This document shows positions 1 through 64,000 of a stretch of DNA of 64,000 nucleotides, in pieces. Position numbers and translations under genes: made by a program. Below the pieces are notes generated by a model. That model saw only the letters and a program-made list of their open reading frames with translations, did no database searches and was not told where the DNA came from. This DNA comes from Flavobacterium nackdongense (GTDB lineage: Bacteria > Bacteroidota > Bacteroidia > Flavobacteriales > Flavobacteriaceae). Position 1 is the first letter of the stretch, and each line of letters starts with the position of its first letter. The stretch is taken from NCBI RefSeq assembly GCF_004355225.1, contig NZ_CP037933.1, positions 1,302,001 to 1,366,000 of the forward strand. The letters run 5' to 3'.

Positions 1-114
1 CTTTTAGTGTTGATCGGATTTATTTTCGGACAATTTAAATTTTTCTGGGCCTTCGAAAAGAAAATGTTAAAAAGTATGGGATTAGGATTTCTTTTCAAAG
101 AGGAGAAAAAGTAA
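1..114 (+). CDS. Membrane protein, C-terminal fragment (DUF6787-like?)
   Basis: An open frame enters from the left edge and ends with TAA at 112-114, giving 37 residues. It starts with a hydrophobic stretch (LLVLIGFIFG) followed by an aromatic, then lysine-rich tail ending EEKK, as expected for the last membrane helix and cytosolic tail of a small integral membrane protein. It resembles the C-terminus of small flavobacterial DUF6787 membrane proteins from memory, but the fragment is too short to be sure. It converges on the next gene with only one base between the stops. Confidence 0.6.
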   Translation, partial: LLVLIGFIFGQFKFFWAFEKKMLKSMGLGFLFKEEKK

Positions 115-115
115 C

Positions 116-409
116 TTATTTTTCTTTTTTGATCCAATAATTGTAAATCCAAGTCAATGTAAAAGATGGGATAAAATCTGTAAACGGAATAATTTCCTCT
201 AGAAAAGTAAAAATTCCACCCACTTTCCCTACCCTTCCTTTATACATCCAAGTCATTAAAAACCCTGCCATTGGAGCCCAAACCACATCTGAAAATTCAC
301 CAATCATTGGAATGGAGAAGGACAACATTCCTATCGCGTCGAATACGATTCCCAAAATAAGATTTCTGTTTTTATTGCTTTCTTGCTCGATGATTACTTC
401 TTCTGTCAT
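116..409 (-). CDS. Small conserved membrane protein of unknown function
   Basis: This 97-residue protein has an acidic N-terminus (EEVIIEQES), then at least two hydrophobic segments (about residues 18-38 and 43-55) and a third near the C-terminus that ends in KKEK. I do not recognise a named family. It converges with the truncated gene on its left and has its own upstream region, which contains GTTGGCG-type heptad repeats about 40 bp before the start. A function cannot be assigned. Confidence 0.7.
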   Translation of the reverse strand: MTEEVIIEQESNKNRNLILGIVFDAIGMLSFSIPMIGEFSDVVWAPMAGFLMTWMYKGRVGKVGGIFTFLEEIIPFTDFIPSFTLTWIYNYWIKKEK

Positions 410-445
410 TTTTTACAATTTTTCAAAACAAAGATACGAATTCAA

Positions 446-487
446 GTTAGAAGTGGGAAGTTGGCGGTTGGCGGTTGGCGGTTGGAA
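446..487. repeat. Six heptanucleotide tandem repeats (GTTGGCG type)
   Basis: Six consecutive 7-bp units are visible: GTTAGAA, GTGGGAA, three identical GTTGGCG, and GTTGGAA. They sit between two divergent genes. A second array built from the same kind of unit is found at 18052-18114. Confidence 0.9.
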
Positions 488-559
488 AGAAATGAAACTA
501 TAAAAATTTTGGCATTGCTAAGCAAAATCTTTGTTTCTTTGTGAAAACAGTTGCAAATT

Positions 560-1225
560 ATGATACAAGCAAAAAACATTCATAAATATTACGATCAACT
601 CCACGTGCTCAAAGGCGTTGATTTGCATATTCAAAAAGGCGAAATCGTTTCTATTGTAGGTGCTTCGGGTGCCGGAAAAACGACGCTTTTGCAAATTCTT
701 GGAACATTAGACCAACCCACCATCGAAAACGGAATAGGATTGCGTATCAACGATCAAGATATTCTGTCAATGAATGACAAAACCTTGTCTAAATTCAGAA
801 ACCTGAATTTGGGATTCATTTTTCAATTTCATCAATTATTGCCCGAATTCACAGCTTTGGAAAATGTTTGTATTCCTGCCTATATTGCCAATAAATCACG
901 TCAGGAAACTGAAACTGAAGCCAAAAAATTACTCGAATATCTTGGACTATCCCACCGAATCAACCACAAACCCAACGAACTTTCGGGTGGCGAACAACAA
1001 CGTGTGGCTGTTGCAAGAGCTTTAATCAACAAACCAGCCATTATTTTTGCCGATGAACCTTCGGGCAATCTTGACACCCATTCTGCCGAAAATTTACACC
1101 AATTGTTTTTTAAACTTCGGGATGAATTTGGGCAAACCTTCGTCATTGTGACTCACAACGAAGAACTCGCTAATATGGCGGATAGAAAATTAGTGATGGT
1201 CGATGGATTGATTTCTAAATATTAA
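560..1225 (+). CDS. lolD: LolD-like ABC transporter ATP-binding protein
   Basis: The 221-residue protein has every ABC ATPase motif in order: Walker A (GASGAGKTT, about residues 36-44), Q-loop ([15 protein letters not shown]), signature ([15 protein letters not shown]), Walker B ([12 protein letters not shown]) and H-loop (VIVTHNEEL). The Q-loop and the SGNLD after Walker B are typical of the LolD/MacB/FtsE group, so the likely role is to energise lipoprotein release from the inner membrane. The first ATG is at 560; an in-frame TTG at 551 is a less likely start. Its permease partner is not adjacent, and a MacB-like role cannot be excluded. Confidence 0.85.
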
Positions 1226-1227
1226 TT

Positions 1228-2910
1228 ATGATTTTAATTGCACTGAGTTGGATTATACTCTTATTGTTCTTCATACCGTGCGGAATTGCCGTAAAATCGC
1301 TTTTAAAATTAAAATCTTCAGGAAATTATATTCCAATATTTTTAGGCCTTTTTATCCAGTGTTTGGGACTGAGTATTTGCAGTTTCTTTTTTAAAATTGG
1401 ATTAGAAGTATTTATCGCCAATTTTTTAATCAGCGTCGTAATAACTTATTGGAAATCAAAAGAAATAAAAGAAAGTGTAAAAGAAATTCTATTCGATTTA
1501 CGAGCACTTTCGACTACTTCAAAGTGTAGTCTTTTATCAATATTTATATTTTCCCTGTTTAAATGCAGCCAATTTCCATTTATTGTTGATAATGAAAGTT
1601 ACTATCTTCAAACCATAAAGTGGATAAACGAATATGGATTAGTAAAAGGCCTTGGGAATTTACATATTTATTTTGGACAGACTTCACCGTTTCACATTTT
1701 GCAGGCTGGGTTTAATTTCAATTTTTTAACTGAACGAAGTAATGATATTAATGGTTTAATTTTAAACTTATCCTCATTATACTTCATAACCGAATTTGAA
1801 AAAAGATATAAAATCAATGGTGAAATTCATTGGATTGGATTTATTCTGATATTCAATATTTTATTTTTTCAATTTATTAGCTCCCCATCACCCGATTTAC
1901 TAATTTTCATTTTATCCCAAATACTATTTTATTATTTTATGGATAAAGAGGATTCTCTTGAAAATTATAAAATCGCAACGCTCCTATTTTTGAATTTGCT
2001 ATTTATAAAAATCACGATAGCTCCCCTGATATTACTACTGTTTTATAAAATGTACAAAAGTAAAAAAAGGCTCTATTTCTTTCTTACCGCAAGTGCCATA
2101 ATTGGAGCTGTTTTATGTCTTAAAAATTTTATTATAACGGGTTACCCGTTTTATCCATTACAAATTTTACCAATAAACAGAGATTGGACAATCCCTGAGA
2201 AATTATTAAAATTTGTAATCCATATCACCGAGAATTCAGGGTATAGTAAAACGAGTGATTTAAAAAATCCAACAATCCTCCATAAATTAAATTCCTGGAT
2301 TCAACTCGGCGGTATAAATCGCATTTTTAACTTTGGAATTATTCTGCTTTTTGCAGTTGGGCTAGTCATCAAACGCTATAAAAATCAAACAAAATATATT
2401 TTTTTATACTTAGTCCTTGCTCTCAATTTTTTAATTTTATTATTTACTTCCCCACAATACCGCTATTTCCTACCTGAATTTGTATTTTTATTTGTTGTAA
2501 TTTTTAGCACAATTTTTTGCTGCTTTAAAGGCAGTATCAAAACTGCGCTGTATTCATTTCTAATCGCTATCGTTGTCCCTTTAGCCTTTACAGAAATTAT
2601 AGGCTATCCAAATTTAACAAAAAATAGACTGCACCAAGATAAAGAAAGCAACAGTTGGACTCAAATATTAATTCCAAAAAAAAATTCGAAATATGCTGAA
2701 ATAGCATTCGAAAAAGTAACAGAAGGCAATTTAGATTTTAATTCCCCTAAGGAAAATTTCTTTTTTTACGGTACAGCCAATGGGGAATTACCTTGCGTCA
2801 ACAAAGTCCAAGTAGACTATTTAAAAAAGAAATACAATTTCATACCGCAACTTAGAACATCTGACCTAGCTGATGGATTTTATTCAAAAAATACAGCCGA
2901 AAATGAATAA
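1228..2910 (+). CDS. LIC_10190 family multi-pass membrane protein
   Basis: A 560-residue protein with about ten or more hydrophobic segments spread along its length and a hydrophilic C-terminal tail after about residue 470. The architecture (membrane core with short loops, soluble tail) and the N-terminal pattern match what I know as the LIC_10190 membrane family, which looks glycosyltransferase-like but has no established function. The start is three bases after lolD and the end overlaps the next start by 8 bp, so it is likely co-transcribed. The gene is more AT-rich than lolD. Confidence 0.75.
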   Translation: MILIALSWIILLLFFIPCGIAVKSLLKLKSSGNYIPIFLGLFIQCLGLSICSFFFKIGLEVFIANFLISVVITYWKSKEIKESVKEILFDLRALSTTSKCSLLSIFIFSLFKCSQFPFIVDNESYYLQTIKWINEYGLVKGLGNLHIYFGQTSPFHILQAGFNFNFLTERSNDINGLILNLSSLYFITEFEKRYKINGEIHWIGFILIFNILFFQFISSPSPDLLIFILSQILFYYFMDKEDSLENYKIATLLFLNLLFIKITIAPLILLLFYKMYKSKKRLYFFLTASAIIGAVLCLKNFIITGYPFYPLQILPINRDWTIPEKLLKFVIHITENSGYSKTSDLKNPTILHKLNSWIQLGGINRIFNFGIILLFAVGLVIKRYKNQTKYIFLYLVLALNFLILLFTSPQYRYFLPEFVFLFVVIFSTIFCCFKGSIKTALYSFLIAIVVPLAFTEIIGYPNLTKNRLHQDKESNSWTQILIPKKNSKYAEIAFEKVTEGNLDFNSPKENFFFYGTANGELPCVNKVQVDYLKKKYNFIPQLRTSDLADGFYSKNTAENE

Positions 2911-3667
2911 ATCAGAAATCAAATCCTTCCTCGACGAAAAGGTAATTCAATACAACACCTTTGATTTCATCGAAAGTGACCCTATTCAAATTCCGCATTT
3001 GTTTTCGCAAAAGGAAGACATTGAAATTGCTGGATTTTTGAGTGCGACCATTGCTTGGGGCAATCGCAAAATGATTATCAAAAACGCACACAAAATGATG
3101 GATTTGATGGGCAATTCGCCTTATGATTTTGTGATGTCACATTCCGAAGATGATTTGGAACGAATAGAATCCTTTGTTCATAGAACCTTCAAAGGAGAAG
3201 ATTTTTCTAGTTTTATAAAAGGTTTGCGACATATTTACAAAAACCACAATGGTCTTGAAGCTGTTTTTGCAAAACACCAAGAACCTGATTCGATGCAAAA
3301 AAGCATTTCGGAATTCAAAAAAATATTTTTTGAAATCGAACATCAAAACCGAACTCAGAAACACATTTCCGACCCAACGAATGGTTCTGCAGCGAAACGA
3401 ATCAATATGTACTTGAGATGGATGTGTCGCCAAGACAACAAAGGTGTTGATTTAGGCATTTGGAAAAGTATTTCGCCAGCACTCCTGTCCTGTCCTTTGG
3501 ATGTTCATTCCGGCAATGTCGCTCGAAAATTAGGTTTGCTAACCCGAAAACAAAACGATGGAAAAGCGTTGGCAGAACTCGATTTAAAACTCCGTGAACT
3601 CGACCCAAATGACCCTGTAAAATATGATTTTGCGTTGTTTGGATTGGGCGTTTTTGAGGGGTTTTGA
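2903..3667 (+). CDS. TIGR02757 family protein
   Basis: A 254-residue soluble protein matching the TIGR02757 family, which is common in Bacteroidota and has no known function. Recognisable parts are the N-terminal region (FIESDPIQIPHLFSQKEDIEIAGFL broken across positions 20-45), the conserved segment TIAWGNRKMI, and the C-terminal DPVKYDFALFGLG. I chose the ATG at 2903, which overlaps the previous stop as ATGAATAA; an upstream in-frame ATG at 2873 would add ten residues lying wholly inside the previous gene. Confidence 0.85.
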   Translation: MNKSEIKSFLDEKVIQYNTFDFIESDPIQIPHLFSQKEDIEIAGFLSATIAWGNRKMIIKNAHKMMDLMGNSPYDFVMSHSEDDLERIESFVHRTFKGEDFSSFIKGLRHIYKNHNGLEAVFAKHQEPDSMQKSISEFKKIFFEIEHQNRTQKHISDPTNGSAAKRINMYLRWMCRQDNKGVDLGIWKSISPALLSCPLDVHSGNVARKLGLLTRKQNDGKALAELDLKLRELDPNDPVKYDFALFGLGVFEGF

Positions 3668-4033
3668 TGGCTTTTTTCAAACTTTTTGAAGCAAAAGACT
3701 TCAACAAATTAAAAGTCATTTTTGATGATTTGTAATACAATTATTATTTTTATATTTGTTTAATATTACGCTACTTTATAGCGCCAATCTACCCATTTTT
3801 GGGTTTATATGCGCTAGTTTGTAGCGCCTATATATAAGTTATATGCTACTTGTGCCGAAAATACGCTGATGGAAACAATTTTAAAAATAGTTTGTTGAGT
3901 GTAAAATATTGAGGCTTAAAAGGTGGATTTTGACAGCGGAAACGTGAAAAGTGGAAAGTTTTCTTTTAATTGTAATTTCCACTTAACAATACAATTTAGA
4001 TTTATTAGAAAATAATTTTATAGTGTTTGAAAT
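3668..4033. other. Intergenic start of the cassette-like region
   Basis: No gene is visible in these 366 bases. They contain a compound hairpin at 3769-3827 and a perfect 9-bp inverted repeat (AAGTGGAAA at 3949-3957 with TTTCCACTT at 3976-3984) just before the next gene. Base composition is very AT-rich. Confidence 0.7.
3769..3840. repeat. attC-like palindrome, site 1 (right part)
   Basis: Three nested stems fold into one hairpin: CGCTAC with GTAGCG, TAGCGC with GCGCTA, and an apical ACCCA with TGGGT, interrupted by small internal loops. It is followed by GTTATATGC, similar to the GTTA ends of sites 2 and 3. The left TAAC partner is not seen, so this may be a truncated or variant site. Confidence 0.5.
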
Positions 4034-4408
4034 ATGAAACGAATTTTAGCAATTGGATTTTTAACCAGTATAATACAAACTATATTTTATTCCTTCCTCC
4101 TGGCTGTAGTATATTTAACAATAACGCCAAATCAAAAACTAGTTATAGGAACTGTATTTCCTTTTATCATACTTGCTTTTTTTATCATTGTAATAATTCA
4201 GAATGTATTAACTGCAAAATTGAATAGAAAATTATTTACTTGGACATTTTTTATTTTGTCGTTAGGAATATTTTCATTGCCGATTTTTAATCCGTTTAAT
4301 ATTTGGCTATCAATTTTGTTTTCTTTAATTATTGTTTTGATTTTATTAATACCGATGTTCATAAAGAAGAATTTCATAACAATTGTAAATAATAAACAAG
4401 TTGTATAA
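4034..4408 (+). CDS. Small orphan membrane protein in cassette-like setting
   Basis: A 124-residue protein that is almost entirely hydrophobic, with about four transmembrane helices (near residues 4-25, 33-56, 66-85 and 92-112) and short lysine- and asparagine-containing loops. No family is recognised. It lies between attC-like sites 1 and 2, starts 45 bases after a 9-bp inverted repeat, and is very AT-rich. This setting suggests an acquired cassette gene rather than part of the neighbouring core genome. A second reading frame through the same bases is open but has no membrane-protein logic. Confidence 0.65.
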   Translation: MKRILAIGFLTSIIQTIFYSFLLAVVYLTITPNQKLVIGTVFPFIILAFFIIVIIQNVLTAKLNRKLFTWTFFILSLGIFSLPIFNPFNIWLSILFSLIIVLILLIPMFIKKNFITIVNNKQVV

Positions 4409-4522
4409 TTAAAACTAAAAATTACGAACCGAAAAACAGAAGCGTGAAAGTTTTAATTTGCCAACAAAAACTTGAAAAGATTGCGGTTAAAATCGTAATT
4501 TCGACTAAAAACAAGCAGCATA

Positions 4523-4642
4523 TAACAGCTGTTTTGATATAGCTGGAATTTAGTGGAATTACCGTCTCGCATCAAGTTTTCGTTAAACCAAAAACTGAGC
4601 GTTTACGAACTTCCAGCCATCTCAAAGCAGCAAAACGTTAGC
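4523..4642. repeat. attC-like palindrome, site 2
   Basis: The site begins TAACAGCTG and ends AACGTTAGC. Between them the arms pair as TTTTGA with TCAAA, AGCTGGAA with TTCCAGC, and GCTG with CAGC, leaving unpaired bases on both arms and a central spacer of about 60 bases. TAAC...GTTA at the outer ends plus mismatched arms is the layout of integron attC sites. Confidence 0.6.
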
Positions 4643-4663
4643 AAACAGTTTAAAAAAAATCCT

Positions 4664-5281
4664 ATGAAAATTATTAATGTATTTATAAAAATATTGCTCC
4701 TAACAACATTTTCACTTTTTTCACAAAATGAAGTTATTAAAGGTGATCCAGGAAATGGATTTATAAAAGATAATATCTTTATCTGTAGAAGTTTTGATTG
4801 GCAAATAAAAATACCTAACGACTATAAAGTGTCTGATGTTCAAGATATTGAACAACAACACTCTAAAGGAATTCAACAAGCACAGAAAAGCAATCCAAAT
4901 ATAAACCTCAATAAAAGTCGAACTAACTTAATTAGTTTTGAATATAATAATAAAAACACATTCACTTCAAGCTTCACTCCTCAACAGACTAAAAACATAA
5001 CGCTAAACGAACATAGAAAACTATTTGACGAAGTACTCTCAAAAAGCTTAAAACAAATTAAAGGAGCTCGTTTTGATAAAAAAATATCAAACATTAAACT
5101 TGGTAAATACAATTTTTACAGATTAAAAATTGAGGGATATAATTTGAATAATCAACTAGTAATTTCTCAAATATATTACAATGCAATTATTGACAAAAAT
5201 ATTTTCGGTGTCTTAATCGGTTACAATGATTTAAAACAAGGAAAAATAATGGAGGATAACTTTGTAAATTCATTTAAATAA
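4664..5281 (+). CDS. Exported orphan protein in cassette-like setting
   Basis: A 205-residue protein whose ATG at 4664 opens a clear signal peptide (MKIINVFIKILLLTTFSLFS then QNEV), so it is probably periplasmic or surface-attached. An upstream in-frame extension would run through attC-like site 2 and is rejected. The mature part is lysine-, asparagine- and glutamine-rich, with no motif I recognise. It lies 21 bases after site 2 and 13 bases before site 3, the tight spacing expected of a gene cassette. Confidence 0.65.
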   Translation: MKIINVFIKILLLTTFSLFSQNEVIKGDPGNGFIKDNIFICRSFDWQIKIPNDYKVSDVQDIEQQHSKGIQQAQKSNPNINLNKSRTNLISFEYNNKNTFTSSFTPQQTKNITLNEHRKLFDEVLSKSLKQIKGARFDKKISNIKLGKYNFYRLKIEGYNLNNQLVISQIYYNAIIDKNIFGVLIGYNDLKQGKIMEDNFVNSFK

Positions 5282-5294
5282 AAAACCGATTTGC

Positions 5295-5423
5295 TAACAG
5301 CTACTACAACGGATTTGGGCATTTGGCTTAATTTGGAAATGGTTTTGTGTTTGGGATGATTTGGCAAATCCGAAAATAGGACTTAATTTAGTCCCAAACC
5401 CGCTGTAGTACCAGAAAGTTAGC
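5295..5423. repeat. attC-like palindrome, site 3
   Basis: Outer ends are TAAC (5295-5298) and GTTAGC (5418-5423). The arms pair as TACTACA (5302-5308) with TGTAGTA (5404-5410) and ATTTGGG with CCCAAA, with bulged bases between. About 70 bases form the central spacer. It is the cleanest of the set and lies exactly between two orphan genes. Confidence 0.65.
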
Positions 5424-5441
5424 GGTTATATTAGAAAAAAA

Positions 5442-6140
5442 ATGAGAAAAAAGACCTTTGCATTATTACTATTTTCAATTGTAATTTCTTGTTCAAAAAA
5501 GAAATCAGAAGTCACAAATTTTTCTAATATAAAAAGTCCTATAACTAAAAATATAAACCTAAAACAGACACCTAGAATTGAGGAACCGAAAAAATTAGAA
5601 ATTGAGCCTTACGATTTTGATACAATACTAAAAAATGGTTTTCATTTATCTTATCGAGTTTATAAAGACACAATTGAAAATGAAACTTTACAAAGTTTAA
5701 CTTTAGTAAAAGGAAAAAAAGATATAAAACAAATTAGTGAAACAAGTTTTCCAATGTTGCATAAAAACTTAGGCTATATTGGCGCTGATTTTGGAGAAAC
5801 TTTTCTATTTGTTCAATCATTTGGTTCTGGAAATCCTCACGAAATTCAACTTATTGAAAAGGAAAATGGAAAAGTAATAACTGATGGTATATTAGTTGAC
5901 AGTAATGAAGTTGAAAAAGTATTATTATATATCAAAAACGAACACGAAAAAAAGGAAAAATTAATTTTGCTTGACATCAAAAATAACAAGGAAAAAATAA
6001 TAACCGATTTTGATAATTTAGAATGTACTCACACTGGTGGATTAAGAAACTGTATCGTAATTGACACTGTGACGAAGAATGAAATTATTATAAAAACTGA
6101 TTCAGAAGAAGACAACTTAACAAAAAAATACAACCGCTAA
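5442..6140 (+). CDS. Orphan lipoprotein in cassette-like setting
   Basis: A 232-residue protein with a lipoprotein signal (MRKKTFALLLFSIVIS then C18), so it is likely anchored to a membrane and carries a lysine-rich spacer after the cysteine. The rest is hydrophilic with no recognised domain. The gene starts 19 bases after site 3, and its TAA stop (6138-6140) is itself the first part of the TAAC end of site 4, so stop codon and recombination-like end are merged. Very AT-rich. Confidence 0.65.
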   Translation: MRKKTFALLLFSIVISCSKKKSEVTNFSNIKSPITKNINLKQTPRIEEPKKLEIEPYDFDTILKNGFHLSYRVYKDTIENETLQSLTLVKGKKDIKQISETSFPMLHKNLGYIGADFGETFLFVQSFGSGNPHEIQLIEKENGKVITDGILVDSNEVEKVLLYIKNEHEKKEKLILLDIKNNKEKIITDFDNLECTHTGGLRNCIVIDTVTKNEIIIKTDSEEDNLTKKYNR

Positions 6141-6219
6141 CAGCTAGGGTTTCGTTGCTGCTGCAAGCCGAACACCCGAGCGACAGCGAACGGACGAAGT
6201 AATGAAACCCGTGTTGAAC
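6138..6219. repeat. attC-like palindrome, site 4, with 27-bp insert
   Basis: TAACAGCTA at the left is followed by GGGTTTC (6147-6153), which pairs with GAAACCC (6204-6210), then GTGTTGAAC. It is nearly identical to the copy at 36880-36933, except that 27 bases have been added cleanly between GCCGAACA and ATGAAACCC. The added bases belong to a repeat also found at 27795-27824. Confidence 0.65.
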
Positions 6220-6314
6220 CCTTCGATAAACCCATGACAGGCTCACCGGCTATAAATCCGTCAACACTATAGAGTTTTCGTAAAATATTTAGAGAGCCCC
6301 GAAGGGTCGGGATT

Positions 6315-6341
6315 AAGAGGCAAGTGCGCCTCTTTTTTTTT
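6315..6341 (+). terminator. Rho-independent terminator closing the cassette stretch
   Basis: AGAGGC (6316-6321) and GCCTCT (6328-6333) form a stem with loop AAGTGC, followed by a long T run. It is preceded by a second small hairpin, CCCGA-AGGG-TCGGG. The same terminator with the same flank occurs at 37008-37033. Confidence 0.85.
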
Positions 6342-6345
6342 GGAT

Positions 6346-6845
6346 ACCTTTCTAAAAAGTAGATAAGTATAAAAAATATAGCAAATTAACTTTTTTTATA
6401 AAAACCACTAATACATTTAAAATAATCCAAAAAACACAAGGCCATTTGTCCCTCCGCAGGAATCTGTGGGTCTAGGAGTAAAGACGCTTTACCGCGCAAT
6501 AAATATACTCGTCCGATGGGTTAAAATATAATTTTGTGAGATATAAAACCAAATGCAGATCCAACGGAGTGTATCCTACAGCGATCATTTGCGATTGATT
6601 TCGGAAAATTCCTTATCCCGAAGTGTCGTTAGTGCTGCCACGTTCATGGAAGCAAGTATTTAATATTCGTACCCGTATTTAGGTATTTTTCTAGGGAAGA
6701 TTGTCAACGTTTGACTCAATCGTAAAACGATCGAAATGACTTCCCTTATAGAACTTTTAGAGCATTTTGGAATTATCTTCTAAAAGACTGTAACATTTTA
6801 GACTAGCCCGTATCTAAAAGAGAAATAACCTAAAAAACAGCTAAA
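6346..6845. other. 500-base intergenic region without genes
   Basis: No convincing gene. 6442-6464 (minus strand) resembles a dispersed repeat seen at 35405-35427. A perfect inverted repeat CTTTTAGA...TCTAAAAG lies at about 6754-6787, close to the following operon, and could be an operator or a weak hairpin. The rest looks like decayed sequence. Confidence 0.5.
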
Positions 6846-7691
6846 ATGAACAAAATCAAATTTTTATCTACCCTATTTTTATCTAGTGCTCTATTTTTAA
6901 ATCTTTTTGGACAAAACAAGTCATATCCATTTACGGTAAAAATAAGTGGACAAGGCAAAGAATCAATCCTATTTATTCCTGGTTTTGCCAGTTCAGGTGA
7001 AGTATGGAACGAAACAAAAGCAAAATATGAAAAGGACTTCACTTGCTACGCCTTGACGATGGCAGGTTTTGCAGATGTAAAAGCGCAACCAAATGCAACA
7101 TTCAAAAATTGGGAAACGAGTATTGTCAACTACATTAAGGAAAACAAAATTGAACAGCCCATATTAATAGGACACAGTATGGGGGGCGGTTTGGCTTTGG
7201 CCATTGCGTCTGACTATCCGGACCTTATTAAAAAAATAGTTGTCGTTGACGCACTTCCTTGTTTGGCTGCATTGATGGATCCTGCGTTTAAAGCAGTAGA
7301 AAAAATAGACTGTTCGGCGATGATTGATCAAATGAGCGCTGCAACGAATGAACAATTTTATCAAATGCAAAAAATGTCAATTGCAAGACTTGTTGCAGAC
7401 ACCTCGAAACAAGATTTAATCGTGGGTTGGAGTGTTACCTCCGACAGAAAAACATTTGGAGCAATGTATTGCGATTTTTCAAACACTGATTTGCGAGAAA
7501 AAATAAAAACAATAAAATGCCCTTCACTAATTTTATTGGAAGAATATTTTAAAAACCTAAAACCGGCAATTGAGGAGCAATACAAAAACTTGAAAACTGC
7601 CAATTTACAATATTCAAACAAAGGACTGCATTTTATAATGTATGACGACAAAGACTGGTATTTGAACCAATTAAATAACTTTTTAAATTAA
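6846..7691 (+). CDS. Exported alpha/beta hydrolase
   Basis: A 281-residue protein with a signal peptide (about residues 1-23, ending LFGQ) followed by an alpha/beta-hydrolase fold. The nucleophile elbow GHSMGGG (serine near residue 109) and the oxyanion region (LFIPGFASSGEVW) are clear, and the late GLHFIMYDD supplies the probable catalytic histidine. Substrate is unknown. It heads a likely operon with a 48-residue membrane peptide, an ECF sigma factor and a membrane protein, so it may be the effector of, or be sensed by, that regulatory pair. Confidence 0.8.
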   Translation: MNKIKFLSTLFLSSALFLNLFGQNKSYPFTVKISGQGKESILFIPGFASSGEVWNETKAKYEKDFTCYALTMAGFADVKAQPNATFKNWETSIVNYIKENKIEQPILIGHSMGGGLALAIASDYPDLIKKIVVVDALPCLAALMDPAFKAVEKIDCSAMIDQMSAATNEQFYQMQKMSIARLVADTSKQDLIVGWSVTSDRKTFGAMYCDFSNTDLREKIKTIKCPSLILLEEYFKNLKPAIEEQYKNLKTANLQYSNKGLHFIMYDDKDWYLNQLNNFLN

Positions 7692-7696
7692 TTATT

Positions 7697-7843
7697 ATGA
7701 AAAAATTAAATTATTTCATACCAACTAGACAAGGAATAATTATTGGTGCCGCAGTTGGAATAGCAACAAAAAATATTGCTGTAGGTATTGTGTTAATAAT
7801 AATATTTAGCTTAGCATCTAAAATTAAAGTAATTAAAAAATAA
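7697..7843 (+). CDS. Very small membrane protein (48 residues)
   Basis: ATG at 7697 and TAA at 7841-7843 enclose 48 residues with a basic N-terminus (MKKLNYFIPTRQ), a glycine- and alanine-containing hydrophobic segment (about residues 13-41) and a lysine tail. It starts 5 bases after the hydrolase stop, and its stop abuts the ATG of the sigma factor at 7844, so it is translated within the operon. Function unknown; a small regulator or membrane anchor is possible. Confidence 0.65.
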   Translation: MKKLNYFIPTRQGIIIGAAVGIATKNIAVGIVLIIIFSLASKIKVIKK

Positions 7844-8317
7844 ATGCAGGTGTTTGAAGAAATATATGAAAGTTATTGGCAAAAGATATTTCGCTTGTGC
7901 ATGGGTTATGTAAACGATCACACCCTTGCACAAGACCTAACCCAAGAAACCTTCATAAGCGTCTGGGAACAACTCCCTAAATTCAGAAATGAATCTAACA
8001 TAGGAACTTGGATTTTTAGAATTGCTTCCAATAATTGTTTGCGGCAAATTGAAAAACAAAAGCGCTTCCCAAAAGCGCAATTTCCTATCAATTTATCTGA
8101 AGAAAAGCAAATTAATATTGAACCTCAAATTCAGTTTTTATACAAATGCATTGCCGAACTATCAGAAATAGACCGTATCATTATTTCGTTGGAACTTGAA
8201 GATATCAAACAAGCCGAAATAGCCATTATCGTGGGATTATCAGAGGCTAACGTACGAGTGAAAATTCACAGGATAAAAGAAAAATTAACACAAAAATTTA
8301 GTAAAAATGAGCGATGA
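7844..8317 (+). CDS. ECF-type RNA polymerase sigma factor
   Basis: A 157-residue sigma-70 family protein. Region 2 is visible near residues 5-70 (FEEIYESYWQKIFRLCMGY, DLTQETFISVWEQL, NIGTWIFRIASNNCLRQ) and region 4 near residues 95-150 (ELSEIDRIIISLELEDIKQAEIA, then GLSEANVRVKIHRIKEKL), with no region 3 or 1.1. Its start directly follows the small peptide and its end overlaps the next gene by 11 bp, as usual for a sigma factor paired with its regulator. Confidence 0.9.
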   Translation: MQVFEEIYESYWQKIFRLCMGYVNDHTLAQDLTQETFISVWEQLPKFRNESNIGTWIFRIASNNCLRQIEKQKRFPKAQFPINLSEEKQINIEPQIQFLYKCIAELSEIDRIIISLELEDIKQAEIAIIVGLSEANVRVKIHRIKEKLTQKFSKNER

Positions 8318-8894
8318 TATAAATTTCAAAGACCTATGGACTCAACAAAAATGCGTTGCACCACATCCGGAAAATTTAATTTTTGAAGTAAAAAAATTAA
8401 AACAAAACAATTTAAGAAAGCTACTTTTGACCAACCTATTATTACTGGTAACAGCTTTATTTATCATCTTAATTTGGACGCAGTACCAACCTCAATTCCT
8501 CACCACTAAAATTGGAATTATATTGATTATTTTAGCAATAGTAGTATTCCTGTTCGCCTATAATAATAGCTATTCTCTTTTCAAAAGCGACAAAAACGCA
8601 GAGAGCAATAGCGATTATCTGAAAGACTTATTAACCATAAAGGCAAAACAAAAATTTATGGAAACCACAATGGTAAACGTATATTTTGTTTTGCTTTCGA
8701 TAGGAATTGGTTTGTATATGTACGAATACACCTCGCGAATGACTTCTTTTTGGGGAATATTTGCTTACGGAATTACAGCAATTTGGATACTTTTGAATTG
8801 GTTCTATTTACGACCGAAACAAATTAAAAAACAACAAACTAAATTAGACGAAATTATTACTAAAATTGAGTTGCTGAACCAACAACTAGAATAA
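8307..8894 (+). CDS. Membrane protein, probable anti-sigma partner
   Basis: A 195-residue protein with a soluble N-terminal part (about 35 residues), two closely spaced membrane helices (about 40-60 and 67-87), two more (about 122-138 and 145-165) and a basic coiled C-terminus. It overlaps the sigma factor by 11 bp. Position and topology suggest it holds the sigma factor at the membrane, but the usual zinc anti-sigma HxxxCxxC motif is absent, so this role is inferred from context only. Confidence 0.65.
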   Translation: MSDDINFKDLWTQQKCVAPHPENLIFEVKKLKQNNLRKLLLTNLLLLVTALFIILIWTQYQPQFLTTKIGIILIILAIVVFLFAYNNSYSLFKSDKNAESNSDYLKDLLTIKAKQKFMETTMVNVYFVLLSIGIGLYMYEYTSRMTSFWGIFAYGITAIWILLNWFYLRPKQIKKQQTKLDEIITKIELLNQQLE

Positions 8895-9290
8895 AATACA
8901 AGGACTTGGCCGCCGACCAAAGATTCGTTTTGTTCGCAAAACAAACACCAAAACGATTGTAAACGGACGAAGAAATCAAATAAATTTATCGAATTCCAAA
9001 AAAAATAAACAATTGAAGTAAACTCCAGTAAAACCATTCGAAATACTCAAGATATGCTCAACGATTGCAAATCCATCAACGCCATGAAGCTATCCTAAGG
9101 ATTGGAAAAAAATAACCAAAGGATGTATTCTTCTCGTTTTGTTGTTAGTATTAAAATGCACAATCGAAGTCAAGAAAATATATTTTTTGTCTTACTATTT
9201 CGTTACATTTGTTACTGGCGTAACAGATTTTTGATTTAATCTGCCGTTTTGAAAGACTTTTGAAAGACTTTACCGCTACAAAATAATAAA
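8895..9290. other. 396-base intergenic region
   Basis: No gene seen. The first 60 bases resemble the first bases after the cupin gene (10775-10835), both having a CTTG...ACCAAAG start. A short direct repeat (GAAAGACTTTT) lies just before the AraC gene. Confidence 0.4.
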
Positions 9291-10124
9291 ATGGTACTTC
9301 AAGAATACAAACCCAGTTTAATGCTTTCGGAACACATTCGTACGTTTCGACTGGTGCATTATGAGTATAAATTAGATGGCTCCTTACCCATCAAAGCTTA
9401 TCCGCCGAGACCTGAACAATGTTTGAGCTTTTACGCAAGGGACTGCGAAACTGTCGAGTATCAAAATAGCGGAACAAAGGCCGGTAATCTTTCGTCGGTT
9501 TTGTTCGGACACCAAACCGAGCTTACTAACCGATTTGTAGGCAATAATTTTTTATTGATTCAGGTCGTTTTCAAACCCGGAGGTCTATACCGACTTACAG
9601 GTATCCCTTGTAATAATTTTACCAATCAATATATCGATGCTGAAGCGGTTTTTTCTAAGGAAATAAAACAAGTAAATGATAAGATCAATGATTGCAAGTC
9701 CTATCTGCAAATGATTGAAGTAGTAGAAACTTTTTTGATCCATGAGCTAACACGAACCGGCTGCGACCAGCACGCTGTAGACATCGCTACAACCAATCTT
9801 TTCAGTACTTCATTGACCCCAACTGTAGATGTTTTGGCAAAAATCGCTTGTCAATCGACTCGCCACTTTGAGCGAAACTTCAAGGAACGAATGGGCATTT
9901 CACCCAAGTACTATTTAAAAGTAATGCGCTTTGAAAATGCTTTTAGAATGAAAAATAAGAACCCCCAGTTAGATTGGCTCAGCATCGCCATAAGTTGCGG
10001 GTATTACGACTATCAGCATCTTGCGAGAGACTACAAAGATTTGACAGGATACACACCTAATGTTTTTCATCAAATTGACCTCAATGCCCCGGAAAGGATA
10101 TTTGGCGAAGCAGACACTTATTGA
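9291..10124 (+). CDS. AraC family transcriptional regulator
   Basis: A 277-residue protein. The N-terminal half (about 1-160) is a cupin-like sensing domain of the DUF6597 type (YPPRPEQCLSFYARD, FKPGGLYRLTGIP). The C-terminal half (about 170-265) is an AraC-type double helix-turn-helix with the tell-tale segment CQSTRHFERNFKERMGISPKYY and CGYYDYQHLARDYKDLTGYTP. It probably controls the cupin gene 74 bases downstream on the same strand. The ligand is unknown. Confidence 0.88.
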   Translation: MVLQEYKPSLMLSEHIRTFRLVHYEYKLDGSLPIKAYPPRPEQCLSFYARDCETVEYQNSGTKAGNLSSVLFGHQTELTNRFVGNNFLLIQVVFKPGGLYRLTGIPCNNFTNQYIDAEAVFSKEIKQVNDKINDCKSYLQMIEVVETFLIHELTRTGCDQHAVDIATTNLFSTSLTPTVDVLAKIACQSTRHFERNFKERMGISPKYYLKVMRFENAFRMKNKNPQLDWLSIAISCGYYDYQHLARDYKDLTGYTPNVFHQIDLNAPERIFGEADTY

Positions 10125-10198
10125 AAATAGTCGTATTTGTACCACTAAATGTTTTTGGCTTTATTTTTTCTTTGTAATGAACTTAAAACAAATACGAC

Positions 10199-10750
10199 AT
10201 GCAAAGACGAAAATTTATTGCTACAGCAGTGGTCTCAATTCCCGCCATTGCTCTGGGTGAAACCCTTCTGACTACAGAAAGCAGAACAGACAAAGGTTTT
10301 GTGGTGAAGGCAAACGAAAGCCGATTCAAAGAAACGACTAAGCTATTTGGTGGTACGAGCCCAAACGATATTAAAGTATCGAGCAAAGATACCAGCGGAA
10401 ATCTAACTGTATTTGAATATACAGGAAATGTAAAAGGTGGTCCTCCATTACATATTCACCACAATCAAGACGAAATTTTTTTTATTATTGAAGGGGAATA
10501 CACTTTTAAAATAAATGACACCTACTACGAATTGCAGAAAGGCGATACCATTTTTTTGCCCAAAAAAGAGCCGCATGCCTTTACACAACGGTCTGAAAAA
10601 GGGAAAATGTATTTTATGTTTCAACCTTCAGGCAAAATGGAAGATTACTTCAGAAAACTGGCCACTTTTAAAGGACAACCTACACCAGAGGAAGGGGCAA
10701 AACTATTTTCTGACCACGATATGGAAATAGTAGGACCGCCATTAGAATAG
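10199..10750 (+). CDS. Tat-exported cupin-domain protein
   Basis: A 183-residue protein starting with a twin-arginine-like signal (MQRRKFIATAVVSIPAIALG). The cupin core follows: first motif GGPPLHIHHNQDEIFFIIEGEY (metal-binding HxH and E) and second motif GDTIFLPKKEPHAFTQ (histidine). Export by Tat suggests the protein folds with its metal before export. It is a single-cupin enzyme or sensor of unknown substrate, likely controlled by the AraC gene upstream. Confidence 0.82.
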   Translation: MQRRKFIATAVVSIPAIALGETLLTTESRTDKGFVVKANESRFKETTKLFGGTSPNDIKVSSKDTSGNLTVFEYTGNVKGGPPLHIHHNQDEIFFIIEGEYTFKINDTYYELQKGDTIFLPKKEPHAFTQRSEKGKMYFMFQPSGKMEDYFRKLATFKGQPTPEEGAKLFSDHDMEIVGPPLE

Positions 10751-11041
10751 TAACCACATCCGAAAACACCGAGGGCTTGACTACAACCAAAGTTCCGTCG
10801 CGCTCACAAAAAATCGTTTGCAAGCTGCGGCGGAAACTACCAACAGTGTTCAGCAAAAACCATTGCAAATCAAAACGATACACCAACCGTGCAGCATGCT
10901 GTTCTGTATAATTTTTGTTTTTTTTTGCGACTTCACCAACAAGAGATGACCGTTACTTTACATCCTATTTTCTAGCATCTAATTATTACCCATTGAGCGT
11001 GATAATAAAATTTCAACTATTGGATTAAATAAAAAATTTAA

Positions 11042-11075
11042 CCACATAGTTCCGATAACTATTAGAACTATGTGG
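11042..11075. repeat. CCACATAG inverted repeat (short form)
   Basis: CCACATAGTTC (11042-11052) and GAACTATGTGG (11065-11075) are perfect inverted repeats with a 12-base loop. The same CCACATAG ends are found on the 150-base element at 47587-47739. Confidence 0.8.
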
Positions 11076-11262
11076 ATAAAAAACTTCACCAATTAAATTT
11101 CACCCAAGGTGCTATTTTTAAATTATTACCATAAGTAAAAATTAAATCCCCATCCCACCGCTATTTGCGCGAAAACCGATTACTCAATTTAAATTTAGCA
11201 AACAGTACGTACAAAAAATGTCGTTACCGGACCCTATCAAAATCCTACGACTTTATTTTAGA

Positions 11263-11299
11263 GAATTCCTTTGAATTTTGAATCACCTTCACTATCTCT
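11263..11299 (+). promoter_or_regulatory. Promoter-like block, copy 1
   Basis: The first 20 bases (GAATTCCTTTGAATTTTGAA) are identical to 13326-13345, and most of the following 17 also match, including ACTATCT. It contains a TTTG -33-like element and a TATCTCTG -7-like element. It is 258 bases before the permease gene, so it is probably a duplicate of the DUF349 promoter. Confidence 0.6.
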
Positions 11300-11409
11300 G
11301 ATATCAGGTTCTGCTACTGAAATTGATTGCACCTTTTTTCGGCGTGCGTTCTTTTCTCCTTGGTATAGTTAAATTAGGTTTACATGTATTGTTTGCAATT
11401 TTTGTTTTA

Positions 11410-11417
11410 TACATTTG
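11410..11417 (+). promoter_or_regulatory. -7 promoter element of the APC permease gene
   Basis: TACATTTG fits TAnnTTTG exactly. TTG-containing sequence lies upstream at about 11390-11395, a little closer than the usual -33 spacing. The leader to the ATG would be about 135 bases. Confidence 0.45.
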
Positions 11418-11556
11418 CCCTGATATTAGGATGCGCAAAGCGGTAATGCAAAAACGAAGGATTTGGCTCTTTACGCTAAAAACTCCTCAACGTATCGTAA
11501 CGCAAATACCAAATTATGGAACATCCTTACTCCTCTTACAACCATAAATAGAATTC

Positions 11557-12939
11557 ATGAATGAAAAAGCGGGCCTGACAAGTGGGCTGAAGAAAGTACT
11601 AGGTCTCACTTCATTATTTATCATTACGATTGGAATAGTAGTTTCACAAACCTCTGTTGTTTCTATCGTACAGGGTGCAGGCTTAGGTGGCGGGACTTTT
11701 TTTATGGCCATTTTTATTGCTTTTATCATAGCCTTGTGTTACATATCTACTTATTCTGAGTTGGCCTTGATGATGCCAAAAGCAGGAAGCATCAGTACGT
11801 ATACTGCCGTTTCCGTGGGACATTTTATGGCAATTATTGCATCACTATCAGCTTATGCTGCACCGGCACTATTTGGGGCATTAGCCGAACTACTTTTGTT
11901 GCAAAATGTGCTCGATTCCATCAGTCCAAGCTCTTTTACAACCGTGGCCCTCGCAGTAGTTTGGACCTTTACATTTCTTAATATTTTTGGTATTGATTTA
12001 TTTGCCTCAGTACAAAGTATCATTTCGTTCACAATGCTCGTGACGCTGATCGTCATCGGAATTGCAGGATTAGGAACATTCAACAATCAGGGTCTTCCAC
12101 CTCATCAGATAATGCATGATTTGATGCACCCTGATGCTTCTGTATTTACTTTAGTATTAGCAGCACTTTGGCCTTTTATAGCCTTTGAAATGGTGTGTGA
12201 CTTTATTGAAGAAGCAAAAAATCCAGTAAGACATATTCCGAAAGCAATGTTCACGGCATGCATCGTTTTGTTATTTGCATATAGTTTGTTAGCCTTTGTG
12301 GCCATGAAACTTGTTCCTGCAGAACAACTGGCCCAGACCGATGTTCCGCATTTGCTCTTAGGAAAAGTAATTTTTGGGAATGTGGGCAAAATAGTTATTC
12401 TGATTTTGTCAATAACCACAACCTGCGGTTTTATTAGTACTGGATTTGCAACAACACCCCGCTTATTGTACGGCATGGCACATCACAAACAATTGCCGCC
12501 AATTTTTATGAGATTACATTCCAAATGGAGAACTCCTTGGATTGGTATACTAGTACTTGCGACCCTACTAACAATTGCTATTCTACTATTTAAAAAAAGT
12601 ACAGATACTTTGTTGATGCTTGTTATTTCTGGGGCGAGCTGTTACCTACTGGCATACATTATTACGCACATCGACTTAATTGTATTGCGCAAAAAATATC
12701 CCAATTACCCGCGTTCGTACAAGTCTCCATTTTTCCCTCTACTGCAAATCGTGGGAATACTAGGAATGACTTATGCCTTTATCCATAATTCACCAAGTCC
12801 CGAATTGCGATCTACTGTTTTTATCAATGTAGCACTATTTATTGGCCTAACAGCGGTATTTGCTTTTTGTTGGGTGAAATTCAAAATGAAAAAAGGACTA
12901 TTTGAAGCCGAACCGATTGAACAAGCAATCGACGACTAA
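11557..12939 (+). CDS. APC family amino acid permease
   Basis: A 460-residue integral membrane protein with about twelve helices. The N-terminus has the APC signature region (LTSLFIITIGIVVSQTSVVSIVQGAGLGGGTFF) with the glycine-rich helix 1 break, and helix 6 carries WPFIAFEMVCDFIEEAKNP, where APC proteins bind substrate. It probably exchanges or imports an amino acid or amine at the inner membrane; the substrate cannot be named. It stands alone between two copies of a promoter-like block, suggesting it was inserted upstream of the DUF349 gene. Confidence 0.88.
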   Translation: MNEKAGLTSGLKKVLGLTSLFIITIGIVVSQTSVVSIVQGAGLGGGTFFMAIFIAFIIALCYISTYSELALMMPKAGSISTYTAVSVGHFMAIIASLSAYAAPALFGALAELLLLQNVLDSISPSSFTTVALAVVWTFTFLNIFGIDLFASVQSIISFTMLVTLIVIGIAGLGTFNNQGLPPHQIMHDLMHPDASVFTLVLAALWPFIAFEMVCDFIEEAKNPVRHIPKAMFTACIVLLFAYSLLAFVAMKLVPAEQLAQTDVPHLLLGKVIFGNVGKIVILILSITTTCGFISTGFATTPRLLYGMAHHKQLPPIFMRLHSKWRTPWIGILVLATLLTIAILLFKKSTDTLLMLVISGASCYLLAYIITHIDLIVLRKKYPNYPRSYKSPFFPLLQIVGILGMTYAFIHNSPSPELRSTVFINVALFIGLTAVFAFCWVKFKMKKGLFEAEPIEQAIDD

Positions 12940-13401
12940 GCTTACTTTTAACCTAGTATTTATAACATATGACTACCTTTCTGAGGTTTTATTCCACCTC
13001 TTGCAGCACCAAATCAACATTGCATTGGCAGAATTTTTTGTCGAAATCGCTAATGCAATCGTAGAGCAAACCATAGCTAGCCCAATTATTGTGCTGGCTT
13101 TCAGAATCAACAAATACAACTTTACCCAAGCACAGAACTTTGTTGTAGCTGTTTATTTTTGACCTTCGATAAATTTAAAAATTCCTAACAAAACACAGAT
13201 TTTAACACAAAAACCTTATGTAATTCACAAAATAATCGACAAATTGATTTATATTCAGAAGGTATTACATAGCAACGAACGCCGTAGCAACCTCTTGCAT
13301 CAACATAAAACGACTATAAATAAGGGAATTCCTTTGAATTTTGAACAACCTTTACTATCTTTCGCATTCAAAAAAAAATCGAACCCTTAAACATTCAAAA
13401 A
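12940..13401. other. 462-base intergenic region with possible gene remnant
   Basis: About 57 codons are open on the minus strand at about 13164-12992, with protein-like composition (VVFVDSESQHNNWASYGLLYD) but no start codon, and stops on both sides. It may be a decayed gene. The rest is AT-rich. The DUF349 promoter lies at 13326-13362. Confidence 0.35.
13326..13362 (+). promoter_or_regulatory. DUF349 gene promoter, copy 2 of duplicated block
   Basis: TTTG (13333-13336) and TATCTTTC (about 13356-13363) are spaced about 19 bases, close to the Bacteroidota TTTG/TAnnTTTG arrangement, 40 bases before the ATG at 13402. The 20 bases GAATTCCTTTGAATTTTGAA recur exactly at 11263. Confidence 0.6.
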
Positions 13402-15522
13402 ATGTTAGAAGAAAAGAATGATAACCTGCTTGAAGCAGATGGAAGTTTAGAAAACAATTCAATTGAAATTCTACAATCTGAAGTAGAAACCCTCAATGAA
13501 ATCGAAGCTGATGCAACCAGCACTGCCGATTTTGCAATTGAAAATGGGCAAACTATTGAGGAGCATATTGCGGTAGCAGAAAATGAAACTCCAATAGCGG
13601 ATGCTACCACAGTTTCAGATGAAATTGAAGCTACAATTCCGGAAGATGCAGCTTCTGAAACCATCGTTGCTGAACCGACTCCAATTACAAATACCACAAT
13701 TTCAGAAACCGAAACCATTATCGAAGCTATCGTTGGCACCAATGCCGAAGAAAGTGAAGACGAAACCCTCAAAGAACGTCACGACATCCCAATGTTGGAT
13801 TATGATGCACTTTCGCTTGAGTCTCTTGTAGCCGAATTGAAAAATTTAGTTACTAATGAAAAAGTGATGTCGGTAAAGGATCATGTCGAAGAAATAAAAA
13901 AATCATTCTTAGCGAAATACTACCACCTTCTCGAAGAGAAAAAAGAAGAATTTTTGGCTGAAAACCCTGATACTACAGAGGATTTTGCCTATCATTCGCC
14001 TATAAAAACACAATTTGACCAATACTATTCCCTGTTCAAAGACAATAAAAATGCCCATTTCAAAAGTTTGCAAAGCAATCTCAAATCCAACTTAGAAAAC
14101 CGATTGGCGATTGTCGAAGAATTGAAAGAGCTTATCAATCCGCAGGAAAACATTAAAGACACTTTGAAACACTTTAATGAATTAAGAGATCGATGGAAAA
14201 ATGCTGGTCCTATTCCTAAAGACAAATACAATCACGTTTGGAACAATTATCATTTCCACGTTGAAAATTTTTACGATTATTTACACTTAGATCGAGAAGC
14301 TCGCGACCTCGATTTCAAGCATAATCTAGAACAAAAACAAAAAATAATAGCCCGAGTTGAAGAATTGGTCAACGAAGACGACATCAACAAAGCTTTCCGC
14401 GAATTGCAGGATTTACACAAACTATGGAAAGAAGATATCGGCCCCGTTTCAAGAGAACATCGAGACGAAATCTGGAACAAGTTTAGTGATTTGACCAAAC
14501 AAATGCACGACAAACGTGAAGTTTTGTTTGAAAAAATGAGAGGCACCGAGCTTGAAAATTTAGAAAAGAAAAAAGAAATCATTGCCCAAATTGAAGTTTT
14601 GGCTACTGAAAAAGTCAATGCGCACGCACAATGGCTGCAACAAATTGAAAAAGTCGAAGCCCTGAGAACTGCTTTTTTCTCCGCTGGAAAAGTCCCATCA
14701 GAAGTTAATGAAGAAACTTGGGCCGCATTTAAAACAGCTGTTAGGAATTTTAATTCTTTCAAAAATTCATTTTACAAAGACATTAAAAAAGACCAAAACA
14801 ATAATTTAAGCCGTAAAACAGCCCTTGTTGCCAAAGCCAAAGAACTTCAGGAAAGTACTGACTTTGCGGTGACCACTCCAATAATGAAACAAATTCAAGA
14901 AGAGTGGAAGCAAATCGGTCATGTGCCACGAAAATACTCTGATAAAATTTGGATCGAGTTCAAAGACGCTTGCAACCATTATTTTGACAAATTAAAAGAG
15001 CAAAAAAATGAGGAGAATAGCGAGGAAATTCAAGCATTCGACAACAAGAAAGCCTATCTCGAAACCTTGAGATCCTTTCAGATGACAGGTGACCATAAAA
15101 CCGATTTAGATGCCATAAAATTGCACATCGAAACATGGAAAAAATTCGGAAAAGTACCATTCAGCCGAAGACATGTCGAAGGAAAATTCAATAAAGTGCT
15201 TGATGCTTTATTTGAAAAACTGAGTTTGAGTAAAAAAGAATCAGAAATGATGCGCTTTTCGAACCGAATGGATCAATTGTCAGAGAATAATGATACTCGA
15301 AAACTGGAAGGGGAGAAAATTTTCCTAATGCGTAAAATTGATGAAATTAAGAACGAAATATTCCAATTAGAAAATAATATTCAGTTTTTCGCCAACACTA
15401 GAAATGCTAAAAAAGAAAATTCTATTGTGCTAGAAGTTCGAAAAAACATCGAAAAACACCGAGAAGAAATGGAACTTTTGAAAGATAAACTCAAACAGTT
15501 AAGGAAGTTGAACGACGCGTAA
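13402..15522 (+). CDS. DUF349 repeat protein
   Basis: A 706-residue, highly charged protein. Residues 1-125 are acidic, low-complexity and probably disordered (rich in E, T, A, I). From about residue 150 there are several DUF349 repeats, each a helical pair with a W-K core (LRDRWKNAGPIPKDKYNHVW, LHKLWKEDIGPVSREHRDEIW, EEWKQIGHVPRKYSDKIW, ETWKKFGKVPFSRRHVEGKF), and a C-terminal coiled coil (about 620-700). The family's role is not established; it is conserved in Bacteroidota. It is followed by its own terminator. Confidence 0.88.
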   Translation: MLEEKNDNLLEADGSLENNSIEILQSEVETLNEIEADATSTADFAIENGQTIEEHIAVAENETPIADATTVSDEIEATIPEDAASETIVAEPTPITNTTISETETIIEAIVGTNAEESEDETLKERHDIPMLDYDALSLESLVAELKNLVTNEKVMSVKDHVEEIKKSFLAKYYHLLEEKKEEFLAENPDTTEDFAYHSPIKTQFDQYYSLFKDNKNAHFKSLQSNLKSNLENRLAIVEELKELINPQENIKDTLKHFNELRDRWKNAGPIPKDKYNHVWNNYHFHVENFYDYLHLDREARDLDFKHNLEQKQKIIARVEELVNEDDINKAFRELQDLHKLWKEDIGPVSREHRDEIWNKFSDLTKQMHDKREVLFEKMRGTELENLEKKKEIIAQIEVLATEKVNAHAQWLQQIEKVEALRTAFFSAGKVPSEVNEETWAAFKTAVRNFNSFKNSFYKDIKKDQNNNLSRKTALVAKAKELQESTDFAVTTPIMKQIQEEWKQIGHVPRKYSDKIWIEFKDACNHYFDKLKEQKNEENSEEIQAFDNKKAYLETLRSFQMTGDHKTDLDAIKLHIETWKKFGKVPFSRRHVEGKFNKVLDALFEKLSLSKKESEMMRFSNRMDQLSENNDTRKLEGEKIFLMRKIDEIKNEIFQLENNIQFFANTRNAKKENSIVLEVRKNIEKHREEMELLKDKLKQLRKLNDA

Positions 15523-15547
15523 AAATAAATAGTAAAAAATAAGATCA

Positions 15548-15582
15548 CCTCATTCAAAAACAAATGAATGGGGTTTTTTTTT
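15548..15582 (+). terminator. Terminator of the DUF349 gene
   Basis: CCTCATTC (15548-15555) pairs with GAATGGGG (15566-15573), one G-U pair, followed by nine T residues. Confidence 0.8.
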
Positions 15583-15597
15583 GCCTCAAAATGGAAT

Positions 15598-15611
15598 ATG
15601 ATAATTATCAT
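15598..15611. promoter_or_regulatory. FNR-type operator upstream of hemN
   Basis: ATGATAATTATCAT is a perfect 14-bp palindrome with the TGATnnnnATCA core of Fnr-type sites. Its end is 54 bases before the hemN ATG, and its centre is 36.5 bases before the last base of the -7 element, i.e. about -41.5 from the expected start point, the position of a class II activator site. The identical palindrome occurs upstream of ccoS. Confidence 0.75.
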
Positions 15612-15633
15612 TTTAAATTTAACAATTGCATAC

Positions 15634-15641
15634 TACTTTTG
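15634..15641 (+). promoter_or_regulatory. hemN -7 promoter element
   Basis: TACTTTTG matches TAnnTTTG, 24 bases before the ATG and downstream of the operator at 15598-15611. Confidence 0.6.
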
Positions 15642-15664
15642 ATTATTGAAAAATACTATTTTCT

Positions 15665-17029
15665 ATGAAAAACTCAATCCTACAAAAATACAATGTCCCC
15701 GGACCACGGTACACTAGCTATCCCACAGTCCCCTATTGGGATGAATCTGATTTTACGTATCAAAACTGGATTGACACTTTAAAAAGGTCTTTTTCAGAGA
15801 GCAATTCGAAGGAAGGACTAAGTTTGTACATTCATTTACCTTTCTGCGAAAGTATGTGCACTTTTTGTGGCTGTAATAAACGTATTACCAAAAATCACGA
15901 TGTCGAACATCCCTATATAGAAGCGCTCCTTAAAGAGTGGGCGTTGTACTGCAATATCCTTGAAGAAAAACCAATTATCAAGGAAATACATTTGGGCGGA
16001 GGCACTCCCACCTTCTTTTCCACTAAACATTTAGAGGATTTAATAGAAGGCATTTTTTGCTATGCAGTAAAAGCCAAAGATCACGAATTTAGTTTCGAAG
16101 GTCATCCAAACAATACCACACGTGCTCATTTGCAAAAACTATATGATCTAGGTTTCAGAAGAGTGAGTTTTGGCGTACAAGACTATTCTGAAAAAGTTCA
16201 GAACGCAATTAATCGAATTCAGCCCTTTCATAATGTAGCAAAAGTTACGTTTTGGGCAAAAGAAATTGGCTATACTTCAATTGGTCATGACATCATTTTT
16301 GGCTTACCATTTCAAGAAATAGATGATGTTATTGATACTATCGAAAAAACAAATTCGTTGCAACCGGACCGATTGGCTTTTTACAGTTATGCGCATGTGC
16401 CGTGGATAAAAGGAAACGGTCAACGGGGCTTCAATGATGAAGATATTCCTAAAGACGAAACCAAACGCAAACTATATGAAGTAGGCAAAGATTTGCTTTT
16501 CGAAAATGAATATTACGAGATTGGAATGGACCATTTTGCACTCAAAAGCGATAGTTTATATGATTCATTCGAAAAAGGGCAATTACACCGTAATTTTATG
16601 GGCTACAGTTCTTCTAAAACGCAACTAATGATAGGACTAGGCGTTTCCTCAATAAGCGATAGTTGGTACAGTTTTGCTCAAAATGTAAAAGAATTAGAAG
16701 AGTATTATAAATTGCTAAAAGCGGACAAACTACCCATCTTCAGGGGTCATTTATTGACAGATGAAGATCTTATCATAAGAAAACATATTCTGAACTTGAT
16801 GTGCCATTTTGAAACGTCGTGGAAAGACAAAGCGCTTTATTTTGCAGAAGTTCCTGAAATTCTAATCCAGTTGAAAGAAATGGAAAATGATGGCTTAGTT
16901 CAAATTGAAAAAAATGGTATTAAAGTAACGAATGCCGGAAAACCATTTGTACGCAACATTTGCATGGCTTTTGATCTAAGATTGAAAAGAAAAGCTCCAG
17001 GAACCAAACTTTTTTCAATGACAATCTAA
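15665..17029 (+). CDS. hemN: Oxygen-independent coproporphyrinogen III oxidase
   Basis: A 454-residue radical-SAM enzyme that decarboxylates coproporphyrinogen III to protoporphyrinogen IX without oxygen in haem synthesis. The N-terminus has the family start VPGPRYTSYPTVPYW, and the iron-sulfur cluster motif is C61-x3-C65-x2-C68-x-C70 (FCESMCTFCGCNKR). The SAM-binding GGGTPTFF follows, and the late MCHFETSW segment belongs to the HemN C-terminal domain. Length and motifs fit true HemN, not HemW. The Fnr-type operator upstream and the neighbouring cbb3 oxidase locus fit induction at low oxygen. Confidence 0.95.
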   Translation: MKNSILQKYNVPGPRYTSYPTVPYWDESDFTYQNWIDTLKRSFSESNSKEGLSLYIHLPFCESMCTFCGCNKRITKNHDVEHPYIEALLKEWALYCNILEEKPIIKEIHLGGGTPTFFSTKHLEDLIEGIFCYAVKAKDHEFSFEGHPNNTTRAHLQKLYDLGFRRVSFGVQDYSEKVQNAINRIQPFHNVAKVTFWAKEIGYTSIGHDIIFGLPFQEIDDVIDTIEKTNSLQPDRLAFYSYAHVPWIKGNGQRGFNDEDIPKDETKRKLYEVGKDLLFENEYYEIGMDHFALKSDSLYDSFEKGQLHRNFMGYSSSKTQLMIGLGVSSISDSWYSFAQNVKELEEYYKLLKADKLPIFRGHLLTDEDLIIRKHILNLMCHFETSWKDKALYFAEVPEILIQLKEMENDGLVQIEKNGIKVTNAGKPFVRNICMAFDLRLKRKAPGTKLFSMTI

Positions 17030-17050
17030 AAAGCAATTCGTTTCAAAAAA

Positions 17051-17085
17051 AATCTCGCTAATTTAAAATTAGCGAGATTTTTTTG
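17051..17085. terminator. Bidirectional terminator after hemN
   Basis: AATCTCGCTAATTT and AAATTAGCGAGATT form a long perfect stem, with A residues before and T residues after. It can serve both hemN (plus strand) and the convergent DUF465-like gene (minus strand). Confidence 0.88.
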
Positions 17086-17089
17086 GTCT

Positions 17090-17320
17090 TTATCTCCGCA
17101 ATATCGAATATATTTCGTCCTTTAAGTGAAGGATTTTAACTTTTAATTCTTTCAAATGCTCATCTGTGGTTACTACTTCTTCCGATTTGATTAAAGCAAC
17201 CTCATGTTTAACTTTAAGATATTCCTCAAATAACACTTTAAAATGATCATTCTCGTTTACTAATTTGTCAATTTTTTCCTGAACCTCAGGAGTCACGTGT
17301 AGCAGATCTTGGTTTTCCAT
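17090..17320 (-). CDS. YdcH-like (DUF465) small helical protein
   Basis: A 76-residue, helical, highly charged protein. The pattern NENDHFKVLFEEYLKVKHEVALI followed by DEHLKELKVKILHLKDEIYSIL matches the DUF465/YdcH small coiled-coil family, whose function is unknown. It is the last gene on the minus strand of the cbb3 locus, 24 bases after the TauE/SafE gene stop, so it may be co-transcribed. It has no signal peptide or membrane segment. Confidence 0.7.
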   Translation of the reverse strand: MENQDLLHVTPEVQEKIDKLVNENDHFKVLFEEYLKVKHEVALIKSEEVVTTDEHLKELKVKILHLKDEIYSILRR

Positions 17321-17344
17321 AATTATATAAGAGTTAATTAATAA

Positions 17345-18046
17345 TTAATGACAATTTGGACTTGATCGCACGAACAAACTCAGGTCTGAGGGAGAGATAT
17401 AAGGAATGCCAAGTCCTAACCCCCTAAAGATAAACAATATTCCGATAATAACCGCAAAAATTGGAATGATTTTTTGAATTTTATTTCGAACTGAAACCGA
17501 CAACAATACATTGAGATAAACCACACTGCTCATCATAGGAATTGTGCCCAATCCGAACAAAATCATATACAAGACTCCGAATAATTCGTTTTGCATCGCT
17601 ATGGCTCCAAACAAAGCTACGTACACCATCCCACATGGTAAAAAACCATTTAACAAACCAATAATAAAAAGGGATTTATAACTTCGGTTTTTGAACTGAC
17701 TCCCTAGGCGAGACTTGATTTTCGAAATAAATCGGAAAACTGGTTTAGAAAAATTATATTTGGCAAATGCCCGCTCTGGAAGTAATACAACAAGTATCAT
17801 TGCAATTCCAATGAAAATAGACATTTTTTGCTGAAATCCAGCCAAATACAATCCTCTTCCTACTAATCCGAAAACCAAACCAATACTGGCATAAGCCGAT
17901 AATCTGCCCAAATGATAAGTAAGAATTTGCGCTGCTTTTTTGGCTTGATTATTTCGCTCTACAGGCAGCATCATAGCAATGGGACCGCACATTCCGATGC
18001 AGTGAAAACTACTGATTAAACCAAAGAAAAAAGCGGTGAAAAGCAT
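17345..18046 (-). CDS. TauE/SafE family protein of the cbb3 locus
   Basis: A 233-residue membrane protein with six or seven helices. The N-terminus carries SSFHCIGMCGPIAMMLP, the HCxGMCG motif of the SafE-like branch next to cbb3 genes, which is thought to handle copper or thiol chemistry during oxidase assembly. A middle segment (GLLNGFLPCGMVYVALFGA) has a second conserved proline-cysteine. It follows fixH, and its 5-prime leader contains nine heptad repeats, an odd feature. A metal transport role is inferred from context. Confidence 0.82.
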   Translation of the reverse strand: MLFTAFFFGLISSFHCIGMCGPIAMMLPVERNNQAKKAAQILTYHLGRLSAYASIGLVFGLVGRGLYLAGFQQKMSIFIGIAMILVVLLPERAFAKYNFSKPVFRFISKIKSRLGSQFKNRSYKSLFIIGLLNGFLPCGMVYVALFGAIAMQNELFGVLYMILFGLGTIPMMSSVVYLNVLLSVSVRNKIQKIIPIFAVIIGILFIFRGLGLGIPYISPSDLSLFVRSSPNCH

Positions 18047-18051
18047 AGTTA

Positions 18052-18114
18052 GTTGGGAGTTAGAAGTTGGGAGTTAGAAGTTGGAAGTTGGGAGTTGGGA
18101 GTTGGGAGTTAAGA
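18052..18114. repeat. Nine heptanucleotide tandem repeats (GTTRGRA)
   Basis: Nine 7-bp units run without a break: GTTGGGA, GTTAGAA, GTTGGGA, GTTAGAA, GTTGGAA, three GTTGGGA, GTTAAGA. They begin 6 bases upstream of the TauE/SafE start codon, so on the minus strand they form its immediate leader, where a ribosome-binding site would be. Confidence 0.92.
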
Positions 18115-18183
18115 TTTGATACATTTTCAGATCACTTTAGACAACCCTCCTTCTACCTCTTATTTCGTGCCTCTTAGCTCGAA

Positions 18184-18699
18184 TTATTGCATATAAATAG
18201 TTTCTTTTGTAAGATACGCTTTCCCATTATATTGCCATTCCATATTGATGTTCCATCGTCCTCCTAACAACTTTTCTTTGGGAATAGTCAATGAGGAAGT
18301 TGTAATCGAAATCGGATAATCAAAATCAAATTTTTTGTTTGACGGTCTGTACATTGTAATCTTCCCTTTGATTGCTGCCGGCACAAAATCAGTTGGAAAA
18401 ACGATGGTAATTCCGGCTGCATCATTCGTTATTTTTGGTTTTACAGGCAAATCTTTTGCATTTTGAAGGCGAATCATTTCATCTCCAAATTTTGCATCCC
18501 GTTTATAATATTCCTCATAAACCAAATCATTGTCGTATTTCGAATTGGATTGTACTTTAATTATAAAATACAAAATAAATGAGATAAAAAATGCAAAAGC
18601 TAGTACTATTCCGGTTCCCCAGTTTATTTTAAAACCTGTAGAACCAGAAGGCGTCACTTTGGCATTACTGTTATTTTTATTTGAAACCTGATTTTCCAT
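18184..18699 (-). CDS. FixH-like cbb3 oxidase assembly protein
   Basis: A 171-residue protein with a soluble N-terminus of about 25 residues, one membrane helix (about 29-47) and a periplasmic FixH domain. Recognisable parts are YKRDAKFGDEMIRLQNAKDLPVKP and the strand-rich C-terminus ending KETIYMQ. FixH proteins take part in copper delivery and assembly of cbb3 oxidase at the inner membrane. It sits between ccoG and the TauE/SafE gene in the order usual for such loci. Confidence 0.85.
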   Translation of the reverse strand: MENQVSNKNNSNAKVTPSGSTGFKINWGTGIVLAFAFFISFILYFIIKVQSNSKYDNDLVYEEYYKRDAKFGDEMIRLQNAKDLPVKPKITNDAAGITIVFPTDFVPAAIKGKITMYRPSNKKFDFDYPISITTSSLTIPKEKLLGGRWNINMEWQYNGKAYLTKETIYMQ

Positions 18700-18753
18700 T
18701 TTTTAGTTTTTATTTTTTTTCAACGAGAACCTACCTTCAGCACCTGGAGGGAT

Positions 18754-20172
18754 TTAATCAAAACTTCTCGGGCTCAAAAAGCTTGTTTTACTGGTTTCAA
18801 TTATTTTATCACCTTCATAAACTTCAATTTCCACTTGGGTCTTGTCTGATTCTAATACATATTTACTGATTTCGATAAATACAGTACCGCTTTTCATTCC
18901 TTGCTTGGGAACTTTCAATTCTTGTTCCCCGACCACTTTCAATGTCCCTTTGATTCCCACCAATTTAAAATGAATGGCATTGAAATCTTTATTCGTTTTA
19001 TTGATGACCTTAAAAGTATAGACATTACTGATATTGTCTCCTTTATGTTGGAATAATTGTCCCGGCAATCTCAAAAAGACGGCTTCGACTTCGGTTCTTA
19101 AAAAAAGTAATCCCACTAATATTCCAATCAGAATAAACAATACCGCCGAATAGCCTTTCATTCTGGCAGTGAATTTAAACTTAGCATTTTTCTCAATTTC
19201 ATCTTCGGATGCATATCGAATAAGCCCTTTGGGAAGCCCCACATTTTCCATAATAGTATCACATTCGTCGATACAAGCGGTACAATTGATGCATTCGAGT
19301 TGGGTTCCGTTTCGAATATCAATTCCAGTAGGACAGACGTGTACACATTGTTTGCAATCAATACAATCTCCCTTACCAGTGACTGAACGGTCTTCTTGTT
19401 TATTGAATTTGGCTCGACCGGTTTCTTTCTCGCCACGAACAAAATCGTAGGCCACATTGATAGATTTATTGTCCAATAAAACGCCTTGCAATCTGCCGTA
19501 AGGACAAGCAATAATGCACACTTGCTCTCTAAACCAAGCAAAAATAAAATAGAATACTCCGGTAAATATCAATAGCGAAATTAAGGTGCTAATGTGATGC
19601 TCTGGGCCTTCATAAATCATTTTAAACAATTCGTCACTGCTGATGAGATAAGCAAGAAAAACATTGGCAATAAAAAATGAAATTATGAGAAAAATAAACC
19701 ATTTTAGGGCTTTTTTTCTAATTTTTTCCCCATTCCATTCTTGTTTTTCAAGGCGAATTTGTGAGCCACGATCGCCTTCAATCCAAAATTCGATTCTGCG
19801 GAAAACCATTTCTAAAAATATGGTCTGAGGACAAATCCAACCGCAAAATATACGTCCAAAAATAACGGTAAAAAGAATCACGAAGACAACACCGACAATC
19901 ATCGAAATCACAAAAAGATAAAAATCTTGTGGCCAAAAAGGGAATCCAAATAGATTGAACCTTCTTTCCAATACATTGAACATCATAAACTGATTGCCGT
20001 TCACTTTTAGGAATGGATTGGCAATTAGAATCAGTAATAAGAAATAGCTCACCCACTTGCGATAATCATAAAATCTTCCAGAAGGTTTTTTAGGAAAAAT
20101 AAATTTTCTTTTCCCTTCGGCATCAATGGTTCCGATGGTATCTCTAAAGGCTTCGTTTGGCAATTTTGACAT
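18754..20172 (-). CDS. ccoG: Cytochrome c oxidase accessory protein CcoG
   Basis: A 472-residue membrane iron-sulfur protein. There are about five membrane helices (near residues 38-55, 85-110, 160-180, 195-215 and 340-360). The ferredoxin-like region has two [4Fe-4S] motifs, CIDCKQCVHVCPTG and CINCTACIDECD, and a further CxxxCP (CIIACPYG) lies upstream. CcoG is thought to reduce copper for cbb3 oxidase assembly. It is separated from ccoP by a terminator, and a TAACTTTG element (minus strand, 20322-20315) may be its own promoter. No Fnr-type palindrome was seen here. Confidence 0.93.
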   Translation of the reverse strand: MSKLPNEAFRDTIGTIDAEGKRKFIFPKKPSGRFYDYRKWVSYFLLLILIANPFLKVNGNQFMMFNVLERRFNLFGFPFWPQDFYLFVISMIVGVVFVILFTVIFGRIFCGWICPQTIFLEMVFRRIEFWIEGDRGSQIRLEKQEWNGEKIRKKALKWFIFLIISFFIANVFLAYLISSDELFKMIYEGPEHHISTLISLLIFTGVFYFIFAWFREQVCIIACPYGRLQGVLLDNKSINVAYDFVRGEKETGRAKFNKQEDRSVTGKGDCIDCKQCVHVCPTGIDIRNGTQLECINCTACIDECDTIMENVGLPKGLIRYASEDEIEKNAKFKFTARMKGYSAVLFILIGILVGLLFLRTEVEAVFLRLPGQLFQHKGDNISNVYTFKVINKTNKDFNAIHFKLVGIKGTLKVVGEQELKVPKQGMKSGTVFIEISKYVLESDKTQVEIEVYEGDKIIETSKTSFLSPRSFD

Positions 20173-20314
20173 TATTTACATTTTTAAATTTAGAAGTCTA
20201 AAAGTAAAGAATTGAATTGATTTGCTGTGAAACTAATGTTACAAAGCCAACTTAAATTAAATCCGCCGATGTTCATTATTTTCTTTTTTAGCAACAGCAA
20301 AAAATCAATTTCAA

Positions 20315-20322
20315 CAAAGTTA
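20315..20322 (-). promoter_or_regulatory. Possible ccoG promoter -7 element
   Basis: On the minus strand this reads TAACTTTG, a match to TAnnTTTG, about 143 bases upstream of the ccoG ATG. No clear -33 partner. Confidence 0.35.
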
Positions 20323-20353
20323 GATTAAAATTAGATTTGATTTTACAAAAAGC

Positions 20354-20377
20354 AAATCCTGAAATAATTCAGGATTT
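20354..20377 (-). terminator. Terminator after ccoP
   Basis: AAATCCTGAA (20354-20363) and TTCAGGATTT (20368-20377) form a perfect 10-bp stem with a 4-base loop. On the minus strand it is followed by a short T run. Confidence 0.8.
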
Positions 20378-20406
20378 GTTACTAATACATCTAATTTAAA
20401 CTTACA

Positions 20407-21342
20407 CTATTTTACAGTTGTACTATCTGGAACGACAGCCGTTGCAGCTGCAGTCTTAGGAGTATTCGGATCTACCCAAACTTCCCCTTCTGGAGCTTTA
20501 GGATCTTTCGGATTACTGCCTTGCAAGGATATTACATAACTGGCAACTTCTTGCATTTGTTTTGGTTTCAAAGTTCCTTTCCAAGAAATCATCCCTTTTC
20601 CGTCGCGACCTCCATTGACTAAAGTATGGAAAATATTTTTGATTCCACCACCCAAAATCCATCTGTCATCGGTTAGGTTAGGTCCAATTTGTCCACCAGC
20701 ATCAGCTCTGTGGCAAGGAATACAATTCGCAGTAAAAATAGCTTTACCTGCTGCCAAATCAGCAGCATCTGTTAGCAAGGTAACCGAATTTTCATCCATG
20801 GTATCTGGAGCCGTTTTTTTGTATTCGGCAATCTCGATTTGGGCTTGAGCAATTTCGTTTTTCAACTCCGTTTCTTGGTCATCGCCTCCCATTATTTCAA
20901 ATCGAACCAAATACACAGCGGCAAATACGATACAAGCATAAAACAAATATACCCACCAAGGCGGCAAATTATTGTCTAATTCTTTGATACCATCGTAATC
21001 GTGTTCCAATAGTAATTCTCCTTCGTCATCGGATTGGTTTGTTTTGAATAGAAAGTTTTTCACATTTTTGACAAATGGACTATCTTCAAAACCTAACTCC
21101 TTGGTTTCGGCCAATTTTGCTTTTTGCTCCTCGGTCAGTAAGTGATAAGTGATAGTATCCACAGCATTCACGGTTACTTCGATAGCAATCAACAAGAAAA
21201 GAAATACTAATAAAAAGAGAGAAACCATCGGGAATTTGATAAAAGCTGGCTTATCTCCTGAGTCTATGAAATATTCCATTGCTCCAAAAACAGCAAAGAA
21301 AATGACAAGAACTCGTATATATGAGGGAATTATTTTTTTCAT
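20407..21342 (-). CDS. ccoP: cbb3 oxidase subunit CcoP, single haem c
   Basis: A 311-residue subunit III. Two N-terminal helices (about 8-22 and 30-52), a charged linker, a third helix (about 133-150), and a cytochrome c domain from about residue 195 with one CxxCH (CIPCHRADAGGQIGPNL) and a later GKGMISWKGTLKPKQMQEVASYV that should supply the axial methionine. It passes electrons from cytochrome c to CcoO. Only one haem c motif is present, whereas the classic proteobacterial CcoP has two. It lies 36 bases after ccoQ. Confidence 0.92.
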   Translation of the reverse strand: MKKIIPSYIRVLVIFFAVFGAMEYFIDSGDKPAFIKFPMVSLFLLVFLFLLIAIEVTVNAVDTITYHLLTEEQKAKLAETKELGFEDSPFVKNVKNFLFKTNQSDDEGELLLEHDYDGIKELDNNLPPWWVYLFYACIVFAAVYLVRFEIMGGDDQETELKNEIAQAQIEIAEYKKTAPDTMDENSVTLLTDAADLAAGKAIFTANCIPCHRADAGGQIGPNLTDDRWILGGGIKNIFHTLVNGGRDGKGMISWKGTLKPKQMQEVASYVISLQGSNPKDPKAPEGEVWVDPNTPKTAAATAVVPDSTTVK

Positions 21343-21378
21343 TTTATATCTATTTTGAAAATTGTACTGTATTTATTT

Positions 21379-21546
21379 TTAATCGTTCAACGGAATATGA
21401 CTCATTTCTTCAATCTTATCTTTTTTGTATCCTAAAACCCAAACGGCTAGTCCGACAAAAAATGCGAAGAATATAATCAATGATAGTACTGGAAATATTT
21501 CAATTCCAGCAATGGTTTCCATATTGTGTTTAATTTGCTCAAACAT
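21379..21546 (-). CDS. ccoQ: cbb3 oxidase subunit CcoQ (FixQ-like)
   Basis: A 55-residue protein, ATG at 21546 and TAA at 21379-21381 on the minus strand. It has an amphipathic start (MFEQIKHNMETIAG), one membrane helix (IFPVLSLIIFFAFFVGLAVW, about 17-36) and a charged tail (GYKKDKIEEMSH). Size, topology and position between ccoNO and ccoP identify it as CcoQ, the small subunit that stabilises the complex. Confidence 0.85.
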   Translation of the reverse strand: MFEQIKHNMETIAGIEIFPVLSLIIFFAFFVGLAVWVLGYKKDKIEEMSHIPLND

Positions 21547-21558
21547 AATTCCTAGGTT

Positions 21559-23745
21559 CTATTTAGAATTGTCTTTTACTTTGATATCAGTTCCAAGCCT
21601 TTGAATATAAGCTATTAAAGCAACTATTTCTCTTTCGTTCATTGGAACAAATTGATCCCCTCTGGCGGCAGCTTTTTTCTTGCTTTCATCATAACTTTTT
21701 ACAAAGTCAGGATCTGCTTTCAAACTCTCTTCAATTTTCAAAGCTTGCGCTCTTAAATTTTTCTGACCATTGGCAATATCTTCGTCAGTATAAGGAACCC
21801 CAAGCGTTTGCATGGCTTTCATTTTATTTTCAGTCATTGAAATATCCATAGCTTTATTCTCAAACAACCATTTATACCCTGGCATTATAGATCCAGCAGA
21901 GATACTTTGTGGACTCCAAAAGTGATTGAAATGCCAATTGTCGTTGTATTTACCACCAACGCGCAATAAGTCTGGCCCTGTACGTTTTGATCCCCAAAGG
22001 AATGGGTGATCGTATACAAACTCACCGGCTTTACCTTGTGGGCCATAACGCTCCACTTCGGAACGGAATGGTCGAACCATTTGGGAGTGACAACCTACAC
22101 AACCTTCACGAATGTATAAATCACGTCCTTGTAATTCTAAAGGAGTATAAGGTTTCACGCTGGTAATCGTTGGAATATTCGATTTCACCATAATAGTGGG
22201 AACAATCTGAATTATTCCACCAATAAGAATGGCGATTAAAGCAAAAATCGTTAACTGGATTGGTTTTCTTTCCAACCAAGCGTGGTATTTTTCACCCTTA
22301 ATTCTTCCCGCACTGATGGCTTTCAATTCAGGAGCTTCGGCTAATTCATCTTCAACAGGTTCACCTGCTCTTGCCGTCTGAATAATATTGTAAACCAATA
22401 CCAACATTCCTGCTAGATATAAGGTACCTCCAATAGCTCTCATCCAATACATAGGCATAATTTGAGTTACTGTTTCAAGGAAATTACCATAAGTTAAAGT
22501 GCCGTCGGGATTGAATTGTTTCCACATCGAAGCTTGTGTGAATCCAGCCACATACATTGGTAAAGCATAAAGAATGATTCCTAATGTTCCAATCCAAAAG
22601 TGGAAATTAGCCAATTTGGTAGAATACAAATTCGTTTTTGTCATACGAGGTATCAACCAATAAATTATACCAAATGACATAAATCCGTTCCAAGCTAAGG
22701 CTCCAACGTGAACGTGTGCAATAATCCAATCGGTAAAATGCGCTATGGCATTCACATTTTTAAGCGATAACATTGGTCCTTCAAAAGTGGCCATACCGTA
22801 ACCAGTAATTGCTACCACAAAGAATTTCAATACGGGCTCTTCACGTACTTTATCCCAAACACCTCGTAAGGTCAAGAGTCCGTTGATCATACCTCCCCAC
22901 GATGGCGCAATCAGCATCACCGAAAATACCACACCTAAATTTTGTGCCCAAGTTGGTAAAGCAGTATATAATAAATGGTGCGGTCCAGCCCAAATATATA
23001 AGAATATCAAAGACCAGAAGTGCACAATTGAAAGTCTGTAAGAATACACAGGGCGATTGGCTACTTTAGGAACAAAATAATACATCAATCCTAAAAATGG
23101 CGTAGTCAAGAAAAACGCTACTGCATTATGACCGTACCACCACTGCACCAAAGCGTCTTGAACTCCTGCGTAAACAGAATAACTTTTGGTCATAGAGATA
23201 GGCAATTCTAAACTATTGAAAATGTGCAAAACCGCTACCGTAACGAAAGTAGCAATGTAAAACCAAATCGCTACATATAAGTGACGCTCTCTTCTTTTTA
23301 AAATAGTTCCAATCATATTGACACCAAACGCAACCCAGATTAGGGCGATGGCAATATCAATTGGCCATTCCAGTTCGGCGTATTCCTTGGAAGTGCTGTA
23401 TCCTAATGGTAAGGAAATTGCGGCAGCAACGATAATCAATTGCCATCCCCAGAAATTCAAATTACTCAAAAAGTCACTGAACATTCTCGCTTTTAACAAC
23501 CGTTGCAAGGAATAATACGTTCCAGCAAACATAGCGTTTCCTACAAAGGCAAAAATCACAGCATTGGTATGTAAAGGTCTCAGTCTACCAAAACTCAACC
23601 ACGAAATCCCGTCGGTCATATTTGGGAAAAGAAACATAGTGGCCAAAATAAGCCCTACCAACATTCCCACAACACCAAAAACGATGGTTGCGTAAATGAA
23701 TTTCTTTACAATTTTGTTGTCATAATAAAACTGTTGCATTTCCAT
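21559..23745 (-). CDS. ccoN: Fused cbb3 oxidase subunits CcoN-CcoO
   Basis: A 728-residue fusion. Residues about 1-460 are the CcoN core with some twelve helices and the histidine ligands for haem b and the haem b3/CuB centre (RPLHTNAVIFAF, WWYGHNAVAFFLT, AGPHHLLYT, IAHVHVGALAWNG). After a helix near 490-515 comes CcoO, with one haem c motif (EGCVGCHSQMVRPF) and the conserved RYGPQGKAGEFVYDHPFLWGSKRTGPDLL split over residues 562-590. It reduces oxygen to water and pumps protons. The fusion is normal in Bacteroidota. It lies 36 bases after ccoS. Confidence 0.95.
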   Translation of the reverse strand: MEMQQFYYDNKIVKKFIYATIVFGVVGMLVGLILATMFLFPNMTDGISWLSFGRLRPLHTNAVIFAFVGNAMFAGTYYSLQRLLKARMFSDFLSNLNFWGWQLIIVAAAISLPLGYSTSKEYAELEWPIDIAIALIWVAFGVNMIGTILKRRERHLYVAIWFYIATFVTVAVLHIFNSLELPISMTKSYSVYAGVQDALVQWWYGHNAVAFFLTTPFLGLMYYFVPKVANRPVYSYRLSIVHFWSLIFLYIWAGPHHLLYTALPTWAQNLGVVFSVMLIAPSWGGMINGLLTLRGVWDKVREEPVLKFFVVAITGYGMATFEGPMLSLKNVNAIAHFTDWIIAHVHVGALAWNGFMSFGIIYWLIPRMTKTNLYSTKLANFHFWIGTLGIILYALPMYVAGFTQASMWKQFNPDGTLTYGNFLETVTQIMPMYWMRAIGGTLYLAGMLVLVYNIIQTARAGEPVEDELAEAPELKAISAGRIKGEKYHAWLERKPIQLTIFALIAILIGGIIQIVPTIMVKSNIPTITSVKPYTPLELQGRDLYIREGCVGCHSQMVRPFRSEVERYGPQGKAGEFVYDHPFLWGSKRTGPDLLRVGGKYNDNWHFNHFWSPQSISAGSIMPGYKWLFENKAMDISMTENKMKAMQTLGVPYTDEDIANGQKNLRAQALKIEESLKADPDFVKSYDESKKKAAARGDQFVPMNEREIVALIAYIQRLGTDIKVKDNSK

Positions 23746-23781
23746 AAATAATAATTGTTAATTGGTTTAAAAATTTAAGGT

Positions 23782-23979
23782 TTAAGGTTTAAGTTTTTTT
23801 TCTGCATTAGGAATAGGTTCGTCCTTTACTTTTTTAACAAGCTCATCATCAAAAAGCATTCGGACAGAAGGAGTGTAATCATCGTCGTATTGACCTGTTT
23901 TTACAGCTCGTACAAAAGCAAAAAAGAAAAAAACAGCTACGACAATACTGATAGAAATTAGCAAATAGATGACACTCAT
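23782..23979 (-). CDS. ccoS: cbb3 oxidase assembly protein CcoS
   Basis: A 65-residue protein with one membrane helix (about residues 3-25), then the typical FVRAVKTGQYDDDYTPSVRMLFDDE and a lysine-rich tail. CcoS is needed for cofactor insertion into cbb3 oxidase. It is the first gene of the minus-strand operon and is preceded by the Fnr-type operator and a perfect TATCTTTG element. Confidence 0.92.
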   Translation of the reverse strand: MSVIYLLISISIVVAVFFFFAFVRAVKTGQYDDDYTPSVRMLFDDELVKKVKDEPIPNAEKKLKP

Positions 23980-24002
23980 AAAATTTAATTAGATTAGATT
24001 AG

Positions 24003-24046
24003 CAAAGATAGAACATCGATTTTTTTTAGATTATGATAATTATCAT
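24003..24046 (-). promoter_or_regulatory. FNR-type operator and promoter of ccoS-ccoNO-ccoQ-ccoP
   Basis: ATGATAATTATCAT (24033-24046) is identical to the hemN operator. On the minus strand TATCTTTG lies at 24010-24003. The palindrome centre is 36.5 bases from the last base of the -7 element and its edge 54 bases from the ccoS ATG, both the same as at hemN. Confidence 0.78.
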
Positions 24047-24094
24047 ATTCTACAGCTTTATCAAATTTATAACAAAAACTGTAAATTACTACAT

Positions 24095-26473
24095 TTATTT
24101 CAACCTTTTTGCATAATAATTACTAACAATTGTTACGAAACTGACAATTGTTATGGTACTCAAAGGCATTATTATTGCCGCTACTAAAGGTAGGAGATTA
24201 CCCGTTATTGCAAAATACAATCCAACAAGGTTATAAAGTATAGAAAGTGCAAAACTCATTTTTATAGTCGTTATGGATTTCTTGGCAAGTTTCAAGAAAT
24301 AATGTAATTTATGAAATTCACTCGCATCCAAAATGGCGTCGCAAGCTGGTGAAAAAACATTGACATTCTCAGATATAGAAATCCCAATATTACTTTGTGC
24401 CAAAGCCCCTGCATCGTTGAGACCATCGCCAACCATCATCACATTACAACCTGATTCTTGCAGTTTTTTAATGTATTCGAGCTTTTGTTCCGGTTTTTGA
24501 TTGAAAACCAATTCGGTTCCCTCGGGCACTAATTTTTCTAAGGAAGCGCGCTCCCCATCATTGTCGCCCGACAAGACTTTGATCTGATACTTCTGATTCA
24601 GTCCTTCAAAAAGAGCCGCTAAACCTTCTCTATATTGATTGTTGAAAATATATTTCCCAAAATAAATTTCATTAATCTTGATGTGAACCGAAGTTTGCTG
24701 AATACTGTTTTCTTCTTGATTTCCAACAAAATCAGCAGAACCAACCTTCACCTGAGCAGCTTCTAGAGTCGCCTGAATGCCTTTGCCAGTGATTTCCTCA
24801 AAGTCAATAATTTTTAATCGGTTACATTCTGGCAAAAATTCATATAGCATTCTGCTCAACGGATGGTTTGAAGCTCGCAGAACAGATTTTAAAATCACTA
24901 AGTTATCAGCGGAAAGTTCGGTTCCTTCGTACGAAATATTCGATTTTACATTGGTAGTGATCGTTCCTGTTTTATCAAAAACCAAGGTATCGACCTTAGC
25001 CAATTGTTCGATCACCAATGCGTTTTTAAGGTAAAATTTCTTTTTACCCATAATGCGCAGGACATTTCCCATTGTAAAAGGCGCGGTCAAGGCTAAGGCG
25101 CAGGGACAGGCCACAATAAGCACTGCAGTAAATACATTGAAGGCGATATTGGCATCGATAAAAATCCAATAACCAAATCCACCAAAAGCTATTAGTAAAA
25201 GTATTGGCGTGAAATAATGGCTGATCGTATCGGTTATGGATTTGTGCTTTTGCTCTACTTTTTTCTGAAAAACATCATTGCTCCACAATTGCGTCAAATA
25301 GCTTTGCTTCACCGAATGTAGGACTTCCATTTCAATCACTTTACCTATTTGCTTTCCTCCTGCGAAGACTTTATCGCCCGATTTCTTGGTAATCGGAATT
25401 GCTTCTCCCGTAACAAAACTGTAATCAATTTCGGCTTTTTCAGAAATCAGAATGCCATCTACAGGAATCAATTCTTGATTTCGAATCAAGAGTCGATTGC
25501 CTTTTTCAATATCATAAATAGGCACACTTTCCTCGGAAGAATCGGCATTGATTCGGGTAATGGCTATCGGAAAATAGGATTTAAAATCTCTTTCGAAACT
25601 CAAAAAACTATAGGTTTTAATTTGAAACATTTTACCTAAAAGCATAAAGAAAATCAAACCCGTCAGGCTGTCAAAAAAGCCGGAACCATAGTCCATTACA
25701 ATATCAAAAGTACTTCGAATGAAGAAAATAATAATTCCTAAAGCGATTGGAATATCGATATTCAACAAGCCCGATTTGATACTTTTATAAGCTGAAACAT
25801 AATAACCACTGGCCGAATATAAAAAAGAGGGCAATGATATAGCAAAGATTAACCAACGGAAAAAAGGTTTGTAGGTATCCAACCAATATTCTTTGACTTC
25901 AAAATATTCCGGAAAAGACAGCAACATAATATTGCCAAAACAGAAAAAAGCCAATCCCAATTTGTACGTCAGACTGCGGTCAATATTGTTTTTTCCGGTT
26001 TCATAATTTTCTAAACTAATATAAGGTTCGTAGCCTATTGAACTCAATAAATGAACAATATCTTTGAGAGAAACCGCTTCTGGATGGTACGTAATTCGAA
26101 CTTTTTTCTGCGGGAAATTGACCTGCGAAGTACTAATTCCTTTTTGCAATTTGTTAAGATTTTCGAGAATCCAAATGCACGAACTACAATGGATATGAGG
26201 AATGCTTAACGACACTATGGCTGTTTTATCTTCTTGGAATTCTAATAATTTTGATACAATGGCTTCGTTGTCTAAAAAGTCGTATTTACCACTAATATCA
26301 AGTGGTGTCGCACCGGGCGATTTCTCGAAATCATAATAGCAACTTAAATCATTTTGACTGAAAATTTCGTAAACTGTTTTGCATCCCTGACAACAAAAAG
26401 ACTTGTCGTCAAAGAAAATTTCTTCGCTTTTAGCAATTTCTAATCCACAATGAAAACAGGAATTATCATCCAT
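24095..26473 (-). CDS. ccoI: Copper-transporting P-type ATPase CcoI
   Basis: A 792-residue P1B ATPase. The N-terminus has cysteine pairs (CFHCGLEI, FCCQGCKTVYEIF), then a degenerate HMA domain with CSSCIWILENL. About eight helices follow, with the copper site CPCALALTAPF, the phosphorylation loop DKTGTIT, and the hinge GDGLNDAGAL. It exports copper for insertion into cbb3 oxidase. It has its own promoter and Fnr-type operator, shared with the divergent Crp/Fnr gene. The 110 bases between it and that gene hold both promoters. Confidence 0.93.
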   Translation of the reverse strand: MDDNSCFHCGLEIAKSEEIFFDDKSFCCQGCKTVYEIFSQNDLSCYYDFEKSPGATPLDISGKYDFLDNEAIVSKLLEFQEDKTAIVSLSIPHIHCSSCIWILENLNKLQKGISTSQVNFPQKKVRITYHPEAVSLKDIVHLLSSIGYEPYISLENYETGKNNIDRSLTYKLGLAFFCFGNIMLLSFPEYFEVKEYWLDTYKPFFRWLIFAISLPSFLYSASGYYVSAYKSIKSGLLNIDIPIALGIIIFFIRSTFDIVMDYGSGFFDSLTGLIFFMLLGKMFQIKTYSFLSFERDFKSYFPIAITRINADSSEESVPIYDIEKGNRLLIRNQELIPVDGILISEKAEIDYSFVTGEAIPITKKSGDKVFAGGKQIGKVIEMEVLHSVKQSYLTQLWSNDVFQKKVEQKHKSITDTISHYFTPILLLIAFGGFGYWIFIDANIAFNVFTAVLIVACPCALALTAPFTMGNVLRIMGKKKFYLKNALVIEQLAKVDTLVFDKTGTITTNVKSNISYEGTELSADNLVILKSVLRASNHPLSRMLYEFLPECNRLKIIDFEEITGKGIQATLEAAQVKVGSADFVGNQEENSIQQTSVHIKINEIYFGKYIFNNQYREGLAALFEGLNQKYQIKVLSGDNDGERASLEKLVPEGTELVFNQKPEQKLEYIKKLQESGCNVMMVGDGLNDAGALAQSNIGISISENVNVFSPACDAILDASEFHKLHYFLKLAKKSITTIKMSFALSILYNLVGLYFAITGNLLPLVAAIIMPLSTITIVSFVTIVSNYYAKRLK

Positions 26474-26498
26474 AACTTTGTAAAAATTTTTAAGGACA

Positions 26499-26557
26499 CA
26501 AATATACTCTGCGAAGAAATTAAAAATATGATATTTATCATATTATTTGTAGATTTG
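26499..26557. promoter_or_regulatory. Divergent promoter with one FNR-type operator (ccoI / fnr-like)
   Basis: ATGATATTTATCAT (26528-26541) has the TGATnnnnATCA core. On the minus strand TATATTTG (26506-26499) serves ccoI, with the operator centre 35.5 bases away. On the plus strand TAGATTTG (26550-26557) serves the regulator gene, with the centre only 22.5 bases away, so the operator covers its -33 region. This geometry predicts activation of ccoI and repression of the regulator. Confidence 0.75.
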
Positions 26558-26582
26558 CAGTACAAAAAAATATTTTTAGTTT

Positions 26583-27269
26583 ATGGGTAAATGTGAACAG
26601 TGTATAGTTAGAGAAATCAGCTCTTTGAAAGCGCTAAACAAAGACGAACTTATTAAGCTCGCAGAATGTAAAACATCCTATACTATAAAAAAAGGAAACC
26701 CAATCTTTGAAGAAGGAGATCTTGTAAACGGCATTTATTGCGTGACCACTGGCGCTTGTAAATTGTCTAAATTAAGTCCAAACGGCAAAGACCAAATCAT
26801 AAAATTAGTAAAAGCAGGAGAATTATTAGGGCAACGATCGATGATTAGCGATGAACCAGCCAATTTAAGTGCTGTAGCGTTGGAGGACATGGAAGTTTGC
26901 TTTATCCCCAAATCTGAAGTAATCAGTATGTTCGATAAGAACAATCAGTTTTCGATGAATATGATGAAAACGATTTGCGGCGACTTAAAAGAAGCCAGTG
27001 AGCATATGATTTCGATTTCTCAAAAAACCGTCAAAGAACGTCTAGCCGAAACCCTTGTTTATCTTGAAGAAACTTTTGGCAAAAAAGAAGATGGTTCGTT
27101 ACGCATTCAATTGTCTCGTGAAGAATTAGCCGGAATGATTGGAACCGCGACCGAAAGTTGTATCCGATTATTGTCCGATTTCAACAAAACGGGTTTGATT
27201 GGTTTGATTGGTAAAAAAATAGTGATTAAAGACCTAGCAAAACTCAAGAGAATTGCTGATATAGTATAA
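26583..27269 (+). CDS. Crp/Fnr family transcriptional regulator
   Basis: A 228-residue regulator. The N-terminus has C4, C7 and C29 (MGKCEQC...LAECKTS), plus C53 and C59, which could bind an oxygen-sensitive iron-sulfur cluster as in Fnr, though the spacing is not that of E. coli Fnr. The cyclic-nucleotide-binding-like barrel spans about 25-135, a dimerisation helix follows, and a helix-turn-helix lies at about 170-205 (LSREELAGMIGTATESCIRLLSDF). It is divergent from ccoI and is the likely ligand of the three TGATnnnnATCA palindromes. Direct oxygen sensing is inferred. Confidence 0.88.
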   Translation: MGKCEQCIVREISSLKALNKDELIKLAECKTSYTIKKGNPIFEEGDLVNGIYCVTTGACKLSKLSPNGKDQIIKLVKAGELLGQRSMISDEPANLSAVALEDMEVCFIPKSEVISMFDKNNQFSMNMMKTICGDLKEASEHMISISQKTVKERLAETLVYLEETFGKKEDGSLRIQLSREELAGMIGTATESCIRLLSDFNKTGLIGLIGKKIVIKDLAKLKRIADIV

Positions 27270-27303
27270 ATTTTGGTCACTTTTTTTTGTGAAAACTATT
27301 TTC

Positions 27304-27684
27304 TTACTGTTTTTCAAACAACATAGTGATTAAACCCATAACGACAGCCGAACCTATATTTGTTGTTCCATAAGGATTAAAAGAATCTTTTCTACTTCCT
27401 ATCCAATTATTTTCAAGATTTATTCTTGGACTCATAATTATACACGTACCACTCTGTAAAAAATAAACATCATTACTTCTTGAATTAAAATTATAAATAG
27501 ACAACTGAGGTACATTATCTTTTTTTGCACTAAAGTCGAAAGTGTATTTTACAACTGGCAAATTATCGAAATAAACCTTGAAGTAATTCTTTCTTATAGC
27601 CATTGTATCTACAACGGAAAGTCTATCCTGCGCGAAAAAAAACGTACTATAGAATAAGGCAACTACTATTATGAGTCTGTTCAT
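27304..27684 (-). CDS. Exported protein of unknown function
   Basis: A 126-residue protein with a signal peptide (MNRLIIVVALFYSTFFFAQ) and a small, probably beta-rich mature part containing YFLQSGTCIIMSPRINLENNW and a final hydrophobic stretch (SAVVMGLITMLF) that may be a membrane anchor. I recognise no family. It converges with the Crp/Fnr gene 34 bases away. Confidence 0.65.
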   Translation of the reverse strand: MNRLIIVVALFYSTFFFAQDRLSVVDTMAIRKNYFKVYFDNLPVVKYTFDFSAKKDNVPQLSIYNFNSRSNDVYFLQSGTCIIMSPRINLENNWIGSRKDSFNPYGTTNIGSAVVMGLITMLFEKQ

Positions 27685-27794
27685 AAGGTTTTTTTTAAAA
27701 GCAAAAAAATTAAAATCAAATATACAAATATTCCTAGTTTTAGATTAAAATCACTACTTTTATTATTCAAAATAATCTTAGTGCCTTTGCGCCT

Positions 27795-27824
27795 TTACTT
27801 CGTCAGTTCGCTGTCGCTCGGGTG
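27795..27824 (-). repeat. Dispersed 30-bp repeat (copy 2)
   Basis: The minus strand reads CACCCGAGCGACAGCGAAC followed by TGACGAAGTAA. It matches 6173-6202 in 29 of 30 bases. A diverged relative lies at 47642-47669. It sits directly upstream of the sirtuin gene. Confidence 0.85.
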
Positions 27825-27838
27825 TGGCAAAATAAAAT

Positions 27839-28531
27839 ATGAAAAAGAAACTAGTAGTACTAACCGGAGCGGGAATCAGTGCCGAAAGCGGCATCAAAAC
27901 CTTTCGCGATGCCGATGGACTTTGGGAAGGTCATAATGTGATGGATGTGGCAACGCCCGAAGGCTGGCATAAAAACCCTGAATTGGTACTCGATTTTTAC
28001 AACCAAAGACGCCGACAATTACACGATGTGCAACCCAATCTCGGGCATCAAATTTTGACGGAATTAGAAAATGATTTTGACGTTTCCATTATTACCCAAA
28101 ACGTAGATAATTTGCACGAAAAAGCGGGAAGTTCGAATGTTTTGCATCTTCACGGCGAATTGTTGAAAGTGCGTAGTATTGCCAATCGAAATTATATTTT
28201 AGATTGGGAAACCGATTTAAATTTAGGTGATTTTGACGACAAAGGGAACCAATTACGTCCCCATATTGTTTGGTTTGGAGAAGAAGTTCCCGCTTTGGAA
28301 AAAGCCGTTACCATCGTTGAAAAAGCCGACATCCTTATTATCATTGGAACTTCGCTTCAAGTGTATCCTGCAGCAGGCTTGATGAATTTTGCCAAACAGA
28401 CTATTCCGGTCTATTATATCGATCCCAAACCAGCACCCATTTATGATTTGCCAAATGACCTTAAAATCATTGCCGCAACGGGTTCGGAAGGAGTGAAAAT
28501 AGTGCAAAAAGACCTTGAAAAATTGAAATAA
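27839..28531 (+). CDS. cobB: SIR2 family NAD-dependent deacylase without zinc ribbon
   Basis: A 230-residue sirtuin. The NAD-binding motifs are intact: GAGISAESGI (about 10-19), FRDADGLW, TQNVDNLHEKAG, the catalytic histidine in LHLHGELL, VWFGEEVP, and GTSLQVYPAAGL. Sirtuins usually carry four zinc-binding cysteines after the HGE motif; here the segment SIANRNYILDWETDLN has none. It removes acyl groups (acetyl or succinyl) from lysines. Whether the missing zinc changes stability or substrate is not known from the sequence. It is a single gene before purB. Confidence 0.9.
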   Translation: MKKKLVVLTGAGISAESGIKTFRDADGLWEGHNVMDVATPEGWHKNPELVLDFYNQRRRQLHDVQPNLGHQILTELENDFDVSIITQNVDNLHEKAGSSNVLHLHGELLKVRSIANRNYILDWETDLNLGDFDDKGNQLRPHIVWFGEEVPALEKAVTIVEKADILIIIGTSLQVYPAAGLMNFAKQTIPVYYIDPKPAPIYDLPNDLKIIAATGSEGVKIVQKDLEKLK

Positions 28532-28584
28532 CAATAACAATGGCAATTTCAATAGCAATTTCAAAAATCAATTGCAATTTTTCA

Positions 28585-28612
28585 ATCTGAAATCTGAAAT
28601 CTGAAATCTGAA
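28585..28612. repeat. Four heptanucleotide tandem repeats (ATCTGAA)
   Basis: Four perfect copies of ATCTGAA run from 28585 to 28612, immediately before the purB -7 element, where the -33 region would be. Confidence 0.9.
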
Positions 28613-28616
28613 ATGT

Positions 28617-28624
28617 TATCTTTG
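28617..28624 (+). promoter_or_regulatory. purB -7 promoter element
   Basis: TATCTTTG, a perfect TAnnTTTG, 24 bases before the ATG at 28648. Confidence 0.6.
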
Positions 28625-28647
28625 CGCTTTCTAAAAAACCAACAACA

Positions 28648-29994
28648 ATGACTACTTTAAACGAATTAAACGCTGTATCGCCTATCGACGGAAGATACAG
28701 AAGCAAAACCAGTTCACTTTCAAAATTCTTCTCTGAAGAAGCTTTAATCAAATACCGTGTTTTGGTTGAAATTGAATATTTTATTGCGCTTTGCGAAATT
28801 CCTTTACCTCAACTTGCCACCGTAAACCCAAATGTATTCGAAAGTTTACGCAATATCTATAAAAACTTCTCTACCGAAGATGCCCTTTGGATCAAAGAAA
28901 CCGAAAAAGTGACCAACCACGATGTAAAAGCGGTAGAATATTTTATCAAAGACGCATTCGAAAAACTAGGTTTATCACAATACAAAGAATTTATCCACTT
29001 CGGATTGACTTCACAAGACATCAACAATACTGCGATTCCGCTTTCGACCAAAGAGGCTTTCGAAAAAGTATATATGCCATCGTTAATCTCTTTGACCTCA
29101 AAATTGAAAGAGTTGAGCATCGAATGGGCAGCCGTTCCAATGCTTGCCAAAACCCACGGACAACCGGCTTCGCCAACCCGTTTGGGTAAAGAAATTGGTG
29201 TTTTTGTAGAACGTCTTGAGGAGCAAATACGTTTGTTGTTCAACATTCCGTTTGCTGCCAAATTTGGTGGCGCCACCGGAAATTACAACGCCCATCACGT
29301 GGCCTATCCTCAAATTGACTGGAGACAATTTGGAGGAAATTTTGTAGAAGAAATTCTTGGTTTACACCACTCCTTTCCGACTACACAAATCGAACATTAC
29401 GATCACTTTGCCGCATTTTTCGATGCGTTGAAAAGAATCAACACCATCATCATTGACTTAGACAGAGATATTTGGACCTATGTTTCGATGGAATATTTCA
29501 AACAAAAAATCAAAGCGGGAGAAATTGGTTCCTCGGCAATGCCACACAAAGTAAACCCGATAGATTTTGAAAATTCGGAAGGAAATTTAGGCATGGCCAA
29601 TGCCATTTTCGAACATCTTTCGGCCAAATTACCAGTTTCGAGATTGCAACGCGACTTGACTGATAGCACGGTTTTAAGAAACATTGGCGTACCTATCGGA
29701 CATACTCTAATCGCTTTTGAAGCTACTTTGAAAGGCTTGAACAAACTGCTGTTGAATGAATCCAAATTCGCCGAAGATTTAGAGAAAAACTGGGCAGTGG
29801 TTGCCGAAGCGATTCAAACGATTTTGCGTCGCGAAGCCTATCCAAATCCTTATGAAGCTCTGAAAGGATTGACTAGAACCAACGAAGCCATCACTAAAAA
29901 TTCGATTCACGAATTTATTAGCACACTTGAAGTTTCAGACGAAATCAAAGCCGAATTAATGCAAATTACACCGAGTAATTTTTTGGGGATATAA
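28648..29994 (+). CDS. purB: Adenylosuccinate lyase
   Basis: A 448-residue fumarase/aspartase-superfamily enzyme acting twice in purine synthesis (SAICAR to AICAR, adenylosuccinate to AMP). The N-terminus (LNAVSPIDGRYRSKTSSLSKFF), the catalytic region KTHGQPASPTRLGKE and the flexible loop signature GSSAMPHKVNPIDFENSEGN are all present. The last 32 codons are duplicated at 31865-31963 with only silent differences, so this 3-prime end appears to have been supplied by the island that follows; the encoded protein is unchanged. Confidence 0.97.
   Translation: MTTLNELNAVSPIDGRYRSKTSSLSKFFSEEALIKYRVLVEIEYFIALCEIPLPQLATVNPNVFESLRNIYKNFSTEDALWIKETEKVTNHDVKAVEYFIKDAFEKLGLSQYKEFIHFGLTSQDINNTAIPLSTKEAFEKVYMPSLISLTSKLKELSIEWAAVPMLAKTHGQPASPTRLGKEIGVFVERLEEQIRLLFNIPFAAKFGGATGNYNAHHVAYPQIDWRQFGGNFVEEILGLHHSFPTTQIEHYDHFAAFFDALKRINTIIIDLDRDIWTYVSMEYFKQKIKAGEIGSSAMPHKVNPIDFENSEGNLGMANAIFEHLSAKLPVSRLQRDLTDSTVLRNIGVPIGHTLIAFEATLKGLNKLLLNESKFAEDLEKNWAVVAEAIQTILRREAYPNPYEALKGLTRTNEAITKNSIHEFISTLEVSDEIKAELMQITPSNFLGI
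29896..29994 (+). repeat. Direct repeat (att-like) copy 1: 3-prime end of purB
   Basis: 99 bases matching 31865-31963. The first 56 bases are identical; five differences follow, all silent. The identical part opens with an inverted repeat, AAAAATTCG-ATTCA-CGAATTTAT (29896-29918), resembling a recombinase core site. Confidence 0.9.
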
Positions 29995-30051
29995 TATTTA
30001 TAAAATCTATTTATAATTGAAATGCATAATGTATATTTGTTCTATTAATAA

Positions 30052-31263
30052 ATGAAAATGAAAAATAATACATATCTAAAAGAAGTCAAACTTTCTGGAT
30101 ACAAATCTATATTTGATGTAAGTGTAGAGTTCCAAAATGGATTAAATATTATTATAGGTAAAAATGCTGCAGGAAAAACAAATTTTATCAAATTTCTACG
30201 AAAAATATTATCATTAAAATATGAAAATTTAAACAACTTTTCTTCAAGTTTAACTTTTAAAAACGGTAAAGAAATTTTATTTAAATCGCAACGAAATATT
30301 GAAATAGATGAATTATTTAAAATAAATAATACAACTTCTAAAATTGATTATGAACTAAGCGTCAATAAAAAAATAATTAAAGATAAAAAAGGAAGTGAAG
30401 AAACCTCTATTTATGAAAAATTTAAACAAAATCAAATTATTTTTGATAATACTTTTATTTGTCACGGAATATATAAAGATTATTTTATAGTTGACAAACC
30501 ACTTTCATTTAGAGTTGACAATAAGACTAAATGGTCAACAGATTTGCATAATATTTTTAGTAATTCTTCCAGCCCTTATTTTATAAAATGTATTACTATA
30601 GACTTTATATTGGAAATTATGGGGTTAAAAGAAGAATTTGATTTAGATATTTTAAAAAGTACTTTCAGAAATGTTTTTAGAAAAACTGAAATAATTAAAT
30701 CGACATTAAAAAAATATTCCCCGATTGAAGATATTAGATTTAGTGACAATTTCAATATTTTTATTACTGAAGACAATGAAAGTATTTCAGTTAATAACGT
30801 ATTTATAGAGTTTAAAATAGAAGGGGATTGGCTACCATTTTCAAATTTATCTGATGGAACTAAACGATTATTTTATATTATATCAGAAGTATTCGAGAAT
30901 GATGAAAATACACATATAAGACCAACTAATGTTGATTTATATACGAGTCAATCACAAATCAGTAGAATAATATTGATAGAAGAACCTGAATTAGGTATTC
31001 ATCCGCATCAATTTCATAAACTTTTGGGTTTCTTAAAAGAGGAAGCCCAAAACAAACAAATTATTTTAACTACACATTCTCCTCAAGCATTAGATGCAAT
31101 AAATCCAAACGAATTAAATAGAATTACAATTGCATATTCAACAAATTCCAAAGAAGGAACTAAACTTCGTCATTTAAATGAAACCGAAATAATAAAAGCA
31201 AATGAATATATAAAAGAAGACTTTTTAAGTGATTATTGGCTTTATTCGGATCTTGAAAAATAA
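30052..31263 (+). CDS. AAA/ABC-type ATPase (OLD-like, AAA_21), probable defence gene
   Basis: A 403-residue SMC-like ATPase. Walker A is GKNAAGKTN (residues 36-44), the signature-like segment is FSNLSDGTKRLFYII, Walker B is IILIEEPELGIHPHQF and the switch histidine is in ILTTHSPQALDA. The middle (about 60-260) is a variable helical insertion. Such ATPases pair with a nuclease in several phage-defence systems; here the next gene, 4 bases later, encodes a TOPRIM-like protein. The two form the whole cargo of the purB island. ATP-binding is certain; defence is inferred. Confidence 0.88.
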   Translation: MKMKNNTYLKEVKLSGYKSIFDVSVEFQNGLNIIIGKNAAGKTNFIKFLRKILSLKYENLNNFSSSLTFKNGKEILFKSQRNIEIDELFKINNTTSKIDYELSVNKKIIKDKKGSEETSIYEKFKQNQIIFDNTFICHGIYKDYFIVDKPLSFRVDNKTKWSTDLHNIFSNSSSPYFIKCITIDFILEIMGLKEEFDLDILKSTFRNVFRKTEIIKSTLKKYSPIEDIRFSDNFNIFITEDNESISVNNVFIEFKIEGDWLPFSNLSDGTKRLFYIISEVFENDENTHIRPTNVDLYTSQSQISRIILIEEPELGIHPHQFHKLLGFLKEEAQNKQIILTTHSPQALDAINPNELNRITIAYSTNSKEGTKLRHLNETEIIKANEYIKEDFLSDYWLYSDLEK

Positions 31264-31267
31264 TTTT

Positions 31268-31831
31268 ATGAAGATAGGTCTAGTCGGAGAAGCCCCAAAT
31301 GATACCCAATCAATTAAAAATTTATTAGAAAAGAGGTATTTAGCTAATGAGTTTATATTTGTATCAATGCTACAAATAATTAACGGCTCAAATTTGGATA
31401 GTCAAAAAACAAAAAGATTATTAAGAATCGAATTTGAAACTCAAAAACCTGATATTTTAATTTTCATTCGAGATCTAGATTCTACATTGCCAAATAAAGA
31501 AAAGCTCTATGCTAGAAAGAATTATTTTACGAGTTCAAATAGAGTAGTTGACAAAAAAGGAATTCCGTTATTGCATATTTATGAAATTGAAGCTTTGATA
31601 TTGACAGATGTTGATGTTTTTAATTCCAAATATGGTGCAAATTTAAAAGAAATTGAAAATGTAATGACAATTACTGAACCAAAAGAATATTTAAAAAAAG
31701 CAAGCAGAAAATATAGCGAATCTCATAATGCTGATATTTTTGAATTAATTGACTTTGACAAAACTTTGAACTGTGAGTATTTCAAACGGTTTATAAAAAA
31801 CTTTGATAAACGAATTGCTTCACAATCATAA
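31268..31831 (+). CDS. TOPRIM-like protein paired with the AAA ATPase
   Basis: A 187-residue protein from the ATG at 31268, 4 bases after the ATPase stop; an upstream in-frame ATG at 31229 lies inside the ATPase gene. Two TOPRIM hallmarks can be seen: an early glutamate in a Gly-Glu loop (KIGLVGEAPNDTQS) and a DxD after a hydrophobic strand (ILIFIRDLDSTLP), followed by HIYEIEALIL. This fits the small DUF4276/DUF4435-like nuclease class. Partnership with an AAA ATPase recalls PARIS and split OLD systems, but no family is certain. Confidence 0.7.
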   Translation: MKIGLVGEAPNDTQSIKNLLEKRYLANEFIFVSMLQIINGSNLDSQKTKRLLRIEFETQKPDILIFIRDLDSTLPNKEKLYARKNYFTSSNRVVDKKGIPLLHIYEIEALILTDVDVFNSKYGANLKEIENVMTITEPKEYLKKASRKYSESHNADIFELIDFDKTLNCEYFKRFIKNFDKRIASQS

Positions 31832-31864
31832 CTATCTTAATTAAAGCAATTTAGCTGTTTGACA

Positions 31865-31963
31865 AAAAATTCGATTCACGAATTTATTAGCACACTTGAA
31901 GTTTCAGACGAAATCAAAGCAGAATTGATGCAAATTACACCAAGTAATTTCTTGGGGATTTAA
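31865..31963 (+). repeat. Direct repeat (att-like) copy 2: displaced purB end
   Basis: It still encodes the last 32 residues and stop of PurB in frame, with five silent changes relative to copy 1, but has no start and no upstream coding sequence. It starts with the same inverted repeat (31865-31887). Best read as the original 3-prime end of purB before the island arrived. Confidence 0.9.
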
Positions 31964-31995
31964 TAAAAAACACTTTTAAAAAGCACAAAGTAATA

Positions 31996-32769
31996 ATGAA
32001 GAATTCAATTCTAAAAATGGTATTGCTTTGTGCTTTTTTTCTTTTCTTTTCTTGTAAAAAAGAAAATCCAAAACCCGTAAACAAACCTTATAAAGCGGGA
32101 GTCATTTTGTCTTTTGATGATGCTTATGTAAACGAATGGTTTGCGACCAATCAAAAGCTAAAAAAGTATTCTTGGAAGGGAACTTTTTTTGTTTGCAAAA
32201 TCAATACGCTCAACCAATCCGAAGTTGAGAAACTTCTGGAAATGCAGAAGGAAGGTCACGAAATTGCAGGGCATACTTACAATCACGTCAATGCTGTTGA
32301 TTATTTGCGAGTATATACTATTCGAGAATATTTGAATAATGAAATTGACCCTATGATCCGACTAATGAATTTCTATGGTTTGGATGTCAGCACTTTTGCT
32401 TATCCTTACGGCGGAAGAAGCAAAAAATTAGATGCTGCTTTATTAAAAAAATTCAAATTCATTAGAGGAAGGGCTTTTTGTGAACACGTTGCCAACAAAC
32501 AAGGCTGTTATTACGACAACTCCAATTTGGTTTTTAGCTTTAGCATAGACGACACCCACAACCACTTCAACATTCCCCACCTTTTGGGCTTGTTGGAATA
32601 CGCCAAGAAAAACAACAAAATTTTAATTTTAAATAGCCATAAAACGGTCGATAAAGTGAGTGGCGATTACCAAACAAAAAATGCCACTTTGGAATACATT
32701 TGCAAATACATCAAAAGCAATAATATGAATTTTTATACTTTATCTGATTTAGAAAAGTTGCAAAAATGA
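31996..32769 (+). CDS. Polysaccharide deacetylase family lipoprotein
   Basis: A 257-residue protein with a lipoprotein signal (LCAFFLFFSC, cysteine at 20). The NodB-homology fold is visible: ILSFDDAYVNEW (the catalytic/metal DD motif), EGHEIAGHTYNHVN (H-x3-H metal ligands), FAYPYGGRSKKLDAALL and a late LNSHKTV. It probably removes N- or O-acyl groups from a surface glycan. It starts 33 bases after the displaced purB end, so it was purB's immediate neighbour before the insertion. Confidence 0.88.
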   Translation: MKNSILKMVLLCAFFLFFSCKKENPKPVNKPYKAGVILSFDDAYVNEWFATNQKLKKYSWKGTFFVCKINTLNQSEVEKLLEMQKEGHEIAGHTYNHVNAVDYLRVYTIREYLNNEIDPMIRLMNFYGLDVSTFAYPYGGRSKKLDAALLKKFKFIRGRAFCEHVANKQGCYYDNSNLVFSFSIDDTHNHFNIPHLLGLLEYAKKNNKILILNSHKTVDKVSGDYQTKNATLEYICKYIKSNNMNFYTLSDLEKLQK

Positions 32770-33140
32770 CAGTGGTTTAAATTATAGATTGCTTCTTTGC
32801 AAAAGACTTTAAAAAAATTTAGCCACGAATTTGCTAAGCCCATTCGCTATGACTCAAGTCACGAATTAACTCGAATTTTAATCTATCGAAATTTCACAAT
32901 TGCATTTTTATCCATTTATTCCAGTTCGTTTGTCACGCTGTAAAGCGTCCCTGCTCTAGTGCGTTTAGACTCCTACGGAGTTACAAAAAACCTGTGTTTT
33001 GTACAATTTTATAGGCGTTTCTGATGCAATTGATGAAATTCGTGACTAAAAATTATTAAAAGTGACACCCTTTAGATTAACTACTGTTTTTTTTTTGAAA
33101 TATATTTTTTTGTATATTACCAACATAGAATTCAAGAACT
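32770..33140. other. 371-base intergenic region with dispersed repeat
   Basis: No gene. About 32935-32995 resembles the sequence at 6441-6500 in opposite orientation (shared GTAAAGCGTC and CTCCT-CGGAG blocks). AATTCGTG-type words typical of flavobacterial spacers are present. Confidence 0.4.
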
Positions 33141-35381
33141 ATGAATCCAGCCGAAAAAGTAGCCGAAATTTCCCATCACTTAGAACCCTTAATCAGTGAT
33201 TTGGGGCTAATATTAATGACTGCTGGAATTGCTGTTTTGATATTCCGAAAGTTGAAACAACCGCTAGTGCTAGGGTATTTGATTGCTGGATTTTTGGCTG
33301 GAAACCATTTTGATTTTTTTCCATCGGTCAAAGAAATTAAAAGCGTAGAAGTTTGGGCTGAAATTGGAATCATCTTTTTATTGTTCAGCCTCGGACTAGA
33401 ATTTAGTTTCAAAAAGTTAATGAAAGTGGGCGGAACAGCCTCCATTACGGCAAGCACACAAATTATTGCCATGTGTATTTTGGGCTATTCTGTAGGACAA
33501 TGGATGGATTGGTCCAAAATGGACAGCATCTTTTTGGGCGTAATCCTTTCGATTTCTTCCACCACCATTATATTAAAATCATTTGATGAATTAGGTGTCA
33601 AAACACAAAAATTTGCTGGAAATGTAATCGGTTCTCTCATCGTTCAGGATATTTTAGCCATTTTGATGATGGTTTTATTGTCAACCATTGCTGTTAGCAA
33701 TCAGTTTTCTGGAATGGCTCTCCTATTATCGGTTTTGAAACTCGTTTTTTTTCTGGTGATTTGGTTTTTAGGAGGCATTTTCATCATTCCAACAGTGCTC
33801 AAAAAGACCAAACATTTATTGACCGACGAAATGTTGCTCATCATTTCTTTAGCCTTGTGTTTGACCATGGTTGGTCTTGCCGCCAATGTCGGGTTTTCTC
33901 CCGCTTTGGGCGCTTTTATTATGGGTTCCATCATAGCCGAAACCACTCAAGCCGAGCATATTGAACATTTGGTAAAACCTGTAAAAGACCTATTTGGTGC
34001 CGTATTTTTTGTGTCAGTAGGGATGTTGATAGACCCGGATGCTTTGTATCAGCATGCGATTCCAGTCATCATTCTTTCTATTGTGACTATTTTTGGGCAA
34101 TCTATCAGTTCTACTTTTGGAGCCTTATTGTCTGGGCAACCGCTAAAAGATTCCATTAGAACTGGAATGAGTTTGTCGCAAATTGGAGAATTCTCTTTTA
34201 TCATTGCGACTTTGGGTGTAACTTTGAATGCAACCAATTCGTTTTTGTATCCAATTGTCGTGGCAGTTTCGGCAATCACGGTGTTTACAACTCCATTTAT
34301 GATTAAATATTCGCTGCCTTTTTCGGAATATGTAGCGCATCAATTACCTCGAAAATGGACCAAACGAATCGAACGTTATTCTGCCAGCACCCAAGCGATA
34401 AAAACGGTAAGCTTATGGCAAAAAGTAATCAATGCTTTTCTAATTCAAGTGACAGCGCTTGTGGTCATCATTTTGGCTATCATTCTGCTTTCCTCCACCT
34501 ACATCAAACCTTTAGTAGAGAATTATCATTTTGGCATTGCATTGGGAGCACTGATTACTTTGATTATTATTTCACCCTTTTTGTGGGCGCTAGCCTTTCG
34601 AAGAGTTGCAGCAGAAGAAGTGGAACAATTGATGACCGATAGAAAATCTCGCGGACCGCTGACGATGTTGTTTTTTATTCGGATACTGATGGCGATTTTC
34701 TTCATTGGATTATTATTGAATGCGTTTTTCTCCCAAAAAATCACCTTGATTGCTTTATTAATTGCCATAACTATTTATTTGATTTTCCAAAAGAAACTCC
34801 ATAAACAATACCACCGAATTGAGAATCATTTTCTAGCCAATTTGCACGGAAGAGAAATTGAAAAAGCGAAAAGAAGCAGAAGTGATTTAACGCCTTGGGA
34901 CGGACATATGGCGGTTTTTGATATAGCGAAAGAATCGAATATTGCCGGTGAATCGTTACGAAACTTACAACTTAGAGAACTCTTGGGCATCAATATTGTA
35001 TCCATCAAAAGAGGTGAAATCACGATTCATATTCCACAGCGAAACGAACGTATTTTTCCAGGTGATGAAATTTGTGTCATTGGGACCGATCGACAAGTAC
35101 AAGAATTTAAAAAATACTTAGACCAACACGAAACTGATGTTTCGCCTGAAATGATTGAACCCGATATTGTCTTAAACCAAATCGAATTGAAAAATCACAC
35201 TTTCATCGGAAAAAGCATAAAGGAATCTAGGCTCCGCGAAAAAACCAAAGGTCTTGTGGTAGGCATTGAAAAAAGAGGCATTCGAACCTTAAATCCAGAA
35301 TCGGATGTTATACTGGAAAAAGACGACATTTTGTGGATTGTGGGCGATAAAAAATTACTAGCCGATTTGGTTCACGATTAA
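33141..35381 (+). CDS. Kef-type cation:proton antiporter with RCK C-domains
   Basis: A 746-residue CPA2 protein. Residues about 18-395 are the Na/H exchanger domain with about twelve helices, including LVLGYLIAGFLAGNH, SISSTTIILKSFDELG, GSLIVQDILAILMM and GFSPALGAFIMGSIIAET. Two or three more helices follow (about 440-560). The C-terminus has two TrkA-C-like domains (about 600-670 and 680-746), the second ending VILEKDDILWIVGDKKLL. It exchanges K+ or Na+ for protons at the inner membrane. The RCK-N nucleotide domain of E. coli KefC is not evident. Confidence 0.88.
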   Translation: MNPAEKVAEISHHLEPLISDLGLILMTAGIAVLIFRKLKQPLVLGYLIAGFLAGNHFDFFPSVKEIKSVEVWAEIGIIFLLFSLGLEFSFKKLMKVGGTASITASTQIIAMCILGYSVGQWMDWSKMDSIFLGVILSISSTTIILKSFDELGVKTQKFAGNVIGSLIVQDILAILMMVLLSTIAVSNQFSGMALLLSVLKLVFFLVIWFLGGIFIIPTVLKKTKHLLTDEMLLIISLALCLTMVGLAANVGFSPALGAFIMGSIIAETTQAEHIEHLVKPVKDLFGAVFFVSVGMLIDPDALYQHAIPVIILSIVTIFGQSISSTFGALLSGQPLKDSIRTGMSLSQIGEFSFIIATLGVTLNATNSFLYPIVVAVSAITVFTTPFMIKYSLPFSEYVAHQLPRKWTKRIERYSASTQAIKTVSLWQKVINAFLIQVTALVVIILAIILLSSTYIKPLVENYHFGIALGALITLIIISPFLWALAFRRVAAEEVEQLMTDRKSRGPLTMLFFIRILMAIFFIGLLLNAFFSQKITLIALLIAITIYLIFQKKLHKQYHRIENHFLANLHGREIEKAKRSRSDLTPWDGHMAVFDIAKESNIAGESLRNLQLRELLGINIVSIKRGEITIHIPQRNERIFPGDEICVIGTDRQVQEFKKYLDQHETDVSPEMIEPDIVLNQIELKNHTFIGKSIKESRLREKTKGLVVGIEKRGIRTLNPESDVILEKDDILWIVGDKKLLADLVHD

Positions 35382-35754
35382 TCCTCTCCTCCCAATTGCT
35401 TTGAGATTCCTGCGGAATGACAAACGGACTGGTTTAGTTGGAGCTCCGTATTTCCACCCAGTTTGTCACCTAGATAACAATCGGGACTAGCCCACAAGGA
35501 TATTGGCTTCCATCGGCGCTAAAGAAAATATTCTTCATTCTAAAAACTATTTCAAAGTTAAATCATTAAAACTTGTAATGATTTTTTTATATATTTGAGA
35601 AACAAAAAACACTGACTTTTGTCAGACAAAGCGACCCGATTTAGGGTGGATAAGTCGGACATCTTATGACCTACAAACAAGTTAGTGGCAGTTTTAACAC
35701 TCCGCGGTTGTAACAAACTATTTTTTTTAAAGACCAATTTAAGAAAAAGAAAAT
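35382..35754. other. 373-base intergenic region with attC-like right half site
   Basis: No gene. 35405-35427 is a dispersed repeat (GATTCCTGCGGAATGACAAA) also seen near 6450. GTTAGTGGC (35681-35689) matches the right end of the attC-like sites, preceded by a weak hairpin (GTCA...CCGA...TCGG...TGAC, about 35618-35669). Confidence 0.45.
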
Positions 35755-36867
35755 ATGGAAAAGAGCAGAAGACTTTGGCTGAAAAAAATTGGAATTGGAA
35801 TAGCTGGTATTGGACTTACAAACTTCAATTCATTTGCTTCACCTCTTGCATCAGAAAATTTAATTAATAGTATTGAGAGTGATGCTAACTTAGTTTTTTT
35901 ACGCTCAAATGAAAATCCCTATGGTCCATCTCCATTAGCAAGGAAAGCATTTATTGACAATGCAAATATTAGTAACCGATATAATTGGGATGTTGCAACG
36001 CAACTGATTTCTGTCCTTGCAAAAAGAAATAGAGTTAAAGACGAAAACATATTGTTAGGAGCTGGTTCAACTGAAATTTTAGATTTGGTTGCAAAATATG
36101 TATCATTAGGCAATGGAAATTATGTAATCGCAGAACCAAGTTATGATTATTGGACAGTTACATTAGATAATTTAGGTTTAACTAAAAATAAAGTACCACT
36201 TACAACCGACAAGAAAATTAATTTACAAGCTATGTTGGAAGCTGTAAACCAAGATACAAAACTTGTTTATATCTGTAATCCAAATAACCCAACAGGAACA
36301 ATTTGTGAAAGAGAAGCATTGGTAGAATTTGTAACCAAGATTTCACAAAATACAATTGTTTTAATTGACGAGGCATATTTGGAATTTACTAAACAGCAAT
36401 CCATTAGCAATATGGTAAATGACAACAAAAATATTATTGTCGCCAAAACATTTTCAAAAATCTATGGTTTGGCTGGAGCACGAATCGGGTATGCAATTGC
36501 GAACAAAACGATAATTGATAATTTGACAAATTCGCAATCCAATACAAATAATAGCGTAAGTGTATTATCAAAACTTGCTGCTATAGCTTCGTTGAAAGAT
36601 GATAAATTTGTTTCAAATTGCTACTTGCTGAACGAAAATGTAAGACAATATGCTATCAGCGAACTCCAAAAATTAAATTGTGAATGCATTTCTTCTAATA
36701 CAAATTTCATCTATTTTTCACTTGCAAAATACAACAAGGACTATTTCAAGCAATTAGAAAACAATAAAATTCAAGTGGGAAGAATATATGAAGAGCAAGG
36801 TAAATGGACAAGAATTACTGTGGGTAAAATGGACGAAATGAAAAAATTTATTAAAGCAATGCAATAA
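35755..36867 (+). CDS. Tat-exported PLP-dependent aminotransferase (HisC-like)
   Basis: A 370-residue fold-type I aminotransferase most like histidinol-phosphate aminotransferases (LRSNENPYGPSPLARKAF, LGAGSTEILDLVAKY, CNPNNPTGT, LIDEAYLEF and the PLP lysine in KTFSKIYGLAGARIGYAI). Unlike cytosolic HisC it begins with a twin-arginine signal (MEKSRRLWLKKIGIGIAGIG), so it should act outside the cytoplasm, carrying its PLP. No his genes are nearby. It is flanked by an attC-like right half on the left and a full site on the right, so it is a candidate cassette gene. Substrate unknown. Confidence 0.85.
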   Translation: MEKSRRLWLKKIGIGIAGIGLTNFNSFASPLASENLINSIESDANLVFLRSNENPYGPSPLARKAFIDNANISNRYNWDVATQLISVLAKRNRVKDENILLGAGSTEILDLVAKYVSLGNGNYVIAEPSYDYWTVTLDNLGLTKNKVPLTTDKKINLQAMLEAVNQDTKLVYICNPNNPTGTICEREALVEFVTKISQNTIVLIDEAYLEFTKQQSISNMVNDNKNIIVAKTFSKIYGLAGARIGYAIANKTIIDNLTNSQSNTNNSVSVLSKLAAIASLKDDKFVSNCYLLNENVRQYAISELQKLNCECISSNTNFIYFSLAKYNKDYFKQLENNKIQVGRIYEEQGKWTRITVGKMDEMKKFIKAMQ

Positions 36868-36879
36868 AAAAGTACAACC

Positions 36880-36938
36880 AACAGCTAGGGTTTCGTTGCG
36901 GCTGCAAGCCGAACAATGAAACCCGTGTTGAACGGAAC
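36880..36938. repeat. attC-like palindrome, site 5
   Basis: AACAGCTA then GGGTTTC (36888-36894), pairing with GAAACCC (36918-36924), and GTGTTGAAC. It is the same sequence as site 4 without the 27-bp insert. The GTTA end is missing: after GGAACCG the sequence changes to ATTACATG, possibly where the IS91-like element begins. Confidence 0.55.
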
Positions 36939-36951
36939 CGATTACATGTCC

Positions 36952-37033
36952 TTCAACACTATGGAGTTTTCGTAAAGTTTTGAGAGAACCCCGAAGGGTC
37001 GGGATCAAGAGGCAAGTGCGCCTCTTTTTTTTT
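36952..37033 (+). repeat. Shared block with terminator (copy 2)
   Basis: From CAACACTAT through the T run this block matches about 6261-6341 with a few changes. It ends in the terminator stem AGAGGC (37008-37013) / GCCTCT (37020-37025). It is either a cassette-region terminator or one terminus of the IS91-like element. Confidence 0.75.
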
Positions 37034-37101
37034 GGAGCGATTTCAAAATCGTTTTATAGTGTTTTCGGTCACTTTTGAGCATAAAATCCCTTACCCATTA
37101 T

Positions 37102-38211
37102 TTAGTTTTTATAGGGAATAGAGCTTTGGCTACCGCCAAGATACCAAGCAGGCGGCCCACGCTGGTCAAAAACGGCTATTCGGTGCAAATTGCCCGTTTT
37201 ACAGCAAGGACACTTGGGCAAAAAGAGCTTTTTTTCGCGTTTTTCTAGTACTTTTACTTCGAGTTTCTCCTGCAAAAGTTTGAGCTTCTCCCGCTTCCAA
37301 CTGCTGCTTAAAAAACCATAATGACGAATCTTGACAAAGCGTTTGGGCAAAATGTGCAAAGCAAATCGCCTAATAAACTCCTGATGCGTGAGCGTCATTT
37401 GCTTTTTGACTCCCGCCACTCGATAATCCTTGTACTCAAAAGTTACATTTTCGTTGTCGATAGTTTTTATTCTTCGGTTGCTAATGGCTATTTTATGGGT
37501 ATATCTCCCTAAATATTCCACCACTGATTTGGGACTTCCAAAAGGTTTTTTGGCAAAAACAATCCAAGGTTTTTGCCACAACTCTTGCCGGATTTGCTCA
37601 TACTTTATGGGTTCTTTTTCTTTGAGTTTTGCACAATATTTAGCCCTAAACACTTTTGACAAGGCTTTGACTGGAAACAAGAATTTGCCATCGGTTCGGC
37701 TATTTTGCCATTGTCCGTTTTTAGCTATTCCGCCGCCAGGAACAATGCAATGCAGGTGTGGATGTAAACTCAATTGTTGCCCCCAAGTGTGCAAAACCGC
37801 AATCATTCCCATTTGCATTTCCTTGGTTTTGCCAAAAGTTTGAATCGTTTCCCAAGTCGCTTCAAAGAGCGTGTCATAAACCAATTTTGGACTGTGAATC
37901 GCCAATGCATTAATGCTATCGGGTAAAGTAAAAACCAGGTGAAAATATGGCACTGGCAAGAGTTCCGTACTTCTAGCCTCTATCCAATCTTCTCGTTTGT
38001 TGCCCTGACACTTGGGACAATGACGGTTGCGGCAAGAGTTGTAACTAATAGTCAGATTTCCACATTGATCGCAAGCATCGATATGACCACCCAACTGGGC
38101 TGTTCGACATTTTTTGATAGCAGAAAGAGTGCGCAATTGCCAAGTATTCAATCCATAGCTCTCGATCTTCGAGCCTACCTTTCTCAGTACATCGGCTACT
38201 TCCGTCTGCAT
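37102..38211 (-). CDS. IS91 family transposase
   Basis: A 369-residue HUH-type rolling-circle transposase. The N-terminal zinc-binding domain has CDQC and CRNRHCPKCQ (about 47-70). The HUH motif is HPHLHCIVPGGG (about 152-163), and the catalytic tyrosines are in VEYLGRYTHKIAISNRR (YxxxY, Y2 type). A second CxxC zinc element near the C-terminus (CPCCKTGNL) is intact. It nicks and moves single-stranded DNA. It overlaps the recombinase gene by 16 bp, suggesting coupled translation. No frameshift or stop, so probably functional. Confidence 0.93.
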   Translation of the reverse strand: MQTEVADVLRKVGSKIESYGLNTWQLRTLSAIKKCRTAQLGGHIDACDQCGNLTISYNSCRNRHCPKCQGNKREDWIEARSTELLPVPYFHLVFTLPDSINALAIHSPKLVYDTLFEATWETIQTFGKTKEMQMGMIAVLHTWGQQLSLHPHLHCIVPGGGIAKNGQWQNSRTDGKFLFPVKALSKVFRAKYCAKLKEKEPIKYEQIRQELWQKPWIVFAKKPFGSPKSVVEYLGRYTHKIAISNRRIKTIDNENVTFEYKDYRVAGVKKQMTLTHQEFIRRFALHILPKRFVKIRHYGFLSSSWKREKLKLLQEKLEVKVLEKREKKLFLPKCPCCKTGNLHRIAVFDQRGPPAWYLGGSQSSIPYKN

Positions 38212-39026
38212 TTCTCGAAAAGCGTATCGAGTGGACTAAAAATGCGTTGGCTCGCGAGCTGGGCTATCTGCAAATACTCCATCGTAGTTTCGATATTTTG
38301 ATGTCCCAAAAGGTCTTTCAGGGTCATAATATCCATACCATCTTCGAGCAAATGTGTGGCGTAAGAGTGCCGAAGCGTATGGGTATGAACTTCTTTTTTC
38401 ACACCAGCAGCTTTGGCTACTTGTTTGACTGCCCATTGTACGCCTCTCTGGCTGTACCGACTGTCAAAATCGCCTCCGGCTCTTTCAATGGGCTGACCGT
38501 TGAAAAGATAATCCTTGGGTTTTTCGGCTTCGATGTACTTTTTTAATCCCCGAATCAAGTGTTCCGAAAGCGGCACGTAACGGTCTTTTTTGCCTTTGCC
38601 TTGCACTACTTTGAGTTGTTGTCTGTCGAAATCTAAATCCTGCAAACGTACACTTCTGGCTTCCATACAACGCAAGCCGCAACCATAAAGCAAGCCAATA
38701 AGAATGCGGTGTTTGAGCAATTTTGCGTTTTGAAGCATCGCCCAGACTTCTTCTTTGCTCAAAACAACTGGAAGCGTTTTCTCGTGTTTTATCGACGGCA
38801 ATCGAAGGTATTCATACGGAAGTCCTTCTGATTTTAACAAGAACCGAAGCCCATAAACACAGTGTTTAAAGTACGTTTGCGATGGGGTTTTGGACTTTTT
38901 CTGTTGGTAAAACAAGTAGTCCTGCACTTGTTCAGGATCCAATTCCGTTGGAATTTTGCCAAAATACAACGAAATAGCCGCCACGTGCCGCGAATAATTG
39001 CTAAACGTGCTTTGGCTTCGTCCCAA
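38196..39026 (-). CDS. Tyrosine recombinase of the IS91-like element
   Basis: A 276-residue phage-integrase-family protein. The SAM-like core-binding domain spans about 1-95 and the catalytic domain about 105-270 with R (GCGLRCMEAR), HxLR (HTHTLRHSYATHLLEDG), H (LLGHQNIETT) and Y (MEYLQI). This frame begins at a TTG with the first helix of the core-binding domain cut. The same frame continues upstream to 39131 without a stop, and a proper ATG (39145) lies one base out of phase behind a run of eight A residues. See the upstream feature and finding. Confidence 0.88.
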   Translation of the reverse strand: MGRSQSTFSNYSRHVAAISLYFGKIPTELDPEQVQDYLFYQQKKSKTPSQTYFKHCVYGLRFLLKSEGLPYEYLRLPSIKHEKTLPVVLSKEEVWAMLQNAKLLKHRILIGLLYGCGLRCMEARSVRLQDLDFDRQQLKVVQGKGKKDRYVPLSEHLIRGLKKYIEAEKPKDYLFNGQPIERAGGDFDSRYSQRGVQWAVKQVAKAAGVKKEVHTHTLRHSYATHLLEDGMDIMTLKDLLGHQNIETTMEYLQIAQLASQRIFSPLDTLFEKCRRK

Positions 39027-39145
39027 TACCGAAACCGTGCGCTCAAAACGAGCTAATAGTTCCTCAAAACCGGGAACTTCGCGCTTGGCTTGGTTGATAA
39101 TTTTGTTTTCTCTTAATAAATCTGGATGCTTTTTTTTGTAGTCAT
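39027..39145 (-). other. Out-of-phase N-terminus of the recombinase behind an A8 run
   Basis: ATG at 39145 (minus strand) opens MTTKK, then A8 (39137-39130). Reading on in phase meets a stop after five more codons. A -1 shift on the A-AAA-AAA heptamer continues as KHPDLLRENKIINQAKREV and joins the recombinase at 39026 with 35 added residues. Either programmed slippage makes the full 316-residue protein or the gene is disrupted. Confidence 0.7.
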
Positions 39146-39148
39146 AAT

Positions 39149-39427
39149 TTCAAAGTTTTAATTATCTTTGAAAGGTACAAAATCAGCGCGAGTGCTACCG
39201 AAGGTTTAGTTCAACAGGCGTTTGGCAAGATTGCGAATTTTGCAGTAAATACAAGTTTATATTTCGTAAGAAATTTTATCTTTGATAAAAAATAATTGGT
39301 TCCGAATTCCCCTGCTAGCGCGAGCGTCCCGCTCGTGAACACTAACAAGTATAGTACAAATCCAACCAATAAAAAAGGTGCAAGAACTACATCTTACACC
39401 TTTTCTATTTTAGACTTTCGTCTTATT
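39149..39427. other. Right flank of the IS91-like element
   Basis: No gene. CAACAGGCGTTTGGCAAG (39212-39229) resembles the left half of an attC-like site. A small GC-rich hairpin (GCGAGCG-TCCC-GCTCG, about 39319-39336) is of a kind common in flavobacterial spacers. Confidence 0.4.
39377..39405 (-). terminator. Terminator of guaB
   Basis: GGTGCAAG (39377-39384) pairs with CTTACACC (39393-39400) with one mismatch, flanked by six A residues on the left (T run on the minus strand) and T residues on the right. Confidence 0.75.
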
Positions 39428-40900
39428 TTATCTCGAATAATTAGGAGCTTCTTTGGTAATCGTCACATTATGAGGATGACTTTCGGTGATTCCGCTTGAG
39501 GTGATGCGAACAAAACGTCCTGTATCTTGTAAAGTTGGAACATCTTTGGCTCCACAATAACCCATTCCAGCACGAAGTCCACCGATGAATTGCTGCATAC
39601 TTTCTTCCAATTCGCCTTTGTAAGGCACACGCCCTACGATTCCTTCGGGAACTAATTTCTTGACATCGTCTTCGACATCTTGGAAATAACGGTCTTTCGA
39701 TCCGCCTTCCATCGCTTCAACAGAACCCATACCGCGGTAGGATTTGAATTTTCTTCCTTCGAAAATAATAGTTTCACCCGGAGATTCTTTAGTTCCTGCC
39801 AAAAGCGAGCCCAACATTACACAATGAGCACCTGCAGCAATGGCTTTAGGAATATCTCCTGTATACCGAATTCCACCATCAGCAATAACGGGAACGCCAG
39901 TTCCTTTCAATGCTGCAGCCACTTCTAAAACAGCCGAAAACTGAGGAAATCCAACACCGGCGATAACACGAGTGGTACAAATGGAACCTGGGCCAATACC
40001 TACTTTTACACCATCGGCACCATTTTCTACCAAAAATTTAGCGGCTTCTGGTGTAGCAATATTTCCTACGATAACATCTACTTTTGGAAAATTAGCTTTT
40101 ATAGCTGCCAATACATTGACAACTCCTTGAGTATGACCGTGAGCCGTATCAATAATAATAGCATCGACTCCAGCATTTATAAGTGCGGTAGCTCGTTGAA
40201 GCGCATCGCCTGTAACGCCAATAGCTGCGGCAACGCACAAACGGCCGTAAATATCTTTATTAGCATTAGGTTTTTGAGTGAGTTTGGTGATATCTCTAAA
40301 AGTAATTAATCCCACTAATTTATTTTCTGAATTGATCACCGGAAGTTTTTCGATTTTATAGCCTTGCAAAACTACTTCTGCCTGAGCTAGAGAAGTTCCT
40401 TCAGCCACCGTAACCAAATTTTCGCTGGTCATTACCTCGATAATTGGTCTGGCATTGTTCGTTTCGAAACGCAAATCACGGTTGGTTACAATACCTTTCA
40501 GCACTCTATTTTCATCCACAATTGGAATACCACCTATTCCGTATTCTTTCATTGCTTTTTTAGCATCGGCAACGATCGAATTCAAAGGCAAAGTCACTGG
40601 ATCGATAATCATACCGGATTCAGCACGTTTTACTTTTCGAACTTTTGCTGCTTGTTGTTCGATAGTCATATTCTTATGCAAAACACCAATTCCGCCTTCT
40701 TGAGCCATAGCAATTGCCATTTCGCTTTCGGTCACAGTATCCATAGCAGCGGATACAATGGGAACATTCAGCGATATGTTTCTGGAAAATTTTGATTTGA
40801 TACTCACTTCGCGAGGAAGTACATTGGAAAAATTGGGAACTAATAATACATCATCGTATGTAAGACCTTCGCCGATAATCTTGGAGTTGTGTGCTATCAT
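39428..40900 (-). CDS. guaB: IMP dehydrogenase
   Basis: A 490-residue enzyme converting IMP to XMP with NAD in guanine nucleotide synthesis. The TIM barrel start ([30 protein letters not shown]) is followed by a Bateman module of two CBS domains (about 95-210), then the catalytic loop [15 protein letters not shown] with the active cysteine and the flap region [10 protein letters not shown]. Full length for the family. A TAAATTTG promoter element lies 31 bases upstream of the ATG. Confidence 0.97.
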
Positions 40901-40930
40901 TGCAATTTGAAGTTGTAGTTAAATTGCGTG

Positions 40931-40938
40931 CAAATTTA
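40931..40938 (-). promoter_or_regulatory. guaB -7 promoter element
   Basis: The minus strand reads TAAATTTG, a perfect TAnnTTTG, 31 bases before the guaB ATG. Confidence 0.55.
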
Positions 40939-41063
40939 GGCAATCTTAAGCAGATTTACATCATAAAAAGCAATTTTAATGATTAAATTTGTATAGCCTC
41001 AATTTTTACTAGCTAGCACCACGAATTTTAAACTTTACTGAAATCAATAAAAATATTTTACAG

Positions 41064-43562
41064 ATGGAACAGTCAAATCAGTCACTACAAGGGCTTTCCG
41101 ACGAAGAAGTACTACAATCAAGAGCAAAAAGCGGTTCCAATTCGCTAGAACATCAGAATAAAAACCATTTTATTTCCTCCCTTACTGAAATGATTCAGGA
41201 ACCGATGTTCTTGCTTTTAATCATCGCGACCAGTGTTTATTTTATTACCGGAAAATACGGCGACGGTTTTTTTATGCTGGCTGCGATTTTTTTGGTTTCT
41301 ACCATTTCACTCTACCAAGAATCAAAAAGTCGAAATGCTATTGATGAACTTAAAAAGTTATCGCAACCCAAAAGTAAAGTCATTCGAAATGGCGCTCTCA
41401 TTGAGATTCCGAGCGAAGAAATAGTTGTAGGTGATTCTATCCAAACCGAAGAAGGCACTTTTGTTCCAGCGGATGGAATCATCATTCAATCCAATGATTT
41501 TTCGGTAAATGAATCTATTTTAACAGGAGAATCTCTTTCGGTTTTCAAAAATGAAAAATCCGAAATCAATCAAATATTTCAGGGAACGATTGTCGCCAGT
41601 GGTTTGGCCATTTGTAAAGTGACCGCTGTTGGAAACCAAACACAACTCGGGAAAATTGGAAATAGTTTAGCCTCTATCATCGAAGAAAAAACACCACTAC
41701 AACTACAAATTGGAAATTTTGTAAAATATTTATCCATCATTGGATTATTCTTTTTCGGAATTGTTTGGGCAATAAATTTCTACAATTCTGGACTGTTTTT
41801 AGACAGTTTACTCAAAGCACTCACTCTAGCAATGAGCATTATTCCAGAGGAAATTCCGGTGGCATTTACCACTTTTATGGCTTTGGGAGCCTGGCGATTG
41901 ATGAAAATGGGGATTATCGTTAAGCACACAAAAACGGTCGAAACCCTAGGTAGCGCAACCGTAATTTGTACCGATAAAACAGGAACAATTACTCAAAACA
42001 AAATGAGTCTGGCTCAACTCTACTTATTTTCATCAGACAAAATTGTACATCCAAAAGAACGACTTTCCGAGGATGAATTGGAATTACTCAGCATCTCAAT
42101 GTGGGCCAGCGAACCCATTCCGTTTGATGGTATGGAAATTGCGCTTCACGATGCCTATGCAAAATTTACTATTCTTGATGAAAGACCCAATTATAAATTA
42201 ATTCACGAATATCCATTGAGTGGAAATCCACCAATGATGACTCACATTTTTGAAAACCAAAAAGGGACCAGAATTATTGCGGTCAAAGGCGCCCCAGAAG
42301 CCATAATAGCTTCTTGCAAACTTTCTGCAGCAGAAATTCAAAAAATAAATAGGGCCATTGAATCGATGTCGAAAGAAGGCTTTCGAGTACTAGGTGTTGG
42401 TATTTCTCCCTTTTCAGAAAAAGATTTTCCAAAAACGCAGCAGGAATTTCTATTCGATTTCAAAGGAATAGTGGCCTTTTATGACCCTCCAAAAGACAAC
42501 ATCAAAACGGTTTTTGATGCTTTTTATAATGCTGGAATTCAGGTGAAAATTGTAACTGGGGACAATGCCACAACCACTTCTACAATTGCCAAACAAATTG
42601 GATTTAGAAATCCCGAAAACAGCTTGAACGGCGATGAATTGATGACTATGGATGAAGCTACTTTGAAAGAAAAAGTAATGGACACGACTATTTTTACCAG
42701 AATGTTTCCCGAAGCCAAACTCAAAATTATTGAGGCTTTAAAAGCCAATAACCAAATTGTGGCAATGACTGGCGATGGTGTAAACGATGGGCCAGCCCTA
42801 AAATCGGCCCATATTGGAATTGCAATGGGAAAAAAAGGAACCGAAATTGCCAAACAAGCGGCAAACCTCATCCTAATCGACGATGATTTATCGAAAATGA
42901 CTGATGCTATTGCTATGGGAAGGAAAATCTATATCAACCTGAAAAAAGCCATCCAATACATCATTTCCATTCATATTCCTATCGTGTTGATTGTCTTTAT
43001 TCCATTGGTTTTAGGATGGATTTATCCCAATATTTTTTCACCTGTTCACATTATTTTTCTCGAAATAATTATGGGTCCCACTTGTTCCATAATTTATGAA
43101 AATGAACCTATGGAATCGAATTTAATGCTTCAAAAACCACGTCCGCTAACGAATACCTTTTTCAATCTGAAAGAAATAACTATTAGCCTGATTCAAGGGC
43201 TGGCGATTACATTGGGACTTCTATTTATCTATCGATATTGTGTGTACCAAAACTGCTCAGAAAGCAGTACTCGCACGGTTGTTTTTCTCACTTTAATCGC
43301 GTCGAATATATTCCTGACCTTGGCCAATCGTTCGTTTTATTATTCGATATTTACGACTATTCGATACAAAAACAATCTGGTATTAATGATCATAGGAATC
43401 ACCGTTATCATCACAAGTTTACTGCTGTTTGTTCCCGTATTCGCCCGATTCTTTATGTTTGAGGCCGTTTCGACTTTACAAATAGGGATGAGTATTATGG
43501 TGGGTTTTGTTTGCGTATTTTGGATAGAAATTTATAAAGCATTCAAGCGAAGAAAATCTTGA
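41064..43562 (+). CDS. Cation-translocating P-type ATPase (P2, calcium-like)
   Basis: An 832-residue P2-type ATPase. It starts with the cation ATPase N-terminal domain (QGLSDEEVLQSRAKSGSN), then the actuator loop with LTGES, the ion-binding helix motif IPEEIPVAFTTF, the phosphorylation site CTDKTGTITQNKMS, and GDGVNDGPALKSAHIG, ending with about four C-terminal helices. PEEIP in helix 4 and overall layout resemble calcium or magnesium pumps, so export of a divalent cation is likely. It stands alone between guaB (divergent) and a convergent DUF5723 gene. Confidence 0.88.
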   Translation: MEQSNQSLQGLSDEEVLQSRAKSGSNSLEHQNKNHFISSLTEMIQEPMFLLLIIATSVYFITGKYGDGFFMLAAIFLVSTISLYQESKSRNAIDELKKLSQPKSKVIRNGALIEIPSEEIVVGDSIQTEEGTFVPADGIIIQSNDFSVNESILTGESLSVFKNEKSEINQIFQGTIVASGLAICKVTAVGNQTQLGKIGNSLASIIEEKTPLQLQIGNFVKYLSIIGLFFFGIVWAINFYNSGLFLDSLLKALTLAMSIIPEEIPVAFTTFMALGAWRLMKMGIIVKHTKTVETLGSATVICTDKTGTITQNKMSLAQLYLFSSDKIVHPKERLSEDELELLSISMWASEPIPFDGMEIALHDAYAKFTILDERPNYKLIHEYPLSGNPPMMTHIFENQKGTRIIAVKGAPEAIIASCKLSAAEIQKINRAIESMSKEGFRVLGVGISPFSEKDFPKTQQEFLFDFKGIVAFYDPPKDNIKTVFDAFYNAGIQVKIVTGDNATTTSTIAKQIGFRNPENSLNGDELMTMDEATLKEKVMDTTIFTRMFPEAKLKIIEALKANNQIVAMTGDGVNDGPALKSAHIGIAMGKKGTEIAKQAANLILIDDDLSKMTDAIAMGRKIYINLKKAIQYIISIHIPIVLIVFIPLVLGWIYPNIFSPVHIIFLEIIMGPTCSIIYENEPMESNLMLQKPRPLTNTFFNLKEITISLIQGLAITLGLLFIYRYCVYQNCSESSTRTVVFLTLIASNIFLTLANRSFYYSIFTTIRYKNNLVLMIIGITVIITSLLLFVPVFARFFMFEAVSTLQIGMSIMVGFVCVFWIEIYKAFKRRKS

Positions 43563-43563
43563 T

Positions 43564-44955
43564 TTAATCAGGCGTATTTTTAGAAGGAAAAATAACATTG
43601 AGTCCCAATTGAAGTGACAAACTATGCGCCTTAGAAATATCTTGGTATTCCAAAAGATTGTCGGCTAAGAGGTAAAAATTGACTTTACCAAGGGTGGTTG
43701 ACAAGCCAAGACCAATGTTTTTGGCAGAAAAAGAATCTACGGTGTAAGTGGCTTTCATTTCTAAAGAATCGAAAATTTGTCTTCTGTAAAAAGCTGTCAA
43801 TGCCATCAGAGGGGTTCTGGGCGTTGCCATTGCAAAAAGTTGTGCTCCAACGGAGTTTGTATATTTAATTTCATTTCCACCAACGCAATTACAATCCGAA
43901 CTTCTGCCATCGCCAAAGGAATATTGGAGAGAAGAATTAAATTTCAAGGGGCGCGAAGTCTTGTATTTTGTATGCAAAGTGTCTAAAGGAATGGCATCAT
44001 TAAATTCATCTAATATGTCATTTGAGTTGCCAAGAACAAAATCTGGTGTTAATCCAACATAATTATAATAGCCTTTCCAACGGTAACTTTCGATTTCTTT
44101 GGTGTGATTTATAAAGCCAATATCGATCAAACTAGCCGTCAATTGCAGGTTTTCTTTTGGGTAATAAGTCAACCCTAAATCCAATCCTAGACCGAGATTC
44201 CCTCCCAATAAAGTTTTTTTCATGATATCACTTCCTGCATTTCCGGAGTAATTTTCGAGATAGTTTGTCAATCCAGAAGTATTGACCAATCCATTGGCCG
44301 AAATTACTTGTTCGTAAATAGAATTGGTTCCCTGAATGGTATAAAAATAGCCTGAGTTTTTAGTAGAAGACACATTAAAAATACTAGAATAAATTTTTCC
44401 TCTGGCGCCAAGAATCAGTTTATCATTCACTTTTTTGTGATAACCAATATGAAAAACGGAAAGCATTTCGCCTCGGGCATTCAAATCGCCCATATCAAAA
44501 ACTTTTCCCAAATAATTCTGATTTCCATCCAACAATAAAATAGCGTAATCTTTGGGCATATAGGTCAAAACATCGAATTCCTGATACAAACCGAAGGAAA
44601 GGTAAGCATTGTCCTGCCAGTCACCCAATTTGAATCCACCGCTAAAAATTTCTAATTGTTGATTCAAACTAACCTTATCATTTCTGGAAGTAGAAAACAC
44701 AACATTTCGTAATTTGGTATTAAAATCGACTCCATCATTGGCAAATAAATCATAAACGGAGAAACTACTCGAACCCATATTTGCTGAAAATCCAGAAAGC
44801 AATGGAATACCAACAAACCATTTATAGTCAACATCCGAACCCGGATTACTGAGCATAGATTGGGGCACGGAGGTGAAATTATAGAGGATTTGCTTGTTTT
44901 GAGAAAAACAACCTAGTGAAACCAAAAGGATAAAAACTAAGGAATACTTTCTCAT
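43564..44955 (-). CDS. DUF5723 family outer-membrane-like protein
   Basis: A 463-residue protein with a signal peptide (MRKYSLVFILLVSLGCFSQ). The rest is beta-strand rich with alternating aromatic strands (LSFGLYQEFDVLTYMP, MLSVFHIGYHKKVNDKL, FNSSLQYSFGDG), which fits an outer-membrane barrel of the DUF5723 family. Function unknown. Its start overlaps the stop of the lipoprotein gene upstream by 4 bases, so the two are co-translated. Confidence 0.78.
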   Translation of the reverse strand: MRKYSLVFILLVSLGCFSQNKQILYNFTSVPQSMLSNPGSDVDYKWFVGIPLLSGFSANMGSSSFSVYDLFANDGVDFNTKLRNVVFSTSRNDKVSLNQQLEIFSGGFKLGDWQDNAYLSFGLYQEFDVLTYMPKDYAILLLDGNQNYLGKVFDMGDLNARGEMLSVFHIGYHKKVNDKLILGARGKIYSSIFNVSSTKNSGYFYTIQGTNSIYEQVISANGLVNTSGLTNYLENYSGNAGSDIMKKTLLGGNLGLGLDLGLTYYPKENLQLTASLIDIGFINHTKEIESYRWKGYYNYVGLTPDFVLGNSNDILDEFNDAIPLDTLHTKYKTSRPLKFNSSLQYSFGDGRSSDCNCVGGNEIKYTNSVGAQLFAMATPRTPLMALTAFYRRQIFDSLEMKATYTVDSFSAKNIGLGLSTTLGKVNFYLLADNLLEYQDISKAHSLSLQLGLNVIFPSKNTPD

Positions 44956-45488
44956 TGCACTTCAAAATAAAGTGTGCCACTGGAGCGAAGTTTTAGGCTT
45001 CCTGAACTAGTGGCTGTCAATGGTGTGCCGGGAAGAAGAACAATTGCAAAGGCAATTTTTGTGGTTTTCTTCAAAATATCGAGTTTGGTATTTTCGAATA
45101 TTTCAGTTTTCAAAACCACAATTGGACTTCCGGAATAGGCGGGCAAACTAAATGGAATCGCATAAAGCCTAGTATTATTATCATCTAATAAATACAAATT
45201 GATGATAAAAGCCCTATTGATGGTGTTGGTGAATTCGAAAAAAAAGTCTGTTCTTCGGATATTATTTGAAAAATCCGGATCATTAAACACTTCAAAATTC
45301 ACTACATCACCTACCAAAGGTTGCTCCACTCCTCCGATAATAAATTGATTGGCTTTTATATCAAATGAAGCCATATTGGCAACCACTACAGGTTCCAACT
45401 TTAAGTCATTGGCTTGGTTAAAATCTAAATCACTAGAACAGGATGTAGAAAACAGTAAAATGATAAATATTCCTAATAGTTTGTTCAT
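44952..45488 (-). CDS. Lipoprotein of unknown function next to the DUF5723 gene
   Basis: A 178-residue lipoprotein (signal LGIFIILLFSTSC, cysteine at 17), followed by SSDLDFNQANDLKLEPVVV and a strand-rich domain of Ig or jelly-roll type (alternating hydrophobic strands). No family recognised. It overlaps the DUF5723 gene by 4 bases, so the lipoprotein and barrel probably form a pair in the outer membrane. Confidence 0.75.
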   Translation of the reverse strand: MNKLLGIFIILLFSTSCSSDLDFNQANDLKLEPVVVANMASFDIKANQFIIGGVEQPLVGDVVNFEVFNDPDFSNNIRRTDFFFEFTNTINRAFIINLYLLDDNNTRLYAIPFSLPAYSGSPIVVLKTEIFENTKLDILKKTTKIAFAIVLLPGTPLTATSSGSLKLRSSGTLYFEVQ

Positions 45489-45546
45489 AGTTTCAATGCA
45501 TTGGGGAATTACATTTTTAACGAAGATATTTATTTTTTAGTATTAT

Positions 45547-46410
45547 TTAATGAAAGCTCGAAAATATTTTTGAAGCCGCATTGTAAGCACTTTCGAAACT
45601 CATAGCTCTCAAATTGATATTTTCTTTTTTGGAATTAAAGTAAGACAACATTTTCTCAGTAGGCATATTTCCTGTAAGAACATCTTTTGCCATCGGGCAT
45701 CCTCCAAAACCTTGAATGGCTCCATCAAATCGTCGGCAACCCGCATTGTAAGCCGCATCTATTTTCTCGAACCATTTGTCTGGAGTTGTGTGCAAATGAG
45801 CACCAAATTCTATATTTTGGAATTTTGGAATCAAATTCGAAAATAAATACTGAATGACTTCCGGTGTAGAACTGCCAACAGTATCCGAAAGGGATAAGAT
45901 CTTAACACCCATATTTGAAAGTTTTTCAGTCCATTCACCCACTATTTCCACGTTCCAAGGATCGCCATAAGGGTTTCCAAAACCCATCGAAAGATAAACC
46001 ACCACTTCTTTATTGCTTTTATCAGCAATTTGAAGAATTTCTTGTAAAGTAGTTAAGGATTCTGCAATAGTTTTGTGGGTATTCCGCATTTGGAAATTCT
46101 CAGAAATCGAAAAAGGAAAACCCAAATATCGAATAGTTTGGTGTTGCGAAGCAGCGATTGCTCCTTGTGTATTGGCAATGATAGCCAATAATTTACTTTC
46201 CGTTTTTGAAAGATCTAAACGAGCCAAAACCTCAGTGGTATCTTGCATTTGTGGGATGGCCTTGGGCGAAACAAAACTCCCAAAGTCAATAGTATCAAAG
46301 CCTACTCGCAGCAAAGATTGAATGTAAGCTACTTTATTTGCAGTAGGAATAAAAGTTTTTATTCCTTGCATCGCATCGCGTGGACATTCGATAATTTTTA
46401 TTGCTTCCAT
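45547..46410 (-). CDS. Hydroxymethylglutaryl-CoA lyase-like enzyme
   Basis: A 287-residue HMGL-like TIM barrel. It begins IKIIECPRDAMQGIKTFIPTA (catalytic Arg/Asp region), and has GFDTIDFGSFVSPKAIPQM, LSLSDTVGSSTP, FGAHLHTTPD with the metal-binding HxH, and GGCPMAKDVLTGNMPTE with the active-site cysteine. It cleaves HMG-CoA into acetyl-CoA and acetoacetate in leucine breakdown. A related aldolase role cannot be ruled out. It is 37 bases downstream of pyrD. Confidence 0.88.
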   Translation of the reverse strand: MEAIKIIECPRDAMQGIKTFIPTANKVAYIQSLLRVGFDTIDFGSFVSPKAIPQMQDTTEVLARLDLSKTESKLLAIIANTQGAIAASQHQTIRYLGFPFSISENFQMRNTHKTIAESLTTLQEILQIADKSNKEVVVYLSMGFGNPYGDPWNVEIVGEWTEKLSNMGVKILSLSDTVGSSTPEVIQYLFSNLIPKFQNIEFGAHLHTTPDKWFEKIDAAYNAGCRRFDGAIQGFGGCPMAKDVLTGNMPTEKMLSYFNSKKENINLRAMSFESAYNAASKIFSSFH

Positions 46411-46447
46411 AGAAGCCCAAATATAAGAAAGTTTAGTCTCTAAAAAC

Positions 46448-47467
46448 TTAAAGTTTTTCTAAAATCTTCTTATTAATGGCTTTTATCAATCCTGGTCCTT
46501 CGTAGATAAAACCAGTATACAATTGGATTAAACTCGCTCCTGCTTCTAATTTTTCAATCGCATCATCGGCTGAATGGATTCCTCCTACTCCAATAATTGG
46601 AAAGGCTTTATTGCTTTTTTCGGAAAGAAAACGAATCACTTCAGTGGAACGATTTTTCAATGGTTTTCCAGACATTCCGCCCACTTCTACTTTATTTTCA
46701 GATTGCAAACCTTCACGCGACAAAGTGGTATTGGTAGCAATAACGCCTGCAATTTTAGTTTCTTTGACAATATCAATAATATCCAACAATTGAGAATCGG
46801 TCAAATCGGGAGCGATTTTCAACAAAATAGGTTTCGCCTTGGGCTTAGTCAAATTCTGGTTTTGCAAGGTTTGCAATAGTTGTTTCAACGGCTCTTTCTC
46901 TTGTAATTCGCGAAGATTGGGGGTGTTTGGCGAGCTTACATTCACCACAAAATAATTGACATAATCATACAAAGCATCAAAACAAGTCAGGTAATCATCG
47001 ACTGCATTTTCATTTGGAGTCACTTTATTTTTGCCAATATTTCCACCTATAAGAACGCCTTTGTTTTTCTTTAATCTTTCGACAGCTTCTTGAACTCCGC
47101 CGTTATTGAAACCCATTCTGTTAATAAGAGCCGTATCTTCAACCAAACGAAAAATGCGTTTTTTAGGATTTCCTTCTTGCCCTTTTGGCGTAATTGTTCC
47201 TATTTCAATAAATCCAAAACCAAGGTTAGACAATTCATTATACAAAGAAGCGTCTTTATCCATTCCGGCGGCCAATCCAACTGGATTTTTGAATTTCAAG
47301 CCAAAGACTTCGGTTTCCAATCGCTTGTCATCGACAACATATAATGCCCTAAAAAGTGAAGGTATTCCGGGTATTTTGGATAAATTTCGAATGAGAGAAA
47401 AGGTGAAATAATGCACTTTTTCAGGGTCAAAACAGAAAAAGATAGGACGTATAATTTGTTTGTACAT
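46448..47467 (-). CDS. pyrD: Quinone-dependent dihydroorotate dehydrogenase
   Basis: A 339-residue class 2 enzyme that oxidises dihydroorotate to orotate, passing electrons to quinone at the membrane. It has the N-terminal helices that bind the membrane ([22 protein letters not shown]), [15 protein letters not shown] (FMN binding), [14 protein letters not shown] with the catalytic serine of class 2, and [28 protein letters not shown] chose the ATG at 47467; an in-frame TTG 21 bases upstream is less likely. Confidence 0.95.
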
Positions 47468-47586
47468 AATAAAAGTGTTGTACTGCAAAAATAGAATTAT
47501 CTAATCGATTTTATAAATATTTACATAAATAATTTCCCTTTATTAAAAACATATTAACCTGAACTCGATTACTATTAAAAAATTTA

Positions 47587-47739
47587 AACCACATAGAAAA
47601 AAAATTTTATAAATAGAAAGGCACTCTGCTTATCATAGGTTTACTCCGTCAGTTCGCTTTGCTCGTGTCATAGTTATGTGTAAATAAAATACCTATGAAA
47701 ATCTACCCAAATTATATTATTTTAATAGCCTATGTGGTT
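47587..47739. repeat. AACCACATAG inverted-repeat element (about 150 bp)
   Basis: AACCACATAG (47587-47596) and CTATGTGGTT (47730-47739) are perfect inverted ends. Inside is a diverged relative of the 30-bp dispersed repeat (47642-47669). It fills most of the 405-base space between pyrD and prmA, which has no gene. Confidence 0.65.
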
Positions 47740-47850
47740 AAAAATCAATAATCGAACTTAGTATATTAGAAAATAAATTTGATTACCCCTTAAATGTAAA
47801 ATGCAAACTGGCCACTTGTCAACAGACAGGCTGACTGCCAACTTTTTTAT

Positions 47851-47858
47851 TACCTTTG
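47851..47858 (+). promoter_or_regulatory. prmA -7 promoter element
   Basis: TACCTTTG, a perfect TAnnTTTG, 15 bases before the ATG at 47873. Confidence 0.5.
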
Positions 47859-47872
47859 CAAAAAATAATTTT

Positions 47873-48706
47873 ATGTCAAATATATATTTAGGTTATCACT
47901 TCACTGTTGAACCCAAAGAACTAGGTTCCGAAATCTTGATTGCCGAACTGGGAGAATTGCCTTTCGAAAGCTTTATCGATACTGATTTAGGCATTGTTGC
48001 CTATATCCAAAAAGACCTTTGGAATGAAAATATTCTGGACGATTTGTTTATCCTAAAATCACCTGAATTTACCATTTCTTATAAAATAGAAGAAATCGAC
48101 CAAGTCAACTGGAATGAGGAATGGGAAAAGAATTTTGAACCCATCGATGTAGATGGAAAATGCCACGTACGTGCTCCTTTTCACCCAAAAACGGATGCCG
48201 AATTTGACATTGTCATCGAACCTAAAATGAGTTTTGGCACTGGGCATCACGAAACCACACATATGATGATTCAGCATTTATTAGAAATGGATGTTACTGG
48301 AATGAAAACATTGGATATGGGTTGCGGAACAGCCATTTTAGCCATTTTGGCCGAGATGAAAGGCGCTCAACCTATCGATGCTATCGATATTGACAACTGG
48401 TGCTATTTGAACTCTATCGAAAATGCCGAACGCAATAATTGTAAGCAGATCACAGTTTATGAAGGTGATGCTGCCTTGTTAAAAGATAAAAAATACGATT
48501 TGATTATTGCCAATATCAACCGCAATATTTTGTTGAACGATATGCAATCTTATGTCGATTGTTTGAATCCAAAAGGAACGCTTTTATTGAGTGGATTTTA
48601 TACCGAAGACATTCCGTTTATTGATGCTTCCTGCACCCACAAAGGATTAACGTATGTTAAAAAGTTTGAAAGAAACAATTGGGTATCCTTAAAATATGTA
48701 AATTAG
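47873..48706 (+). CDS. prmA: Ribosomal protein L11 methyltransferase
   Basis: A 277-residue SAM-dependent methyltransferase. The N-terminal substrate domain is followed by the linker IEPKMSFGTGHHETTHMMI, the SAM motif LDMGCGTAILAI, and the NPPY-equivalent IIANINRNIL typical of PrmA (family motif N-I). It trimethylates ribosomal protein L11. The start at 47873 is just after a promoter element; an in-frame start at 47801 lies upstream of it. Followed 17 bases later by a second methyltransferase. Confidence 0.93.
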   Translation: MSNIYLGYHFTVEPKELGSEILIAELGELPFESFIDTDLGIVAYIQKDLWNENILDDLFILKSPEFTISYKIEEIDQVNWNEEWEKNFEPIDVDGKCHVRAPFHPKTDAEFDIVIEPKMSFGTGHHETTHMMIQHLLEMDVTGMKTLDMGCGTAILAILAEMKGAQPIDAIDIDNWCYLNSIENAERNNCKQITVYEGDAALLKDKKYDLIIANINRNILLNDMQSYVDCLNPKGTLLLSGFYTEDIPFIDASCTHKGLTYVKKFERNNWVSLKYVN

Positions 48707-48722
48707 TAATCAAATATAAAAA

Positions 48723-49337
48723 ATGGAAATCGATAGAAAAAATCATTGGGAAACGGTTTATGAAACCAAACAACCCGACGAAGTGAGTTGGACACAGGAA
48801 AATCCAAAAACTTCGATTGATTTTATTCACGAAACCTTTTTAGACAAAACTGCAAAAATCATTGATATTGGCGGTGGCGACAGTAAATTGGTGGATTATT
48901 TGTTAGCTGATGGCTACGAAAATATCACTGTTTTGGATATTTCGGCCAACGCCTTAGTAAGAGCTAAAAAAAGATTGGGGAAAAATGCCGAAAAAGTAAC
49001 TTGGATTGTTTCGGATATAACCGAATTTAAGCCCGAAACCAGTTATGACATTTGGCACGACCGAGCTACATTTCATTTTTTGACCACATCAGAACAAATA
49101 AAAACTTATGTGAAAATTATCGAAAAATGGGTGAATGATTATTTGATAATAGGTACTTTTTCTGAAAATGGCCCTAAAAAATGCAGCGGATTAGACATCA
49201 AACAATATTCAGACATAGCATTGGAAAATCAGTTTTCAAATGGTTTTGTAAAACTAAAATGCATCACAGAAGATCATACAACTCCTTTTGAAACCAAGCA
49301 AAATTTCACGTTTTGTACATTTAAAAAAATCAAATAA
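48723..49337 (+). CDS. Class I SAM-dependent methyltransferase
   Basis: A 204-residue methyltransferase with the start NHWETVYETKQPDEVSWTQE, known from a family of small methyltransferases, the SAM motif IIDIGGGDSKLVDYLL, the acidic strand VLDIS and a D-x-WHDRATFHFL segment. The substrate is not known. It follows prmA by 16 bases and clpS follows it by 42, so the three could be one transcript. It ends in a tail (QNFTFCTFKK) usual for the group. Confidence 0.85.
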   Translation: MEIDRKNHWETVYETKQPDEVSWTQENPKTSIDFIHETFLDKTAKIIDIGGGDSKLVDYLLADGYENITVLDISANALVRAKKRLGKNAEKVTWIVSDITEFKPETSYDIWHDRATFHFLTTSEQIKTYVKIIEKWVNDYLIIGTFSENGPKKCSGLDIKQYSDIALENQFSNGFVKLKCITEDHTTPFETKQNFTFCTFKKIK

Positions 49338-49379
49338 TACCCATTCAATTTTTATTTATAACCTACAATTTATCTAAAA

Positions 49380-49628
49380 ATGAGCACTAAAGAAAAAGTT
49401 AGAGAAAGAGTAAGCCTTAAAGAAGCAACCACCATCAACAACGAAATTATACTGTACAACGATGATGTGAACACTTTTGATCACGTGATCGAAACCTTGA
49501 TTCGAGTATGCAATCACACACCCGAACAAGCAGAACAATGTGCGCTGATTGTGCATTACAAAGGAAAATGTACTGTAAAAACAGATGTTTTAGAAAAACT
49601 AAAACCACAGTGCACCCAATTACTCTAA
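49380..49628 (+). CDS. clpS: ATP-dependent Clp protease adaptor ClpS
   Basis: An 82-residue adaptor that brings N-degron substrates to ClpAP. The core is ILYNDDVNTFDHVIETLIRVCNHTPEQAEQ (conserved NDD, the acidic pocket and Clp-binding surface), followed by the HxxGK-like VHYKGKCTV. The N-terminus is short and charged, as usual. It ends before a strong terminator. Confidence 0.93.
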   Translation: MSTKEKVRERVSLKEATTINNEIILYNDDVNTFDHVIETLIRVCNHTPEQAEQCALIVHYKGKCTVKTDVLEKLKPQCTQLL

Positions 49629-49677
49629 GCAGGTTTGAGTGCCGAAATAATTTAAAATTACATTTTACACCATAAAA

Positions 49678-49712
49678 AAGCAGGATCTTCGTTTTGGAAA
49701 ATCCTGCTTTTT
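49678..49712 (+). terminator. Terminator after clpS
   Basis: AAGCAGGAT (49678-49686) pairs with ATCCTGCTT (49701-49709), then a T run. Confidence 0.88.
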
Positions 49713-49750
49713 TTATATCAAGATACAATTATTTTAATCCAATTTCACCT

Positions 49751-49769
49751 CCCTCTCCTATGGAGAGGG
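49751..49769. repeat. CCCTCTCC/GGAGAGGG hairpin
   Basis: CCCTCTCC (49751-49758) and GGAGAGGG (49762-49769) with a 3-base loop, followed by TTGGGGTGAGG. This kind of GC-rich hairpin is recurrent in flavobacterial spacers. It lies just after the stop of the YeeE-like gene and could end its transcript. Confidence 0.7.
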
Positions 49770-49782
49770 TTGGGGTGAGGCT

Positions 49783-50196
49783 TTAATGCGGCAATTTATC
49801 TTTGAGCAATCCGTACAAAAACGTTCCGAAAAGTGCTCCAAAAAGCACCAGAATAATTGGCAAAAATCCTGCGCCTAGCAATATAAATATCGGACCGGGA
49901 CAAGCACCGACCAAAGCCCAACCCAATCCAAATAATATTCCACCAATCCAAAAACGAATAGAACCGGGTTCTTTGGGAATAATTTCTATTGGCAAACCTC
50001 TGAAATCTTTGATATTTTTTCTCTTTATAATTTGGATTCCTATTGCGCCTGTGACGATAGCAACCATAATAATTCCGTACATATGAAAGGATTGAAATAG
50101 AAACATTTCATAAATTCGGTACCACGAAACCGCTTCGGATTTGGTCAACACAATCCCGAAAACAAATCCTACAATGATGTATTTTACTGCTTTCAT
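49783..50196 (-). CDS. YeeE/YedE-type sulfur transporter, second half (DUF6691-like)
   Basis: A 137-residue membrane protein with about four helices, containing FGLGWALVGACPGPIFILLGAG with the conserved cysteine-proline of YeeE/YedE proteins. It matches the shorter partner of split YeeE-like transporters thought to bring in thiosulfate or other reduced sulfur. Its start lies 3 bases after the stop of the larger half, so the two are one operon. Confidence 0.85.
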   Translation of the reverse strand: MKAVKYIIVGFVFGIVLTKSEAVSWYRIYEMFLFQSFHMYGIIMVAIVTGAIGIQIIKRKNIKDFRGLPIEIIPKEPGSIRFWIGGILFGLGWALVGACPGPIFILLGAGFLPIILVLFGALFGTFLYGLLKDKLPH

Positions 50197-50199
50197 AGT

Positions 50200-50760
50200 C
50201 TAAAAAAGTAAAGGAAAAATAAAATGTGCCATAATCAATCCGCCTATAAAAAAACCAATTGCGGCTTTTAAAGAGGGTAATTGGAAACTGCTTAAACCAT
50301 AAATGGCGTGTCCAGAAGTACAACCGCTGGCGTAACGGGTTCCAAATCCAATCAAAATTCCTCCAATAATCAATATCAAAATCGTTTTGGGCGACTGAAA
50401 AATGTCGTTTGCAAATAAGGCATCGGGCAATAATTTTCCGTTGGGAGCATCGATACCAAGTTGTGACAATTGCTCGATTGTTTTCGGATTGATGGCCACA
50501 TTGGATGCATCACTCATAAAATGTACTGCGACAAATCCGCCCAACATCGCTCCTAAAACTACCAATAAATTCCATCGTTGCGCTTTCCAATCGAAATCAA
50601 AAAAACCAACTTTTTTACCCAATCCTGACATTGCACACAAGGACCGTAAATTGGAGGACATACCAAAAGTCTTTCCGAAATAAATCAGGCTAATCATCAC
50701 CATTCCTATCAAAAAGCCTGAAACATACCAAGGCCAAGTTTGAAATAAAATCTCCATCAT
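50200..50760 (-). CDS. YeeE/YedE-type sulfur transporter, first half
   Basis: A 186-residue membrane protein with about five helices. The motif GFGTRYASGCTSGHAIYGLSSF holds the conserved GCTSGH cysteine of YeeE/YedE. I start at the paired ATGATG at 50760; an in-frame ATG at 50820 would add 20 residues. With the gene 3 bases downstream it forms a two-part sulfur-compound importer in the inner membrane. The exact substrate is not visible. Confidence 0.88.
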   Translation of the reverse strand: MMEILFQTWPWYVSGFLIGMVMISLIYFGKTFGMSSNLRSLCAMSGLGKKVGFFDFDWKAQRWNLLVVLGAMLGGFVAVHFMSDASNVAINPKTIEQLSQLGIDAPNGKLLPDALFANDIFQSPKTILILIIGGILIGFGTRYASGCTSGHAIYGLSSFQLPSLKAAIGFFIGGLIMAHFIFPLLF

Positions 50761-51013
50761 CTCATTTTTAAGGAGCGAAAATAATAATTCTAATTTTATA
50801 ATAGCGAATAAATAAGGCATAATTGTTGTTTATCGCAGCAATACCTATTAAATTTGTTGCTCCAAATCAATTCAATATTTCGAATCAAAAACTATCATCC
50901 CTTAAAAAACGAATCCTTCAATTATGAAATGAGCATAACCGATAATTGGTAGCAAACACCAATGATAATATGCCAATTACATTGAACAAATAAAAAACAA
51001 TAAATATCAACAT

Positions 51014-51466
51014 ATGAAAAAAATACTTCCTTTTATCGCCGTATTCATTAGCATTGCATCCTGTACGAGTACAAAATCGACCATAAAAAATATCGACAAT
51101 AATGCACCCAATCTTACTTTGGTCGAAAACAATACTTTTTTAATTTCGGAATTCAGCAAAGACAAAAAATACGGGTATGATAAGGACTATCCCATTAATA
51201 TTTTCTTCGAAAGTACTCGAAATGTAACTATCAATCAGCAACGCTTTTTGAATGCTTTGGCTGGACCTAAAGGCGAAAAAATAAGCTATACCAAGCTAGA
51301 AAGTTGCTGTCCGTTTCCCACCAAAAGAAGTGAAATGGGAGCAGGATTGTTAGATGTTTACGAACTAAAATGGGAAGGTCAGAAAACGCCCGTACTTTTA
51401 TATCTCAACATTTACGAAAAAGGAGTTTTGATGGTGCCTTTTGGAATGAGTTTGAAAAAAAAATAA
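51014..51466 (+). CDS. Lipoprotein upstream of kdsA
   Basis: A 150-residue lipoprotein (MKKILPFIAVFISIASC, cysteine at 17). The mature part contains the paired-cysteine segment KLESCCPFPTKRSEMGAGLLDVYEL, which looks conserved. I know similar genes beside kdsA that databases sometimes label as kdsA by proximity, but nothing here suggests the aldolase fold. Function unknown; probably envelope-related. Confidence 0.75.
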   Translation: MKKILPFIAVFISIASCTSTKSTIKNIDNNAPNLTLVENNTFLISEFSKDKKYGYDKDYPINIFFESTRNVTINQQRFLNALAGPKGEKISYTKLESCCPFPTKRSEMGAGLLDVYELKWEGQKTPVLLYLNIYEKGVLMVPFGMSLKKK

Positions 51467-51487
51467 TTCAAAACCACAAATCCTAAC

Positions 51488-51495
51488 TATCTTTG
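51488..51495 (+). promoter_or_regulatory. kdsA -7 promoter element
   Basis: TATCTTTG, 20 bases before the kdsA ATG at 51515. Confidence 0.55.
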
Positions 51496-51514
51496 CACTT
51501 TCAAAAATCACATT

Positions 51515-52333
51515 ATGAACATACAGAACATTCCACAAATAAAACATACCGAAAGCGGCAATTTCTTTCTATTGGCGGGACCTTGCGCTATCGAAGGCGA
51601 AGAAATGGCAATGCGAATTGCCGAAAAATTAGTTGGAATTAGCGATAAATTGGAGATTCCTTTCGTCTTCAAAGGGTCTTTTAAAAAAGCCAATCGCTCC
51701 AGAATTGATAGTTTTTCAGGTATTGGAGACGAAAAAGCATTACAAATTCTACGAAAAGTTTCCGAAACTTTTGGCGTTCCAACAGTGACCGATATTCATA
51801 CCAATGAAGATGCTGCGATGGCTGCCGAGTATGTGGATGTGCTGCAAATTCCCGCTTTCTTGGTGCGTCAAACCGATTTAGTGGTGGCTGCTGCCAATAC
51901 TGGAAAAGTCGTAAACCTCAAAAAAGGACAATTTATGAGTCCCGAAAGTATGAAACATGCAGTTCAGAAAGTATTGGATTGCCAAAATCAAAACGTAATG
52001 GTCACCGACCGCGGAACGATGTTTGGCTACCAAGATATGGTTGTCGATTTTCGCGGAATTCCCACAATGAAAGAATATGCGACCACCGTCCTAGACATAA
52101 CACATTCCTTACAACAACCCAACCAAACTTCGGGGGTAACGGGCGGAAGACCTGATATGATCGAAACTATCGCCAAAGCAGGAATCGCTGTGGGTGTTGA
52201 TGGAATTTTTATCGAAACACATTTTGACCCTGCCAATGCCAAAAGTGATGGTGCCAATATGTTGCATTTAGACTATTTCGAAGCCTTGATGACCAAGTTA
52301 GTCGCTATCCGAAAAACCATAAATCAATTTTAA
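51515..52333 (+). CDS. kdsA: 3-deoxy-8-phosphooctulonate synthase
   Basis: A 272-residue TIM-barrel enzyme condensing phosphoenolpyruvate and arabinose 5-phosphate into Kdo 8-phosphate for lipopolysaccharide. Seen: FLLAGPCAIEGEEMAM, FKGSFKKANRSRIDSFSGIG, TDIHTNEDA, PAFLVRQTDL, MVTDRGTMFGY and GIFIETHFDPANAKSDGANM. The motifs are complete and the length is normal. An exported barrel-like protein follows 11 bases later. Confidence 0.96.
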   Translation: MNIQNIPQIKHTESGNFFLLAGPCAIEGEEMAMRIAEKLVGISDKLEIPFVFKGSFKKANRSRIDSFSGIGDEKALQILRKVSETFGVPTVTDIHTNEDAAMAAEYVDVLQIPAFLVRQTDLVVAAANTGKVVNLKKGQFMSPESMKHAVQKVLDCQNQNVMVTDRGTMFGYQDMVVDFRGIPTMKEYATTVLDITHSLQQPNQTSGVTGGRPDMIETIAKAGIAVGVDGIFIETHFDPANAKSDGANMLHLDYFEALMTKLVAIRKTINQF

Positions 52334-52343
52334 CTTTTATATT

Positions 52344-53258
52344 TTGAAAACTAGAATATCATTCGCTTTAGTGTTAATTCTGAGCTTTGCATTCAACAGC
52401 TTTGCACAAAATGACTCGATTAAAACAGAGCGATATACCGCACACAATAAGGGAAAATTCACCATTTCGTGGGGCGGAAACCGCGAAAAATTTACGCAAT
52501 CCGACATCCATTTTATGGGGGAGGATTACAATTTTGTGGTACAAAGTGCCGAGGCACACGACAAACCCAAAGGTTGGCATATCGACTACATTACACCAGG
52601 TCGGATGACCGTTCCTCAAACCAATTTCAAATTGGGCTATTTTTTCACTGACAAATACAGTATTTCTGTCGGAGTGGATCATATGAAATATGTAATGACC
52701 CAAAACCAAATTGCTAACGTCACTGGTTACATTAATTTACCTGCAGATCAATCGGGATCTTATTACAACGGAAGTTACAGCAACACCCCTGTAGATATGT
52801 CTCAAAATGGCGCCCAAGAAGGTGGTTTCGAGGAAGGTACTACGCAGGTGGGGACTCCTGCTTTTCTAATGTTCGAACATACCGATGGTTTAAATTATGT
52901 GTATACCGAAATTGCCCGTCAAGATGATATTTCGAAATGGTTGGGTATCAAAAACACCGATAAATTTCAAGTCAATATCAACGGTGGTTTTGGTATTGGG
53001 CTTTTGTATCCCAAAACCAATACTACGCTGCTGGGCAAAGAAAGATACGATCAGTTTCATATTTCGGGTTATGGAACATCGCTCAAAGCAGGTCTTAATC
53101 TGACTATTTTCAAGTATTTCACTGTAGAAGGTGTTTTGAAAGGTGGCTACATCAATATGCCTGACATTCGAACCACTCAAAACAGTTCAGACTCGGCAAA
53201 ACAAGAGTTTTTCTTTGGCGAAACTATCATCGCTTTTGGAGGAATTTTTAGACTTTAA
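52344..53258 (+). CDS. Exported beta-rich protein, probably outer-membrane
   Basis: A 304-residue protein with a signal peptide (RISFALVLILSFAFNSFAQ). No ATG is available before it; a TTG at 52344 gives the complete signal peptide, so TTG is the likely start. The mature part alternates short strands (FTISWGGNREKF, KLGYFFTDKYSISVGVDHMKY, HISGYGTSLKAGLNLTIFKY), consistent with a small outer-membrane barrel. No family recognised. It lies 11 bases after kdsA and is followed by a terminator. Confidence 0.75.
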   Translation: MKTRISFALVLILSFAFNSFAQNDSIKTERYTAHNKGKFTISWGGNREKFTQSDIHFMGEDYNFVVQSAEAHDKPKGWHIDYITPGRMTVPQTNFKLGYFFTDKYSISVGVDHMKYVMTQNQIANVTGYINLPADQSGSYYNGSYSNTPVDMSQNGAQEGGFEEGTTQVGTPAFLMFEHTDGLNYVYTEIARQDDISKWLGIKNTDKFQVNINGGFGIGLLYPKTNTTLLGKERYDQFHISGYGTSLKAGLNLTIFKYFTVEGVLKGGYINMPDIRTTQNSSDSAKQEFFFGETIIAFGGIFRL

Positions 53259-53280
53259 ACCAAATTATAATTCAATAAAA

Positions 53281-53310
53281 AAAATCTCCTTCAGGGAGAT
53301 TTTTTTATTT
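53281..53310. terminator. Bidirectional terminator
   Basis: AAAATCTCC then TTCA then GGGAGATTTT: stem AAATCTCC with GGAGATTT, A run before and T run after. Lies between convergent genes. Confidence 0.8.
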
Positions 53311-53655
53311 ATACAAACCTAATGCCTCTTGAATTACATCTTCCAAAATCCGATTATCAATACTTTCTAAGGTACAATAGCGAAGGGATTTGACTGTATT
53401 TCGATTTTCCCCGATTAGATAATCTTGGTTTCGCTTCAATTCAAAACCTCTTGCAAAACCAGCGTCAACAAAGCCCTTCTTGTGATTCGGAGCCAAATAG
53501 CAAAACGGCTTTTTACGATAATAAAAATAGGGAATCCCCCATTTGAACAACAATTCTACTTCCGGAATTGCTCTTTCGAAAACTGCAACCAAATGCAGGA
53601 GAATCACTTGATATTTCTCGGGTTGTCTAAAGATGTATTCGTCCGTAAGTCTCAT
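53305..53655 (-). CDS. DUF1801 domain protein
   Basis: A 116-residue soluble protein. The pattern LLFKWGIPYFYYRKKPFCYLAPNHKKGFVDAGFARG, split across residues 36-72, matches the DUF1801 (YdhG-like) fold with its central hydrophobic sheet. Function unknown. It is longer at neither end than the domain itself. Confidence 0.8.
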   Translation of the reverse strand: MRLTDEYIFRQPEKYQVILLHLVAVFERAIPEVELLFKWGIPYFYYRKKPFCYLAPNHKKGFVDAGFARGFELKRNQDYLIGENRNTVKSLRYCTLESIDNRILEDVIQEALGLYK

Positions 53656-53839
53656 GTTGTAAAAATAATAAAAAGCTATTATATTTATTCTTAAATTAGT
53701 AGCTCAAATAAAAATGCCTTTGCACTCCAATAATGAGATTCTATTGTCAATCATCAAATTCGTAAACAATAGATGGGCATCAAAGTGATCTGATGATTGA
53801 AGATTATAAGAATTTATTAAAACCTTAAAATATAAAAAT

Positions 53840-54349
53840 ATGAAAGAAATTAAATATCCAAGATCATTCTCCCACATTGGAATATCGGTTCCTAATATAG
53901 AAAAGGCTGTAAAATTCTATAGTGAAGTGATGGGATGGTACGTCATAATGAAGCCCTCTCTAGTCAAAAAAGAAAGAACAACGGCTATCGGACAAATGTG
54001 TATTGATGTATTCGGTGAAGATTGGGAAGAATTTGAAATTGCACATATGTCCACTTCGGATGGTATAGGCATAGAACTTTTTAGCTTTCCACATGGTGAA
54101 AAAAAAGCGCCTGAATTCAAACCTTTCAACACAGGACTATTTCATTTTTGCGTACAAGATCCTGATATCGAAGGTTTGACAACAAAAATTATTGAATATG
54201 GTGGCAAACAAAGGATGCCAATAAGGGAATATTATCCTAATGAAAAACCATATAAAATGGTTTATGTAGAAGATCCATTCGGAATTATTTTTGAAATATA
54301 TACCCATAGTTATGAATTGACCTATTCGTCTGGAGCTTATCAAAAATAA
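53840..54349 (+). CDS. VOC family (glyoxalase-like) protein
   Basis: A 169-residue protein of the vicinal-oxygen-chelate family. It has two beta-alpha-beta modules: SHIGISVPNIEKAVKFYSEVMGWY at 10-35 and FHFCVQDPDIEGLTTKI at about 95-115, ending VYVEDPFGIIFEIYTHSYE. Metal ligands are probably the early histidine, a mid-chain glutamate and the FEIY glutamate. Often a lyase or dioxygenase; the substrate cannot be named. Confidence 0.85.
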   Translation: MKEIKYPRSFSHIGISVPNIEKAVKFYSEVMGWYVIMKPSLVKKERTTAIGQMCIDVFGEDWEEFEIAHMSTSDGIGIELFSFPHGEKKAPEFKPFNTGLFHFCVQDPDIEGLTTKIIEYGGKQRMPIREYYPNEKPYKMVYVEDPFGIIFEIYTHSYELTYSSGAYQK

Positions 54350-54550
54350 AAGTACTACCGAATCAGATGCGGCAGTAAAGCACTAGGGTAGTATTTATTA
54401 GAACATTTTTACTGGCCGCATTTTTTAGGACGAATTGCGATTATGATAATACGATAACCGCATCGTAGCGCGCGACAAAATCGTGAAAAACCGGGGCAAA
54501 TATAAATCGACCGAATAAAAAAGACTGAACTATACTAAAATACACAATGC

Positions 54551-55078
54551 ATGAATTCAAATATCGGCATTTTATACGCTACTGTTGACGGTCAAACGTT
54601 TAAAATTTGTACAGTCATTGCGGATGTTTTAGTTGAAAAAGGCAATCTAGTCCAACTGTTCTCTATTGACGATTTCAATGGAAAAGTAGCTGATTTCGAC
54701 AAGTTTATCATAGGTGCAAGCATCCGCTATGGGAAACATAATCCAAAAATAATCGAATTCATAAACCAAAATAAAATAGCACTCGACAAAGTAGAAAATG
54801 CCTTCTTTTCGGTGAATCTAGTGGCCAGAAAACCAGAAAAAGCAAGCCCGGAAACCAATCCGTATTTTATCAAATTCCTTCAAACCATCCATTGGATACC
54901 CAAAACATCAGCCGTTTTTGCCGGTAATCTCGATTATCAAAAATATCCTTTGACCGACAGATGGATGATTCAGTTGATCATGTGGATGACAAAAGGTCCA
55001 ACCAATTCAAAAGCAAAAATCGAATACACCGATTGGGATAAAGTGAAAGAATTCGCAGTTTTGATGCACAATAACTAA
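54551..55078 (+). CDS. hemG: Menaquinone-dependent protoporphyrinogen IX dehydrogenase
   Basis: A 175-residue flavodoxin-like protein. The FMN loop near the start is GILYATVDGQTFKIC, followed by DKFIIGASIRYGKHNPKIIEFI and the HemG-type insertion with AFFSVNLVARKPEKASPETNPYF. HemG oxidises protoporphyrinogen IX without oxygen, using quinone as acceptor, so with HemN it can complete haem synthesis anaerobically. No Fnr-type palindrome was found upstream, unlike hemN. Confidence 0.88.
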   Translation: MNSNIGILYATVDGQTFKICTVIADVLVEKGNLVQLFSIDDFNGKVADFDKFIIGASIRYGKHNPKIIEFINQNKIALDKVENAFFSVNLVARKPEKASPETNPYFIKFLQTIHWIPKTSAVFAGNLDYQKYPLTDRWMIQLIMWMTKGPTNSKAKIEYTDWDKVKEFAVLMHNN

Positions 55079-55221
55079 AGTATTACCAAATATAATATAC
55101 TCTTCATACTATTTTTGGACTTTGTAAAAAAAAATTGTTTCTTTGAGAAATGATAACGTACCGAAGTAAATGATACAAAACCCATTGGTTCGAGTAAAAA
55201 ATGGTATAAAACCATCCTAAT

Positions 55222-56016
55222 ATGAGCAAACCGCTAATTTGGTACTTAAGAAGGCATCCACTATTATATAAAATCAGGTACCAATTAGTATCTAAAACTG
55301 TTGCTTCGGAAAATATCCAAAATTTTTGTTACAACGACATCAATAAGAAAAACCAAATTCCACCTTTATTTTTTGAAATAAATAAACTAATATTTGATAC
55401 TACTACCAAAAAATTAAATGATTTTGAAAAAGCCAAAACTATAGCGATTTGGCTAAGAAACAACATCAAAGGCGGTCCAGGATTAGGGAATTCTTCGGCA
55501 ATGGCACTCCAAAAAATGATTGCTGGTCAAGGGGGTGTTTGCAGTGACTTTTCGCAAATTTACAATAATTTCTGTGTTATTAATGAGCTGAAAGTTAGAG
55601 AATGGGGAATGAAAAATCTTTCTTCGGACAAAAGTATTTCAGGAGGACATTCGTACAATGAAGTATATTGCCATGAACTACAAAAATGGGTAATGATAGA
55701 TGTAGCCAAATCGATTATTTTCTATGCTTCGAATCCTGAAATCCCACTCTCATCTTTGGAATATATTCGTTTAAAAAAAGAAAATAAAACGATAAACATC
55801 AAAAACATTAACGAAAATGCTGCTTTGGACATCGACAATGTAAAAAAAATCTATCTTTCATCCATTTCTTTGCCCTTTCTGATTTCCAACTACGACAATA
55901 AGACTATTGACAATTATTTAGAAAAACTTGATTTTCTGCCAGTATCCATCATTCACGGAATACTAATGCTCACTGGGCAAGGATATACCTTTGGGTTTCC
56001 TGAAGAAACAAAATAA
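55222..56016 (+). CDS. Transglutaminase-like protein
   Basis: A 264-residue protein with a transglutaminase-core triad: cysteine in GQGGVCSDFSQIYNNFC (about 111-127), histidine in SGGHSYNEVYC, and aspartate in KWVMIDVAKSI. The N-terminus is basic and lacks a clear signal peptide, and a C-terminal helical part with weak hydrophobicity follows. It may be a peptidase or amidase of the envelope. The gene stands alone. Confidence 0.82.
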   Translation: MSKPLIWYLRRHPLLYKIRYQLVSKTVASENIQNFCYNDINKKNQIPPLFFEINKLIFDTTTKKLNDFEKAKTIAIWLRNNIKGGPGLGNSSAMALQKMIAGQGGVCSDFSQIYNNFCVINELKVREWGMKNLSSDKSISGGHSYNEVYCHELQKWVMIDVAKSIIFYASNPEIPLSSLEYIRLKKENKTINIKNINENAALDIDNVKKIYLSSISLPFLISNYDNKTIDNYLEKLDFLPVSIIHGILMLTGQGYTFGFPEETK

Positions 56017-56103
56017 AACGCCTACACTATTTCAAAAATTCGATTTTTACATTGCCAAAATTTATCTTTAATTGACAATGCATTGCACAATCATTCCTAT
56101 TTG

Positions 56104-56111
56104 TATCTTTG
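56104..56111 (+). promoter_or_regulatory. pepT promoter
   Basis: TATCTTTG (56104-56111) lies about 18 bases after ATTG (56082-56085), a good -33/-7 pair, 17 bases before the pepT ATG. Confidence 0.6.
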
Positions 56112-56127
56112 TTGAAAATATTTTTTT

Positions 56128-57402
56128 ATGCAACAGATTATAGACCGCTTTATAAGCTATGTGACGATTGATACCGAATCGGATTCGAGTTCAGAAACTA
56201 CTCCAAGTACAGTAAAACAATGGGATTTAGCCCATAAACTGGTTGAAGAACTAAAAACTATTGGATTACAAGACGTTACCATTGATGACAAAGCCTATAT
56301 TATGGCGACCTTGCCTTCGAATGTAGAACAAGAGGTTCCAACAATAGGATTTATTTCGCATTTTGATACCACACCTGATTTTACGGGTGCCAATGTAAAG
56401 CCACAAATCATCCCAAATTATGATGGTAAAGACATTGTCTTAAATGCGGACCAAAACATCATTTTGTCGCCCACGTATTTTAAAGATTTATTGCAATACA
56501 AAGGGCAAACTTTGATTACCACCGACGGCACTACCCTACTCGGCGCCGATGACAAAGCCGGAATCACCGAAATTGTTACCGCGATGGAATTCCTAATCAA
56601 TAATCCCGACATTAAACACGGAAAAATACGCGTTGGATTTACACCTGACGAGGAAATTGGTCGTGGCGCTCACCATTTCGACGTAGAAAAATTCGGCTGT
56701 GATTGGGCGTATACTATGGATGGAAGCCAAATAGGCGAATTGGAATATGAAAATTTCAACGCGGCTGGAGCCAAAATTACTTTCAAAGGAAAAAGTGTGC
56801 ATCCTGGTTATGCCAAAGGCAAAATGATCAATTCAATGCTGATTGTCAATGATTTTATTAACGAGTTGCCAAAAGGAGAAACCCCGCAAGAAACAAAAGG
56901 CTACCAAGGATTTTTTCACGTGCATCATTTAACCGGAAGTATCGAAGAAACCGTGTTGGAACTTATTATCCGCGATCACAACAAGAAAAAATTCGAAAAA
57001 CGCAAAGAATTAATTGCCAAAATCTCCCAGAAATTCAACAAGAAATTCGCTAAGCAATTCGGCGAAGACATTGTAATCGCAGAGGTAAAAGACCAATATT
57101 ACAATATGAAAGAAAAGGTCGTTCCTGTAAAACATATTGTAGATATTGCTGAAAAGGCGATGAAAGAACTGGGAATTAAACCTGTTATAAAACCTATTCG
57201 TGGCGGAACTGATGGCTGCCAATTGTCGTACAAAGGATTGCCTTGTCCAAATATTTTTGCTGGTGGACATAACTTTCACGGTAAATACGAATATGTTCCG
57301 GTAGAAAGTATGCAAAAAGCGGTAGAAGTAATTGTGAGAATTGCTGAACTAACGGCCAAAGGGGATTTTATTAAAAAAGAAGTAAAGTCAAAAATAAAAT
57401 AA
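56128..57402 (+). CDS. pepT: Peptidase T (tripeptidase)
   Basis: A 424-residue M20 family metallopeptidase releasing N-terminal residues from tripeptides. The two-zinc site is built by [38 protein letters not shown] (catalytic EE) and the C-terminal [13 protein letters not shown]. The dimerisation domain sits between. The [18 protein letters not shown] segment is typical. Full length and intact. Confidence 0.94.
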
Positions 57403-57418
57403 ACGATGCCTGTACAAG

Positions 57419-57736
57419 ATGGACAAAGTAAACCAATGGGCACTTGAATTAGACCTATTAAAAACGATTATCGCTAAAAAAGAGTTAACCGAAACTATCA
57501 AATGGGGCAGTAATGTATATGTTCACAATGGCAAGAATATAGTTGGGATTGCGGGATTCAAAAACTTTTTTACGATTTGGTTTTTTAATGGAGCGAAACT
57601 AACAGACCAAAAAAAAGTTTTGATAAATGCTCAAGAAGGTGTCACAAAATCAATGCGTCAATGGCGATTTAGATCGAAAGACGAAATCGACGAAGAAACC
57701 ATTTTGCAATATCTAGAAGAGGCAATGCAACTATAA
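57419..57736 (+). CDS. YdeI/DUF1801-like protein, short version
   Basis: A 105-residue soluble protein with a DUF1801-like core (ELTETIKWGSNVYVHNGKNIVGI, FFTIWFFNGAKL, INAQEGVTKSMRQWRF). Related flavobacterial proteins I know are nearly twice as long with a C-terminal region that is absent here; the frame ends normally with TAA, so this is either a natural short form or a truncation. It starts 16 bases after pepT. Function unknown. Confidence 0.72.
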   Translation: MDKVNQWALELDLLKTIIAKKELTETIKWGSNVYVHNGKNIVGIAGFKNFFTIWFFNGAKLTDQKKVLINAQEGVTKSMRQWRFRSKDEIDEETILQYLEEAMQL

Positions 57737-57814
57737 AAATTAAATTTTAAGGAAGTCCTAAATCCCAAAGCTGAAACCAACAGTTTTGGGATTTGTATTT
57801 TAAATCTAATAAAT

Positions 57815-58017
57815 AACCCGTTGGTTGTAATTCAATTTAAATTTTTTAAACGCATAGAATCATAGTTTTTTTAATGATTTTAAAAAGACGCGTCGCTTGA
57901 TTTTAGTAAATCAGAGCTATGTGAACCCAAAAATTGGGCTATAACCTCTTTTTTCTATGATTCTATGCGTTTCAATTTTACTACATCTAAAAATTTAATA
58001 ATTTCACCCAACGGGTT
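57815..58017. mobile_element. MITE-like element, 203 bp, with 7-bp target duplication
   Basis: Terminal inverted repeats AACCCGTTGG (57815-57824) and CCAACGGGTT (58008-58017) are perfect, and AATAAAT directly precedes and follows them (57808-57814, 58018-58024). A second perfect inverted pair, AAACGCATAGAATCATAG (57848-57865) with CTATGATTCTATGCGTTT (57955-57972), lies inside. There is no coding capacity. It fills the middle of the 500 bases between the DUF1801-like and response-regulator genes. Confidence 0.8.
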
Positions 58018-58236
58018 AATAAATATCAAAAAAGAATACTTCCGCAATCTTTTCGTGATAACTTCGAGCGAGATTTGTAACTGTAAAAAGACAGTTATTT
58101 AGTCAATGATTTTTACTCATTCAAGATAGGCCATATAGAATTGATGTCAAAATGAGTATATTGCAACTAAATAAAAATAATTTTCACCTTAAATAAGAGT
58201 AAAACAAATTCTGATTTTAAGCATAAATAGAACGAT

Positions 58237-58938
58237 ATGAAAAATATTTTAATGATTGAAGATGACATTTCCATAGTGGAACTTGTTGCGATTCATTTGA
58301 AAGATATTTATTGTGAATTGACCAAAGCCCATACCGGAACTGACGGATTAAGCTTGGCCTCCAAAAATAAGTATGATATGATTATCCTTGACGTGATGCT
58401 GCCTGGAATGGACGGAATCGAGATATGCAGAAGGTTGCGCGCCGATAAAATATTCACACCCATATTAATGTTAACCGCCCGAAGCGAAGAAATTGACAAA
58501 ATAATTGGTCTTGAAACTGGAGCCGATGATTATTTGACGAAACCTTTTAGCATTAGAGAATTTATTGCTCGTGTAAAAGCCATTTTGCGAAGAAATGAAA
58601 TGGTCAATACAGAGAAAAAAGTAGAAGAAGAAGTTTTTGAATGCAGCGGATTGAAGATAGACCCCATCAAAAGAAAAGTAACACTCGAAGGAGTAAAAGT
58701 AGAACTTACCCCTAAAGAATTTGATTTATTGTATCTTTTTATGTCAAATCCCGGTAAAAGTTATTCTCGAGAAAATGTTTTGAATCTGGTTTGGGGATAT
58801 GAATTTTCGGGCTACGAACATACGGTAAATTCACACATTAATAGATTACGCACAAAAATCGAAGCCGATCTTACCAATCCAAAATACATATTGACCACTT
58901 GGGGAGTTGGCTACCGTTTTACTGATGAATTAAAATAA
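58237..58938 (+). CDS. OmpR-family response regulator
   Basis: A 233-residue regulator. The receiver domain (about 1-118) has the acidic pair in IEDD, the phosphate acceptor in MIILDVMLPGMDGIE and the conserved lysine in DDYLTKPFS. The winged-helix effector domain (about 130-230) ends with VWGYEFSGYEHTVNSHINRLRTKIE and WGVGYRF. It should bind DNA once phosphorylated by the kinase encoded 3 bases downstream. The targets are unknown. Confidence 0.93.
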   Translation: MKNILMIEDDISIVELVAIHLKDIYCELTKAHTGTDGLSLASKNKYDMIILDVMLPGMDGIEICRRLRADKIFTPILMLTARSEEIDKIIGLETGADDYLTKPFSIREFIARVKAILRRNEMVNTEKKVEEEVFECSGLKIDPIKRKVTLEGVKVELTPKEFDLLYLFMSNPGKSYSRENVLNLVWGYEFSGYEHTVNSHINRLRTKIEADLTNPKYILTTWGVGYRFTDELK

Positions 58939-58940
58939 TT

Positions 58941-60404
58941 ATGGAAAAGTCGACATTTAACAGCTTGTTTTGGAAAATATCCATTGTGTTTTTTATTCTT
59001 CTTGCAGGAGTTGGAGTAATGTACACTTATGTAAGTCACGAATATTCTAAAACCTATCTTGAGGAAGTAAACCAAAGACTCAATCACGATACCGCCAAAA
59101 ATATCGTGGAGAACTCCACTAATTTTTACAATGGCGAAGTTATAAAACCAGCTCTTGAAGAAATGTTTCACCACGTGAGAGCCATCAATCCAAGTCTTGA
59201 GGTATATCTAGTCGATCCCAAAGGAAAAATAATTGCTTGGTATCCGCCGGAACGAAAAATTGCGTTGAAACAAATAAATCTAAAACCGGTTTTAAGTTTC
59301 ATTGCGAATGCGAATTCCTATATTAAGGGTGACGATCCGCTTAATCCTTCGCAGCAAAAAGTATTCTCTGCGTCGCCTTTGACAATGAATAATATGCTGT
59401 ACGCCTACATTTATGTGGTACTTAACGGAGAGCAACAAGAAGCAGCTTCCAACTCACTTTTTGGTGGATATTTATTAAAATTAGGCGCCAGAACAATGGG
59501 AATTACCTTATTATTTACCTTTTTAATTGGTTTGTTAATCATCAGGATAATAACTAATAATTACTCCAAAATTCTAACGGTAATGCAACAATTCCGTCAA
59601 GGAGATTTGAAAGCGAGAGTCGAATTTAAGTCTATGGGCGACGAACGACAATTGGGCGAAATGTTTAATGAAATGGCCGATATTCTAACTTTAAACATAG
59701 ACAAACTCAATGAAGTCGAAAACCTTCGACGAGAACTAATTGCCAATGTTTCTCACGATTTACGAACGCCAATCGCCATCATTCGGGGCTATGTAGAAAC
59801 CCTGCAAATGAAGGAAGAAACCATAACCATCGAAGAACGTAAGCAGTACATCAATACCGTACGGGAAAGTGCAGAGAAATTAGAACGATTAGTAAATGAG
59901 CTTTTTGAATTGTCAAAACTAGAAGCTAATCAAGTTTTAGCCAAAAAAGAACCCTTTATTATTAGCGAATTAGTGAGTGACATCAGCAGCAAATACCAAT
60001 TGATAGCAGAAACAAAAAATATTTCTATCAATACTGTTTTGTCTAAAGAATTACCACCCGTATTTGCCGATGTTTCTTTGATTGAAAGAGTAATGCAAAA
60101 CCTGATTGACAATGCTTTAAAATTCACCCCAAGTGGTGGAAAAATAGAAATAAAAACCATAAAAAGCACCGATAATAATATCGAAATATCGGTCACCGAC
60201 AACGGAATAGGAATTCCTGAAAACGACAGAGAACAAATTTTTGCCCGCTATTACAAAGCCAATAATTTTACTGATTTAAAAAACAGTACAGGACTTGGGC
60301 TGGCCATTGCAAAAAAGATACTCGATTTACATCAATCGACGCTCGATTTAGTGAGCAAAGAAAACGCTGGAAGTTCTTTCATTTTTAAACTAAAATGTAT
60401 TTAA
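58941..60404 (+). CDS. HAMP-domain sensor histidine kinase
   Basis: A 487-residue kinase. One helix at about 12-30, a periplasmic sensing domain (about 31-180), a second helix (about 185-205), HAMP (about 207-258), HisKA with NVSHDLRTPIAI (phosphohistidine), and HATPase with VMQNLIDNALKF (N box), DNGIGIPENDREQIF (G1) and GLGLAIAKKI (G2). It pairs with the response regulator just before it. The signal is unknown. Confidence 0.93.
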   Translation: MEKSTFNSLFWKISIVFFILLAGVGVMYTYVSHEYSKTYLEEVNQRLNHDTAKNIVENSTNFYNGEVIKPALEEMFHHVRAINPSLEVYLVDPKGKIIAWYPPERKIALKQINLKPVLSFIANANSYIKGDDPLNPSQQKVFSASPLTMNNMLYAYIYVVLNGEQQEAASNSLFGGYLLKLGARTMGITLLFTFLIGLLIIRIITNNYSKILTVMQQFRQGDLKARVEFKSMGDERQLGEMFNEMADILTLNIDKLNEVENLRRELIANVSHDLRTPIAIIRGYVETLQMKEETITIEERKQYINTVRESAEKLERLVNELFELSKLEANQVLAKKEPFIISELVSDISSKYQLIAETKNISINTVLSKELPPVFADVSLIERVMQNLIDNALKFTPSGGKIEIKTIKSTDNNIEISVTDNGIGIPENDREQIFARYYKANNFTDLKNSTGLGLAIAKKILDLHQSTLDLVSKENAGSSFIFKLKCI

Positions 60405-60554
60405 AAAAAGATAGGTAGTAGACACCTTCTTTACCAACATTCTATTTCATTTATCAACCCATTTCAATAGTATTCTAAGAATGCCTGGGCGAAGCCTTGC
60501 TATAATTCAAAATAAATCGTAAACAATTAAACACTAATCTTTAAATCTTAAATT

Positions 60555-61115
60555 ATGAATGCAACAAAAATTTCAACAGTATCGAGCGTATTACAAAATA
60601 TGCTTAAAGTTTCTTTAGTAATGCTTTTTCTATTAGCATTAAACTCTTGTTCGAGTGATGATGACAATTCAAATCCTACTACACCACCAGTAGCCGGAAA
60701 TGTGGCACCAGATTTTACTTTAACATCCTTGAGCAAACAAACCGTAAAACTATCGGATTCCAAAAACAAAGTTGTGGTACTTTTCTTTTTTGGAAACGAA
60801 TGTCCTTCCTGCAAAGCAGCCGCTCCTTCGGTTTGTATGCAATTAAACGCACCTTTTGCCAAAAGAACTGATTTTCAACTCTATGGCATTGATCAATGGG
60901 ACGGTAATGAAGCCAAAGTGCAAAGCTTTCAAACCATTACTGCAGTAAGTTTCCCCTTATTATTGATGGGGTCAGGGGTTGCGGCTAGTTACAAAACTAC
61001 CTACGATCGAATTGTTGTTATCGACAAAACGGGTAAAATTATGTTCTCTGGAAATCAAGGTGCTGCCTCAGATATTGCTGCTGCAAAAGCAAAAATTGAA
61101 GAACTTTTAAAGTAA
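60555..61115 (+). CDS. Thioredoxin-fold (redoxin) lipoprotein
   Basis: A 186-residue protein. A leader and lipoprotein signal (VMLFLLALNSC, cysteine near 33) anchors it to a membrane. The redoxin domain starts GNVAPDFTLTSLSKQTVKLSD, and the active-site pair is FGNECPSCKAAAPS (CPSC). It is likely an envelope thiol oxidoreductase of the AhpC/TlpA type. A second possible start (ATG, 60600) would still give the complete signal. A similar thioredoxin-like gene follows. Confidence 0.85.
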   Translation: MNATKISTVSSVLQNMLKVSLVMLFLLALNSCSSDDDNSNPTTPPVAGNVAPDFTLTSLSKQTVKLSDSKNKVVVLFFFGNECPSCKAAAPSVCMQLNAPFAKRTDFQLYGIDQWDGNEAKVQSFQTITAVSFPLLLMGSGVAASYKTTYDRIVVIDKTGKIMFSGNQGAASDIAAAKAKIEELLK

Positions 61116-61150
61116 ATTTCAACTTCTTTTTGGCCCAGAAAATTATAAAA

Positions 61151-61186
61151 AGAACCAAAAAAGAGCCCCTTATTTGGTTCTTTTTA
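61151..61186 (+). terminator. Terminator after the redoxin gene
   Basis: AGAACCAAA (61151-61159) pairs with TTTGGTTCT (61173-61181), then a T run. Confidence 0.8.
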
Positions 61187-61295
61187 CTCTATAATGCAAA
61201 TAATATGTCACTCAGGCGCGGTCTTGAAATCGTGAACAAATTAATTGTTACAAAAATTCAGTTGAAATCGCATTCCATTTTAAAATCAAAAAACT

Positions 61296-61778
61296 ATGAA
61301 ATTAATCTATTTAGCGTTGCTGTTTTTTATTGGCATTGAACTTCAGGCACAAACGATCAAAAATTTCAGCTTAAAAGATACTCAAAACAACACCAAAAGT
61401 TATGAAGATCTAAAAGGTGAAAAACTCACTGTCATCGATTTTTGGACTACTTGGTGCAAACCTTGCCTAAAATCGATTCCTGCCATCAACACCATTTACG
61501 AGCAGTACCACGACAAAGGGGTTTCCTTTATTAGCATTAATTGCGATGGTCCGCGAAGTATAGCCAAGGCAGGACCGATGAGCCAATCGCTGAAAATACA
61601 ATATCCTGTACTTTTAGATATCGATTCTACCATCAAAACCCAACTCAATTTATCGGCATTCCCCACTTTAATTATTATCAATGCCAAAGGAAAAATTGTA
61701 TGGTTTCACGAAGGTTTCGTTCCCGGTGACGAAAAAGAAATAATGGCTCAAATCGAAAAATACAGCAATGAAAAATAA
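61296..61778 (+). CDS. TlpA-like exported thioredoxin
   Basis: A 160-residue protein with a signal peptide (KLIYLALLFFIGIELQAQ) and a thioredoxin fold with active site DFWTTWCKPCLKSIPA and the cis-proline segment LSAFPTLIIINAKG. It reduces disulfides in the envelope, perhaps for cytochrome or outer-membrane protein folding. Its last 11 bases overlap the start of the DUF6029 gene, so the two are translated together. Confidence 0.9.
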   Translation: MKLIYLALLFFIGIELQAQTIKNFSLKDTQNNTKSYEDLKGEKLTVIDFWTTWCKPCLKSIPAINTIYEQYHDKGVSFISINCDGPRSIAKAGPMSQSLKIQYPVLLDIDSTIKTQLNLSAFPTLIIINAKGKIVWFHEGFVPGDEKEIMAQIEKYSNEK

Positions 61779-63213
61779 AATAGTTTTTGCCGCCGTGGTG
61801 ATGCTTTTGCTGTGCTGCACCAATCGAGGATTTGCCCAATTTTATGGCAGCAATATCCTAGAAACACAATATGGAAAATTGCCCACCGACACCATTAATT
61901 TTGGTACAGCCTACGATAGAGCTTTACTGGGCTATACCTACAAACGATTTACCGCAGGTGTAACCTTAGAAAATTATTACACTCGTTACGAAGAGCGGAA
62001 TTATACACAATTCACCCAATATTCGCTAAAATACAATTCTAATATTTTAGATGTTTCCTTAGGGAACTTCAACGAAACCATCGGACGTGGCATATTACTG
62101 CGGTCGTTCGAAATTCCGGGAGCCATACTCGAAGACCAAGGCTTTAGGTCCCGCAATTATTTTTTCAGAGATGTACAAGGAGTAACTGCAAAATTGAAAC
62201 TCAAAGACTTTACCACCAAAGTGATTTGGGGAAAGCCTTTGAACAATGTCTTTCCGCCGAATCAAGACAACGCCATTCGAAGGATCGATGAAATAAAAGC
62301 CATTTATTCTGATTATACATTCAAAAAACAAACTCTGGGCGCTTCATTTCTCGCACTGGACAACGACAAAGGAAATAGCAATTATAGTATGATTACGTTA
62401 TCGGGCGTGCTTTCGCCAAAAATAAATTATTACACCGAAATTGCTAATGATCTCGACAATGCGGCGACTCACGCCTATTATGGCAATATCAATTTCACTT
62501 TTGATAATTTAGGCATAACCGCCGAAGTCAAGGATTACAATAATTTTCTTCTGGGCTCTGGTTTCAACGAAGTTCCAGCCTTAATCAAGGAACACAGCTA
62601 CAGAGTACTCAACAGAAGCACGCACGTTGTACAACCGATCAATGAATCTGGCTACCAAATAGAAGTCTATTATACCTTCCCGGATTCCTCCGTTTTGACC
62701 CTCAACAACGCCCTGGCAAAAAATGATTTGGATAAAGAATATATTTTTCAAGAATACTTCGCCGAATATTCCTTCTCGATCGCGGCACATCACGATTTCA
62801 AACTATTTTTAGATTATGCTCAAGATCCGTTCAAGGACCAAACTGACCGCCTCTCCACCGGAATTTATGCAGATTGGAAAATAGCCGAAAAATCATCAAT
62901 AAAAACGGAATATGAATTTCAGTATTTCAACCGCGGAGGCATCAATGTCCAAAATCAATTGCTAACCTTGGGGTACGCTTTCCAATCCAAATGGGTTTTC
63001 TCCTTAGTCAGTGAGCTATCTAATGATCCATTTCTAACAAATAAATCGTGGAAAACTTGGTTTGGAGGTAATTTAAAATACCAAATCAACAACGAAAATA
63101 GCTTGCAGTTATTTGCGGGACAACGTCGTGGTGGCCCTGCGTGCAATGCCGGAAATTGTTATGAAGTCTTGGATTACGAAGGAGTTGAATTGAGGTGGAC
63201 CACTCGCTTTTAA
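61768..63213 (+). CDS. DUF6029 family outer-membrane-like protein
   Basis: A 481-residue protein with a signal peptide (about 1-23, ending GFAQ) and a strand-rich body (KRFTAGVTLENYYTRYEE, QYSLKYNSNILDVSLGNF, YEFQYFNRGG, GNLKYQINNENSLQLFAG), ending in a phenylalanine, as outer-membrane barrels usually do. A CNAGNCYE cysteine pair near the end could be the substrate of the TlpA-like protein encoded just upstream. Function unknown. Confidence 0.83.
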   Translation: MKNKIVFAAVVMLLLCCTNRGFAQFYGSNILETQYGKLPTDTINFGTAYDRALLGYTYKRFTAGVTLENYYTRYEERNYTQFTQYSLKYNSNILDVSLGNFNETIGRGILLRSFEIPGAILEDQGFRSRNYFFRDVQGVTAKLKLKDFTTKVIWGKPLNNVFPPNQDNAIRRIDEIKAIYSDYTFKKQTLGASFLALDNDKGNSNYSMITLSGVLSPKINYYTEIANDLDNAATHAYYGNINFTFDNLGITAEVKDYNNFLLGSGFNEVPALIKEHSYRVLNRSTHVVQPINESGYQIEVYYTFPDSSVLTLNNALAKNDLDKEYIFQEYFAEYSFSIAAHHDFKLFLDYAQDPFKDQTDRLSTGIYADWKIAEKSSIKTEYEFQYFNRGGINVQNQLLTLGYAFQSKWVFSLVSELSNDPFLTNKSWKTWFGGNLKYQINNENSLQLFAGQRRGGPACNAGNCYEVLDYEGVELRWTTRF

Positions 63214-63546
63214 GCCATAATTCTATTTTCTACCACTTGAAAATCGTTTTCAGAAAGCCATCGTTTGATGGTTTTTTTGTTCTGTAGTAAAAACCACGGC
63301 ATTCACATTTAAAAAAAGTTGACACAGATTTCAATCTATTTTGATTACACGACTTATTAAAACAACTAAAATTCGTGGGATTTAGTTTTAAAACTAATAC
63401 AATTTGTGCTAATTCGTGCAATTCGTGTCTGAGAATTTTAAACGCGAATGCCCTGATTAAAAACTTAACATTGACGAATTGATTTAATGATTATATTTGA
63501 TAACACATAATTTACAATTAATTAACATAAAAAATCAAAATATCAC
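63214..63546. other. 333-base intergenic region
   Basis: No gene. A terminator for the DUF6029 gene lies at 63258-63278 (CCATC-GTTT-GATGG then T run). AATTCGTG words repeat at about 63411-63427, as in other flavobacterial spacers. Confidence 0.6.
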
Positions 63547-63999
63547 ATGGAAGAAAACAAAGAAGAAACAGTAAATGAAATTACTACAGAAAAAGTGGAA
63601 GAGGTTGCGAAGCCTGCAGCACGAAAACCGAGAGCTCGGAAACCAGCCACCACAGTGCGTAAACCAAAAGCAGTCGTTGAAGAAATAATCGAGCAACCCA
63701 CTGTAGCCGAAACGGCAGAGGAGGTAATTATAGAAGAAACTACCTTGGAAGAAATTTTTGCACCAATAGAGGAAAAAGAAAAAAAAGAAAAAAAGAAAAA
63801 AAACAAGATGAAGGAAAAAGAAAAAGAAAAAGCGAAAAAAGCAAAGGCAAAAGAAAAAGCAAAAGCGAAAGCTAAAAAAGCAAAAAAAGCAAAGAAAGAG
63901 AAAGCTAAAAAAGCCAAACTGAAAGCCAAACTGAAAGAAAAAAAGGCCAAAGTAAAAGCTAAAAAAGCAAAGAAAAACAAAAAGAACAAAAAGAAATAG
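63547..63999 (+). CDS. Lysine/alanine-rich histone-like protein
   Basis: A 150-residue low-complexity protein. Residues 1-20 are acidic, about 21-46 are basic with PRARKP-like motifs, about 47-80 acidic, and from 81 to the end it consists of KAK/KEK repeats (alanine, lysine, glutamate) ending KNKKNKKK. The composition resembles bacterial histone H1-like proteins that bind nucleic acid, but no fold can be assigned. Codons are nearly all AAA, GCA/GCT and GAA. It ends with TAG one base before the window edge. Confidence 0.75.
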   Translation: MEENKEETVNEITTEKVEEVAKPAARKPRARKPATTVRKPKAVVEEIIEQPTVAETAEEVIIEETTLEEIFAPIEEKEKKEKKKKNKMKEKEKEKAKKAKAKEKAKAKAKKAKKAKKEKAKKAKLKAKLKEKKAKVKAKKAKKNKKNKKK

Positions 64000-64000
64000 T

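Follow-up and report, generated by a model that had tools for sequence, protein, structure and literature searches.

The 3' end of purB as a likely recurrent landing place for genes in Flavobacterium

Why does the end of purB, the gene for adenylosuccinate lyase, occur twice in Flavobacterium nackdongense, once in the working gene and once behind two further genes? We addressed this question in a 64,000-nucleotide stretch of contig NZ_CP037933.1 (positions 1,302,001 to 1,366,000 of the forward strand; hereafter the window, with coordinates counted from its first letter) and in purB loci of other genomes.

The repeated purB end and the genes it encloses

The gene occupies 28648..29994 on the forward strand (Pfam Lyase_1 and ASL_C, and comparison with 12 species). 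Its end lies in a direct repeat of 104 nt whose forward-strand copies, 29893-29996 and 31862-31965, are 94% identical and spaced by 1969; this is the longest two-copy direct repeat in the window at settings of at least 36 nt and copies within 8 kb. The repeat search confirmed the duplicated purB end that a first-pass annotation had reported, with its spacing of 1969 and its 56 bp of unbroken identity (29896-29951). The copies differ at six coding sites (29895, 29952, 29958, 29973, 29982 and 29991), every one a silent change at a third codon position; the annotation had rightly called the differences silent, but its count of five omitted the one just left of its starting point at 29896. A profile built from the 14 C-terminal PurB residues and the stop codon gave the distal end, which has no start codon of its own, a score of 54.7, far above the maximum of 9.5 in 378 controls (reversed or reverse-complement sequences), and so it is not a chance match. 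We infer that the two ends derive from separate purB genes, both functional during their divergence, because a local duplication followed by decay would not have left first and second codon positions intact.

Only two genes lie between the copies, both on the forward strand: one for an ABC-type ATPase (AAA_21/AAA_15 by Pfam, with PADLOC and PDB matches; 30058..31263, with a possible start at 30052) and one for a DUF4276 protein (31268..31831; Pfam DUF4276 1e-7, above the cut-off). Ahead of them on the same strand, at 30032..30039, we read the promoter-like motif TATATTTG, which we take to be a putative -7 type promoter motif of Bacteroidota; TATATTTG also precedes the pair in two other genomes (G195 and G352), as TATATTTA does in a third (G327). 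The AT-rich content that the annotation had described was borne out: G+C is 24.3% across 29995-31861, against 35.5% for the window and 39.6% for purB. No other 1.9 kb of the window is as rich in AT as the insert, and none of 311 sliding windows of the same size has so low a G+C. No tRNA occurs within the 64-kb window, which led us to discard a tRNA-linked island. To the right of the distal copy follow, both on the forward strand, a polysaccharide deacetylase gene (31996..32769), which comes directly after purB in relatives with an empty site, and the gene of an antiporter-like membrane protein (33141..35381; presumably kef). In our survey purB usually has the antiporter gene on its right; this gene lies within 5 kb of purB in 135 of 236 distinct loci and less than 400 bp behind it in 96 of these.

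The pair had been likened to phage-defence pairs, and a defence-family profile search agreed for the ATPase, which matched AriA (1.3e-29) and HEC-01A (3.7e-24) as well as the GajA and PtuA profiles of PADLOC; with a total of 107 PADLOC families matched, however, the AriA match is not specific. Its nearest solved chains in the PDB were AriA (9.5e-8) and PtuA. The DUF4276 protein matched HEC-01B weakly (6.4e-5), a match that was partial and weak in all four DUF4276 homologues, of which three passed the Pfam cut-off for DUF4276 and one (G195) fell below it, at 24.7 against 30.2 bits. Acidic positions E8, N11-D12, D69 and D71 are invariant in the three aligned proteins; we take them to be TOPRIM-like, and it is by these residues only that the protein may be called so, as neither the protein nor its profile gave a meaningful PDB match.

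AriB, the partner of AriA in PARIS, is a DUF4435 protein, and the DUF4276 protein had no AriB match in PADLOC or the PDB. PARIS has been described with separate ATPase and Toprim genes (PMC10568477). The pair resembles it in placing an AAA_15/AAA_21-type ATPase beside a small protein with TOPRIM-like acidic residues, and differs in that the second protein here is DUF4276; with an AriA-type ATPase present and an AriB partner missing, membership of PARIS was rejected. HEC-01, a PADLOC candidate for which PMC12988326 also mentions Hma-embedded candidates, is alike in its ATPase and differs in the partial, weak HEC-01B matches. By analogy with AriA-AriB we predict that the ATPase may sense infection and control a TOPRIM-like nuclease, and we infer an antiviral function for the pair. 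No mention of DUF4276 was found in the literature searched.

Probable resident and incoming purB ends

Relatives with empty sites indicated which of the two ends is the resident one. The deacetylase gene starts 31-35 nt behind purB in four of them (G204, G178, G243 and G365) and 145 nt behind it in a fifth (G332). In a comparison of the last 43 nt, 11 of 12 species are closer to the distal copy than to the proximal one, the twelfth being a tie, and the right flank of the distal copy resembles the flanks of empty sites, best those of G178 and G243. Because empty-site sister species match its last 43 bp and flank better, we regard the distal copy as probably the resident end, displaced when the insert arrived and probably brought the present end of the working purB with it. 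The proximal copy, the one in use, would be foreign at least from 29973 to the stop, its bases at 29973, 29982 and 29991 differing from those of the nearest species, and probably from about 29952; upstream of the repeat, comparison with other species found no foreign tract in purB. Position 29952 is itself uninformative on which copy is resident.

At two positions the proximal base is the commoner among the 128 loci with an antiporter or deacetylase gene: 29895 (T in 66 against A in 6) and 29958 (A in 86 against G in 38), the three nearest species (G204, G178 and G332) carrying the distal base at the latter. From -102 to -43 the codons common to both copies are matched in full by none of the 12 compared species. 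The simplest reading of the 56-bp block is that resident sequence was duplicated, with a crossover inside the block or at its edge.

Second purB ends and cargo in other genomes

The proposal that the site is a hotspot with varied cargo, and with empty sites in relatives, was upheld by comparing regions downstream of purB across species-representative genomes. We examined 249 purB loci, 236 of them distinct by sequence, with other genera included; the set comprised the window, two loci added for the pair (L114 and L115) and five added for a secreted-protein gene (L221-L225). Frame-intact second ends scored above all controls at four of the 249 loci, namely the window (54.7), L038 of G208 (44.9), L150 of G144 (27.8) and L209 of G404 (27.0), and enclosed three kinds of cargo; the control maxima were 9.5 of 378 for 189 loci and 7.0 of 120 for 60 loci that yielded no new case. 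Shorter or decayed second ends occur at more loci than these four. By DNA comparison, L154 of G266 has a decayed end of 95 nt, 17 points above shuffles, with the deacetylase gene as cargo between it and purB, and L056 has 20 exact base pairs, 4 points above shuffles, with an unremarkable protein profile score (4.4). The lengths of second ends vary between loci (about 102, 95, 52, 41, 34 and 20 nt), and all clear ones correspond to the last ~100 nt of purB. Excesses of 1-2 points over shuffles (L049, L090, L091, L128, L172, L174 and L195) went uncounted; the Flagellimonas second end at L091, suggestive by eye, did not rise above the profile controls. L195 comes from the same genome as L059, which showed no excess over shuffles.

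Such repeats are not equally common at other gene ends. Among 1351 ORF ends (80 loci plus the window), 25 had a downstream match scoring at least 20. Thirteen were inspected and comprised two purB ends (window and L038) and 11 others, of which eight were tandem paralogue ends, two were not (L087 and L052) and one was ambiguous (L090); the 11 left uninspected all scored 20-23, one being purB of L090, and the purB match of L056 was read separately. Tandem paralogy, true of eight of the 11 inspected non-purB matches, does not account for purB and was rejected as its source. With one purB per locus assumed and sorting partly by eye, this makes three of 81 purB ends against two or three of about 1270 other gene ends (Fisher p 0.002 with two).

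A whole-genome search found the DUF4276 gene in three of 299 genomes (G000, G327 and G195), each time directly behind purB, and among 395 genomes of the order there were three weak partial matches besides the window; G352 also carries the pair, but came to light through the purB survey and therefore adds no independent evidence on position. A secreted-protein gene (~212 aa, no Pfam match) occurs in eight of 299 genomes and directly behind purB in seven, the eighth (G317, 31% identity) having no purB in the 3.6 kb fetched. Behind this gene G144 and G208 have a clear second purB end, G057, G148, G246 and L056 have visible but decayed and individually weak ones, and G218 has a faint one; in G331, where the gene also lies behind purB, none was found. 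The cargo of G404 consists of two genes, the first apparently starting at an ATG that overlaps the purB stop. Outside the pair, neither the secreted protein (by Pfam) nor the deacetylase has a recognised defence function.

The other genomes with the pair show that its surroundings vary. It lies beyond a hairpin, seen by eye, behind purB in G327 and G352 and behind purB in G195, with no second purB end found in any of the three. On its right the window has the purB end and then the deacetylase gene, G327 the antiporter gene, G195 a gene on the other strand that we take to be guaB, and G352 another gene followed by the presumed guaB. The ATPase of the window is nearer that of G352 (78.3%) than that of G327 (63.2%), and the last 116 aa of purB show the opposite (87.1% and 93.1%, respectively), so that among the four sequences ATPase and purB disagree on the nearest relative; the DUF4276 proteins show a small contrast (74.6 and 72.9%) and little phylogenetic conflict.

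These comparisons bear on the idea that the genes are old and linked to purB, having been inserted once and then inherited or lost, with the scar kept in some lineages and little later transfer. The pair and the secreted-protein gene do lie behind purB in distant species, and G057, G148 and G246, and perhaps also G218 and L056, look like one inherited insertion. We nevertheless consider an old insertion unlikely, given a DUF4276 gene confined to three of 299 genomes, an ATPase in conflict with purB and a second end in the window still 94% alike. The sister species checked have empty sites, which also disposes of a pair fixed at purB in all relatives, a finding that the annotation had named as fatal to its reading. 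Carriage by phages or plasmids was rejected for want of a DUF4276 match in either, and viral contigs held no relative in a search that finds close relatives only. Overall, genes that have no recombinase of their own and pass between species have probably landed repeatedly at the purB 3' end.

Possible routes of entry

The first-pass annotation had attributed the arrangement to site-specific integration. Its foreign insert and rebuilt purB end stand; its site-specificity is unsettled, as no recombinase gene was found among the ORFs read in the inserts, second ends are of unequal length, the codons of the 56-bp block occur in full in none of the 12 species, and G327 and G352 carry the pair with no second end found. 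Compared with islands that use a gene end as attachment site, the locus has the repeat of a rebuilt gene's 3' end and lacks an integrase of its own, only the ATPase and DUF4276 genes being present.

We give roughly even chances to entry by recombination anchored in the purB 3' end, with this end serving as a recurrent capture site in Flavobacterium. The incoming DNA would consist of a purB end and cargo; a crossover in the final hundred bases of the purB already present would let the incoming end rebuild the gene and leave the displaced resident end behind the cargo. General recombination, and not a dedicated recombinase, would have made the insertion, through one crossover of a recircularised fragment or through an additive form of homology-facilitated illegitimate recombination (HFIR). 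In E. coli conjugation tests described in PMC3240628, one-sided homology led mostly to partial gene-end duplications: PCR indicated a duplicated lacZ end in 56 of 60 recombinants, and the 14 that were sequenced had 109-950 bp duplicated, which was put down to a single crossover with a shortened molecule that had recircularised. Classical HFIR usually brings deletion and not addition (PMC3240628), which counts against this route.

Capture by general recombination is consistent with the silent-only differences, the nearness of the distal copy's last 43 nt to other species, the lack of a foreign tract upstream of the repeat, the 56-bp block shared by both copies, the likeness of the distal flank to empty sites, the empty sites themselves, the other cargo bounded by purB ends, the unequal borders of second ends, the conflict between ATPase and purB, the different right flanks in four species and, weakly, an encoded ComEC-type competence protein. 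At the flanks, the left side fits homologous recombination, and the right flanks of the pair differ. Against capture stand the commoner proximal base at 29895 and 29958, the small phylogenetic conflict shown by DUF4276 and the cargo of G327, G195, G352 and G331 with no second end found, and general recombination leaves unexplained the bias to purB; the restriction of all clear second ends to its last ~100 nt is a further difficulty. No donor was found for the insert.

That bias and restriction speak for an attachment site. In such a scheme, which is possible though we doubt it, a tyrosine recombinase encoded at another locus would act in trans on small integrase-free elements comparable to cis-mobilisable ones and move them into the purB end; the gene is indeed rebuilt, purB is enriched over other gene ends, and the genome has 12 Phage_integrase matches. 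The sole integrase of the window (38196-39026), however, adjoins an IS91-type transposase gene and was on that account rejected as a nearby mover, and purB ends were absent from phage records and, by exact pattern, from viral contigs. Three plasmid records match the purB end at 50-63% identity, two annotated as purB and the third without annotation. The scar borders are unequal, a crossover compatible with the window (left of about -37 or -22) leaves little room when set beside the 34-nt scar of G144, and in G327 and G352 a hairpin separates purB from the pair. We dismissed a palindrome at the left border (29897-29916) as a recombinase core; it is not kept in all relatives and we took it as coincidence. 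Islands at the 3' ends of trmE or dusA likewise have the end of a core gene as their insertion point; the purB inserts differ in having no integrase, variable scar borders and a size of only about 0.7-2 kb. Literature combining purB, integration site and Flavobacterium yielded no related paper by title or abstract, and 'adenylosuccinate lyase' was not found among the best matches in the wider integration-site literature. If the insert were the decayed remnant of a larger integrative element whose integrase has gone, a gene-end repeat would also be expected at both borders; we think this very improbable, since several inserts consist of one or two genes with no recombinase remnant among the ORFs read.

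Closer parallels to capture by general recombination come from other systems. For T6SS arrays an HFIR-like process has been invoked to explain displaced 3' ends, and it has also been proposed for Rhs loci (PMC5361080). The likeness to these orphan 3' regions is that an incoming module would find its anchor in a gene homologous to part of it and shift the former 3' end downstream; there, however, the gene is a variable effector whose displaced part is kept for immunity, whereas purB encodes a housekeeping enzyme with a rebuilt end, and what was displaced is a relic. In the minimal mobile elements of Neisseria (PMC3082526), whole-gene cassettes without a mobility gene enter between conserved genes by homologous recombination; at purB, too, different whole-gene cassettes occupy one place between conserved genes, and homologous recombination would have brought them in. 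Unlike those elements, purB loci have second ends of the left gene, and the right flank need not be conserved.

We also put forward, as a speculation that we think more probably wrong than right, that the purB 3' end is a dedicated dock for integrase-free 'purB-end cassettes', each combining a spare purB end with one or two genes and shuttled between Flavobacterium species by a trans-acting recombinase; it would form an integron-like platform carrying at least one antiviral module. The second ends are a readable scar of gene capture at a housekeeping gene, marking foreign entry where there is no mobility gene to betray it. Scanning for displaced gene ends could reveal accessory genes and defence genes overlooked by island finders. 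The rare ATPase-DUF4276 pair is a candidate for phage testing, and purB of Flavobacterium offers a test bed for the entry of cargo without an integrase.

Recombinases in the window and the genome

An IS91-type pair, comprising a Y2_Tnp/Zn_Tnp_IS91 transposase and a tyrosine recombinase, occupies positions 37102-39026 of the window. The genome as a whole encodes 12 Phage_integrase matches, several of them equal in length; four are clustered within 10 kb, near 1.512-1.522 Mb.

Duplicated segments away from the purB end

A 62-nt intergenic direct repeat (window 11236-11297 and 13299-13360; copies 81% identical) encloses approximately 2 kb including an amino-acid permease gene, and its distal copy lies directly upstream of the gene at 13402. 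The permease segment may be an additive insertion as favoured for purB, where cargo is added behind the gene and the displaced end is kept downstream, here situated at a gene start.

In the Polaribacter irgensii purB locus (L087), the last 87 nt of a minus-strand protease-like gene (19526-20333) recur as a decayed copy 1.4 kb 3' of its stop, a possible second example of a displaced gene end.

The purB end in other genomes

In Flagellimonas pelagia (locus L091), the 1-200 nt behind purB hold a small membrane-protein ORF whose start overlaps the purB stop (TAATG); a purB-end-like word 3' of this ORF scored no higher than reversed or reverse-complement controls.

Among sister species, the purB stretch that runs from roughly codon position -102 to -43, counted in nucleotides back from the gene's end, diverges strongly even when the species are close: identity to compared genome G312 is 62.7% there versus 89.5% across whole purB. 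This divergence looks as if gene ends had been exchanged repeatedly.
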